Source: an uncultured Erysipelotrichaceae bacterium | GTDB taxonomy: Bacteria > Bacillota_I > Bacilli_A > RFN20 > CAG-826 | Assembly: GCA_902796125.1 (NCBI GenBank) | Contig: CADBNT010000068.1 | Coordinates: forward strand, 1 to 40,098 | Reading direction: 5' to 3' | DNA: 40,098 nucleotides | Part shown: positions 1-40,098 of the stretch, one piece after another | Layout: each line of letters begins with the position of its first letter | Numbering within the stretch: position 1 is the stretch's first letter | The notes under the pieces: model-generated | Database searches by the model: none | What the model was told of the DNA's origin: nothing | What the model saw: only the letters and a program-made list of their open reading frames with translations | Translations under genes and position numbers: made by a program

Positions 1-995
1 GAGCTAAATTCCAAGATATGACTAAACATCTTCTTTTAAGAACAGAAGAACCAGTCAAACGTGCATTAAGCGATGCAGGTATCTCCGCAAGCGAACTTAA
101 CCAAGTTCTCTTAATCGGTGGTTCTATCCGTATGCCAGCTGTCCAAGAATTAGTTAAGAAGTTAACAGGCAAGACTCCAAACCTCTCTGTTAACCCAGAT
201 GAAGCCGTTTCTATCGGTGCTGCTATTCAAGGTGGTGTTGTCTCTGGTGACATCAAAGATGTCGTTCTTCTCGACGTCACCCCACTTACCTTAGGTATTG
301 AAACCTTAGGTGGTGTTATGACACCTCTTATCAATAGAAATACAACAATTCCAACCACCAAGAGCCAAATCTTCTCAACCGCACAAGATAATCAACCAGC
401 CGTTGACATCATGGTCTATCAAGGTGAACGTCCAATTGCTCACGATAACAAACTCCTTGGACACTTCCAATTAAGCGGTATTAAACCTGCACGTAGAGGT
501 GAACCAAGAATTGAAGTTACCTTCAACATTGACGTTAACGGTATTGTTAAAGTTACTGCTAAAGACTTAGATACTCAAAAAGAACAAGAAATTACCATCT
601 CTGGTTCTAATGGATTATCTAAAGAAGATATCGACCGCATGGTCCGCGAAGCGGAAGAAAACGCTGAAGCTGATGCAAAGCGCAAAGAAGAGGTCGAACT
701 CAAAAACAAAGCTGAACAATACATCAATAGCATTGATCAAGCTTTACAAGAAAAAGGCGATTCCATTGATGCTGCTCAAAAAGAACAAACTCAAAAACTC
801 CGTGACGAACTTAAGACCGCGTTAGACAATAACGACATTGAAACCCTTAAGACACGTATCGGTGAACTTGAGAAAGCAGCCGAGATGATGGCCCAAACCC
901 AAATGGGTGATAAAGCTGCCCAAGCAGGCGAAACTAAAGAAGGCGAACAAACCGCTGATGATGTTGTCGATGCTGACAGCAAGATGAAAAACTAA
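1..995 (+). CDS. dnaK: Chaperone DnaK (Hsp70), C-terminal part, 5' end outside window
   Basis: Hsp70 chaperone that binds unfolded cytosolic peptides in an ATP-driven cycle with DnaJ and GrpE. The reading frame is open from base 3, and about 330 residues of a roughly 600-residue family are present. The visible part starts in the nucleotide-binding domain. It contains the adenosine-binding signature ([10 protein letters not shown], Ser where Thr is usual), the linker [15 protein letters not shown], the substrate-binding beta domain and the helical lid. The C-terminus is low-complexity and ends in DSKMKN rather than a classic EEVD-like tail. dnaJ follows after 72 bp that hold a hairpin and a TAGTA repeat pair. 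No heat-shock operator is in view because the promoter lies upstream of the window. The identification is certain. Confidence 0.98.
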
Positions 996-1012
996 TTAGT
1001 AGTTATTTAGTA
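994..1012 (+). repeat. TAGTA repeat pair, 11 bp spacing, after dnaK
   Basis: Reads AATTAGTAGTTATTTAGTA and begins inside the dnaK stop region. The two TAGTA cores (997-1001 and 1008-1012) are 11 bp apart. It matches the copy after glyS at 17 of 19 positions. It belongs to a set of six intergenic copies, all lying 3' of a stop codon in that gene's sense orientation. The function is unknown. Confidence 0.6.
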
Positions 1013-1016
1013 GCAG

Positions 1017-1041
1017 GCGAATGGGACTTTGTCCCACTCGC
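1017..1041 (+). promoter_or_regulatory. Hairpin between dnaK and dnaJ
   Basis: Arms GCGAATGGGAC and GTCCCACTCGC pair with one A/C mismatch around a TTT loop. No long T-run follows (TTTGCTCATT), so it is unlikely to be a full terminator. A processing or stability element, or a weak attenuator setting the dnaK:dnaJ ratio, is more plausible. It lies 26 bp before the dnaJ start. Confidence 0.6.
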
Positions 1042-1067
1042 TTTGCTCATTTATGAAAGGAGCGACT

Positions 1068-2204
1068 ATGGCAAAAAGAGATTTCTATGAAGTGCTTGGC
1101 GTTAATAAAAGTGCTTCAAAAGATGAAATAAAATCTGCTTATCGAAAGCTCGCTAAAAAGTATCACCCAGACATAAATAAAGAGCCTGGTGCAGAAGAGA
1201 AATTTAAAGAAGTTCAAGAAGCTTACGATATTCTCTATGATGACAAGAAACGTCAGATGTATGACCAATTTGGTATGGCCGCTTTTGAACAAGGCGCATC
1301 TACAGGCGGAGCAGGTAATCCATTTAGTGGTGCTGGCTTCTCCGGCCAAGGATTTGGCGATGTCGACCTTGGTGATATCTTCTCATCCTTCTTTGGAGGT
1401 GGAAGATCTAGAAGACAAGATTTTGGTCCTCAAAGAGGAGATGATACGTTACAACGTATTCGTGTCCAATTTATGGACGCCGTTCTCGGCAAGAAAGTTC
1501 TCGTTCCAGTTAGCTATGATGAAAAATGTAGCAAGTGTAACGGAACAGGAGCCAAGGACGCTAATAGCCTAAAGACTTGTACTAATTGTTCTGGTAAAGG
1601 CTATATCCGTACTCAACAAAGAACACTCTTTGGAGTAATGGAAGGTCAAAGCGTTTGTCCAACTTGTGGAGGACGAGGCAAGATTGTCGTAGACAAATGT
1701 CCAGAATGTGATGGCAAAGGCTATAAACATATCAAACGCGACATGGAAGTCAATATTCCAGCCGGTATTAACGCTGGACAACAAATCCTTGTCCGTGGCA
1801 AAGGTGAAAGAGGACGCAATGGTGGAGAAAATGGCGATCTCTATTTAGAGATTGTTATCATCCCACATGAATTCTTTAAACGTGACGGTAATGATATCCA
1901 TATCGATGTTCCAATCAGCTTCATCGATGCTGCCTTAGGCAAAAAGATTGATGTTCCAACCGTTTATGGCATGGCTGAAGTGGAAATTCCAGCAGGTACT
2001 CAACCAAATCAAATTCTCCGTCTAAAAGGTCGTGGAATTAAAGATATGAGAAAAGGTACTCCTGGCGATGAATATATCCACGTCATCGTGAAGACTCCAA
2101 CGAAACTTTCTAAAGAACAAAAAGAATTGCTACAGAAGTATCAATCCTTAGAAAAGAAAGAAAATTCTTTCTTTGAAAAGTTCAAAGCGAGCTTCAGACA
2201 TTAA
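1068..2204 (+). CDS. dnaJ: Chaperone DnaJ (Hsp40)
   Basis: Co-chaperone that delivers substrates to DnaK and stimulates its ATPase. At 378 residues it has full family length. The J domain is at the N-terminus with HPD at residues 33-35. A Gly/Phe-rich linker spans about 75-115. Four CxxCxGxG zinc repeats have cysteines at 154/157, 171/174, 197/200 and 211/214, followed by the two beta-barrel C-terminal domains. The frame extends upstream to 1029, but the ATG at 1068 follows a clear AAAGGAG site and gives the normal [12 protein letters not shown]-terminus, so that start is used. A strong terminator follows. prmA, which often comes next in Bacilli, is absent. Confidence 0.98.
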
Positions 2205-2220
2205 AACTAGAAAAGAATTT

Positions 2221-2248
2221 GACCGGTTATTCCGGTCTTTTCTTTTTT
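2221..2248 (+). terminator. Rho-independent terminator after dnaJ
   Basis: Stem GACCGG / CCGGTC with a TTATT loop, followed by TTTTCTTTTTTT. It lies 17 bp after the dnaJ stop and closes the dnaK-dnaJ unit. Confidence 0.9.
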
Positions 2249-2261
2249 TGTAAAAAAGTTG

Positions 2262-2270
2262 TGCTATACT
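2262..2270 (+). promoter_or_regulatory. Extended -10 promoter, near-leaderless, for the TM2 gene
   Basis: TGcTATACT is an extended -10 element. It ends 10 bp before the ATG at 2281, so the predicted RNA start leaves a leader of only a few bases. No Shine-Dalgarno is visible. The -35 region is poor, as is common for extended -10 promoters. Confidence 0.6.
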
Positions 2271-2280
2271 TTATGACGTT

Positions 2281-2727
2281 ATGCATAAATGTAAGTATTG
2301 TGGCGCTCAACTTTCAAAACTAGACAAACAAATTTGTCCGTTTTGTGGTGGTCTAAAACCACTTGATGGCTCGGAAGACGTTACAGAAGATTTTACAAAG
2401 AGCCTCGAATCATTATCAGATTTAGAAAAAGCTAAGGTTGCAAGACCAAAATCTAGAGTAGTGGCGATTGTTTTAGCTATATTCCTAGGAATATTTGGTG
2501 TTAATTCTTTCTATCTTGGATTTAAAAAGCATGGATTTGTTAGCCTTGCTATTTCTATTGTTGTCATTGGCGGCGGTGGATCGCTTCTATTTTTTACTGG
2601 TGCCATGCCAAATGCTTTTGCATTTTTAATTCCATATTTCGTACTTGAAGCATTGATTATATTTGCTGCGTTATTCTTATTAACCCGTGCTGATGTTAAA
2701 GATGGAAGAGGAGAGTTCCTTCGTTAA
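2281..2727 (+). CDS. Zinc-ribbon and TM2-domain membrane protein
   Basis: A 148-residue protein of unknown role. The N-terminus carries a two-CxxC zinc ribbon (CKYC at residues 4-7, CPFC at 19-22). An acidic linker leads into a TM2-type membrane pair near residues 60-95 (IVLAIFLGIFGVNSFYLGF, the family's G-x-N/H-xFYLG turn), then at least one more hydrophobic segment to about residue 140. The start follows a promoter with almost no leader. Its stop overlaps the rsmE start by one base, so the two are probably co-transcribed and coupled. It occupies the place where prmA is often found. The TM2 call is good; no substrate or partner can be named. Confidence 0.8.
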   Translation: MHKCKYCGAQLSKLDKQICPFCGGLKPLDGSEDVTEDFTKSLESLSDLEKAKVARPKSRVVAIVLAIFLGIFGVNSFYLGFKKHGFVSLAISIVVIGGGGSLLFFTGAMPNAFAFLIPYFVLEALIIFAALFLLTRADVKDGRGEFLR

Positions 2728-3446
2728 TGCAAAGATATTTCGCTAAGGTTTATGAACGTGATGTTGTCTTAACAAAAGATGACGTTTTTCATCTTACTAA
2801 AGTAATGAGAGCTAAAGTTGGTGAACAAATCGAAATTGTCGCTGACGATAAAGTCTACCTTTGTGAAGTTAAATCACTTAAACCACTTCAAATTAGAACA
2901 AAGCGTGAAATTAAAGAAGACCACGAGCTTAAAAGCCATGTGGTTTTAGTCATGGCGCTCCTAAAAGGAGACCATACTGATTTAGTCGTTCAAAAAGCTA
3001 CTGAATTAGGCGTTGATGAAATCATTTTTCTTCAATCGGAAAGAACCATTGTTAAAATCAAACAATCCGATAGAGATTATAAACTTGAAAGATTCCATCG
3101 AATTGCTAAAGAAGCAGCTGAACAATCTAAGCGTTCTGTCATTCCAAACATATATCGCATCATCAATCTCGATGGTTTAAAAGAGATTAAAGCTGAAGTT
3201 AAGCTTATAGCTTATGAAGGAATGCAAGGCACCGCTGATAGCTTTAATAACAAAATTGCAAAGCTTAAACCAGGACAAAGAGTAGCGATTGTTATTGGAC
3301 CTGAAGGAGGTTTCTCTTCTGGCGAAATCGACGCCGCTAATTATTATGGCTTTAAAAAAGTCAGCCTTGGTAAACGCATCTTAAGAGCGGAAACAGCTGC
3401 TATATACGCTTTAAGCGTAATTTCTAATATGCTTGAACAAAAATAG
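2727..3446 (+). CDS. rsmE: 16S rRNA m3U1498 methyltransferase RsmE
   Basis: SPOUT-family enzyme that N3-methylates U1498 of 16S rRNA in the assembled 30S subunit, using S-adenosylmethionine. At 239 residues it has normal length. The N-terminal PUA-like part starts MQRYFAK. The C-terminal knot carries IGPEGGFSSGE at residues 190-200 and LGKRILRAETA near 214-224, which form the SAM-binding trefoil. The ATG overlaps the preceding TAA by one base. A neighbouring position to dnaJ and mtaB is conserved in Bacilli. Confidence 0.96.
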   Translation: MQRYFAKVYERDVVLTKDDVFHLTKVMRAKVGEQIEIVADDKVYLCEVKSLKPLQIRTKREIKEDHELKSHVVLVMALLKGDHTDLVVQKATELGVDEIIFLQSERTIVKIKQSDRDYKLERFHRIAKEAAEQSKRSVIPNIYRIINLDGLKEIKAEVKLIAYEGMQGTADSFNNKIAKLKPGQRVAIVIGPEGGFSSGEIDAANYYGFKKVSLGKRILRAETAAIYALSVISNMLEQK

Positions 3447-3448
3447 TT

Positions 3449-4246
3449 ATGCATCTTTACGATAAACTTGTTAAAAACCAAAAACACCACAAAAGAATGC
3501 TTCGCGATAGCGAGGAGTTCCAATTTTACGTTGCAAATAGAAACCTTCTTAATGGTTTAGACATTTATAAAGCTCTTATCAACTCATTAAATGAGTTTGA
3601 CATTATTAGAGCAAACATCGTCATTCGTGCTATCCAAAACAAGAAAGCTTTAGATGAAGCAATTTTATATGCTTTTAAGGGCAGCAAGATGAAAACCGAA
3701 GAGGTTTCTGACTTCATTCATGAAAGAATGGTTGGACTTCCATATATTCAAGAAGGCGATCTAAAGATCTATGTTCCTATTTTCAATAGGTCGGTAAATG
3801 AGCTTTATTACCGTGATTTTGGCAAGTTATTATCTAAACCTTACTCAACTCTCATCGAAGATTTTTCATCGTCTTGTATCGACTGTTTTGAAATGTATGG
3901 TTTTTCCCTCTATGATTCCTTGTTTTCAAAATACATCGTTATTAAAAAGACTGAAAAGACTTTAGTCTTATATCACTTTGATTTCTCAACTATCTACTTT
4001 GTCGATGACCAAGGAAGACTTGAGGCCAAGCTTGCTTTATTTGATAAATATATGCATCGACCAGTGAAGAATCACATTATCGATAGAATCGGTTCAGTAG
4101 TGGATGCATATTTAAATGATGATCGTGAAGGAATGTACCAAGCTTTAGTGAACAACAACCTTATTTCTAAGAAATTAATCTTTAAGATTAAACACGAGGA
4201 ATTTAAGTTTAAACGCAAATTACAAAGGAAAGCAGATCGTGCTTAA
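3449..4246 (+). CDS. Hypothetical protein between rsmE and mtaB
   Basis: A 265-residue soluble protein that I do not recognise. It starts 2 bp after the rsmE stop and overlaps the mtaB start by 8 bp, so it is translated as part of this RNA-modification operon. It has no signal peptide and no membrane segment. The ends are basic and charged (N-terminal KNQKHHKRMLR, C-terminal KHEEFKFKRKLQRKADRA), and the middle is rich in Phe and Tyr (about residues 125-190). The basic ends could suit RNA or ribosome contact, but that is a guess from position and charge. Codon use resembles the neighbours, so recent transfer is not suggested. Confidence 0.7.
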   Translation: MHLYDKLVKNQKHHKRMLRDSEEFQFYVANRNLLNGLDIYKALINSLNEFDIIRANIVIRAIQNKKALDEAILYAFKGSKMKTEEVSDFIHERMVGLPYIQEGDLKIYVPIFNRSVNELYYRDFGKLLSKPYSTLIEDFSSSCIDCFEMYGFSLYDSLFSKYIVIKKTEKTLVLYHFDFSTIYFVDDQGRLEAKLALFDKYMHRPVKNHIIDRIGSVVDAYLNDDREGMYQALVNNNLISKKLIFKIKHEEFKFKRKLQRKADRA

Positions 4247-5486
4247 ATTTATTTCACTTGGATGCAAAGTTAATTCCTATGAGAGCAATGCTCTTAAGGA
4301 ACTTTTTTATAAAGAAGGTTTTTCTAATGACACAAAGCCTGATGTTATTGTCATAAATACGTGTTCAGTAACTTCCGTCGCAGATCAAAAATCTCGTCAA
4401 ATTGTTAGACGTGAAAGAAGAAACAATCCTGAAGCGGTTATAGTGGTGATGGGATGCTTTTCCCAAAAGAATGGCGAATATGCTTTAAAAGAATGCCACG
4501 CTGATATTGTTGTAGGCACATCTAACCGCAATAAAATTGTCGATTATGTTAAAACTTATCTAAAAGATAAAAAGCCAATTATTGCCATCGACGAAGATCC
4601 TCGTAAGTTTGATTATGAATCTTTTAAAACAATTGCGATTCCTGAATCAACAAGAGCGTATATCAAGATTGAAGACGGCTGTAATAACTTTTGTACATAT
4701 TGCACGATTCCATACACTCGCGGAGTGGCAAGAAGTCGCGACAAGGATGAAATTATTGATGAAATCAATTTCCTAATTAAAGAAGGCTTTTTAGAATTTG
4801 TTCTTACTGGCATACACACCGCGCATTATGGCGTTGATTTAAAAGGAATGACATTCTCTGATTTGGTTGAAGAGATTGTTAAGCTTCCAGGTTTATATAG
4901 GCTAAGAATATCTTCTATTGAAGAAAGTGAAATAGATGATCACTTTATTGAACTATTAAAGAAGTATCCAAATATTGCTAATCATCTCCATATGCCGCTT
5001 CAAAGTGGAAGCAGAAGCGTTCTTCAAAGAATGGGTAGAAAATACAAAACCGAAGATTTTATTAACAAAGTTAATAGAATTAGAAAAGTTCGTCCAGATA
5101 TCGCTATTACTACCGATGTGATTGTAGGTTTCCCAGGTGAAAGCGATGAAGAATTTAATGAGACATATGAATTCATTAAAAGAGTTGGTTTTGCTGAACT
5201 TCATGTTTTTCCATTCTCTGCAAGAGAAGGAACAAAAGCCTATTCATTCCCAAATCAAGTGTCTCCAGAAATCAAAGATAAGCGTGTCCAAATTCTTTTA
5301 GAATTATCTAAGGATTTAGAAAAACAATATAAAGATAAATTTATAGGTAAGTCCCTTGAAGTTATTTTAGAAGAGAGAAATAAGAAGACTGGTTTATTAA
5401 GTGGATTCACTTCAAACTACCTTAAATTAAGCGCGGATTTGCCAGATAAATATATTGGTAAAATTTGCAAAATAGAAGTTCGATAA
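4239..5486 (+). CDS. mtaB: tRNA (ms2t6A37) methylthiotransferase MtaB
   Basis: Radical-SAM enzyme that adds a methylthio group to t6A37 in ANN-decoding tRNAs. At 415 residues it has family length. The N-terminal domain supplies one Fe-S cluster through Cys9, Cys42 and Cys73. The radical-SAM motif Cys148, Cys152, Cys155 (CNNFCTYC) binds the second. A short TRAM-like RNA-binding domain ends the protein (about residues 365-415). The first motif, FISLGCKVNSYES, is typical of MtaB rather than MiaB or RimO. The start codon is GTG, preceded by AAAGGA and lying inside the end of the upstream gene. Confidence 0.95.
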   Translation: MLKFISLGCKVNSYESNALKELFYKEGFSNDTKPDVIVINTCSVTSVADQKSRQIVRRERRNNPEAVIVVMGCFSQKNGEYALKECHADIVVGTSNRNKIVDYVKTYLKDKKPIIAIDEDPRKFDYESFKTIAIPESTRAYIKIEDGCNNFCTYCTIPYTRGVARSRDKDEIIDEINFLIKEGFLEFVLTGIHTAHYGVDLKGMTFSDLVEEIVKLPGLYRLRISSIEESEIDDHFIELLKKYPNIANHLHMPLQSGSRSVLQRMGRKYKTEDFINKVNRIRKVRPDIAITTDVIVGFPGESDEEFNETYEFIKRVGFAELHVFPFSAREGTKAYSFPNQVSPEIKDKRVQILLELSKDLEKQYKDKFIGKSLEVILEERNKKTGLLSGFTSNYLKLSADLPDKYIGKICKIEVR

Positions 5487-5531
5487 TAACAGAATAATTT
5501 ATATATTTTTTGTACATTGTATGAAAATTGA

Positions 5532-5559
5532 TTGAACGTTTTTTATATTAAGTTATAAT
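5532..5559 (+). promoter_or_regulatory. Promoter for rpmF
   Basis: TTGAAC and TATAAT separated by 16 bp. A strong AGGAGG ribosome site (5574-5579) lies between the predicted start of transcription and the ATG at 5588. No terminator for mtaB was seen upstream. Confidence 0.75.
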
Positions 5560-5587
5560 ATACGTCGTCTATTAGGAGGATTTAAAT

Positions 5588-5857
5588 ATGGCAGTCCCAT
5601 TTAGAAGAACTAGCAAAACCGCAAAAAGATTACGCAGAACTCACTTCAAGCTCTCTGCTCCAGGATTAGTCAAATGCCCAAACTGTGGTGCAATGATCAA
5701 ATCTCATAACGTTTGCCCAAAATGTGGTTACTATGGCGGTAAGAACGTCATGGAAAAACCAGCACCAGCTAAAGCTGTTGATGTAAAGCCAGTTAAGAAA
5801 GCTCCAGCCAAGAAAGCTGCTGCTAAAAAGGCCGAACCAAAAGCTGAAAGCAAATAA
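5588..5857 (+). CDS. rpmF: 50S ribosomal protein L32 with a C-terminal K/A/P tail
   Basis: Large-subunit protein of the zinc-containing L32 type. Residues 1-57 are the normal protein: [19 protein letters not shown], then a zinc site from CPNC and CPKC. Normal L32 ends near here at about 57-60 residues. This one continues to 89 residues with a tail built from [11 protein letters not shown]-like repeats, positively charged and probably disordered. The tail is in frame with no stop or frameshift, so it looks genuine. RpoD in this window carries a similar sequence at its N-terminus. The gene has its own promoter and AGGAGG site. Confidence 0.96.
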
Positions 5858-5858
5858 G

Positions 5859-5880
5859 ATTAGTGATTGAAAACACTAAT
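5859..5880. promoter_or_regulatory. Inverted repeat upstream of deoC, possible operator
   Basis: ATTAGTG and CACTAAT are perfect 7 bp arms around 8 bp. The repeat covers the -35 region of the deoC promoter and has no T-run, so an operator is more likely than a terminator. Read as AGTGA-N6-ACACT it has the spacing of the CRP-like site at 33428, with 7 of 10 consensus positions. Control of deoC by the same regulator is possible but weakly supported. Confidence 0.5.
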
Positions 5881-5881
5881 A

Positions 5882-5890
5882 TGGTAAAAT
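5882..5890 (+). promoter_or_regulatory. Extended -10 promoter for deoC
   Basis: TGgTAAAAT is an extended -10 element 19 bp before the deoC ATG. The inverted repeat at 5859-5880 occupies the -35 position. A short CGAGG site precedes the start codon. Confidence 0.55.
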
Positions 5891-5909
5891 AGACACACGA
5901 GGTAAAATT

Positions 5910-6554
5910 ATGGAAATTAATAGAATCATCGATCATACTCTCTTAAAACAAGATGCTTCAGTTGAAGCAATTAAGAAATTATGTGAAGAAGCTCTTGAAT
6001 ACAAGTTTGCTTCAGTATGTGTCAACCCAGGCTTTGTCCCACTTGCCGCTAAGATGTTAAAAGGTAGTGTTGTCAAAGTTTGTACAGTCGTTGGTTTCCC
6101 ACTTGGTGCAACCCTTCCAGAAGCTAAAGCTGTTGAAGCTAAATTAGCAATTGAAGCTGGTGCTCAAGAGGTTGATATGGTTATCAATGATTCAATGGCA
6201 AAAGAACACGATTTCGATTATATCGAAAAAGAAGTCAGATGCGTTAAGGATGCATGTGGAGACGTTCTCCTCAAAGTCATTCTTGAAACCTGCTTATTAA
6301 GCGATAAAGAAATCGAAGAATGCTGCAAAGCATCCGTTAGAGGTGGTGCTGACTTTGTCAAAACATCAACCGGTTTCTCAACTGGTGGTGCAACCACACA
6401 CGCTGTTGAAATCATGCGTAAAGCCGTTGGTCCAAACATTGGTGTTAAAGCCAGTGGTGGAATCCACAATAGAGCCGAGGCCGATGCGATGGTGAAAGCC
6501 GGAGCAAGCCGTATCGGTGCCTCTTGTGGTGTTAAAATTGTTAAAGGTGAATAA
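5910..6554 (+). CDS. deoC: Deoxyribose-phosphate aldolase
   Basis: Class I aldolase that splits 2-deoxyribose-5-phosphate into glyceraldehyde-3-phosphate and acetaldehyde, the last step of deoxynucleoside breakdown. At 214 residues it has family length. The Schiff-base lysine is Lys151 in FVKTSTGFS, the second active-site lysine is Lys180 in VKASGG, and the acidic residue is Asp89 in EVDMVIN. The promoter just upstream overlaps an inverted repeat. cdd and deoB elsewhere in the window belong to the same pathway. rpsU follows after 38 bp with no terminator, so it may be co-transcribed. Confidence 0.97.
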   Translation: MEINRIIDHTLLKQDASVEAIKKLCEEALEYKFASVCVNPGFVPLAAKMLKGSVVKVCTVVGFPLGATLPEAKAVEAKLAIEAGAQEVDMVINDSMAKEHDFDYIEKEVRCVKDACGDVLLKVILETCLLSDKEIEECCKASVRGGADFVKTSTGFSTGGATTHAVEIMRKAVGPNIGVKASGGIHNRAEADAMVKAGASRIGASCGVKIVKGE

Positions 6555-6592
6555 TTAATTATTCATTTGTGTACGAAAGGAGATGAGTAAAG

Positions 6593-6766
6593 ATGCCAAA
6601 AACAGTTGTTCGTGAAAATGAAACATTAGACGAAGCCCTTCGTCGTTTCAAACGTCAAGTTAATAAATCTGGCGTTCTCCTTGAAGCGCGCAAAAGAGAG
6701 TTCTATCTCAAACCTGGTCTCAAACGCAAAATGAAAAGCGAAATGGCCAGACGTAAATCATACTAA
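6593..6766 (+). CDS. rpsU: 30S ribosomal protein S21
   Basis: A 57-residue basic small-subunit protein. It reads [19 protein letters not shown] and ends [10 protein letters not shown], which is the full and typical S21 sequence for Bacilli. A strong AAAGGAGATGA ribosome site precedes the ATG. S21 lies at the 3' end of the platform near the anti-Shine-Dalgarno. The usual neighbour yqeY is missing. A strong terminator follows 21 bp after the stop. Confidence 0.97.
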
Positions 6767-6787
6767 TTGCTAGTATATAAAAAAATT

Positions 6788-6813
6788 AGGAAGACAGTAG
6801 TCTTCCTTTTTTC
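6788..6813 (+). terminator. Rho-independent terminator after rpsU
   Basis: Perfect 8 bp stem AGGAAGAC / GTCTTCCT with an AGTA loop, ending in a T-run. Confidence 0.93.
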
Positions 6814-6866
6814 TTGCTGTAACAAAATATATTTTCTTGTCCTATTCATGGGTAGGAGGAATATTT

Positions 6867-8042
6867 ATGTCATATTTTTGTTATCAAGGAAATGATCGTG
6901 ATTGCGGCTTTACATCTTTGAAGATGCTTTTAGCGATGCTAAGTAAAGACAAGAATTACTTATTCTTGAAGAAAGGAAATCATAAGAAAAAAGATTATTC
7001 CCTATATGACCTTATTAAAATAGGTGAAGAATATAACTTGAAGCTAGAGGCTTACAAAGTAGACTTCGTTGGCCTATTAGGGATGAAAACACCCTTTTTA
7101 GCTATGCTAAGTGATGGGCATATGGTCTTAATTAAATCAATAAAGAAGAAAGTAATAGTCGTTTATGATCCTGCTATAGGAATAAAAAGAATCAAAATTG
7201 CATCTTTAGATGATGAGAAAACTTACTATGTGCTAGGAGTTATATCTCAAAATGAAATAGTGGAATGCCCAGACACTAGACCTATATTGATGCCTTGGTA
7301 TAGGAATGTTCTGCAGTATGTATTAACTGCTGCGATGGGTATTGTTTTGATGCTTGGATTTTACTTCTTAAACGACGATGCAAGCCTCGGTTTAGTGATA
7401 GCTTTCTTAGCGATAGTAGTTATTAGTGAATTAGTAGAAAATTGGTATTTAATCAAAAATATAAAATATTTTGATAATAAGTATTTACCTTTGTTCTTTG
7501 AGGATGAAAAATCACGCAAAATTGAGCGTTATGAAGAGTACGTTGAATACAAGAAATCGTACTTTGGAACTAGCAAGTCTTTAACCGTCTCAACTCTACT
7601 TGTTTTAGTGTTCTCAACCTTGCTTATTTTGAACGATTACAAGAATCTCATGGTCATCATTTTGATTTTGTTTGCAAGAGTAGTGGATTTGATCATATTC
7701 GCCAATAAGGATGACGCCACTAACCAAGAGATTAATAACCTTGAAGCTGATTCATTTAAAAGTAAAGAAGGATTTGTTGATAAATTGCTTAAAGCAAATA
7801 GTAAAGCTAGTGGCTATGCTTCAAGACTATCTGCCCGCAAATGCATCAATGTCTTTTTAATAGCGATATTTGCAGTTTTTATGATGATAATTAACGGATT
7901 AAACTCAGCTAATTATGTCCTATTCCATTTTGGCATTTACTATGTAATATCTAACTCGTTTGGCAACATTACACTTTATATTTCAAACTTCAAAAAATTA
8001 CGTCGTTTGTCCGCTAGGTTTATTGATTCATGCAATTTATAA
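6867..8042 (+). CDS. C39-type peptidase fused to a six-helix membrane domain, no ATPase
   Basis: A 391-residue protein whose first 130 residues form a C39 (bacteriocin-processing, papain-like) peptidase. The oxyanion Gln7, catalytic Cys13 in RDCGFTSLKMLL, His85 in GHMVLI and Asp101 in YDPAIG are all present. About six hydrophobic segments follow (roughly 150-170, 176-200, 237-256, 258-276, 325-343, 350-372), resembling the membrane part of a peptidase-containing ABC exporter. The ATP-binding domain that should come next is absent, and ybeY follows within 45 bp. The ATG at 6867 follows TAGGAGGA; an upstream TTG in frame is less likely. It is probably an intact enzyme that cuts or exports a leader peptide with a separate ATPase, or a decayed exporter. 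No double-glycine precursor was found nearby. Confidence 0.8.
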   Translation: MSYFCYQGNDRDCGFTSLKMLLAMLSKDKNYLFLKKGNHKKKDYSLYDLIKIGEEYNLKLEAYKVDFVGLLGMKTPFLAMLSDGHMVLIKSIKKKVIVVYDPAIGIKRIKIASLDDEKTYYVLGVISQNEIVECPDTRPILMPWYRNVLQYVLTAAMGIVLMLGFYFLNDDASLGLVIAFLAIVVISELVENWYLIKNIKYFDNKYLPLFFEDEKSRKIERYEEYVEYKKSYFGTSKSLTVSTLLVLVFSTLLILNDYKNLMVIILILFARVVDLIIFANKDDATNQEINNLEADSFKSKEGFVDKLLKANSKASGYASRLSARKCINVFLIAIFAVFMMIINGLNSANYVLFHFGIYYVISNSFGNITLYISNFKKLRRLSARFIDSCNL

Positions 8043-8060
8043 GGCACTTTTATAAAAACA

Positions 8061-8069
8061 TGCTATAAT
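8061..8069 (+). promoter_or_regulatory. Extended -10 promoter for the ybeY operon
   Basis: TGcTATAAT is a perfect extended -10. Transcription should start near 8076, downstream of the ATG at 8071. This decides the ybeY start in favour of the in-frame ATG at 8086 and predicts a leader of about 10 bases. Confidence 0.7.
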
Positions 8070-8085
8070 AATGCCCCAAAGACAT

Positions 8086-8532
8086 ATGGAATTAGACTTT
8101 GTAAACTGCGGTCCTGCATCTTATGATGCATATGAAGAGACTTTCCTTAACTTGATGAAGAAAACATTTTCTCATCTAAGCGTGAAGGTTAACTACTTAG
8201 TAGATGTGACCATTGTTGATAATTTGAAAATTCATGAAATCAATCGTGAATATCGCAAAGTCGATCGTCCAACTGACGTTATAAGCTTTGCTTTTATGGA
8301 CGATAAGGATGAGAAAGTCTTAGATGAGAACATTCCAACCTCTTTGGGTGAAATCATCATTTCATATGAGAAGGCTGAGGAACAAGCAAAGGATTATGGC
8401 CACTCTATTAATAGAGAAATGTCGTTCTTGTTTGTTCATGGCTTGCTCCATCTTCTCGGCTACGATCATATGAAAGAAGACGATGAAAAAGTCATGTTTA
8501 GACTGCAAGATGAAATCTTAGGAGAAAGATAA
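8086..8532 (+). CDS. ybeY: Endoribonuclease YbeY (rRNA maturation)
   Basis: Zinc metalloendonuclease involved in 16S rRNA 3'-end maturation and ribosome quality control. The zinc motif HGLLHLLGYDH gives His118, His122 and His128. The upstream strand motif RPTDVISFAF is also typical. The protein is 148 residues from the start chosen. The frame allows an ATG at 8071, but that lies before the predicted transcription start, and the family begins close to MELDFVN. It heads a packed unit ybeY-cdd-era-recO, which matches the Bacillus order with diacylglycerol kinase and others lost. Confidence 0.95.
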   Translation: MELDFVNCGPASYDAYEETFLNLMKKTFSHLSVKVNYLVDVTIVDNLKIHEINREYRKVDRPTDVISFAFMDDKDEKVLDENIPTSLGEIIISYEKAEEQAKDYGHSINREMSFLFVHGLLHLLGYDHMKEDDEKVMFRLQDEILGER

Positions 8533-8533
8533 A

Positions 8534-8935
8534 ATGGAATCAAAAGAATTAGTTAGCAAAGCTATCGAAGCAAGAAAGCTTTCATACTCACCTTATTCTC
8601 ACTTTGCTGTTGGTGCAGCAGTGCTTTGCAAAGATGGCAGTGTCTATTTAGGCGCAAACGTTGAAAACTCTGCTTACCCTTTATGCATGTGTGCTGAAAG
8701 AAACGCTCTTTATCACGCAATGATGGAAGGCAAGAAAAAAGAAGATTTAGTAGCTTTAGCTTTGGCTGCTGATACAGATGGACCATGCTCACCATGTGGA
8801 GCATGCCGCCAAGTTATTTCTGAACTTCTTCCAAAGGAAGCAAAGATTTATATGGGTAACTTAAAAGGCGCCATTCAAGAAACAAACATCTCTGAATTAC
8901 TTCCATTTGCCTTCTCCGAAGACGATTTAAAATAA
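8534..8935 (+). CDS. cdd: Cytidine deaminase
   Basis: Deaminates cytidine and deoxycytidine to uridine and deoxyuridine in pyrimidine salvage. At 133 residues it is the short homotetrameric form. Zinc ligands are Cys53, Cys88 and Cys91 (CAERNA and PCGAC), and the catalytic glutamate is Glu55. It begins 1 bp after the ybeY stop, and its own stop overlaps the era start. The order ybeY-cdd-era is conserved in Bacilli. Confidence 0.97.
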   Translation: MESKELVSKAIEARKLSYSPYSHFAVGAAVLCKDGSVYLGANVENSAYPLCMCAERNALYHAMMEGKKKEDLVALALAADTDGPCSPCGACRQVISELLPKEAKIYMGNLKGAIQETNISELLPFAFSEDDLK

Positions 8936-9807
8936 TGAAATCAGGCTTTGTAGCAATAATTGGAAAACCGAATGTTGGTAAGTCAACCATCATCAACGCT
9001 CTTTTAGAGCGAAAGCTTTCGATTGTTACTGAAAAAGCCCAAACAACTAGAAACGCGATACGCGGTATTTATGATGATGGGAAATACCAAATTGTCTTTA
9101 TAGACACTCCAGGAATTCATAAAGCTCATCATAGTCTTGGCAAGATTATGAACCAAGATGCACTTAACTCCGCCAAGGATGTCGATGCAGTGATCTTAGT
9201 GGTGGATGCTTCTAAGAAAATCAATGAAGGCGATGCTTTCATTCATGATTCCTTATCCAAGAAGATTCCAACATTTATCGCAATCAATAAAATTGATTTG
9301 ATTAGACTTCCTGAGGCAGAGGCTATTAAAAAAGCATATGCGAATATGTACCCAAATGCGAAGATACTTGAGCTTTCAGCGATTGAAAACTTTGGTATCG
9401 ATTCTCTTTTAAAAGAGATTAAAGCCATCTTACCTGAAGGTCCTCGTTATTACCCAGAAGATCAAATTACAGATAAAGATGCCGCTTTCTTCGTTTCTGA
9501 AGTCATTAGAGAAAAACTACTCAAGCTTCTAAAAGAAGAAGTGCCACATAATCTCGCTGTTCGCGTTGACGAAATCAAGCATAAAAAAGAAGCTGCTTAT
9601 ATCAAAGCAACAATTATTGTTGATAGAGATTCCCATAAAGGAATTGTCATCGGTAAAGGCGGTAGACGTATTAAAGCAGTTGGTATTAAAGCTAGAACCG
9701 ATTTAGAAGAATATTTTGGAAAGAATATCTTCTTAGAACTATTCGTTTCAGTTAAAGAAGATTGGATTAACAACAATTTAATTCTAAAAGAATTAGGATA
9801 TAAATAA
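8935..9807 (+). CDS. era: GTPase Era
   Basis: Ribosome-assembly GTPase that binds the 3' end of 16S rRNA. At 290 residues it has normal length. G1 is GKPNVGKST (residues 10-18), G3 is DTPGIHK, G4 is NKIDL, and the C-terminal KH RNA-binding domain carries GIVIGKGGRRIK. All GTPase motifs are intact, unlike those of YqeH in this window. The ATG overlaps the cdd stop by one base and the stop overlaps recO by one base, indicating coupled translation. Confidence 0.98.
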   Translation: MKSGFVAIIGKPNVGKSTIINALLERKLSIVTEKAQTTRNAIRGIYDDGKYQIVFIDTPGIHKAHHSLGKIMNQDALNSAKDVDAVILVVDASKKINEGDAFIHDSLSKKIPTFIAINKIDLIRLPEAEAIKKAYANMYPNAKILELSAIENFGIDSLLKEIKAILPEGPRYYPEDQITDKDAAFFVSEVIREKLLKLLKEEVPHNLAVRVDEIKHKKEAAYIKATIIVDRDSHKGIVIGKGGRRIKAVGIKARTDLEEYFGKNIFLELFVSVKEDWINNNLILKELGYK

Positions 9808-10523
9808 TGGAATTTGAAGGCATCGTAATCCGAGTCACACCATTCCGCGAATATGATGCGATGGTGAACGTTTTAGGCAAGGACCGCCTTTTTTCTTTTC
9901 TTGCTCCTGGCGTATTGAAGTTCAATTCTAAACTCGCCTCATCAGTAAATCTGTATTCACGTTCTAGATTTCAAACTTCCAAAGGAAAGGAAGGATTTAG
10001 ACTTAGAAACGCCGAGTTACTCGATAGCTACGAAAACATAAAGAACAATCTAACGTCATTAGCGGTAGCGGATTTCCTTGGTGAAATAACCAATCAGTTT
10101 ATTCAAAGTGATGACGCTAGTGATATATATCCTTTTCTTGAAAAGGCATTAGATTCACTTAACGAAGGATTTGATCCTAAAACAGTAGCGTTAATCTATT
10201 TCGCTAAGGTTTTGAATGTAGCAGGGTTTGGCCTAGAAGTTGATTCATGCCAAAAATGCGGTCAAACAAGCGCGATTGTCGCCGTTAGCTATAAGGATGG
10301 AGGATTTATCTGTGAAAACTGTTTTGACCCTCTAAAACACGTTAAATGTAGTGCGTATAAACTCAAAGTTATTAGGTTCATCTTTAAGGTTGATGTTGAT
10401 AACTTTAAAAAAGTTACTTTTGAGGAACCTGTCGTAGATGAATTATTAAAAGAACTCAATAAGTTCGTTAAAGATGTCGTCCAAATTGAACTAAAATCAA
10501 TAAAATTGCTTTTAAAAATATAA
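9807..10523 (+). CDS. recO: DNA repair protein RecO
   Basis: Recombination mediator that works with RecF and RecR to load RecA on single-stranded DNA. At 238 residues it has family length. The N-terminal OB fold starts MEFEGIVIRVTPFREYD. A zinc finger near residues 149-174 is formed by CQKC and CENC. The era-recO-glyS order is standard for Bacilli. The ATG overlaps the era stop. No terminator separates it from glyS, which has its own promoter. Confidence 0.94.
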   Translation: MEFEGIVIRVTPFREYDAMVNVLGKDRLFSFLAPGVLKFNSKLASSVNLYSRSRFQTSKGKEGFRLRNAELLDSYENIKNNLTSLAVADFLGEITNQFIQSDDASDIYPFLEKALDSLNEGFDPKTVALIYFAKVLNVAGFGLEVDSCQKCGQTSAIVAVSYKDGGFICENCFDPLKHVKCSAYKLKVIRFIFKVDVDNFKKVTFEEPVVDELLKELNKFVKDVVQIELKSIKLLLKI

Positions 10524-10540
10524 AATACACTCATAATAGG

Positions 10541-10568
10541 TTGACAAAGGTGGTTTGTGCTTTATAAT
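10541..10568 (+). promoter_or_regulatory. Consensus promoter for glyS
   Basis: TTGACA and TATAAT with a 16 bp spacer, the closest match to consensus in the window. About 34 bp of leader remain before the ATG, too short for a T-box. A GAGG site lies at 10595-10598. Confidence 0.85.
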
Positions 10569-10608
10569 AATCCGCAAATCATTTTTTCTTAAACGAGGTT
10601 TAAAGATA

Positions 10609-11976
10609 ATGGAAAAGAAATTCGATGAAATTGTTAACCACTTAATTACTAGTGGTTTCGTCTATCAAGATAGTGAAATTTATGGTGGACTTTCCAATTC
10701 CTGGGACTTTGGTCCTTTAGGTGTTGAACTTAAAAACAACATTAAGAAGTTGTGGTGGGAGAAGTTTGTTCGTGAATCTCCAACTAATGTTGGAATTGAC
10801 GCTGCAATCTTAATGAACCCAAATGTTTGGAAAGCAACTGGCCACGTTGCCACCTTTGCTGATCCACTCATTGACTGTAAAGAATGTCACGCTAGACATA
10901 GAGCTGATGATTTAATTGAAAAAGCTTACCCAGATGTCGATGTCCACGGTATGGATAACGAACAAATGGTGAAGTTTATCAGAGATAACAAAGTTAAATG
11001 TCCAGTATGTGGCAAGTCCAACTTCACCGATATTAGACAATTCAACATGATGTTTAGAACACACATTGGTGTTACCGAAGAAAGTGAATCACTTGTTTAC
11101 CTCCGTCCAGAAACTGCTCAAGGTATGTTCGTTAACTTCAAGAATGTTCAAAGAACATCAAGACGTAAAATACCATTTGGCATTTGTAATATTGGTAAAT
11201 CATTCCGTAACGAAATTACTCCAGGGAACTTCATTTTCCGTGTGCGTGAATTTGAACAAATGGAAATGGAATTCTTCTGTAAGCCAGGAACTGACTTAGA
11301 ATGGTTTGAATATTGGAAGAAATATTCATTAGGATTCTTGGAATCCTTACACATCTCCGAAGACAATCTTCGTTATAGAGATCATGAACCAGAAGAGTTA
11401 GCGTTCTACTCCAAAGCAACTTGCGACGTTGAATACAAGTTCCCATTTGGCTGGGGCGAAATTCTCGGCGTAGCCGATAGAACCGATTATGACCTTAAAC
11501 GTCATATGGATGCTTCTAAAGAATCTTTGGAATATCTTGATCCAGAAACAAATGAAAAGTATGTTCCATACTGTATTGAACCTTCCATGGGTGTCGAAAG
11601 AATCTTCCTCATGGTAGCATGCGAAGCATATGATGTTGAACAACTCGAAAAAGATCAACGTATCGTTATGCACTTTGCACCAAAGCTTGCTCCATATTTA
11701 GCAGCAGTGCTTCCACTCAGCAAACAATTAGGTGAACAAGCAAAAGCAGTTTTAAATAAACTGAATAAGTATTTCTCAGTTACTTATGATGAAACTGGAA
11801 GTATTGGCAAGAGATATCGTAGACAAGATGCAATCGGTACCCCATTCTGCATTACTGTTGATTTTGATACCGCCAATGATAACAGTGTCACTATTCGTGA
11901 CAGAGATTCCATGGAACAAGTTAGAATCAAAATTGATGAAGTTAGATCCTACCTTGAATCCAAATTAGATGAATAG
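10609..11976 (+). CDS. glyS: Glycyl-tRNA synthetase, single-chain type
   Basis: Class II synthetase that charges tRNA-Gly, of the homodimeric form used by mycoplasmas, some Firmicutes and eukaryotes instead of the GlyQ/GlyS pair. It has 455 residues. The start MEKKFDEIVNHLITSGF leads into motif 1, motif 2 (FRNEITPGN...EFEQMEMEFF), and motif 3 (GVERIFLMV). The C-terminal anticodon-binding domain begins near residue 355. Zinc-like CxxC pairs are seen (CKECH, CPVC). The frame extends back to 10555, but the predicted transcript starts later, so the ATG at 10609 is used. Confidence 0.97.
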   Translation: MEKKFDEIVNHLITSGFVYQDSEIYGGLSNSWDFGPLGVELKNNIKKLWWEKFVRESPTNVGIDAAILMNPNVWKATGHVATFADPLIDCKECHARHRADDLIEKAYPDVDVHGMDNEQMVKFIRDNKVKCPVCGKSNFTDIRQFNMMFRTHIGVTEESESLVYLRPETAQGMFVNFKNVQRTSRRKIPFGICNIGKSFRNEITPGNFIFRVREFEQMEMEFFCKPGTDLEWFEYWKKYSLGFLESLHISEDNLRYRDHEPEELAFYSKATCDVEYKFPFGWGEILGVADRTDYDLKRHMDASKESLEYLDPETNEKYVPYCIEPSMGVERIFLMVACEAYDVEQLEKDQRIVMHFAPKLAPYLAAVLPLSKQLGEQAKAVLNKLNKYFSVTYDETGSIGKRYRRQDAIGTPFCITVDFDTANDNSVTIRDRDSMEQVRIKIDEVRSYLESKLDE

Positions 11977-11981
11977 TTAAA

Positions 11982-12000
11982 AATTAGTAGTTTTATAGTA
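11982..12000 (+). repeat. TAGTA repeat pair, 11 bp spacing, after glyS
   Basis: Reads AATTAGTAGTTTTATAGTA, 6 bp after the glyS stop. TAGTA cores lie at 11985-11989 and 11996-12000, and a TAGTT at the glyS stop codon (11974) keeps the 11 bp phase. The reverse complement of 11981-12000 matches 39266-39285 exactly over 20 bp. Confidence 0.7.
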
Positions 12001-12024
12001 ATTGATACTTTGTATAAGTGAAAT

Positions 12025-13842
12025 ATGGCAATTGACTTCGATTTAATTAAAGAGATAAAAAGTCGCGCTGATATCGTCGACGTGATTTCGTCATATCTTC
12101 CAAGCGTCCAAAAGAAAGGGCGCAACTTTGTTGCGATTTGTCCATTTCACGATGACCATGACCCATCTATGCAGATAAATAAGGAGAAACAAATCTTCAA
12201 TTGTTTTGTCTGTCATAGTTCTGGTGACGTGTTCTCCTTTGTCCAAAAATACGATAAGTGCACATTTGAAGAAGCAGTCCGTAAGGTTTGCGAAATTATT
12301 AATTTCGATGACCCACGTCTTCATAAGAAAACCTATGTTAGACCAGTCGATCAAAATTTAGTGCCAATCTACAACTGTATTAATGAACTACAAAAACTTT
12401 ATGTTTATGGGCTTACAACTGATGAAGGAAAAGTGGCTCGCGATTACCTTGATAATCGTAAGATTAATGACGAACAAAGAGCTAAGTTTTCCCTTGGTTA
12501 TGCAATTAATGATGGCAAGATGACCATTGAATACCTAAAACAAAAAGGTTTTTCTTTGAAAAACATTGAAGATACTGGCATCGCTTTAGCTCAAACTAGC
12601 GGCATGGCTGACCACAATTCAGGAAGATTAATCTTCCCAATCAAAGATCAAAACGGTCAAGTGGTGGGTTTCTCTGCTAGAAGGCTTAATGATAATAACG
12701 ATGAAGCGAAGTACGTAAATTCACCAGAAACCAAGATTTTTACCAAAGGTAATATCCTTTATAATTACAACCTTGCTAAGCAAACAGCTAAGCACGATGG
12801 ATTTATTTATGTAGTAGAAGGTTTCATGGATGTGTTTGCCTTCGATACCATAGGTATTACAAGCGTAGTTGCCTTAATGTCCACTAAATTAACAAAGCAA
12901 CACATTGAGTTATTAAGAAGACTTGGTGTGGAAATTAGACTATGTCTAGATGGTGATAAACCAGGTCAAGAAGCCATGATGAAACTCATGTCACAATTAG
13001 ATGAAGCCAATCTTCCATATAGGCTTGTCTCTGTTCCTGGAGAAATCCGTGACCCAGACGAAATCCTTAAACAAGATGGTGAAGAAAAACTTAAATCTTT
13101 TGTGACTACTTTAGTAGACCCATTCAATTTTGCAATTAATTACTATCAAAATATTTCTCATTTAGGTTCTGTTGATGACCGTAAGAAGGTTGTTGCACAC
13201 TTCGCACCAACTATCTCAAACATGAAGAGCAAACTCGAACAAGATGATTACATCTTCAAACTCTCTGAAGTTACTGGTTTCTCTTCTGGCGCCATCAAGG
13301 AATACATTAGAGATTATGTTAAATCTTCCAAAGGAAGTAGTGAAGATTCCGGTCGAAGTTTTGAGGAATATCGTAAAGAAATTGATAACGAGATTCCAAA
13401 AGAAATGAGAAGACTTGCGAATGCTGAAAAGCTCATGCTTGGTCAGATGATTGTCAGCAAAGAAGCAGTGGACTACTTTAACCAAAATATAAAATATTTT
13501 ATTATCGAAGATTATCGCATTTTGTCGAACTTCATAAATGAGTTCGTATCCGCGAACGGAGACATCGATCCTTCATTATTAGTTAGCTTCATTAGCGAAA
13601 GTGAAGTTCCTAATAAAGATGAGATTGTATCATTACTTACGACATTCTCATTTGAAAAAGACAAAGTCTTTAATCCACAAATTATTCGCGATTGTAAAAG
13701 CGCTATTGTCGAAGAGAGGGATCGCATTTCCTCCAGGAGTCAACTTCGTCAAGCATTGGAAGGGAAGACTCCAAGAGACAAAGCTCGTTTGGCGGGAGAT
13801 TATATCGCCTACACGAACAAAAATAAAAATAAGGCGAAATAA
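12025..13842 (+). CDS. dnaG: DNA primase
   Basis: Synthesises RNA primers at the replication fork with the DnaB-type helicase. At 605 residues it has normal length. The N-terminal zinc-binding domain has Cys39, His42, Cys60 and Cys63. The TOPRIM catalytic core (about 255-345) carries VVEGFMDVFAF and CLDGDKPGQEA. The C-terminal helicase-interaction region follows. It is in the classic dnaG-rpoD macromolecular-synthesis pair. The leader is short and has no strong Shine-Dalgarno; a TATAAG 6 bp before the ATG is a weak promoter candidate. Confidence 0.97.
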   Translation: MAIDFDLIKEIKSRADIVDVISSYLPSVQKKGRNFVAICPFHDDHDPSMQINKEKQIFNCFVCHSSGDVFSFVQKYDKCTFEEAVRKVCEIINFDDPRLHKKTYVRPVDQNLVPIYNCINELQKLYVYGLTTDEGKVARDYLDNRKINDEQRAKFSLGYAINDGKMTIEYLKQKGFSLKNIEDTGIALAQTSGMADHNSGRLIFPIKDQNGQVVGFSARRLNDNNDEAKYVNSPETKIFTKGNILYNYNLAKQTAKHDGFIYVVEGFMDVFAFDTIGITSVVALMSTKLTKQHIELLRRLGVEIRLCLDGDKPGQEAMMKLMSQLDEANLPYRLVSVPGEIRDPDEILKQDGEEKLKSFVTTLVDPFNFAINYYQNISHLGSVDDRKKVVAHFAPTISNMKSKLEQDDYIFKLSEVTGFSSGAIKEYIRDYVKSSKGSSEDSGRSFEEYRKEIDNEIPKEMRRLANAEKLMLGQMIVSKEAVDYFNQNIKYFIIEDYRILSNFINEFVSANGDIDPSLLVSFISESEVPNKDEIVSLLTTFSFEKDKVFNPQIIRDCKSAIVEERDRISSRSQLRQALEGKTPRDKARLAGDYIAYTNKNKNKAK

Positions 13843-13868
13843 GCGTCTTAAGAAAGAAGGATGAGTAA

Positions 13869-15155
13869 ATGGCAGCAAAGAAAGAATCCAAGGCCTCTAA
13901 AGCCGTAAAAGAGCCAAAAAAGAGTGCTCCTAAGGCAGTGAAGCCAACCAAGAAAGCTCCAAAAGCAAGTTTAGATGATGAACTTGATGAAGAAATTGAG
14001 TCATTAGATTCAATTAAAAAGCGTCTCCTTAAGAAAGCAAAGGCAGATGGCAATGTAATTGAACAAGGTGAAATCCAAGATTCAATCCAACATCTTGATT
14101 TATCGGATGAAGATACTGAAGGCTTGATGGAGTTCTTTAAAAAGAACAAAATCGAAGTTATCTCCGATGATGATGAAGATGCAGTGGACGATATCGATTT
14201 CAATGGCGAAGACGCTGATGATGTCTTGCTTGATGATGATTTCCTCGAAGGGGATGATGACGCACCAAGCGATCAAGAACTTTCTGATATCACTAAACTC
14301 GTTGTTGGTGATGTTAAAGTTAACGACTCTGTTAAGTTCTATCTCAAAGAGATAGGTAAAGTCCCATTACTTACAGCAGCAGAAGAAACCGAACTCGCTA
14401 AACGAATCGTTGAAGGTGATGAAGAAGCTAAACAAGCTCTTATTAACGCGAACTTACGTTTGGTTATTTCTATTGCAAAACGTTATGCCGGTAGAGGCAT
14501 GCCATTCCTTGATTTGATTCAAGAAGGTAATATGGGTCTTATTAAGGCTGTCGAAAAATTCGATTATACACGTGGATATAAGTTTTCAACTTATGCGACA
14601 TGGTGGATTCGTCAAGCTATCACCCGTGCTATTGCTGACCAAGCTCGTACAATCCGTATTCCTGTTCACATGGTTGAAACCATCAATAAGATTACAAGAG
14701 CACAAAGACAACTCGTTCAAGAGCTTAGCCGTGATCCAACTGCAGAAGAAATCTCTGAACGTCTTGAAGGTGCTTTATCTCCAGAAAGAATTAGTGAGAT
14801 TCAAAGAATTAACCAAGAACCAGTTTCATTAGAAACTCCTATTGGTGAAGAAGATGATTCCCACTTAGGTGATTTCCTTGAAGATAAGGAAGTTGAATCA
14901 CCAAACGAATATACAACTAAGTCATTACTCAAAGATGAGCTTTACGAAGTAATGAGTGAACTCACCGACCGTGAAGAAAAAGTTCTTCGTCTTCGTTATG
15001 GTTTAGATGACAATCATCCAAGAACTCTTGAAGAAGTTGGCAAAGAATTCGGTGTTACTCGTGAACGTATTCGTCAAATCGAAGCTAAAGCTATTAAAAA
15101 ACTTCGTCACCCAAATAGGGCTAGAAGACTTGGCGACTATCGCGATTATAAATAA
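13869..15155 (+). CDS. rpoD: Primary sigma factor RpoD (SigA)
   Basis: Housekeeping sigma factor that directs RNA polymerase to -10/-35 promoters. It has 428 residues. Residues 1-35 are a K/A/P-rich tail, about 40-100 are a region 1.1-like part, and about 98-140 are strongly acidic. Region 1.2 starts near 150. Region 2 has [19 protein letters not shown] and [11 protein letters not shown]. Region 4 has the helix-turn-helix [19 protein letters not shown]. Regions 2 to 4 are close to consensus, in line with the TATAAT-type promoters seen here. The basic N-terminal tail is unusual for SigA and resembles the L32 tail. An AAAGGATGA ribosome site precedes the ATG. Confidence 0.98.
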
Positions 15156-15157
15156 TC

Positions 15158-15814
15158 ATGAAAATTTCTAATAGGCTTTTAACAATCGCCTCTTTCATCG
15201 AAGACAATTCTTTTGTTATGGATGTTGGAGCAGATCATGGCCAATTAGAAATCTATCTTGTAGATAATAGAAAGCTTAACGGCATAATTGCTGTTGAAAA
15301 TAAGGTTGGTCCATATTCCATTCTTAAGAATGCTTTAAATGGCACAGATGTTAGATGCATTCTTGGCGATGGTATTAAACAAATCACTGAGGAAGTTGAC
15401 ACTGTCGTCATTGCTGGAATGGGTGGAAATCTTATTGTCGATATTCTTAAAGATGACATCACTAAGCTTAGAAACGTTAAGCACATAGTGGTGGATGCAC
15501 ATCGCGACAACGAACTCGTGAGGCGTGCAATCATTGGACTTGGATATAAAATCGATAAGGAAGTAATTGTCTTTGAAAACAAGAAATATTACTTTGTAAT
15601 ATCTTTTAAAAAAGGATCGACTAAATATAGCGATGAGCAATACGAATTTGGAACTTGCTATAAAGATCCTCTGTTCAAGCAATTTAAAGAATTTGAACTA
15701 AATAAGTTAAATCAAGAACTCATTAAATCAGGTGAGGCAAAGTCACCTAACAAAGTTAAAATGGAAAAACTAAAAGCAAAGATAGTGAGGTTAGAAAATT
15801 ATGGAAACGATTAA
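15158..15814 (+). CDS. trmK: tRNA (adenine(22)-N1)-methyltransferase TrmK
   Basis: SAM-dependent enzyme that makes m1A22 in tRNA. It has 218 residues. The SAM loop is DVGADHGQLEIYL at residues 22-34, and the catalytic-site region has VIAGMGGNLIVDIL. A helical C-terminal domain follows. It begins 2 bp after rpoD and overlaps the next gene by 14 bp. rpoD-trmK-yqfO is the Bacillus order. Confidence 0.94.
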   Translation: MKISNRLLTIASFIEDNSFVMDVGADHGQLEIYLVDNRKLNGIIAVENKVGPYSILKNALNGTDVRCILGDGIKQITEEVDTVVIAGMGGNLIVDILKDDITKLRNVKHIVVDAHRDNELVRRAIIGLGYKIDKEVIVFENKKYYFVISFKKGSTKYSDEQYEFGTCYKDPLFKQFKEFELNKLNQELIKSGEAKSPNKVKMEKLKAKIVRLENYGND

Positions 15815-16574
15815 GTTACTTAGAAAACTCGCTCAAAGATTCCCTAAATCAATCAAATCCCATGGTGATAGAATCGGTTTAATGACCGGAAAACTTCCAG
15901 GAAATGTTTATAACATTTTACTTTGCTTAGATTTCGATGATATTGTTCTTGCAGAAGTTAAGAAGATGGCCAAGAAGCCAGATATGATTCTTACCCATCA
16001 TCCATTTATTTATGGACCAAGAGGAAGAGTTCTTAAACGCGACCTAGTAAAAGCTCATACCGTTGAAGAAATTGATAAGTTAGGAATTCCTGTCTATAGC
16101 ATGCATACGAACTTTGATACTGGTAAAGATGGTATGAATGATGCTTTATCAGAAGCTTTGCTTCTAAGTGATATTAAACCACTTGAAAAAGCTCCGATGG
16201 CAAGAGGTGGAAAACTTCCTCATAAGATGGAAATCCATGAATTTGCTAAATACGCGAATGAAAAACTTCATATGCCATATAGTGAACTTGTTCATGCTGG
16301 TAAGGATGAAATTGAAAGAGTCGCTATTGTAGGTGGAGCTGGATCACGCTATTTTGAAGTAGCGATGCTTGAAGGCTACGATATCTTTATTTCTGGTGAT
16401 ATTCCTCATCATGCAAGAAGAGATATCATTGCTCGTCACTATAACTACCTCAATATGTTCCATGAAATTGAAAGAATTTTTATTCCACAAATGAAAAAAC
16501 TTCTTTTAGAAATCGATCCTTCACTTAATGTGACGACCATCGATCATGAAGAAGTTCCTGAGTTAATTATATAA
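15801..16574 (+). CDS. Nif3-like dinuclear metal protein (YqfO family)
   Basis: Member of the Nif3/DUF34 family, which binds two metal ions. Its cellular role is unsettled. At 257 residues it is the short form without the PII-like insert of Bacillus YqfO. Metal ligands include His66 and His67 (THHP), the HTNFD motif near residue 100, and HE near the C-terminus. It overlaps trmK by 14 bp and converges on ispH with a 12 bp overlap of the stop regions, leaving no room for a separate terminator. Confidence 0.92.
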   Translation: METIKLLRKLAQRFPKSIKSHGDRIGLMTGKLPGNVYNILLCLDFDDIVLAEVKKMAKKPDMILTHHPFIYGPRGRVLKRDLVKAHTVEEIDKLGIPVYSMHTNFDTGKDGMNDALSEALLLSDIKPLEKAPMARGGKLPHKMEIHEFAKYANEKLHMPYSELVHAGKDEIERVAIVGGAGSRYFEVAMLEGYDIFISGDIPHHARRDIIARHYNYLNMFHEIERIFIPQMKKLLLEIDPSLNVTTIDHEEVPELII

Positions 16575-17432
16575 AGATTCGATGTAAGTTTTTACTTCTT
16601 CGCTAATATGCTTTGGAGTTGATGCTCCAGAAGCGATAGCGACATAAGAGAGACCTAAAAGGTCTTTTTTATTTATATCGTTCCTATTTTTGATGAGAAT
16701 TACCTTGGCGTGAGGATGAGATTCTTTAGCGAGTTTTGCTAAGGTCTTGGTGTTATTGGAATTTGTTCCTCCAACAACATAGAATAATTCAATCTTGTTA
16801 TCTAAAGATAAAATAGCGTTTTGTCTATCGGTTGATGCTTTGCAGACGCTTGGGAAAACTTCTGCATCTTTATATTTTGTTTTTATAGCATTAGTAACAT
16901 CGTTAACTTCTCTTTGAGAAAAAGTAGTTTGATTGATAATTAATGGCTTAGAATCTTCAACTTCAAACGAAGGATTTTCGATGTCCACTAAATGTACTTT
17001 TTTTGAGATTGATAAGGCAGCGTTACTTTCAGGGTGGTTTTTCTTACCGATATACAAAATATCGTGATTATCATTTGCGGCCTCTAGAATGCGCTTAAAA
17101 GTGGCTTTTACGAAAGGACAGGTCGCGTCGATAAATTCAATCTTACGTGAAATTAGTTTCTTTTCGAGATCTTCGCTATGTCCGTGGGCAGTCAAAATGA
17201 CGATTGAATCACTTGGAATCTCATCGACTAAATCCATTAATGACTTATCTTTTTGATAAAGGGTCTCAATTCCTTGGCTGGTGAGTTCATTAATTGCGTC
17301 TTCATTATGAACGAGCATTCCTAAAATGATGACGCGTTTATTTTGGTTTACACTTTTAGTGTCTAACGCAATTTTTATAGCGCGTTCAACTCCAACGCAA
17401 TATCCGTAAGGTTCTAATAGAACTACCTTCAT
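16563..17432 (-). CDS. ispH: 4-hydroxy-3-methylbut-2-enyl diphosphate reductase IspH
   Basis: Last enzyme of the MEP isoprenoid pathway, producing IPP and DMAPP with a [4Fe-4S] cluster. It has 289 residues from the start chosen. Cluster cysteines are Cys12, Cys105 and Cys197. His42 and His83 bind substrate, and Glu135 in NHPES is the proton relay. The frame continues upstream for 33 codons, but these overlap the divergent cshB gene, and MKVVLLEPYGYC is the natural N-terminus. A TGtTATTAT -10 ends 7 bp before the ATG, so the mRNA should be leaderless. It works with dxs and ispG in this window. Confidence 0.97.
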   Translation of the reverse strand: MKVVLLEPYGYCVGVERAIKIALDTKSVNQNKRVIILGMLVHNEDAINELTSQGIETLYQKDKSLMDLVDEIPSDSIVILTAHGHSEDLEKKLISRKIEFIDATCPFVKATFKRILEAANDNHDILYIGKKNHPESNAALSISKKVHLVDIENPSFEVEDSKPLIINQTTFSQREVNDVTNAIKTKYKDAEVFPSVCKASTDRQNAILSLDNKIELFYVVGGTNSNNTKTLAKLAKESHPHAKVILIKNRNDINKKDLLGLSYVAIASGASTPKHISEEVKTYIESLYN

Positions 17433-17439
17433 ATGTTCA

Positions 17440-17448
17440 ATAATAACA
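17440..17448 (-). promoter_or_regulatory. Extended -10 promoter for ispH, leaderless
   Basis: On the minus strand it reads TGtTATTAT. It ends 7 bp before the ispH ATG, putting the predicted transcription start at or beside the start codon. It lies in a 58 bp divergent gap shared with cshB. Confidence 0.6.
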
Positions 17449-17466
17449 CGGTAAAGAATTTTCGTG

Positions 17467-17472
17467 TATAAT
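17467..17472 (+). promoter_or_regulatory. -10 element for cshB
   Basis: TATAAT preceded directly by TG, 18 bp before the cshB ATG. The -35 is weak. No clear Shine-Dalgarno lies in the roughly 10-base predicted leader. Confidence 0.5.
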
Positions 17473-17490
17473 AAAGCGCGGTAAAATTTT

Positions 17491-18849
17491 ATGTCATTTA
17501 AAGGAATCAATTTATCAGAGAAGATGCTCATGTCTTTAAAAAGACAAAAGTATTTTTTACCATCCGATATTCAACTTAGAAGTATTCCAAAAGCTCTTAA
17601 GGGTGATACTCTTATGGTCCAATCAGCGACTGGCAGTGGAAAGACTCTTTGCTTTTTGATTCCAATTATCGAAAAGATTGATTTAAAAAATCAAAACGTC
17701 CAAGCAATTATCGTTGCGCCTACTAGAGAACTCGCTCAACAGATCTTTGATTTTGCTACTCCTTTCCAAGAGGAATTTGAAGGACTTAAGATTCGTTTAT
17801 TTAAAGCCGGTGAAGAAAGAGATGCTTCAAAGAAAGGCTTAAGTATCGCTCCTCACATTATTATTGGAACGCCAGGAAGACTTGCTGACATTCTTTCTGA
17901 CGGCACTCTAAATCTTGATAATGTTAAGACAATTGTCTTTGATGAAGCCGATATGCTTCTAAAAGAAGGATACTTTGCAGAGATTGATAAATTTGTTTAT
18001 AAAACTCCTGCGCCACAATTCTTAGTGTTCTCAGCAACACTTGAAGCTAATCTTTCTTATCAACTTCAAAAATATGTTGGACCAAATACTCCAATTGTGA
18101 ATGAAGAGATTCTTACATCTAGTAATGTCTCTCATTATTTGATTGATATTCGTCATCAAGATATGAAACTTGCTCTCGAGCAAGTAATCAATATTATTAA
18201 CCCTTATTTGCTTCTTGTTTTCGCTTCTAAAAAAGAAACCGCGAATGATGTCTACGCTTATTTAAGAGCAAAGAAATTCAAGGTCGGTTTACTAACTGGT
18301 GATTTATCTACACGTGAACGTAAGAATGTCATGAAGCAAATTAAGAATGAGAATATTTATATTCTTGTTTGCTCGGACGTTGCTGCAAGAGGTCTTGATA
18401 TCAACGATGTTACAGACATTATTAATGTCGATTTCCCAAACAATCTTGAATTCTATTATCACCGCGCAGGTAGAACAGGACGTTTCAATAAGAAAGGTAA
18501 TTGCTATACCTTCTATAACAACGATAGAACTGAAAGAGCGCTTCGTTTAATTGAAGATGGAGTAAGTTTTACTTACTTAGCTTTAAGTGGTGGTGAATTA
18601 GTCGAAGGACATCCTATCAAGAAGACTCATCCAACTCGTCGTAAAAAAGATGAAGAACTCGAAAAAGAGATTCGTCGCATTAACGCGATGTCTAACGCAA
18701 AAAACAAGAAAGTAAAACCTGGCTATAAAAAAGCTAGAAAGCAAGAAATTGCTAAAGCAAAACAAAAACGTAGACGTGAAATAATCAAACAAGATATAAG
18801 ACGTCAACGCGTCGAAAGATATAAGAAAGAAGGAAGAGAAAATGGCTAA
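17491..18849 (+). CDS. cshB: DEAD-box RNA helicase, CshB-like
   Basis: ATP-dependent RNA helicase, probably for ribosome assembly or cold adaptation. It has 452 residues. Motif I is ATGSGKT (46-52), Ia APTREL, II DEAD (151-154), III SAT (181-183), and VI HRAGRTGR. A long Lys/Arg-rich C-terminal tail (about 370-452) should bind RNA. The position between ispH and nfo matches Bacillus cshB (yqfR), which favours CshB over CshA. The stop overlaps the nfo start by 8 bp. Confidence 0.93.
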   Translation: MSFKGINLSEKMLMSLKRQKYFLPSDIQLRSIPKALKGDTLMVQSATGSGKTLCFLIPIIEKIDLKNQNVQAIIVAPTRELAQQIFDFATPFQEEFEGLKIRLFKAGEERDASKKGLSIAPHIIIGTPGRLADILSDGTLNLDNVKTIVFDEADMLLKEGYFAEIDKFVYKTPAPQFLVFSATLEANLSYQLQKYVGPNTPIVNEEILTSSNVSHYLIDIRHQDMKLALEQVINIINPYLLLVFASKKETANDVYAYLRAKKFKVGLLTGDLSTRERKNVMKQIKNENIYILVCSDVAARGLDINDVTDIINVDFPNNLEFYYHRAGRTGRFNKKGNCYTFYNNDRTERALRLIEDGVSFTYLALSGGELVEGHPIKKTHPTRRKKDEELEKEIRRINAMSNAKNKKVKPGYKKARKQEIAKAKQKRRREIIKQDIRRQRVERYKKEGRENG

Positions 18850-19720
18850 TGAAGAACTCTATTTAGGATCACATGTTTCAATGTCTAGCCCAGATTTTTA
18901 TCTCGGTTCTGTAAAAGAAGCTCTTTCTTATGGAGCGAACACCTTCATGTTTTATACAGGGGCTCCACAAAACTCTTACCGTCTTCCTTTGGAAAAACTC
19001 AAAATCGATGAAGCAAGAGCGCTTTTAAAAGCTAATAACATCGATGAATCAAAGATAGTTGTACACGCTCCATACATCATCAATATTTCCAATCAACTTA
19101 ATGAATCTCTTTTTGATATTTCAAAAAGCAGTCTTATAAGAGAATTACAAAGAACTCAAGCTTTCGGACCAAAGATCTTAGTTGTTCACCCAGGTGCTCA
19201 CGTCGGTACTGGAGTAGAAAACGGTTTAGCCTCATTAATTAGAGGTTTAGACGAAGTCTTAGAGCAAGATGGCACTGATGTTAAGATTGCTCTTGAAACT
19301 ATGGCAGGCAAAGGAACAGAGATGGGAACTAGCTTTGAACAATTTGCTCATGTTCTATCTAAAATCAAACATCCTGAAAGAGTAGGTATCTGCTTAGATA
19401 CCTGTCACATCTCAGATGACGGAATGGATATTAATAACTTCGATGAAATTTTGAAATCTTTCGATGAGATTATTGGTTTAGACAAACTATTATGCGTGCA
19501 TATTAATGACTCTAAGAATCCTGTTGGAACGCATAAAGATCGTCATGAAAATATCGGTTATGGTGAGATTGGATTTGAAGCGTTAAACCACGTTGTTCAT
19601 CACCCATTATTGAAGGGAATTCCAATGGAGCTTGAGACCCCATATATCAATGGAAATCCTCCTTATAAAAAGGAAATTGAAATGCTTAGAAACTCCAAAT
19701 TTGAAGATTGGAGAGAGTAA
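18842..19720 (+). CDS. nfo: Endonuclease IV (AP endonuclease)
   Basis: Zinc-dependent base-excision repair enzyme that cuts 5' of abasic sites. It has 292 residues, as in the family. Metal-site motifs include GSHVSM, VVHPGAH, LETMAGKGTEMG, CLDTCH and HINDSKNPVGTHKDRH. Translation is coupled to cshB through an 8 bp overlap. A bidirectional terminator lies directly after the stop. Confidence 0.97.
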   Translation: MANEELYLGSHVSMSSPDFYLGSVKEALSYGANTFMFYTGAPQNSYRLPLEKLKIDEARALLKANNIDESKIVVHAPYIINISNQLNESLFDISKSSLIRELQRTQAFGPKILVVHPGAHVGTGVENGLASLIRGLDEVLEQDGTDVKIALETMAGKGTEMGTSFEQFAHVLSKIKHPERVGICLDTCHISDDGMDINNFDEILKSFDEIIGLDKLLCVHINDSKNPVGTHKDRHENIGYGEIGFEALNHVVHHPLLKGIPMELETPYINGNPPYKKEIEMLRNSKFEDWRE

Positions 19721-19724
19721 AAAG

Positions 19725-19743
19725 AAAAGGCCATTGGCCTTTT
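19725..19743. terminator. Bidirectional terminator between nfo and ispG
   Basis: Perfect 8 bp stem AAAAGGCC / GGCCTTTT with an ATT loop. A T-run follows on the plus strand. The same hairpin with its A-tract serves as a terminator on the minus strand, right next to the ispG stop. Confidence 0.9.
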
Positions 19744-20805
19744 TTATTTTAGTTTTAGTAGTTCTTTAGTAATTTCGTCATAGATATCTTTATCTTTGAC
19801 TTGTTTGATAATTTGATCCTTTTTGAAGATGACCCAAACGCCATTTCCGCCAGCGCATCCAATGTCTGCTCTTTTAGCTTCTCCAGGACCATTTACGATG
19901 CAGCCCATAACAGCTACAGTTTTATTGATATGGTTCTCTTCAAGGAAAGATAGAATCTTCTTGGCAAGTGGAACTAAGTTAACTTGTGTACGTCCGCATG
20001 TTGGGCAAGAGATGAGATTTGGATAGTCATTACGAATTTCTAAATCTTTTAGAAGTCTTCTTGCTGCGCGAACTTCTTCAACAGGATCATCGCTAAGCGA
20101 GATACGAATTGTATCTCCAATTCCATCAAGTAAGATTGGAGCGATACCAGCTGAACTTCTAATTAAGCCAATATCTTTTGGTCCCGCTTCTGTAATGCCT
20201 ACATGTAAAGGATAGCTAAAGCGCTTGGACGCTAGGCGATAGGCTTCAACAGTTTCTAATACGTGGCTTACCTTCAGGGAAATAACGATATCATGGAAGT
20301 CTAAATCTTCAAGAATCTTAACCATTCTAGCAGCAGATTCAACAAGCTCTTCAGCCAAAACTAGAGAAGTGTTGTTATTAACTTCTTTATCAATTGACCC
20401 AGAATTGACTCCGATGCGAATTGGGATATGCTTTGCTTTGCAAAGAGAAACGACTTTTTCGACGTTTTCCTTTGAGCCGATGTTTCCTGGATTAAGTCTA
20501 ACAGCATCAGCGCCTGCTTCAATAGCCGCTATCGCCAAGCGATAATCAATATGAATATCAGCAATTAATGGAATAGAGATTAGTTTTCTAATTTCTCTAA
20601 TCGCTTCAGCATCTTCAAAGTCCAAGACAGATACGCGCATTAAATCAGCGCCTAATCGAGCGCATTCGTTAATTTGCTTTGCAACTTCATTAACTTTGCT
20701 GGTTTTGATGTTACACATCGATTGGATGAGAACATTTCTTGATCCACCGATAGTGATATTACCAACTTTTACTGTTTTAGTAAGTTCACGGGCTAACTTT
20801 TCCAT
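19744..20805 (-). CDS. ispG: 4-hydroxy-3-methylbut-2-enyl diphosphate synthase IspG
   Basis: Penultimate MEP-pathway enzyme, converting MEcPP to HMBPP with a [4Fe-4S] cluster. It has 353 residues, the short bacterial form. The TIM barrel spans about 1-255. The cluster domain has Cys267, Cys270, Cys302 and Glu309 (SCPTCGRT, MGCIVNGPGEAKRADIG). It is the usual cluster partner of ispH in Bacilli, but here both face against most neighbours. On the plus strand its last codons contain a TAGTA pair with 11 bp spacing. Confidence 0.97.
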   Translation of the reverse strand: MEKLARELTKTVKVGNITIGGSRNVLIQSMCNIKTSKVNEVAKQINECARLGADLMRVSVLDFEDAEAIREIRKLISIPLIADIHIDYRLAIAAIEAGADAVRLNPGNIGSKENVEKVVSLCKAKHIPIRIGVNSGSIDKEVNNNTSLVLAEELVESAARMVKILEDLDFHDIVISLKVSHVLETVEAYRLASKRFSYPLHVGITEAGPKDIGLIRSSAGIAPILLDGIGDTIRISLSDDPVEEVRAARRLLKDLEIRNDYPNLISCPTCGRTQVNLVPLAKKILSFLEENHINKTVAVMGCIVNGPGEAKRADIGCAGGNGVWVIFKKDQIIKQVKDKDIYDEITKELLKLK

Positions 20806-20856
20806 AAATTGATTATAACAAAGAGTAAATATCTTGTAGATATCTTTTTTTCTGTG

Positions 20857-20865
20857 TGATATTAT
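20857..20865 (+). promoter_or_regulatory. Extended -10 promoter for rpmG
   Basis: TGaTATTAT, 32 bp before the rpmG start, with a good ACGGAGG ribosome site at 20884-20890. Confidence 0.55.
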
Positions 20866-20897
20866 CTTACTTGCAAATTACTCACGGAGGTAAAACA

Positions 20898-21047
20898 ATG
20901 CGCGATAACATTATCTTGAAATGCACTGTCTGCGGTGAAGAAAATTACATTACCACCAAGAATAAAAAAGAACACCCAGACAAATTACAAACTAAAAAGT
21001 ATTGTAAGAAATGCAGAAAAGCTACATTACATAAGGAGAAAAAGTAA
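20898..21047 (+). CDS. rpmG: 50S ribosomal protein L33
   Basis: A 49-residue large-subunit protein with intact zinc cysteines (CTVC and CKKC), the zinc-binding C+ form. ACGGAGG precedes the ATG; a longer in-frame start at 20856 would begin before the promoter and is rejected. secE and nusG, often next to rpmG, do not follow. A metallo-hydrolase gene begins 22 bp downstream. Confidence 0.97.
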
Positions 21048-21050
21048 GGA

Positions 21051-21056
21051 TATAAT
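21051..21056 (+). promoter_or_regulatory. Possible -10 element for the metallo-hydrolase
   Basis: TATAAT, 13 bp before the ATG at 21070, with no TG extension and no good -35. If used, the leader would be about 7 bases. Co-transcription from the rpmG promoter is also possible. Confidence 0.35.
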
Positions 21057-21069
21057 CCTTATTTTTTAT

Positions 21070-21711
21070 ATGATTGATTCATTTATTTCTCGTTCAGCGT
21101 GTAATTCCTACATTCTTTATAACGAGAAAAAAGAAGCAATTCTTGTTGATCCTGGTTATAACGTCAGGAACTGTCTAATCGAACACATTGAAAAGCTCGG
21201 TGTCGAGATTAAAGCAATCTTAATTACTCATGGTCATTTTGACCATATCACCGCGCTTGAAGATGTTATTAAAAGATTTCCTGATGCGATGACTTATATC
21301 AGTGAGGATGAACAAGAAGTGCTAATCAATCCTAGACTAAATATTTCTTATTTTAGAGATGACGGTCAAGATAAGATACTTAGGTATCTACCTAAGAAAA
21401 TAACTCTTTTAGGAGATTATGAAACCTTTATAGAAGCTGGTTATCTTATCAAGATGATTAAGACTCCTTTCCATACAGAAGGTAGTGCTTGCTTCTATGT
21501 TGAAAGCGAAAACGCTCTATTTAGTGGAGACACTCTCTTTTACACAACAATTGGAAGAACGGACTTACCAACTGGATCAGAAAGGTTAATCGAGCCATCT
21601 TTAAAGAAATTAGCTGCCTTGCCAGATGACACAAAAGTTTATCCTGGACATGGAGTTATGACTCGTCTAGAAAGAGAGAAGAAATATAATAGTCATTTGC
21701 GAAATATCTAA
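21070..21711 (+). CDS. Metallo-beta-lactamase-fold hydrolase, glyoxalase II-like (YqgX type)
   Basis: A 213-residue hydrolase of the family that includes hydroxyacylglutathione hydrolases. Metal ligands are His54, His56, Asp58 and His59 (THGHFDH), a later His in PFHTEGS, Asp in FSGDTLF, and His in VYPGHG. Substrate is not known; the GRTDLP motif fits YqgX-like proteins. The frame extends back into rpmG, but the ATG at 21070 gives the normal N-terminus (MIDSFISRSACNSYIL). The rpmG-yqgX neighbourhood resembles that of Bacillus. Confidence 0.88.
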   Translation: MIDSFISRSACNSYILYNEKKEAILVDPGYNVRNCLIEHIEKLGVEIKAILITHGHFDHITALEDVIKRFPDAMTYISEDEQEVLINPRLNISYFRDDGQDKILRYLPKKITLLGDYETFIEAGYLIKMIKTPFHTEGSACFYVESENALFSGDTLFYTTIGRTDLPTGSERLIEPSLKKLAALPDDTKVYPGHGVMTRLEREKKYNSHLRNI

Positions 21712-21724
21712 AATTAGATATAAT
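21698..21724 (+). promoter_or_regulatory. Possible promoter for efp
   Basis: TTGCGA and TATAAT with a short 15 bp spacer, overlapping the end of the upstream gene. A strong AAGGAGG site (21737-21743) precedes the efp ATG. Confidence 0.45.
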
Positions 21725-21749
21725 TACATTAACTTTAAGGAGGAAAACA

Positions 21750-22304
21750 ATGAACGTTACTGAATTAAGACCTGGAAACTATTTCCTTGATGAAGGCAAT
21801 CTTTATCAAGTTATAGATATTTTGCTTAACAAGACAGCCATGCGTAAGATGGTTGCCAAAGTTAAAGCTAAAAACATGCGTACAGGCGCAATTACCGAAC
21901 TTGCTCGTAACAGTGGTTACGACGTCGAAAAAGCCATTCTTTCTAAAAAGAAAATGGTCTATTTATATGATGGTGGAGATAATCTCGTCTTCATGGATAA
22001 CACAACCTATGAGCAAATTGAAATTTCCAAATCAAAGCTTGAATGGGAAATGAATTTCCTTACCAGCAATGCTGAAATCGACATTCTCTTCTACGAGGAT
22101 GAAATCCTCGGTATTACCTTACCAAGCAGCGTCGCTCTTCAAATCACTGATTGTGAGCCAGCTGTTAGAGGCGATACAGTCAACAAAGCTATGAAGCTTG
22201 CGACAGTGGAGACCGGTTTCAAACTCAAAGTCCCATTATTCATTGATAATGGTGAAACAATCCTCGTTCGCACCGATACAGGCGCATACGATGGAAGAGC
22301 ATAG
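21750..22304 (+). CDS. efp: Elongation factor P with atypical tip loop
   Basis: Binds ribosomes stalled at polyproline and promotes peptide-bond formation. At 184 residues it has the three-domain length. The domain I loop that reaches the peptidyl-transferase centre reads NKTAMRK at residues 27-33. Aligned with Bacillus EF-P (KPGKG, Lys32), the tip residue falls on Met31, not Lys or Arg. This implies a non-standard or unmodified EF-P. No modification enzyme gene is nearby. Domains II and III look normal (GITLPSSVALQITDCEPA). An AAGGAGG ribosome site precedes the ATG. Confidence 0.95.
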   Translation: MNVTELRPGNYFLDEGNLYQVIDILLNKTAMRKMVAKVKAKNMRTGAITELARNSGYDVEKAILSKKKMVYLYDGGDNLVFMDNTTYEQIEISKSKLEWEMNFLTSNAEIDILFYEDEILGITLPSSVALQITDCEPAVRGDTVNKAMKLATVETGFKLKVPLFIDNGETILVRTDTGAYDGRA

Positions 22305-22313
22305 GAGAGCAAA

Positions 22314-22529
22314 ATGGAACCAGGTGCAATTGTAGGTATTGCCATTGGCTGCGCTCTCGCCGGTGCGATTATCGGATTCTTCGTCTCAAGATGGTTCTTC
22401 AAACGCCAACTTCAAAAGAATCCTCCAATCAATGAAAACATGATCCGTGCTATGTTCATGCAGATGGGTAGAAAACCTTCTGAAGCGCAAGTTAGAGCGG
22501 TCATGAATTCGATGAAACGCAACAGCTAA
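22314..22529 (+). CDS. yneF: YneF-family (UPF0154) small membrane protein
   Basis: A 71-residue protein with one N-terminal transmembrane helix (about 5-25, VGIAIGCALAGAIIGFFVS), then a basic stretch and the family tail NENMIRAMFMQMGRKPSEAQ. Function is not known. It follows efp by 9 bp with a GGAG ribosome site and ends in a terminator. plsY-parE nearby resembles the Bacillus yne region. Confidence 0.9.
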   Translation: MEPGAIVGIAIGCALAGAIIGFFVSRWFFKRQLQKNPPINENMIRAMFMQMGRKPSEAQVRAVMNSMKRNS

Positions 22530-22554
22530 TCAAGGCTCGAAAATCAAACGAATT

Positions 22555-22580
22555 AGCATCACGAATTGTGGTGCTTTTTT
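22555..22580 (+). terminator. Rho-independent terminator after yneF
   Basis: Stem AGCATCAC / GTGGTGCT (one U-G pair) with a GAATT loop and a T-run. Confidence 0.9.
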
Positions 22581-22597
22581 GTTGCAAAATGATAGAT

Positions 22598-22614
22598 GTA
22601 GTAAATTTTAGTAG
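22598..22614 (+). repeat. TAGTA repeat pair, 10 bp spacing, after yneF
   Basis: TAGTA at 22599-22603 and 22609-22613, followed by looser TAGTG copies to about 22628. It is in sense orientation for yneF, beyond its terminator. This is the loosest member of the set. Confidence 0.45.
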
Positions 22615-22636
22615 CTGTAGTGGTAGTGAATGTGGA

Positions 22637-22708
22637 CAAAATTGAAATCGTCAATTAAAAATGCCCATTTTATCGAAACAATTTTGATGTGTTCCAATAA
22701 TGTGGGCA
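22637..22708. other. Crossing inverted repeats between yneF and plsY
   Basis: CAAAATTG (22637-22644) pairs with CAATTTTG (22679-22686). TGCCCA (22662-22667) pairs with TGGGCA (22703-22708). The pairs cross, giving pseudoknot topology. They lie in the 231 bp gap between two convergent genes, which has no open reading frame I can support. The arms are short and AT-rich, so chance is possible. Confidence 0.35.
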
Positions 22709-22729
22709 ATTAATTCACAGGGCTTAAAT

Positions 22730-22748
22730 CTACTAAAAAACTACTAAC
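22730..22748 (-). repeat. TAGTA repeat pair, 11 bp spacing, after plsY
   Basis: On the minus strand TTAGTAGTTTTTTAGTAG. Cores at 22742-22746 and 22731-22735 are 11 bp apart, 15 bp after the plsY stop in sense orientation. Confidence 0.6.
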
Positions 22749-22760
22749 GATATCCTATTG

Positions 22761-23498
22761 TTACAACCAAGTGACCTTGCGTTCTTCGTGGCGAATGAGG
22801 CGTCCGATATTGGCTTTATGACGGACGATTAACATGCCTCCAACAAAGGTGATTGAGGCAGCGTATTCCCATCCAGCAAGAAGGTAGTCTCCCCAACCCC
22901 ACATGCCGATATGCCAGAAGGATTCAGGAACCCAGAATTGAAGTCCGAACATGATCCATGCAGCGATGATTGAAGTTACTGCCGCCATGATAGAACCAAG
23001 AGAGACATATTTTTTAAGTTTGAGTGTTACAAAGAATGTTGCAAAACCAATCAAACTACAGAACCAAGATGTTGCTAAACCATATCCGCCAAAGTTAGCG
23101 ACGGCTTTTCCACCTCTGAAATTAGCGAACACTGGCCAGCAATGTCCGATAGCCACTCCAATAGGAGTGAGGTAGATATAAAAGACGCCATTGTCCCACA
23201 TGGCTTGGCCTAAGTTTTGTTCAAATGTAGCTAAAAGTGGAGAGAATTTGAAGATGGCCCAGACAACAATGACAGGAATTGCGCATTTGAGCATATCAAG
23301 GAAAATAACAGCAAGACCTGCTTTTTTGCCCATGATTCTTCCTACGTTTGTCCCTCCTGAATTTTTACTTCCCTCTAAACGAGGATCTTTATGATAAAAA
23401 ACCTTTCCGATGATAACTCCACATGGAATTGAACCAAAAAGATAACCAAAAAATAAACAGCAAAATCCGACAAGTATATTATATAAAATAATATCCAT
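22761..23498 (-). CDS. plsY: Glycerol-3-phosphate acyltransferase PlsY
   Basis: Membrane enzyme that acylates glycerol-3-phosphate from acyl-phosphate, the first step of phospholipid synthesis with PlsX. It has 245 residues, somewhat longer than the usual ~200. Motifs: GSIPCGVIIGK, the glycerol-phosphate loop GSKNSGGTNVGR, and GHCWPVFANFRGGKAVA. Extra length lies in a Trp-rich loop near residues 185-215. An AGGAATAAG site precedes the ATG at 23498; an upstream in-frame start would overlap the promoter. Divergence from parE matches the Bacillus yneS-parE arrangement. Confidence 0.95.
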   Translation of the reverse strand: MDIILYNILVGFCCLFFGYLFGSIPCGVIIGKVFYHKDPRLEGSKNSGGTNVGRIMGKKAGLAVIFLDMLKCAIPVIVVWAIFKFSPLLATFEQNLGQAMWDNGVFYIYLTPIGVAIGHCWPVFANFRGGKAVANFGGYGLATSWFCSLIGFATFFVTLKLKKYVSLGSIMAAVTSIIAAWIMFGLQFWVPESFWHIGMWGWGDYLLAGWEYAASITFVGGMLIVRHKANIGRLIRHEERKVTWL

Positions 23499-23522
23499 TT
23501 TCTTATTCCTCCAAGTGTGAAA

Positions 23523-23552
23523 ATAATACAAAAAAACTACGTTACTTTTCAA
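23523..23552 (-). promoter_or_regulatory. Promoter for plsY
   Basis: On the minus strand TTGAAA and TATTAT with an 18 bp spacer. It overlaps the -35 region of the divergent parE promoter, so the two may compete for polymerase. Confidence 0.65.
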
Positions 23553-23570
23553 CCTTTATTTTGTTATAAT
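23542..23570 (+). promoter_or_regulatory. Promoter for parE-parC
   Basis: TTACTT, 17 bp spacer, then the extended -10 TGtTATAAT. About 25 bases of leader carry a TTGAGGA ribosome site before the ATG at 23601. Confidence 0.7.
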
Positions 23571-23600
23571 CAATTTTTGAAAATTGAGGAAAACAATAAT

Positions 23601-25544
23601 ATGGCAGATACAAAAGCAAAATCAAGCTACTCAGCAGCCGACATCGAAATCCTTGAAGGTTTAGCTGGTGTTCGCAAAAGACCTGCAATGTATATCGGCT
23701 CCACAAATTTAACTGGTTTACATCATTTAGTTTGGGAAGTCATCGACAATTCTGTCGATGAAGCATTGAATGGCTTTGGCGAAACAATAACAATTACTAT
23801 CTTTAAAGACGGTTCTTTATCAGTTCTCGACGAAGGCCGTGGAATCCCTGTCGATATTCATCGACAAACCGGTATGCCTGCTGTTCAACTCATCTTTTCC
23901 ACCTTGCATTCTGGTGGTAAATTTTCCTCAAAAGTTTATGCCTCATCCGCTGGTCTACATGGTGTTGGTGCATCTGTCACAAACGCCTTATCTGAGTACT
24001 GCGATGTCACTGTTTTTAGAGATGGAAAGATCAATCATCTTCGTTTTGAAAACGGTGGTAAACTTGTTACTCCTCTAGAAGTTCTTGGTAATACCAAGAA
24101 GCATGGTACTTTAGTGAGATTCAAACCTGATTCAAGAATCTTCTCAAGTACAGATTTCAAACTAGACATTATTTCTAACCACGTACAAGAAAGTGCCTAT
24201 CTTTTAAAAGGTGTAAAATTCGTCGTTATTGATGAAAGAGTTAATCAAAAAGTTGAATTTTGCTATAAGGATGGTCTAAAAGAGTACGTTCAAAATTTAA
24301 ATCAAAACAAACAAGCTTTCGGAGATGTCATCACTTTCGAAGGAAGTGATGATTCCATTAAAATCGATGTCGCAATCCAATATTGTGCTCAAGATTATGC
24401 AGAATCTATCTATTCTTACGCTAATAACGTTAGAACTAGAGACGGTGGTACCCACGAATCAGGCTTCAAAGCTGGTATTACAAAAGCAGTTAATGATTAC
24501 GCCGAAGAAAATTCATTACTACGCGGAAAAGCCAAGTTAGAAGGTAGTGATATTCGTGAAGGTTTAACGGCAGTAATTTCCTTACAAATACCTGAACAAA
24601 AGCTCGAATATGAAGGACAAACTAAGCAAAAACTAGGTACTCCTGAAGCTTTGCCTATCTTAACTAACTTTATTTATAATAACTTCAGTTATTATCTTAA
24701 TGAACACAAAGAATTCGCAGTTACATTAGTGAAGAAATGTATCGATTCACAAGTAGCAAGAATTGCAGCAAGAAAAGCTAAAGATGAAGCAAGATCCGCT
24801 AAAAAACAAAAAGTGGAAATGATTCTTTCTGATAAGCTTACTCCAGCTCAATCAAAAGACTATGATCGCAACGAACTTTTCATCGTTGAAGGTGAGTCTG
24901 CTGGTGGTACAGCTCGTAAGGGCAGAGATAGACTTCATCAAGCGATTCTACCACTACGTGGTAAACCATTAAACACTGATGCAATTGCTCTTGATAAAAT
25001 GATGAAAAATGAGGAGATTGCAACCATTGTAAATACCATTGGTGCTGGTATTGGCGAATCCTTTAACGCCGATAATTCTCACTATGGGAAAGTCATCATC
25101 ATGACCGATGCTGATACCGATGGAGCGCACATTCAAACCTTACTTCTTACATTTTTCTATCACTATATGCGACCACTCATCTTAAAAGGAAAGCTATTTG
25201 TTGCACTTCCGCCTTTATATAGAGTGAGTCGTGAAATTAATCACAAAACTGTACAAGAATATGCTTGGGATGACATCGATTTGGCTGAAGCCAAAAAACG
25301 TGTTGGTCCAGGCTCAAAAGTTTCCCGTTACAAAGGTCTTGGTGAGATGAACGCTGACCAGCTTTGGGAAACAACAATGGATCCAAAGACTCGTCAACTT
25401 TTAAAAGTGACAATTGAAGACCCATTACTCGCTGAACAAAGAGTCAAAATTCTCATGGGAAATGACACCACAGTGAGACGTCAATGGGTTGAAGAAAATG
25501 TTAACTTCAACGAAGTTGATAGCTTTATTGATGAGGTGAAATAA
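23601..25544 (+). CDS. parE: DNA topoisomerase IV subunit B
   Basis: ATPase subunit of topoisomerase IV, which unlinks daughter chromosomes. It has 647 residues. The GHKL ATPase has EVIDNSVDEAL, DEGRGIPV and GLHGVGASVTNALSE. The TOPRIM part has FIVEGESAGGTARKGRDR and MTDADTDGAHI. Assignment to ParE rather than GyrB rests mainly on the plsY-parE-parC context. The frame runs back to 23517 but MADTKAKSS follows a ribosome site and the promoter. The stop is 1 bp before parC. Confidence 0.95.
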   Translation: MADTKAKSSYSAADIEILEGLAGVRKRPAMYIGSTNLTGLHHLVWEVIDNSVDEALNGFGETITITIFKDGSLSVLDEGRGIPVDIHRQTGMPAVQLIFSTLHSGGKFSSKVYASSAGLHGVGASVTNALSEYCDVTVFRDGKINHLRFENGGKLVTPLEVLGNTKKHGTLVRFKPDSRIFSSTDFKLDIISNHVQESAYLLKGVKFVVIDERVNQKVEFCYKDGLKEYVQNLNQNKQAFGDVITFEGSDDSIKIDVAIQYCAQDYAESIYSYANNVRTRDGGTHESGFKAGITKAVNDYAEENSLLRGKAKLEGSDIREGLTAVISLQIPEQKLEYEGQTKQKLGTPEALPILTNFIYNNFSYYLNEHKEFAVTLVKKCIDSQVARIAARKAKDEARSAKKQKVEMILSDKLTPAQSKDYDRNELFIVEGESAGGTARKGRDRLHQAILPLRGKPLNTDAIALDKMMKNEEIATIVNTIGAGIGESFNADNSHYGKVIIMTDADTDGAHIQTLLLTFFYHYMRPLILKGKLFVALPPLYRVSREINHKTVQEYAWDDIDLAEAKKRVGPGSKVSRYKGLGEMNADQLWETTMDPKTRQLLKVTIEDPLLAEQRVKILMGNDTTVRRQWVEENVNFNEVDSFIDEVK

Positions 25545-25545
25545 T

Positions 25546-28182
25546 ATGGCAAAAAAGATTGTAACACCTGAAGTAGAAATCGTTGAAAATATCCATAACG
25601 AGACCATGGAAGAAATCATGTCCACTCGTTATGCAACATATGCAAAATACGTTATCCAAGATCGTGCTATTCCTGATGCTAGAGACGGATTAAAACCTGT
25701 CCAAAGACGTATCATTTATTCCATGTATAAAGAGGGTAATATTTTTACTCGTCCAACTAGAAAATGTGCTCATACAGTTGGGGCTGTTATGGGTGCTTAT
25801 CACCCACATGGTGATACTTCAATTTATGAAGCAATGGTTAGAATGAGCCAAGACTGGAAAGTTTCTGTCCCATTAATAGACTTCCAAGGTAATAATGGTT
25901 CAATCGATGCTGACCCACCAGCAGCATATCGTTACACTGAAGCACGTTTAAGCCAAATCGCTGAAGAAATGATTCGCGACATCGAAAAAGACACCGTTGA
26001 TATGGCTCTTACTTTCGATGATAAAGACTTTGAACCTGTGGTTATGCCAGCAAGATTTCCAAACCTTCTTGTCAACGGTTCCGAAGGTATTGCAGTTGCA
26101 ATAGCAACTGAAATCCCAACTCACAACCTCAAAGAGGTTATTGATGCTGTCATTTATCGCATTGGTCATGTCAGGGTTGAACCGCTCGATTTAATGGAAT
26201 TTGTAAAAGGTCCAGATTTCCCAACTGGAGGTATCATTTATAACTCTCAAGGACTAAAAGATATCTATGAAACCGGTAGGGGAAGAATCGAAGTCGCTTC
26301 CAAAACTGAAATCGTTGATAATGGCAAGGAAAAAGCCATTATTGTTACCGAAATCCCATTCAAAGCTGTCAAAAAGCAACTTGTTTATGAGATTGATATG
26401 CTTCGTTATAACAAAACTCTTCCTGGTATCCAGGAAGTTAGAGACGAATCCGACCGTCACGGTATGAGAATCGTCATCGAAGTTAAAAAAGATGCGAATG
26501 TTAATGTCATTCACAAATACTTAATGAATAAATCCGGTTTAAAGACTGGTTATTCAGCAAACATGGTTGCAATTGTTAATGGCTCGCCAAAGACAATGAA
26601 TCTTCTTGATTTTGTGGATTGCTACATTGAACATCAAGTCGATGTTATTACAAGAAGAAGCAATTTTGATCTTAAAAAATGTGAATCTCGACTCACCATC
26701 GTTGAAGGCTTAATTAAAGCCATCTCAATCCTTGATGAAGTAGTGGCAATTATTCGTTCAAGCAAGGACAAACAAGATGCCAAACTCAACCTCCAAAAGA
26801 AGTATGGTTTTAGCGAGGAACAGAGTGAAGCTATCGTCATGTTACAACTTTATAAGTTGTCTAACACCGATATTACTACGCTCGAGAATGAGAAAAAGAC
26901 CCTTGAAAAAACTATCGAATATCTCCATGGAATTTTGGAAGATAGAAAGAAACTTGATCGCCTTTTAATTTCCGATTTAAAAGCAATTGCTAATAAGTAT
27001 GGAACTGAAAGAAAAACTCAAATTGTCGAGAAGGGTGAAACAGCTCAAATCGATAAGCGCGATTTAATCGCAAAAGAAGACGTTATGGTGGCTGTAACTC
27101 GTGATGGCTATATCAAACACAGTTCCATCAAATCTTATCGTTCTAGTGGCGATAATGCTCTTCCAGGACTAAAAGAAGGCGATGTTTGTGTCTATTCTGG
27201 TCAAGCTACCACAACTGATTACTTAATATGTTTTACAAATGTTGGTAATTTCCTTTATATTCCAATCCATGAAGTTATGGAAAACAAGTGGAAAGAGGAA
27301 GGTAAACACATCAACTATCTCATTAATTTAAATCCTAATGAAAAAATAGTGCGTGCGTACACGGTTGAGAAATTTAGAGAAGATCTATTCTTTGTTCTAA
27401 CCTCAAAAAGAGGACAAATTAAACGTTTACGTTTAAGTGATTTCTCAGTCGTCCGTTATTCTAAGCCTCTTACATGTATGAAACTTCTAAGCGATGATAC
27501 TCTCGCTGATGTTACGTTTACAACCGGAAATAGTAATTTAGCCATCTTCTTAAACGATGGCGACGCCATCATGTTTAATGAAAACGATCTTCCAATGGCT
27601 GGAATGAGAAGCGGTGGTGTTAAGTCAGTTTCTAAGATGAATGGAGCAACAGTTACAAGCGTTTTAGCCTATGAGCAAGAAGAATCTGGCAAGGTTGTTT
27701 TAATCACTGATAAAGCTTGTGTTAGAATCTATGACATCAGCAAATTAGACTGCTCTTCACGTCTTGGAAAAACAAGCGTAATCTTTAGATCATTTAAGTC
27801 TGACGAACATAATTTAGTGCTTGCTAAAAAGGTTGTTCCAAACGTCGAAAAAATGCATTTTAGATTCTTAAATAATCTCAAAGAGATTAGCGAGTTCGAT
27901 GTTGATGACTTCCATCTCACTCCAATGGACCGCTATGCTAAACAAACAGTGGACATGGCAAAACGTATCCGATTAGAGATTCCGTTCCTCGAAGGTGATG
28001 ACTTTATTTCAAAGAATGTTGTCTCGCACGAAATCAAACGTCCAGAATCTGAAATTGTGACCGAAGAAGCCATCGTTGGTCCATCAACTGAAGAGAAGAA
28101 AAAAATCGAAAAAGTTGAAGAAGAGGAAAAAGGTTTCCAACAAATCTCCATCTTCGATGACGACTTCGATGAAAATAACTAA
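25546..28182 (+). CDS. parC: DNA topoisomerase IV subunit A
   Basis: DNA-cutting subunit of topoisomerase IV. It has 878 residues. The catalytic Tyr lies in AAYRYTEARL, the helix-turn-helix region has HPHGDTSIYEAMVRM (Thr at the position that is Ser80 in many ParC proteins; this may be natural in the lineage). A coiled region and a six-blade C-terminal DNA-wrapping domain follow (from about 500), with an acidic C-terminal tail (EKVEEEEKG). It lacks the GyrA-box sequence QRRGGKG as far as I can see, supporting ParC. A strong terminator follows. Confidence 0.95.
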   Translation: MAKKIVTPEVEIVENIHNETMEEIMSTRYATYAKYVIQDRAIPDARDGLKPVQRRIIYSMYKEGNIFTRPTRKCAHTVGAVMGAYHPHGDTSIYEAMVRMSQDWKVSVPLIDFQGNNGSIDADPPAAYRYTEARLSQIAEEMIRDIEKDTVDMALTFDDKDFEPVVMPARFPNLLVNGSEGIAVAIATEIPTHNLKEVIDAVIYRIGHVRVEPLDLMEFVKGPDFPTGGIIYNSQGLKDIYETGRGRIEVASKTEIVDNGKEKAIIVTEIPFKAVKKQLVYEIDMLRYNKTLPGIQEVRDESDRHGMRIVIEVKKDANVNVIHKYLMNKSGLKTGYSANMVAIVNGSPKTMNLLDFVDCYIEHQVDVITRRSNFDLKKCESRLTIVEGLIKAISILDEVVAIIRSSKDKQDAKLNLQKKYGFSEEQSEAIVMLQLYKLSNTDITTLENEKKTLEKTIEYLHGILEDRKKLDRLLISDLKAIANKYGTERKTQIVEKGETAQIDKRDLIAKEDVMVAVTRDGYIKHSSIKSYRSSGDNALPGLKEGDVCVYSGQATTTDYLICFTNVGNFLYIPIHEVMENKWKEEGKHINYLINLNPNEKIVRAYTVEKFREDLFFVLTSKRGQIKRLRLSDFSVVRYSKPLTCMKLLSDDTLADVTFTTGNSNLAIFLNDGDAIMFNENDLPMAGMRSGGVKSVSKMNGATVTSVLAYEQEESGKVVLITDKACVRIYDISKLDCSSRLGKTSVIFRSFKSDEHNLVLAKKVVPNVEKMHFRFLNNLKEISEFDVDDFHLTPMDRYAKQTVDMAKRIRLEIPFLEGDDFISKNVVSHEIKRPESEIVTEEAIVGPSTEEKKKIEKVEEEEKGFQQISIFDDDFDENN

Positions 28183-28200
28183 ATAGTTAACATTTATGTT

Positions 28201-28225
28201 AAAGCGCCACTTCGGTGGCGTTTTT
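28201..28225 (+). terminator. Rho-independent terminator after parC, UUCG loop
   Basis: Stem CGCCAC / GTGGCG closed by a TTCG tetraloop, extended by A-T pairs and followed by TTTTT. Confidence 0.95.
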
Positions 28226-28282
28226 AATACGTCTAAAATTATAGGCAAGATTAGAAAAAGTAAACTTTTACTAAAAAACATT

Positions 28283-28288
28283 TATAAT
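28283..28288 (+). promoter_or_regulatory. -10 element for the yqeG operon, leaderless
   Basis: TATAAT ends 6 bp before the yqeG ATG, so transcription is predicted to begin at or beside the start codon. The -35 is weak and no Shine-Dalgarno is present. Confidence 0.55.
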
Positions 28289-28294
28289 ATTGGT

Positions 28295-28816
28295 ATGTTA
28301 AAGGTCCGCATCCCATTTGCTCACGCCAAATCGATTTATGAGATTGATGGTGCTTTTTTCACTAAGCTTGGTGTGAAATATGTTTTAGCAGATCTTGACA
28401 ATACGCTTGATTCATATCGAGCAAAGCTTCCAACTAAACAAGCCTTTGAACTTAAAGAAAGACTCGCTAAAGAAGGTATTGAGCTAATTATTGTTAGCAA
28501 TAACACCGGGAATAGAGTTTCTACATACGCTAATGCGCTTGGAGTTAGACATTTAAACTCGGTTGGAAAGCCGTTTGCAAGCAAGCTTCTTAAGAAATTA
28601 GCAAAGCTAAACATCAAAAAAGAAGAAGCAATTATGATAGGGGATCAAGTTGTTACTGATATTACATGCGCAAATCGTGCTAAAATTAAATCAGTTTTAA
28701 CAGATAAAATCGTTAAAGAGGATCAAATTACTACCAGATTCAATCGTTTATTTGATCGTCCACTTAGACGCTCACTTAAAAAGAAGAACTTGCTAGTGGA
28801 TTGGAGGAACATCTAA
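28295..28816 (+). CDS. yqeG: YqeG-family HAD phosphatase
   Basis: HAD-superfamily hydrolase (IIIA) of uncertain substrate. It has 173 residues. Motif I is LADLDNT, motif II IIVSNNT, motif III Lys in KPFASKLLKK, motif IV MIGDQVVTDI. It heads yqeG-yqeH-nadD/yqeK-rsfS, as in Bacilli, with aroE and yhbY lost. The frame extends to 28196 through the parC terminator, so the ATG at 28295 (MLKVRIPFAHAKS) is used. It overlaps yqeH by one base. Confidence 0.93.
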   Translation: MLKVRIPFAHAKSIYEIDGAFFTKLGVKYVLADLDNTLDSYRAKLPTKQAFELKERLAKEGIELIIVSNNTGNRVSTYANALGVRHLNSVGKPFASKLLKKLAKLNIKKEEAIMIGDQVVTDITCANRAKIKSVLTDKIVKEDQITTRFNRLFDRPLRRSLKKKNLLVDWRNI

Positions 28817-29964
28817 TGGCTCAAATTTCTCAAATCAGACGTTGCTACAACTGTGGTGCAGTTTTGCAATCCGATGACCCAACAAAAGTTGGTTATGTAA
28901 AAAAAGAAACTCTCGAGAATGCTTCTCAGAACTTCTTGTTCTGCGATAGTTGCTTTGAACTCGAAAGACATCGTCCACTTAGCAACGAACCTACAGTTGA
29001 TCCTGAATTTTTAACTATGTTAAACGAAGCAAAGAAGAAAGATGCGTTAATCGTTTATGTTATTAACCTTTTCTCATTTGAAGCTAGCTTCGCTAAATCA
29101 ATTAACGAAATCCTTCAAGGAATGAATATTCTTGTCGTAGGAAATAAACTCGACCTTCTTCCTGTTGGAACTAAATATGAAGAAACTGCCGAATATGTCG
29201 CTCATAGATTTAGAGCTTCTGGCTTAACCATCCAAAGAGACAACGTTATTTTAGCAAACGCCTTTGATGATGAAATGGCATTCCAAATCATCACCCGCAT
29301 TTATGAACTTAAAAACGGTAAAGACGTTTACATTATCGGTTCTCAACTTGCTGGTAAAGCTACGCTTATTTCTTCATTCTTACGTGTTTACAATAACCTT
29401 TCACAAGGTAATATTGTTACCGAAACTTATCCAGGTACATCATTAAGAATGATGAAGATACCTTTAAACAAGCGTTCAGCAATGTATAACACTCCTGGAA
29501 TTAGCATTGATAACTCCATCTTATTTGATTTAGATAAGCCAACTCTTCGTCAAATTTATTTAACAGAACCAGTTAAAGGACGCGATATTTCATTTGCTCC
29601 AGGACAAGCTGTTTATTTTGGTGGACTTGCTTTCATTGAATTTATTTCAGGTAAGAAAACAACTCTTACATGCTATTTCCACGATAACGTTCAACTTCGA
29701 AGAGTAGCAGCAAAGAAAGCTGAAGAAAAATTCGTTCAACTTATTTCTCGTAAATCACTCAAACCATCTCTTAGTAAAACTAAGAGCATTAAAGATATGG
29801 ACGTCTTTGAGATTAAAATCACCGAATCTAATCTCCGCGATATCGGAATTCAAGGTTTAGGATGGTTCTCATTCCTTGCTGGAGCACAAACATTTAGAAT
29901 TTATGTTCCAAAAGGTATTTCTGTTTATACTTCTCGTCCAAAATTCTATCCAAAGAAAAGATAA
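28816..29964 (+). CDS. yqeH: YqeH-type ribosome-assembly protein with eroded GTPase motifs
   Basis: Circularly permuted GTPase family for 30S assembly, 382 residues. The zinc finger has Cys10, Cys13, Cys43 and Cys46. Motif order is permuted: G4 VGNKLDLLP (108-116) is intact, but G5 reads ANA (147-149). The P-loop is GSQLAGKAT (175-183), with Ala182 where Ser/Thr binds Mg. G3 is NTPG (225-228) instead of DTPG. The C-terminal domain is normal in length. GTP binding is possible, but hydrolysis looks impaired. The ATG at 28816 follows TTGGAGG and overlaps the yqeG stop. Confidence 0.93.
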   Translation: MAQISQIRRCYNCGAVLQSDDPTKVGYVKKETLENASQNFLFCDSCFELERHRPLSNEPTVDPEFLTMLNEAKKKDALIVYVINLFSFEASFAKSINEILQGMNILVVGNKLDLLPVGTKYEETAEYVAHRFRASGLTIQRDNVILANAFDDEMAFQIITRIYELKNGKDVYIIGSQLAGKATLISSFLRVYNNLSQGNIVTETYPGTSLRMMKIPLNKRSAMYNTPGISIDNSILFDLDKPTLRQIYLTEPVKGRDISFAPGQAVYFGGLAFIEFISGKKTTLTCYFHDNVQLRRVAAKKAEEKFVQLISRKSLKPSLSKTKSIKDMDVFEIKITESNLRDIGIQGLGWFSFLAGAQTFRIYVPKGISVYTSRPKFYPKKR

Positions 29965-29966
29965 CA

Positions 29967-31073
29967 ATGTCTAACATAATTATTTTTGGCGGTACATTTG
30001 ATCCAATTCATAACGGACATCTGCGAATAGCTTTAGACGCTTCGCTTAAATTAAACGCAGATGTCATTTTTGTGCCATCAAAATCTCCACGTTGGAAAAC
30101 TCCCTTAACAGCAGTGGAACATCACGTCAAAATGCTTAAAATCGCGATGAAAAACGCTCCTGCTGGTTCACAGATATCTGATTATGAACTTAAAAGCGAT
30201 TCTCCAATCAATTATTCAATTGATACAGTGAGATACTTTCGTAAGAAATATCCTAAAGCAAAACTTTATTTTCTAATTGGTGCTGATCAAGTTAATCGTT
30301 TTGCAGAATGGAAAAACGCTGAAGAATTATCTAGACTTGCAACTGTAACCTTTGTTGCAAGACCTAAACATAATTTAGATAAACTTGTTATTCAAACATA
30401 TAACATGCTCGATTTATCTTTTATGGAAAGCGGTGATGTCTCATCAACTGATTTCAGAGAAATGAGAACACTTGACATTCCAACCGATGTATTGAAATAC
30501 ATCGAACAGAATAGACTCTACTTTGTAGGTAAGATTGCAAATTATATAACTGAAAAGAGACTTGAACATTCGATTCAAGTTGCAAATTTAGCTTATTCAA
30601 TCGCAAGATTTAATAAATTAGATCATCCAGAGAAATATTATTTCACTGGTTTACTCCATGATATTGGTAAAACTCCGAATATGAGTGGTGATGAAGCAGA
30701 AGAATTTATGAAGAAGCATTTTCCTAAATATGTAAATCTTCCTAAATTTTCATATCACCAATTTATTGGTGCTTATATTGCTGAACATGATTTTGGTATT
30801 AAAGATAAAGATATACTTAACGCTATTTGCTTTCACTGTACTGGCGTAGATAATATGTCGCCATTAGGAATGGTGGTGTATGCAGCGGATAAAATTGAGC
30901 CAACCCGCCAATTTGACTCTAGATGGCTCATCAATTCCTGTTTAAGAGATTGGAAACAAGGATTTTTAGATACTCTAACAGATAACAAGAAGTACTTGCT
31001 CGCTCATAACAAGGATATTTCTAATGAACTCACCGATAGATGTTTCAAAATGTATTTAGAAGGAAATAAATAA
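29967..31073 (+). CDS. nadD: Fused NadD nucleotidyltransferase and YqeK HD hydrolase
   Basis: A 368-residue two-domain protein. Residues 1-187 are nicotinate-mononucleotide adenylyltransferase: GGTFDPIHNGH (8-18) and SSTDFR (159-164), making deamido-NAD. Residues 188-368 are the HD hydrolase YqeK, known in other bacteria as a symmetric Ap4A hydrolase: His201, His231-Asp232 (LLHDIGK), and FHCTG. In Bacillus these are adjacent separate genes; fusions are known in mycoplasmas. The fusion is in frame with no sign of sequencing error. It sits 2 bp after yqeH and 1 bp before rsfS. Confidence 0.95.
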   Translation: MSNIIIFGGTFDPIHNGHLRIALDASLKLNADVIFVPSKSPRWKTPLTAVEHHVKMLKIAMKNAPAGSQISDYELKSDSPINYSIDTVRYFRKKYPKAKLYFLIGADQVNRFAEWKNAEELSRLATVTFVARPKHNLDKLVIQTYNMLDLSFMESGDVSSTDFREMRTLDIPTDVLKYIEQNRLYFVGKIANYITEKRLEHSIQVANLAYSIARFNKLDHPEKYYFTGLLHDIGKTPNMSGDEAEEFMKKHFPKYVNLPKFSYHQFIGAYIAEHDFGIKDKDILNAICFHCTGVDNMSPLGMVVYAADKIEPTRQFDSRWLINSCLRDWKQGFLDTLTDNKKYLLAHNKDISNELTDRCFKMYLEGNK

Positions 31074-31074
31074 T

Positions 31075-31392
31075 ATGGACAAGATTACAAAATTAGCAAA
31101 GAAAGTTCTCGAAGATCATAAAGCCGAGGATGTAGTGGTCATCGATGTAAAGGAAAAGACACCATTCGCTGATTATTACGTTTTAGCAACAGCGACAAAT
31201 AACCGCCAACTCAACGCCTTAGCAGAAATTGTTGAAGAGGAACTTGAGAAAGCAAAATTCTCAGTCGGCCACATTGAAGGAAAACCTGAATCTGGTTGGA
31301 TCTTAATTGACGCTCATCACGTGATAATTAATATCTTCAGTAGAGAAGAACGTGAGAGAATTTCCTTAGACGAATTGCTTGCTCGTAAATAA
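31075..31392 (+). CDS. rsfS: Ribosomal silencing factor RsfS
   Basis: Binds L14 on the 50S subunit and blocks subunit joining under poor nutrition. It has 105 residues. Family motifs: DKITKLAKKVLEDHKAED at the start, FADYYVLATATNNRQ, and GKPESGWILIDAHHVIINIF. It is the last gene of the yqeG operon, ends in a terminator, and is the last rightward housekeeping gene before the polarity switch. Confidence 0.96.
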   Translation: MDKITKLAKKVLEDHKAEDVVVIDVKEKTPFADYYVLATATNNRQLNALAEIVEEELEKAKFSVGHIEGKPESGWILIDAHHVIINIFSREERERISLDELLARK

Positions 31393-31411
31393 GATAATCA
31401 ATAGAAGATAG

Positions 31412-31438
31412 ACGTGCTGAAGGGCACGTTTTCTTTTT
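31412..31438 (+). terminator. Rho-independent terminator after rsfS
   Basis: Stem ACGTGC / GCACGT with a TGAAGG loop, followed by TTTTCTTTTT. It ends just where the first DnaA box begins. Confidence 0.9.
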
Positions 31439-31445
31439 ATCCACA
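31437..31445 (+). promoter_or_regulatory. DnaA box 1
   Basis: TTATCCACA, an exact match to the high-affinity DnaA box, 29 bp left of the dif-like site and touching the rsfS terminator T-run. Confidence 0.6.
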
Positions 31446-31474
31446 CTTTTTAATACAAACTTGAAAACAATAGA

Positions 31475-31502
31475 ACTTCGTATAATGACTATTATGTTAA
31501 CC
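31475..31502 (+). other. dif-like chromosome-dimer resolution site
   Basis: Left (XerC-type) arm ACTTCGTATAA at 31475-31485, 6 bp centre TGACTA, right (XerD-type) arm TTATGTTAACC at 31492-31502. The 11-6-11 layout and both arms resemble known dif sites; from memory, 18 of 22 arm positions match Bacillus subtilis dif, and the right arm shares TTATGTTAA with E. coli. It lies at the point where gene direction flips from rightward to leftward, as expected for the terminus. A XerD-type recombinase gene is about 4 kb away. Confidence 0.85.
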
Positions 31503-31588
31503 AAATAACCTAAAATAAAGAATTAATCGAATAAAATAGTTAATCGAAGTCTTTGAATTAGCGACTTAACAATAGTCTAAAACTAGAG

Positions 31589-31597
31589 TTATCCACA
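31589..31597 (+). promoter_or_regulatory. DnaA box 2
   Basis: A second exact TTATCCACA in the same orientation, 152 bp from box 1. The pair brackets the dif-like site. Confidence 0.6.
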
Positions 31598-31611
31598 TAA
31601 AATTGAAAATC

Positions 31612-31636
31612 TAAAACTACTAATTATCTACTAATT
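31612..31636 (-). repeat. TAGTA repeat pair, 11 bp spacing, after the ABC permease
   Basis: On the minus strand AATTAGTAGATAATTAGTAG. Cores at 31629-31633 and 31618-31622 are 11 bp apart. A third TAGTA at 31647-31651 is out of phase. It lies about 50 bp after the permease stop in sense orientation. Confidence 0.6.
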
Positions 31637-31686
31637 GTTAGTTCCCTACTATCAAATTTCTCGATTAGATAATATATGTTTTCGCC

Positions 31687-32460
31687 CTATTTGCTATGAG
31701 CGTTTTTGTTCAATTTTCCTTTAACAATCATTGCTCCAAGCGTAATTAAAAGCATGAGAACAACTGCGATTGTTGTATAGGCAAATACACCTGTCATATT
31801 TGTTGGATCATCCACTTGTGCACCACGGATTAAACAGCCTATTCCATTCTTAGTTGAGCCGGTAATGACCTCTGCCATAATCTCTACTTTGAACGACAAA
31901 GAGAAGCTTGAGACAACGCCAACAACAATATACGGAATAGCGATTGGAAGTCTTACTTTAAATAAAGTATTGAGCCTTTTGGAGCCATCCACGCGAGTTG
32001 ATTCAATGATATTTTGGTCAATATTCTTAAGTCCACCCGCAATTGCTTCATAAAGAATTGGAAGACAAATAAGAATAACAACATACAAAGGTGCGTTGCT
32101 TGATCCTGCTAATACGATGAATAGAAAAACAACTGCCGCCGTTGGAATAGCTTTAAGTACAGTCATTGTTGGAGTTAGGAAATGATACATCTTTTCGTTA
32201 TCGTACACTAGCATAGCTAGTAAGAAGGCTAAAACAAAGGATATAGCAAAACCAATAAGTAAGCGTAGAAGAGAATAACCGATGCTCACCCATGTATCTA
32301 AATTTCCAAGCAGTTTAAAAGCTTCACCAAAGGTGACGATTGGATTTGGAACAATCATCTCATTGAAATCGATGAGAATGGAAATTATCCACCATAGTCC
32401 AATAAAGAAGATGGCGCCATATAAAAACAACAGATATTTATTAGAAATAAATTTCTTCAT
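31687..32460 (-). CDS. ABC transporter permease, NitT/TauT (SsuC-like) type
   Basis: Membrane subunit of an importer, 257 residues with about six transmembrane helices. The ATPase-contact loop is EAIAGGLKNIDQNIIESTRVDG, split as EAIAGGL near residue 138 and the conserved Gly in VDG. It is related to permeases for nitrate, taurine, sulfonate or thiamine precursors; the substrate cannot be read from sequence. It overlaps the binding-protein gene by 20 bp. No ATPase gene accompanies it, so the ATPase must be supplied from elsewhere. Confidence 0.88.
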   Translation of the reverse strand: MKKFISNKYLLFLYGAIFFIGLWWIISILIDFNEMIVPNPIVTFGEAFKLLGNLDTWVSIGYSLLRLLIGFAISFVLAFLLAMLVYDNEKMYHFLTPTMTVLKAIPTAAVVFLFIVLAGSSNAPLYVVILICLPILYEAIAGGLKNIDQNIIESTRVDGSKRLNTLFKVRLPIAIPYIVVGVVSSFSLSFKVEIMAEVITGSTKNGIGCLIRGAQVDDPTNMTGVFAYTTIAVVLMLLITLGAMIVKGKLNKNAHSK

Positions 32461-33376
32461 TAGTCTCCGCTATATTAAAGATGGAAAGGAATTTGTCGAT
32501 TCCAGCTTTGTTTTCTTTAGCGTATTTAAATCCAAGACCTAAACCATTCTTTTTTTCACCTATGACAGATGGAATGATGTCTGGATTAACGCCATAAAAA
32601 GATGATGGATTAGAAGCTTTCTTAATGCCTTCCACCACTGATTCAGAATTTTTAAGTCCTGCTTCAATGTCTTCTTTTAAGGAATTTAAGAATGATTTTA
32701 CGAGTTCTTTATCTGAATCTTTGTTTACAAAGACTGAAGCTTGGAACATTTCTAGTCCGTTACTTTTTTGTTTATAAAGTTCTTGAATGTTTGAGTAAAC
32801 GCTACGATCTGGTTTTTGTCCTAAAACGGTCGAAACAGCTGGTTCTGCAAGCAAAACATAATCGACTGGATGATTGTCGTCAGCAAGGTTGATTCCGCTC
32901 GCTAAACACTTGGATGCGTCACTTGCTGCAGTCACATAGTGAATTCCGTCATTTAATTCAGTTCCATAAACATAATGGAAAAGTAAATCTGGTAAGTTTC
33001 CTTGTTGGAATAAAACGATGTAGTCATCTTTATCCATAACTCCATCAGCGTCATGCCCGGTAGCACATACGAATAAATTACCAAAGGTAATAGTTGCTGC
33101 GATTTGATAATTTACACCTTTATTTACAATTGCTTGGATGCCAGCATTTGTTGGTAAAACGACGATGTCTTTAGATGCTTTGACCATAGTTGGTAAGATT
33201 CCTGTCGCTGCATCAGCATTTGTTTCAAATAAAGGATCTTCAGCGTATTTATAAAAGGCAACTGCTGGGGCTCCTGTTGGAGCAATAATAGATAAGTTAT
33301 GTTCATATGGAGCAATACTTGAACAACTAGCGAGTATTGGCGCTACCATCAGTAATGTAATTAATTGATTTTTCAT
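32441..33376 (-). CDS. ABC transporter substrate-binding lipoprotein, NitT/TauT-like
   Basis: Surface lipoprotein of 311 residues. A short signal peptide ends in a lipobox (ILASC, Cys17), so it is lipid-anchored. The mature part starts with APTGAPAVAFYKYA, a strand-turn typical of NMT1/NitT-type periplasmic-binding fold proteins. It is cotranscribed with the permease. The start codon follows AAGAAGGAAA. The gene diverges from a Crp-type regulator with a CRP-like palindrome between them. The ligand is unknown. Confidence 0.87.
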   Translation of the reverse strand: MKNQLITLLMVAPILASCSSIAPYEHNLSIIAPTGAPAVAFYKYAEDPLFETNADAATGILPTMVKASKDIVVLPTNAGIQAIVNKGVNYQIAATITFGNLFVCATGHDADGVMDKDDYIVLFQQGNLPDLLFHYVYGTELNDGIHYVTAASDASKCLASGINLADDNHPVDYVLLAEPAVSTVLGQKPDRSVYSNIQELYKQKSNGLEMFQASVFVNKDSDKELVKSFLNSLKEDIEAGLKNSESVVEGIKKASNPSSFYGVNPDIIPSVIGEKKNGLGLGFKYAKENKAGIDKFLSIFNIAETNEEIYF

Positions 33377-33427
33377 AAGTATTTCCTTCTTTGTGGTGAT
33401 ATTTTAAAAAATATGTTTTAATAAATA

Positions 33428-33443
33428 TGTGATTTGAATCACG
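33428..33443. promoter_or_regulatory. CRP/FNR-type operator in the transporter-regulator gap
   Basis: TGTGATTTGAATCACG matches TGTGA-N6-TCACA at 9 of 10 positions. It lies 7 bp before the crp-like ATG and about 50 bp upstream of the binding-protein start. It is well placed to repress its own gene and to control the transporter. Confidence 0.75.
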
Positions 33444-33450
33444 AAATTAT

Positions 33451-34044
33451 ATGAAAAGTACCATTATTGATTTTTTAAACGAAAAAGAGAAAGCCTTAGT
33501 GAGCTTTAAGTCTTTTAAGAAAAACGATGTATTATTTCGTGAAAATGAACTTTGTTCATCTATCGGAATTGTTTTAAAAGGAAGAATCGATATTGCCTCA
33601 TATTCATTTGAAGGAAATGAGCTAATTTATAATTCGCTTTCTGCTGGAGAGATATTTGGCAACAACCTCATCTTCTCCACTACTCCAAAATATAAAGGTG
33701 ATGTTATCGCTAAAGAAGACGCTGATATTGCGTTTATTAATGCGAACAATCTTTTATATTTATTACAAAGTAATAAGTCATTTCTAAAAGACTATCTTAA
33801 GATTCAATCAGACTTCGGTAAGAAACTCAATTATCAAATCAAATTATTAAGCTATGAAAGTGCTTATGAAAGATTTGAATACTATATGTTCTCAAATGAA
33901 GGACATATCGAATATAAAACAATCACCGCTCTCGCTAATGATCTACATCTTAAAAGAGAAACGCTTTCGCGCTTATTATCAGACTTAGAAAAAAGACGCC
34001 TAATTAGACGTCTTAATAAACATATTTATCTTTTAGATAATTAG
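33451..34044 (+). CDS. Crp/Fnr-family transcription regulator
   Basis: A 197-residue regulator. Residues 1-115 form the cyclic-nucleotide-binding-like beta roll, but the phosphate-binding RSA motif of true CRP is not seen, so cAMP may not be the ligand. No FNR-type Cys cluster is present. The C-terminal winged helix has TITALANDLHLKRETLSRLL; the recognition helix RETLSR (169-174) carries the Arg-Glu...Arg set that reads TGTGA. It is the only rightward gene right of the dif-like site. Its stop overlaps deoB, which converges on it. Confidence 0.93.
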   Translation: MKSTIIDFLNEKEKALVSFKSFKKNDVLFRENELCSSIGIVLKGRIDIASYSFEGNELIYNSLSAGEIFGNNLIFSTTPKYKGDVIAKEDADIAFINANNLLYLLQSNKSFLKDYLKIQSDFGKKLNYQIKLLSYESAYERFEYYMFSNEGHIEYKTITALANDLHLKRETLSRLLSDLEKRRLIRRLNKHIYLLDN

Positions 34045-35237
34045 TCCTTGAGTAATTCCTCAATTGGCTTACCAATTTGGTTTGGAGTTTTCTTTAAACC
34101 GAAGTTTTCAAGGATTGTCGCTCCAATATCAGCGAAGCATTCTCTTTCATCGAGGTATTTTCCATGCTTGAAGGATTTAGAGAAACATAATAGTGGGACT
34201 TTTTCACGGGTGTGATCTGTGCCTGTCCAGGTTGGATCATTACCGTGGTCGGCAGTGACCATAATGAGGTCGTCTTCTTTAGAAACTTCCATGAGTTCCC
34301 CTAATTGTTTATCGAAATCTTCTAGACATTTGCCATATCCAAGCGGATTTCTTCTATGACCATATTCAGAGTCGAATTCAACTAAGTTGACATAGCATAA
34401 ACCTTCGAAGTCATGATTCTTTGCTTCAGCAATAGTCTTTTCCATGCCATCGAAGTTAGAAACTGTCTTTTGAGTTTTAACAACTCCGACTTGGTTAAAG
34501 ATATCACCGATTTTACCAACGCAGCTAACCATATAGCCGTTATCTTTTAAGATATCCATTGTTGTTGTTCCGGTTGGGGAAATAGCGATGTCGTGACGGT
34601 TTGGAGTTCTTTTGAACTCATCTTTATTTTTACCGACGTATGGACGAGCGATAATTCTGCCTACCATCCATTCTGGCTTCATACAAATTTCACGTGCGAT
34701 ATCGCAACAACGATAAAGTTCTTTAACACCGGTAACTTCTTCGTGTGCAGCAATTTGGAGAACGCTATCGCTAGAGGTATAAACGATAATGGAGTTATCT
34801 CTCATTTGCTCTTCACCTAATTCTTTAAGAATTTCAGTGCCGGAAGCAGCTTTATTACCGATGACTTTATGACCAGTTTTTTCTTCGAGTTCTTTAATTA
34901 ACTCATCTGGGAAACCTGTATCAGTAAAGGTTTGGAATGGTTTAGTGGTATAAATACCCATCATTTCCCAGTGACCTGTCATGGTATCTTTGCCATTGCT
35001 CGCTTCGCGAAGTCTCATGGAATAAGCATGTGGATGGGAAACTTTGCTTGTACCTTTAACATTATCTAAGTCGCCTAAACCCATCGCGTTCATATTTGGA
35101 ACGTTAAGACCACCACACTTTTCAGAAATATGGACGAATGTATTTGCACCTTCATCACCAAAGCGGGCGGCGTCTGGCATATAGCCAATACCAGCTGAGT
35201 CAGCGACGATTACGAATATTCTTTTAAACTTTGCCAT
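34041..35237 (-). CDS. deoB: Phosphopentomutase
   Basis: Interconverts (deoxy)ribose-1-phosphate and -5-phosphate, feeding deoC. It has 398 residues. The alkaline-phosphatase-like metal site includes Asp13 in VADSAGIGYMPDA, the DTMTGHWE motif, and TADHGNDPTW near the C-terminus. A strong TAGGAGG site precedes the ATG and lies in the loop of a small hairpin (35242-35257). The xerD-deoB order matches Bacillus (ripX-drm). Confidence 0.97.
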   Translation of the reverse strand: MAKFKRIFVIVADSAGIGYMPDAARFGDEGANTFVHISEKCGGLNVPNMNAMGLGDLDNVKGTSKVSHPHAYSMRLREASNGKDTMTGHWEMMGIYTTKPFQTFTDTGFPDELIKELEEKTGHKVIGNKAASGTEILKELGEEQMRDNSIIVYTSSDSVLQIAAHEEVTGVKELYRCCDIAREICMKPEWMVGRIIARPYVGKNKDEFKRTPNRHDIAISPTGTTTMDILKDNGYMVSCVGKIGDIFNQVGVVKTQKTVSNFDGMEKTIAEAKNHDFEGLCYVNLVEFDSEYGHRRNPLGYGKCLEDFDKQLGELMEVSKEDDLIMVTADHGNDPTWTGTDHTREKVPLLCFSKSFKHGKYLDERECFADIGATILENFGLKKTPNQIGKPIEELLKD

Positions 35238-35276
35238 ATTTGTTAGTACCTCCTAACATGACGAAATAATTTTACT

Positions 35277-36155
35277 CTATTTTCTTTTGCTAAACAAATC
35301 ATATGCTGAGAGAATTCGCTTGGTCGAAATATTTGTGTATATTTCAGTTGTGGCAATGTTGGTGTGTCCAAGCATTTCTTGCACTGCTCTAAGCTCTGCT
35401 CCTTGTTGAAGCATATGCGTAGCAAAACAGTGCCTAAGCGTATGAGGAGAAATTGTTTCAATTATTCCTGCTTCTTCAGCGTATTTCTTTACTTGTTTAA
35501 AGAAGAATTGACGGGATATTGGTTTTCCATATCTATTTAAAAATAGATAATCAGTATTTCTTCCTGGATTTTTCTTTCTAGGACCATGAACGTAGCGTTC
35601 CACGAACTCCAAGGCATATTCTCCAATAGGAACTTTTCTTTCTTTGTTCCCTTTACCGATTATATCGATGATTCCTTTTTGGAAATTAATTTGTTTAATC
35701 TTGACGGATAAAAGCTCACTGACACGAAGTCCTGAGGAATACATAACTTCAAGCATTGCTCTATCTCTTAATCCTTCGTCTTTTTCTATATCTGGTTGAT
35801 TAAGCAAAGCTTCAACTTCTTCTATGGAGATTGCAATTGGTAGTTTTTTCACTCCTTTTGGAGCTTCAAAAGGGACAATAGGATCAGAAATAATATGTTC
35901 CTTTTCCAAGAAAAGATAAAAATTCTTAGTGGATGATAGTCTCCTTAAAATTGTCTTTGTAGCGAGTTGATGACGAGATTGAATCCTAATGAAATCAGGA
36001 ATATCGGTAGGAAGAATGTCATCGGTCGTCTTTTTTGGAAGTGCCTTAAAAAACTGCCTTAAATCGTAGGAATAGTTTTTGATTGTTTCATTAGAAACAC
36101 CTTTCTCTACTCTAAGGTATTGGAAATATAGATCAATTGCATCATCGAGTTCCAT
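35277..36155 (-). CDS. xerD: Tyrosine recombinase XerD
   Basis: Site-specific recombinase that with XerC resolves chromosome dimers at dif. It has 292 residues. The N-terminal SAM-like domain spans about 1-100. Catalytic residues: Arg144, Lys168, His238, Arg241, His264 and nucleophile Tyr273. The closest named family is XerD, supported by the deoB neighbour. It is 1 bp after dinB in the same leftward unit. The dif-like site at 31475 is about 4 kb downstream. Whether it acts alone or with XerC is not seen here. Confidence 0.93.
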   Translation of the reverse strand: MELDDAIDLYFQYLRVEKGVSNETIKNYSYDLRQFFKALPKKTTDDILPTDIPDFIRIQSRHQLATKTILRRLSSTKNFYLFLEKEHIISDPIVPFEAPKGVKKLPIAISIEEVEALLNQPDIEKDEGLRDRAMLEVMYSSGLRVSELLSVKIKQINFQKGIIDIIGKGNKERKVPIGEYALEFVERYVHGPRKKNPGRNTDYLFLNRYGKPISRQFFFKQVKKYAEEAGIIETISPHTLRHCFATHMLQQGAELRAVQEMLGHTNIATTEIYTNISTKRILSAYDLFSKRK

Positions 36156-36156
36156 A

Positions 36157-37341
36157 TTACTTTTCCTTTAATTCATCCGCGGCAGTTTTAAAGACCGATT
36201 TATTCATCTTACGGTTAAGTTCGTTAATTAAAATTTTTGTCGCGCATTCTTCCTTGATTTCATCGAAGTTATCAAATATTGATAATTGGACCGCTACATC
36301 CCTTGGATCAACTAAGTCCTGAAGGGTGACACCAATAAGGCGAATGACTTTGTCACCTAGGTTTTTCTCTAATAGATTCACCGCTTCTTGATAGATTGTA
36401 GCGAAGTCGTTTGTCGGTTTTGAAAGCTTCTTTGAACGATTAGTTACTTTGAAGTTTTTATCTTTTAATACAAGTTGAACGCCATTTCCAACTTTGTTGG
36501 CCTTCTTCACTTCCTCAGATATTTCCTTTGATATAGAACGAACATAATCCTTAAGTTCATCTATGTCGGTTGTGTCATGCGGCAATGTTGTTGAGTGTCC
36601 TAATGATTTTGGATCCCATGGTTCGGTGTTGACGTTATCGTCACCATAACCGTTAATCCAGTCTTTGATGACATTGTAGAATTTACCAAATGTATCTTTG
36701 ATATCTTGGTTTTCTTCATCTATTAGCTTTGCTAAATCGCCTATAGTTTTCACTCCAAGTTGTTCTAATCTTGGAGCAGTTTTCTTACCAATTCCATAAA
36801 AGTCTTTAATAGGAAGAGGTGCGAGTTTTTCTCTTGCGTCTTTTCTATGGATAATTGTTATACCCATAGGTTTTTTCATGTCGCTTCCCATTTTTGCTAA
36901 AAACTTTGTTGGAGCGACGCCTATAGAACATTTAAGTCCAGTTTCTTTTAATAGATTACTTTGTAATTCTTCTAAAAAACCAATTGGGTTTGGATGTTTA
37001 TACAAAACCTTCGTCATATCTACAAAACATTCATCGACTGAAACTTGTTCAACAATTTGTGAATATCTTTTAATGAATTTTATAAATTCAATGGATTTGC
37101 GATGATAAAGTTCATAGTGACCATGGATTACTATTGCGTTCTTGCATAGTGCGAGTGCCTTAAAGGTAGGCATTCCACTTGAAACACCATATTTACGAGC
37201 CTCGTATGAGCAAGTTGAAACGACTCCACCTCTACCATTACGGCCAATGATGACTGGTTTGCCAATCAAAGATGGATCTTCTATCTCTTCACACCTAACG
37301 AAAAAGGCATTCAAATCGATATGCAAAATGATTTTGCTCAT
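36157..37341 (-). CDS. dinB: DNA polymerase IV
   Basis: Y-family translesion polymerase, 394 residues. Metal-binding Asp9 (HIDLNAFF) and Asp103-Glu104 (SVDECFVDM) are present. The palm, helix-hairpin and little-finger domains follow, and a beta-clamp motif QLSIF lies near residue 358. It heads dinB-xerD-deoB. Its promoter makes it nearly leaderless. No LexA box was recognised. Confidence 0.95.
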   Translation of the reverse strand: MSKIILHIDLNAFFVRCEEIEDPSLIGKPVIIGRNGRGGVVSTCSYEARKYGVSSGMPTFKALALCKNAIVIHGHYELYHRKSIEFIKFIKRYSQIVEQVSVDECFVDMTKVLYKHPNPIGFLEELQSNLLKETGLKCSIGVAPTKFLAKMGSDMKKPMGITIIHRKDAREKLAPLPIKDFYGIGKKTAPRLEQLGVKTIGDLAKLIDEENQDIKDTFGKFYNVIKDWINGYGDDNVNTEPWDPKSLGHSTTLPHDTTDIDELKDYVRSISKEISEEVKKANKVGNGVQLVLKDKNFKVTNRSKKLSKPTNDFATIYQEAVNLLEKNLGDKVIRLIGVTLQDLVDPRDVAVQLSIFDNFDEIKEECATKILINELNRKMNKSVFKTAADELKEK

Positions 37342-37347
37342 AATTCT

Positions 37348-37376
37348 ATTTTATAGAACGATAAGCTTAGTATCAA
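37348..37376 (-). promoter_or_regulatory. Promoter for dinB-xerD-deoB, leaderless
   Basis: On the minus strand TTGATA and TAAAAT with a 17 bp spacer. The -10 ends 6 bp before the ATG, so transcription should begin at the start codon. A dif-like right half-site lies just upstream. Confidence 0.65.
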
Positions 37377-37379
37377 TTA

Positions 37380-37390
37380 TTATGTTAACC
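37380..37390 (+). other. dif-like right half-site
   Basis: TTATGTTAACC repeats the right arm of the dif-like site exactly, 5.9 kb away and in the same orientation. The bases to its left do not form a left arm (AAGCTTAGTAT). It overlaps the end of dxs and the upstream edge of the dinB promoter. It could be chance. Confidence 0.3.
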
Positions 37391-37392
37391 AA

Positions 37393-39264
37393 TTATTTCT
37401 TTAAATCGGAAACGATTTGACTTGGAAGAAGATGATATTTTTCAAGTTGTTCCTTAATGGAAGCTTGTTTAACGAATTCGTTTTCAACAAAATAGGCCGA
37501 AATAGCGCCTTTAAATTTCAAAGTGAGTAATTGTGCCATCACCTGATTAACAAAGCCTAAACGAGTGGAATAAGGGTCATAAATGACGATTTGCTCATAA
37601 TCAAGGAGTGACTTCAAGCACTCAACATCAATTGGATTTAGATAAAGAGCGTTAATAAGTGTGCATTTAACATTGTTATCTTTGAGTTCTTTTTCGAGTT
37701 CTCTTAAAAGAGGCCCAACTCCAATGAGAGCGAGTTTCTTATTTGGATCTTTGTCCACTACTAACCATTTACCGAATTCTAAAGATAAATCTTTAACTTC
37801 TGCTTTATCGGTAAGTGCTCTTGGAAGACGGATAAAGAACGCGCCATGATGATTGAACGATTCTTCGTATAAAGCCTTTGCTTCATCGATGTTGCTTGGC
37901 ATTGTCACCACTGTTCCTGGAATTGAAGAAAGATAGGCAACATCATAGATGCCTTGGTGAGTTTCACCATCTGCACCAACTAAGCCTGAACGATCAATTA
38001 GGAAAGTAGCATCCACATTCATGCGTGCAATATCGTGTGAGATTTCATCGTACGCTCTTTGCATGAAAGTGGAATAAATTGAAATGATTGGATGTTTTCC
38101 AGCGAGTGATAACGCTCCAGCCATGGTTACTGCATGTTCTTCGGCTATGCCGACATCGATAAATCGATCAGGATATTTTTCAAATAAACCGTCTAGACCA
38201 GCACCTTTTTGAGTTGCAGGAGAAATCATTACTGCATCCTGGTGTTCTTCAATAATCTTTTCTGTTAATTCAGAAAACACATGAGACCAGGATACTTTTC
38301 CTTCGTGCATGTCTAAAGGCTTTCCTGTCTCTAAATCAAATGGAGGAACCCCATGCCAATATCCAGTGGCGTCATTTTCAGCATATTTATAGCCTTTACC
38401 TTTCAAGGTAGATACATGGATTACTACTGATTTCTTGATAACTTTCGCTCTTGCAATAGCCTTTTCAAGCTTCTTGATGTTATGTCCATCGACTGGACCA
38501 ATGTAGGCTAAGCCCATATCCATAAAGATATTGGATGGAATAACTTTGCGCTTAAACCAGTTCTTAATTGCGGAAGTAAAATCATAGATTTTTGCTCCGA
38601 ATTTAGTCTTATGCATGAAGCGATTATAACCTGATTTGAAGCGGTTATAACTTGTAGATGTAGATAGGCGAGCAAACGCTTTGGCAAGTCCGCCTGTTGG
38701 CTTGCTGATTGCCATCTCGTTATCATTTAAAATGATAATAACTTTGTGAGAAGAATGACCTAATGAGTTAAGTCCTTCTAAGGCTAAACCATTTGAGATT
38801 GAAGCATCGCCAATAACAGGAACAATGTCGTACTTTTCATGATTTAAATCACGTGCAATGGCAAAGCCATTTGCTGCACTAATAGAAGTTGATGAGTGAC
38901 CAGCTTCATAGCAGTCATATGGAGATTCGTTCATTTTCTGGAATCCAGAAACTCCATCTTTCTTCCTTAAATCATCAAGACTACGACCTGTGAGAATTTT
39001 ATGAGTATATGATTGATGACCAACGTCAAAAATAATCTTATCCTTTGAAAAATCAAAGGAACGATGTAAAGCAATTGTAAGTTCCACTACTCCGAGGTTG
39101 CTTGAAAGGTGACCGCCATTCTTCGCTGTAGCAGCTAATATTTCTTTACGTATATCATCTGCGAGAAAATTGAGTTCTTTATAATTTAAGCCAGCTAAAA
39201 AGCGAGGATCTTTAATCCCTTTAATGTCGATGTGTTTAACTTTGTTAACTGATTTTTTAGCCAT
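37393..39264 (-). CDS. dxs: 1-deoxy-D-xylulose-5-phosphate synthase
   Basis: First MEP-pathway enzyme, joining pyruvate and glyceraldehyde-3-phosphate with thiamine diphosphate. It has 623 residues. The cofactor motif starts GDASISNG at 152 and ends NDN at 180-182. The catalytic Glu lies in EEHAVTMAGAL. The C-terminal transketolase domain is complete. It follows xseB as in Bacilli, but ispA, usually between them, is missing. The start is 2 bp from a TAGTA repeat triplet; no Shine-Dalgarno is clear. Confidence 0.97.
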   Translation of the reverse strand: MAKKSVNKVKHIDIKGIKDPRFLAGLNYKELNFLADDIRKEILAATAKNGGHLSSNLGVVELTIALHRSFDFSKDKIIFDVGHQSYTHKILTGRSLDDLRKKDGVSGFQKMNESPYDCYEAGHSSTSISAANGFAIARDLNHEKYDIVPVIGDASISNGLALEGLNSLGHSSHKVIIILNDNEMAISKPTGGLAKAFARLSTSTSYNRFKSGYNRFMHKTKFGAKIYDFTSAIKNWFKRKVIPSNIFMDMGLAYIGPVDGHNIKKLEKAIARAKVIKKSVVIHVSTLKGKGYKYAENDATGYWHGVPPFDLETGKPLDMHEGKVSWSHVFSELTEKIIEEHQDAVMISPATQKGAGLDGLFEKYPDRFIDVGIAEEHAVTMAGALSLAGKHPIISIYSTFMQRAYDEISHDIARMNVDATFLIDRSGLVGADGETHQGIYDVAYLSSIPGTVVTMPSNIDEAKALYEESFNHHGAFFIRLPRALTDKAEVKDLSLEFGKWLVVDKDPNKKLALIGVGPLLRELEKELKDNNVKCTLINALYLNPIDVECLKSLLDYEQIVIYDPYSTRLGFVNQVMAQLLTLKFKGAISAYFVENEFVKQASIKEQLEKYHLLPSQIVSDLKK

Positions 39265-39265
39265 A

Positions 39266-39292
39266 TACTATAAAACTACTAATTTAATACTA
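39266..39292 (-). repeat. TAGTA repeat triplet, 11 bp spacing, between xseB and dxs
   Basis: Three cores at 39288-39292, 39277-39281 and 39266-39270, each 11 bp apart, in sense orientation after xseB and ending 2 bp before the dxs start. The 20 bp at 39266-39285 equal the reverse complement of 11981-12000. It is the best-formed member of the set. Confidence 0.7.
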
Positions 39293-39313
39293 TATTAGTT
39301 TTCTAACCTTTGG

Positions 39314-39502
39314 TTACTTTTGAAGTTCTTTGATTTTTTGTTCCGCTTCTTTCAATGCGTCTTCTAAAGAGGCAATTAATTTACGACCTTCTTCGTAAAG
39401 TTTTAAGGATTCTTCCAAAGGAAGAGTTTCAGTCTCAATCTTAGAGACAATTTCATCTAATCTCTTTAGAGATTTCTCGAAGTCTAATTTCTTTTCTTCC
39501 AT
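39314..39502 (-). CDS. xseB: Exodeoxyribonuclease VII small subunit
   Basis: A 62-residue helical subunit that assembles on the XseA tail. Family pattern: FEKSLKRLDEIVSKIE, LPLEESLKLYEEG, and a Lys/Glu-rich end. It begins 2 bp after xseA, and translation is probably coupled. Confidence 0.95.
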   Translation of the reverse strand: MEEKKLDFEKSLKRLDEIVSKIETETLPLEESLKLYEEGRKLIASLEDALKEAEQKIKELQK

Positions 39503-39504
39503 AT

Positions 39505-40098
39505 TTATTCTCCTTTGCTCACCACTTTAGAGGTGACTGTGCCGTCTTTGAATCTAGTTTTAATCAGTTGATTAACTTCTACATCCTTAATGCTTTTGAG
39601 GACTTTGCCTTTCTCGTCTTCTAATAGTGCGTATCCACGCGAGAGTACGTTATTAGGAGATAAAGCTTCTAGCCTTTGGCTATATGACGCTAAGACTTCC
39701 TTTCTTAGATCAATCATATGCTTCATATTGAGGCTAAGTTTTTCTTTAACTAGAGTTAATTCGTTGAGCTTATCCTCATACATTGATTTAGGACTTACAA
39801 AGAACGGTTTCTGCTTAATTAATTCCACTTTCTGTTTAAGAGAATTAACTTTGTTAATTAAGTAGTTATCAAGGTCGTCTTTGTAACTATCTAATTTTTG
39901 ATAGAGTTCCCTTTTATCAATTGTGGCGAGTTCGGCTGCTCCTGTTGGAGTAGATGCGCGTGCGTCTGCTACAAAGTCAATTAGAGTAAAATCTATCTCA
40001 TGTCCAACTGCCGATATAATCGGCACTGGGAATTTTGCAGCTTCGCGGACAAGGGTTTCGTCATTAAAAGCTGATAAACCTTCACTTGCTCCGCCACC
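39505..40098 (-). CDS. xseA: Exodeoxyribonuclease VII large subunit, C-terminal part
   Basis: Catalytic subunit of the bidirectional single-strand exonuclease. About 197 residues are visible; the N-terminal OB fold and first part of the catalytic domain lie beyond the window. The frame is open to the window edge. It starts in the conserved [13 protein letters not shown], then [12 protein letters not shown] and [15 protein letters not shown], and ends with the coiled-coil that binds XseB ([11 protein letters not shown]). Confidence 0.95.

Follow-up and report, generated by a model that had tools for sequence, protein, structure and literature searches.

Known dif systems and the site at 31475-31502

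Sites of the XerCD-type dif are predicted in hundreds of genomes. In Escherichia coli, the XerD-binding arm contains the core TTATGTTAA, while the XerC arm begins with GGTGCG; xerD is not known to lie near dif. In Bacillus subtilis, where dif is the target of the CodV and RipX proteins (XerC and XerD, respectively), the ripX gene is located about half a megabase from the site. A different arrangement is that of streptococci and lactococci, where a single recombinase, XerS, acts on difSL, a site of 31 bp with an 11-bp centre (PMC5357621).

The sequence considered here is found in an uncultured Erysipelotrichaceae bacterium, in a window of 40,098 nucleotides, which is the whole stretch of DNA that was analysed. 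We consider the 28 bp at positions 31475-31502 to be the chromosomal dif (dimer-resolution) site of this Bacilli genome, with a probability of about 96%. The computed support comes from the sequence, its uniqueness, its conservation in the family and the presence of XerC, XerD and an FtsK gamma domain, and its position on the chromosome is derived from relatives. The site itself is ordinary, and of a kind already well known. It shares with the B. subtilis dif the length of 28 bp, the 11-6-11 organization, the use of two recombinases and the terminus location; however, the B. subtilis centre is TATATA-like, while the centre in the window is TGACTA, and xerD lies 3.8 kb from dif, unlike in B. 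subtilis. The layout is also the same as in the E. coli dif/XerC-XerD/FtsK system, and the FtsK gamma domain is present in the window organism too; the XerD arm is near-identical to the E. coli core, and the XerC arm begins with ACTTCG. As in the difSL/XerS system, a recombinase gene is linked to its terminus site, but the window organism has a canonical site of 28 bp and a second recombinase. Compared with the Firmicutes dif consensus, the 28-mer has 3 mismatches and its arms are of the Firmicutes type.

Layout of the site and its position in the window

The 28-mer ACTTCGTATAATGACTATTATGTTAACC was read in the window sequence exactly where the earlier note had placed it. On the forward strand, it is composed of a left arm, ACTTCGTATAA (31475..31485), a 6-bp central, strand-exchange region, TGACTA (31486..31491), and a right arm, TTATGTTAACC (31492..31502), which faces xerD; both arms are conserved in the family. 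By analogy with the known XerCD/dif layout, the left arm is the predicted XerC-binding half-site and the right one, with its conserved sequence, the XerD-binding half-site. Two 11-bp half-sites around a 6-bp centre, for a total of 28 bp, correspond to the organization of XerCD/dif sites.

According to the ORF lists, the site is contained in a convergent intergenic region of 294 bp (31393..31686), limited by the end of rsfS at 31392 and by a leftward ABC permease gene at 31687. The rsfS gene (31075..31392, forward strand), encoding the ribosomal silencing factor (Pfam RsfS, E = 3e-27), is the last of the rightward run that ends at dif, and the site starts 82 bp past its stop codon. This region had been described as the longest gap of the window, which is correct by a narrow margin, the next one being of 282 bp (6555-6836), and provided that the genes are taken to include a 71-aa ORF at 22314-22529. 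Taking ORFs longer than 80 aa as genes, 28 of the 31 genes on the left are transcribed rightward and 7 of the 8 on the right leftward; thus, the convergence reported in the earlier note is confirmed, with counts that differ slightly from those given there (31 of 34 and 8 of 9). Past rsfS, 43 bp before dif, a forward-strand hairpin of 9 pairs with a T-rich tail (31410..31431) is suggestive of a terminator, the search having returned two such hairpins against 0.9 expected from shuffles. Rfam and tRNA scans of the whole window gave no matches.

Uniqueness and conservation of the site

The 28-mer is unique in the window and was never matched in 100 shuffles. Genomes were searched with the pattern ACTTCGTATAATNNNNATTATGTTAAC, allowing up to 3 mismatches. 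The scan for a single best hit proposed in the earlier note returned only one match in the 1.0-Mb assembly of the organism itself, where 0.0135 matches would be expected by chance (up to 3 mismatches in 2 x 1.0 Mb, with a mononucleotide model and 23 arm positions). Relatives also have almost always one site per chromosome; G068 and G109 each have a second match, at 3 mismatches. A match was present in 184 of the 224 genomes of the family, nearly always once, and in 163 of 196 genomes of the order (the majority of these 196 being from the same family), while the reversed pattern, used as a control, matched one family genome. One orthologous copy per genome was found in 29 of 35 genera. No match at up to 3 mismatches was obtained in the remaining 40 of the 224 family genomes, which is explained partly by incompleteness and partly by divergence.

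Comparison of the 37 distinct sites of the family revealed nearly invariant arms, except for position 7, occupied by C or T, and for small changes at the far end: in the left arm every position except 6 and 7 is invariant, and in the right arm TTATGT is always conserved. Conversely, the middle 4 bases of the centre differ greatly from one species to the next (0.14-1.0 bits), unlike the T and A on either side, which are mostly kept. Invariant arms around a free centre are the pattern expected of recombinase half-sites flanking an exchange region. Other Bacilli families mostly have ATATAT or GTATAT at the centre; the family of the window organism has relaxed this TATATA-like sequence. Variation of the centre is also observed inside the genus of the organism. 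The family-wide motif, ACTTCGYATAATNNNNATTATGTWAAC, can be used to orient fragmented assemblies.

Xer recombinases and FtsK

The genome of the organism encodes two tyrosine recombinases above the Pfam cut-off, XerD on contig C68 and XerC on contig C91. The xerD gene (35277..36155, reverse strand) is transcribed toward dif, and its product, a site-specific tyrosine recombinase, matches TIGR02225 with E = 3e-95 and 318.9 bits, just under the curated cut-off of 329.6, against 290 bits with the XerC model. The neighbours of xerC are trmFO and topA at one end and rpsB-tsf at the other, and the XerC model ranked first for its product. Both proteins are 7-11 bits under the curated equivalog cut-offs, yet the correct model is the top one for each, and the XerS model is far under its cut-off for both (123 bits for XerD, with a cut-off of 267). 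A 914-aa open frame on contig C24 contains the FtsK gamma domain (PF09397, 47.7 bits, cut-off 30.6). Since xerC, xerD, the FtsK gamma domain and dif are all present, every part of a two-recombinase XerCD/dif/FtsK system is encoded.

From the known XerCD/dif system we infer the binding of XerC and XerD, the activation by FtsK and the recombination. When recombination joins the sister chromosomes into a dimer, XerC and XerD would each bind one half-site; FtsK, located at the septum, would draw both terminus regions close to each other and touch XerD, and strand exchange would then begin at the 6-bp centre, leading to two monomers.

Position at the replication terminus

The assembly of the organism consists of 107 contigs, with dnaA on a separate contig of 15 kb; the position of the terminus was therefore analysed in relatives carrying the orthologous site, where skew was measured on sampled stretches. 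G213 is available as a single contig of 1,061,998 bp, with dif at 719,220 and dnaA at 203,776, so that 515 kb, or 48.5% of the circle, separate the two. In the stretches sampled, its GC skew has positive values from dnaA to dif and negative ones before dnaA and past dif, and gene direction follows the same course. G001 has an 879-kb contig on which the 20 kb preceding dif show a skew of +0.164 and the following 20 kb one of -0.164; a second flip falls in the interval 708-744 kb, beside dnaA at 713 kb. In both genomes the orthologous site is thus found at the skew switch, opposite the origin. In the window itself the skew is weak, goes with the orientation of the genes and changes sign before dif. 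The skew switch suggested as a check in the earlier note was therefore obtained in these two relatives, while the window has no clean switch at the site; its broader claim, that the site marks the replication terminus, is supported by the location opposite dnaA in G213 and by the flips of skew and polarity in G213 and G001.

Third-position GC skew tracks the gene strand and not the replication strand, both in the window and in G032; thus, gene direction and skew do not provide independent evidence. In genus g3 (G025, G026, G031 and G032) the skew beside dif is reversed, negative before and positive after the site, while genes are still directed toward dif. Genes converge on dif from both sides since the two replication arms meet there. 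The site fixes the terminus, and hence the way in which the replichores are laid out, in a lineage that is mostly represented by fragmented metagenome assemblies.

Alternative explanations

Sites similar to dif are also carried by elements that exploit the Xer proteins and use XerCD (PMC5357621), and the 28-mer could be the integration site or the remnant of one of them, such as an IMEX-like phage or a plasmid with a pdif/cer-type site. This origin is extremely improbable, as it is contradicted by the single orthologous copy per genome found across most genera; moreover, the gene order in the relatives that were read out is one of fixed housekeeping genes around a single copy, the own genome has no second site within the mismatch limit, and no phage or plasmid gene was found among the window genes searched. 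The short distance from the rsfS stop codon and the partly palindromic arms would instead fit a conserved element that regulates or terminates the rsfS operon and merely resembles dif. We regard this as very unlikely, because a separate terminator-like hairpin precedes the site, the replichore switch coincides with the site in relatives, and its sequence is constant where the neighbouring genes change, as in the genera with inverted ABC permease and CRP-like genes.

A third explanation is that the linked XerD acts alone on the site, in a single-recombinase system of the XerS/difSL or XerH/difH type. Its basis is the linkage of the gene to the site, the same found between xerS and difSL (PMC5357621). 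A second recombinase, XerC, is however encoded, the layout is 11-6-11 and not that of a 31-bp difSL with its 11-bp centre, and the linked protein scores 319 bits with the XerD model compared with the much lower value obtained with XerS. None of the features of XerS/difSL systems, i.e. a 31-bp site, an 11-bp centre and one XerS protein, is found here, so that this explanation is also hardly credible.

Linkage of xerD and dif

According to Kono et al. 2011, xerC is mostly found near dif and xerD mostly near the origin (PMC3025954); a close linkage of xerD to dif is thus contrary to the general picture. The earlier note had placed xerD about 4 kb away, in agreement with the 3.8 kb measured, and had used this closeness to support the terminus reading. 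Such use is not justified by general knowledge (PMC3025954), but the proximity is a real property of the lineage. No description of a xerD-dif linkage was found in the papers accessible to our search.

Relatives display the order parE-parC-yqeG-yqeH-nadD/yqeK-(rsfS)-dif-...-deoB-xerD-polIV-dxs-xseA, the same as in the window. Some genera have an inversion or a replacement of the genes lying between dif and deoB; where the inversion involves the ABC permease and CRP-like genes, the dif sequence is kept. In the window, the conserved terminus neighbourhood includes, on the forward strand, parE (23517..25544; topoisomerase IV subunit B; TIGR01058, E = 1.8e-262, 872 bits, cut-off 900) and parC (25546..28182; topoisomerase IV subunit A; TIGR01061, 847 bits, cut-off 813), the latter ending 3.3 kb from dif. 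The order of the parE-parC pair (23517-28182) near dif is conserved across the family. A 311-aa ORF (32441-33376) overlaps the ABC permease gene and has no Pfam or NCBIfam match; it is found beside the permease in relatives too, and, being kept there, it is probably a partner of this transporter.

Pairs of xerD and dif located on the same contig were tabulated by hand, leaving out about 16 genomes in which the two are on different contigs. Among the matches listed, at least 108 family pairs are separated by 0.15-7.2 kb, with a median of 3.6 kb; in all of them xerD is transcribed toward dif and the XerD arm faces xerD. The same linkage is found in G025, G031 and G032, bringing the total to at least 111 family pairs, at 0.1-7.2 kb. 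In the sample of the order and class, where some families are represented by one genome only, the distance is 0.7-7 kb in nearly all genomes of families f3-f6, f8, f12, f14-f17, f20, f21, f25 and f27, with the exception of one f5 genome, at 12 kb. It is mixed in f10 and f23, and reaches 51-236 kb in the Bacilli families f18, f19, f24 and f28. Among the other Bacilli families sampled, the majority have the linkage. The XerD arm points away from xerD in f8, f19, f24 and f28. In nearly all the linked Bacilli families the relative orientation of xerD and dif is fixed.

The linkage also has predictive value. Informative genomes were those without a match at 3 mismatches in which the sequence continues for at least 5 kb past xerD; in three of the four, a diverged dif (ACTTTCAATAAGGTATATTATGTTAACT, ACTTCGCATAATTTCCGTTATGTTGTTT and GATACGCATAATGACCATTATGTTAACC) was found 1.8-4.4 kb from xerD, on the expected side and in the expected orientation, while none was found in the 5.3 kb beyond xerD in the fourth. 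For two of these three genomes, shuffled versions of the stretch never did better than 6 mismatches; for the G153 stretch, 1 of 10 shuffles also reached 4 mismatches, making this the weakest of the diverged sites.

The linkage is the one surprising part of this system, and may reflect either selection or a gene order simply inherited in the quiet region around the terminus. A tentative proposal, to which we give rather less than even odds, is that xerD and dif, together with parE-parC in the family, form an old terminus module maintained by selection. On this doubtful but conceivable reading, the recombinase gene would have been kept, across much of Bacilli, no more than a few kb from its own site, with the XerD half-site nearly always facing it. 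A module of this kind, if real, could favour a local supply of XerD, or tie xerD to the DNA that is replicated last, close to the septum. The linkage itself shows that a recombinase gene can stay beside its site in a canonical two-recombinase system too, as it does in single-recombinase systems; thus, the origin of linked systems of the XerS/difSL type becomes a question that can be tested by comparative analysis.

Candidate FtsK guide motifs

The B. subtilis-type motif GAGMAGGG is too rare for judgement. Both GAAGAAG and GAAGAAGG are directed toward dif in relatives, the bias of GAAGAAG mostly following coding direction. The latter motif, selected from among many 8-mers, may guide FtsK in the lineage of the window organism; the window contains just 3 copies, one of them wrongly oriented. 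As for a Shine-Dalgarno origin, 1 of 15 intergenic copies is located within 15 nt of a start. GAAGAAGG is dif-directed on both replication arms in G001 and G213, and also outside genes, by 12 to 0 in an independent set.
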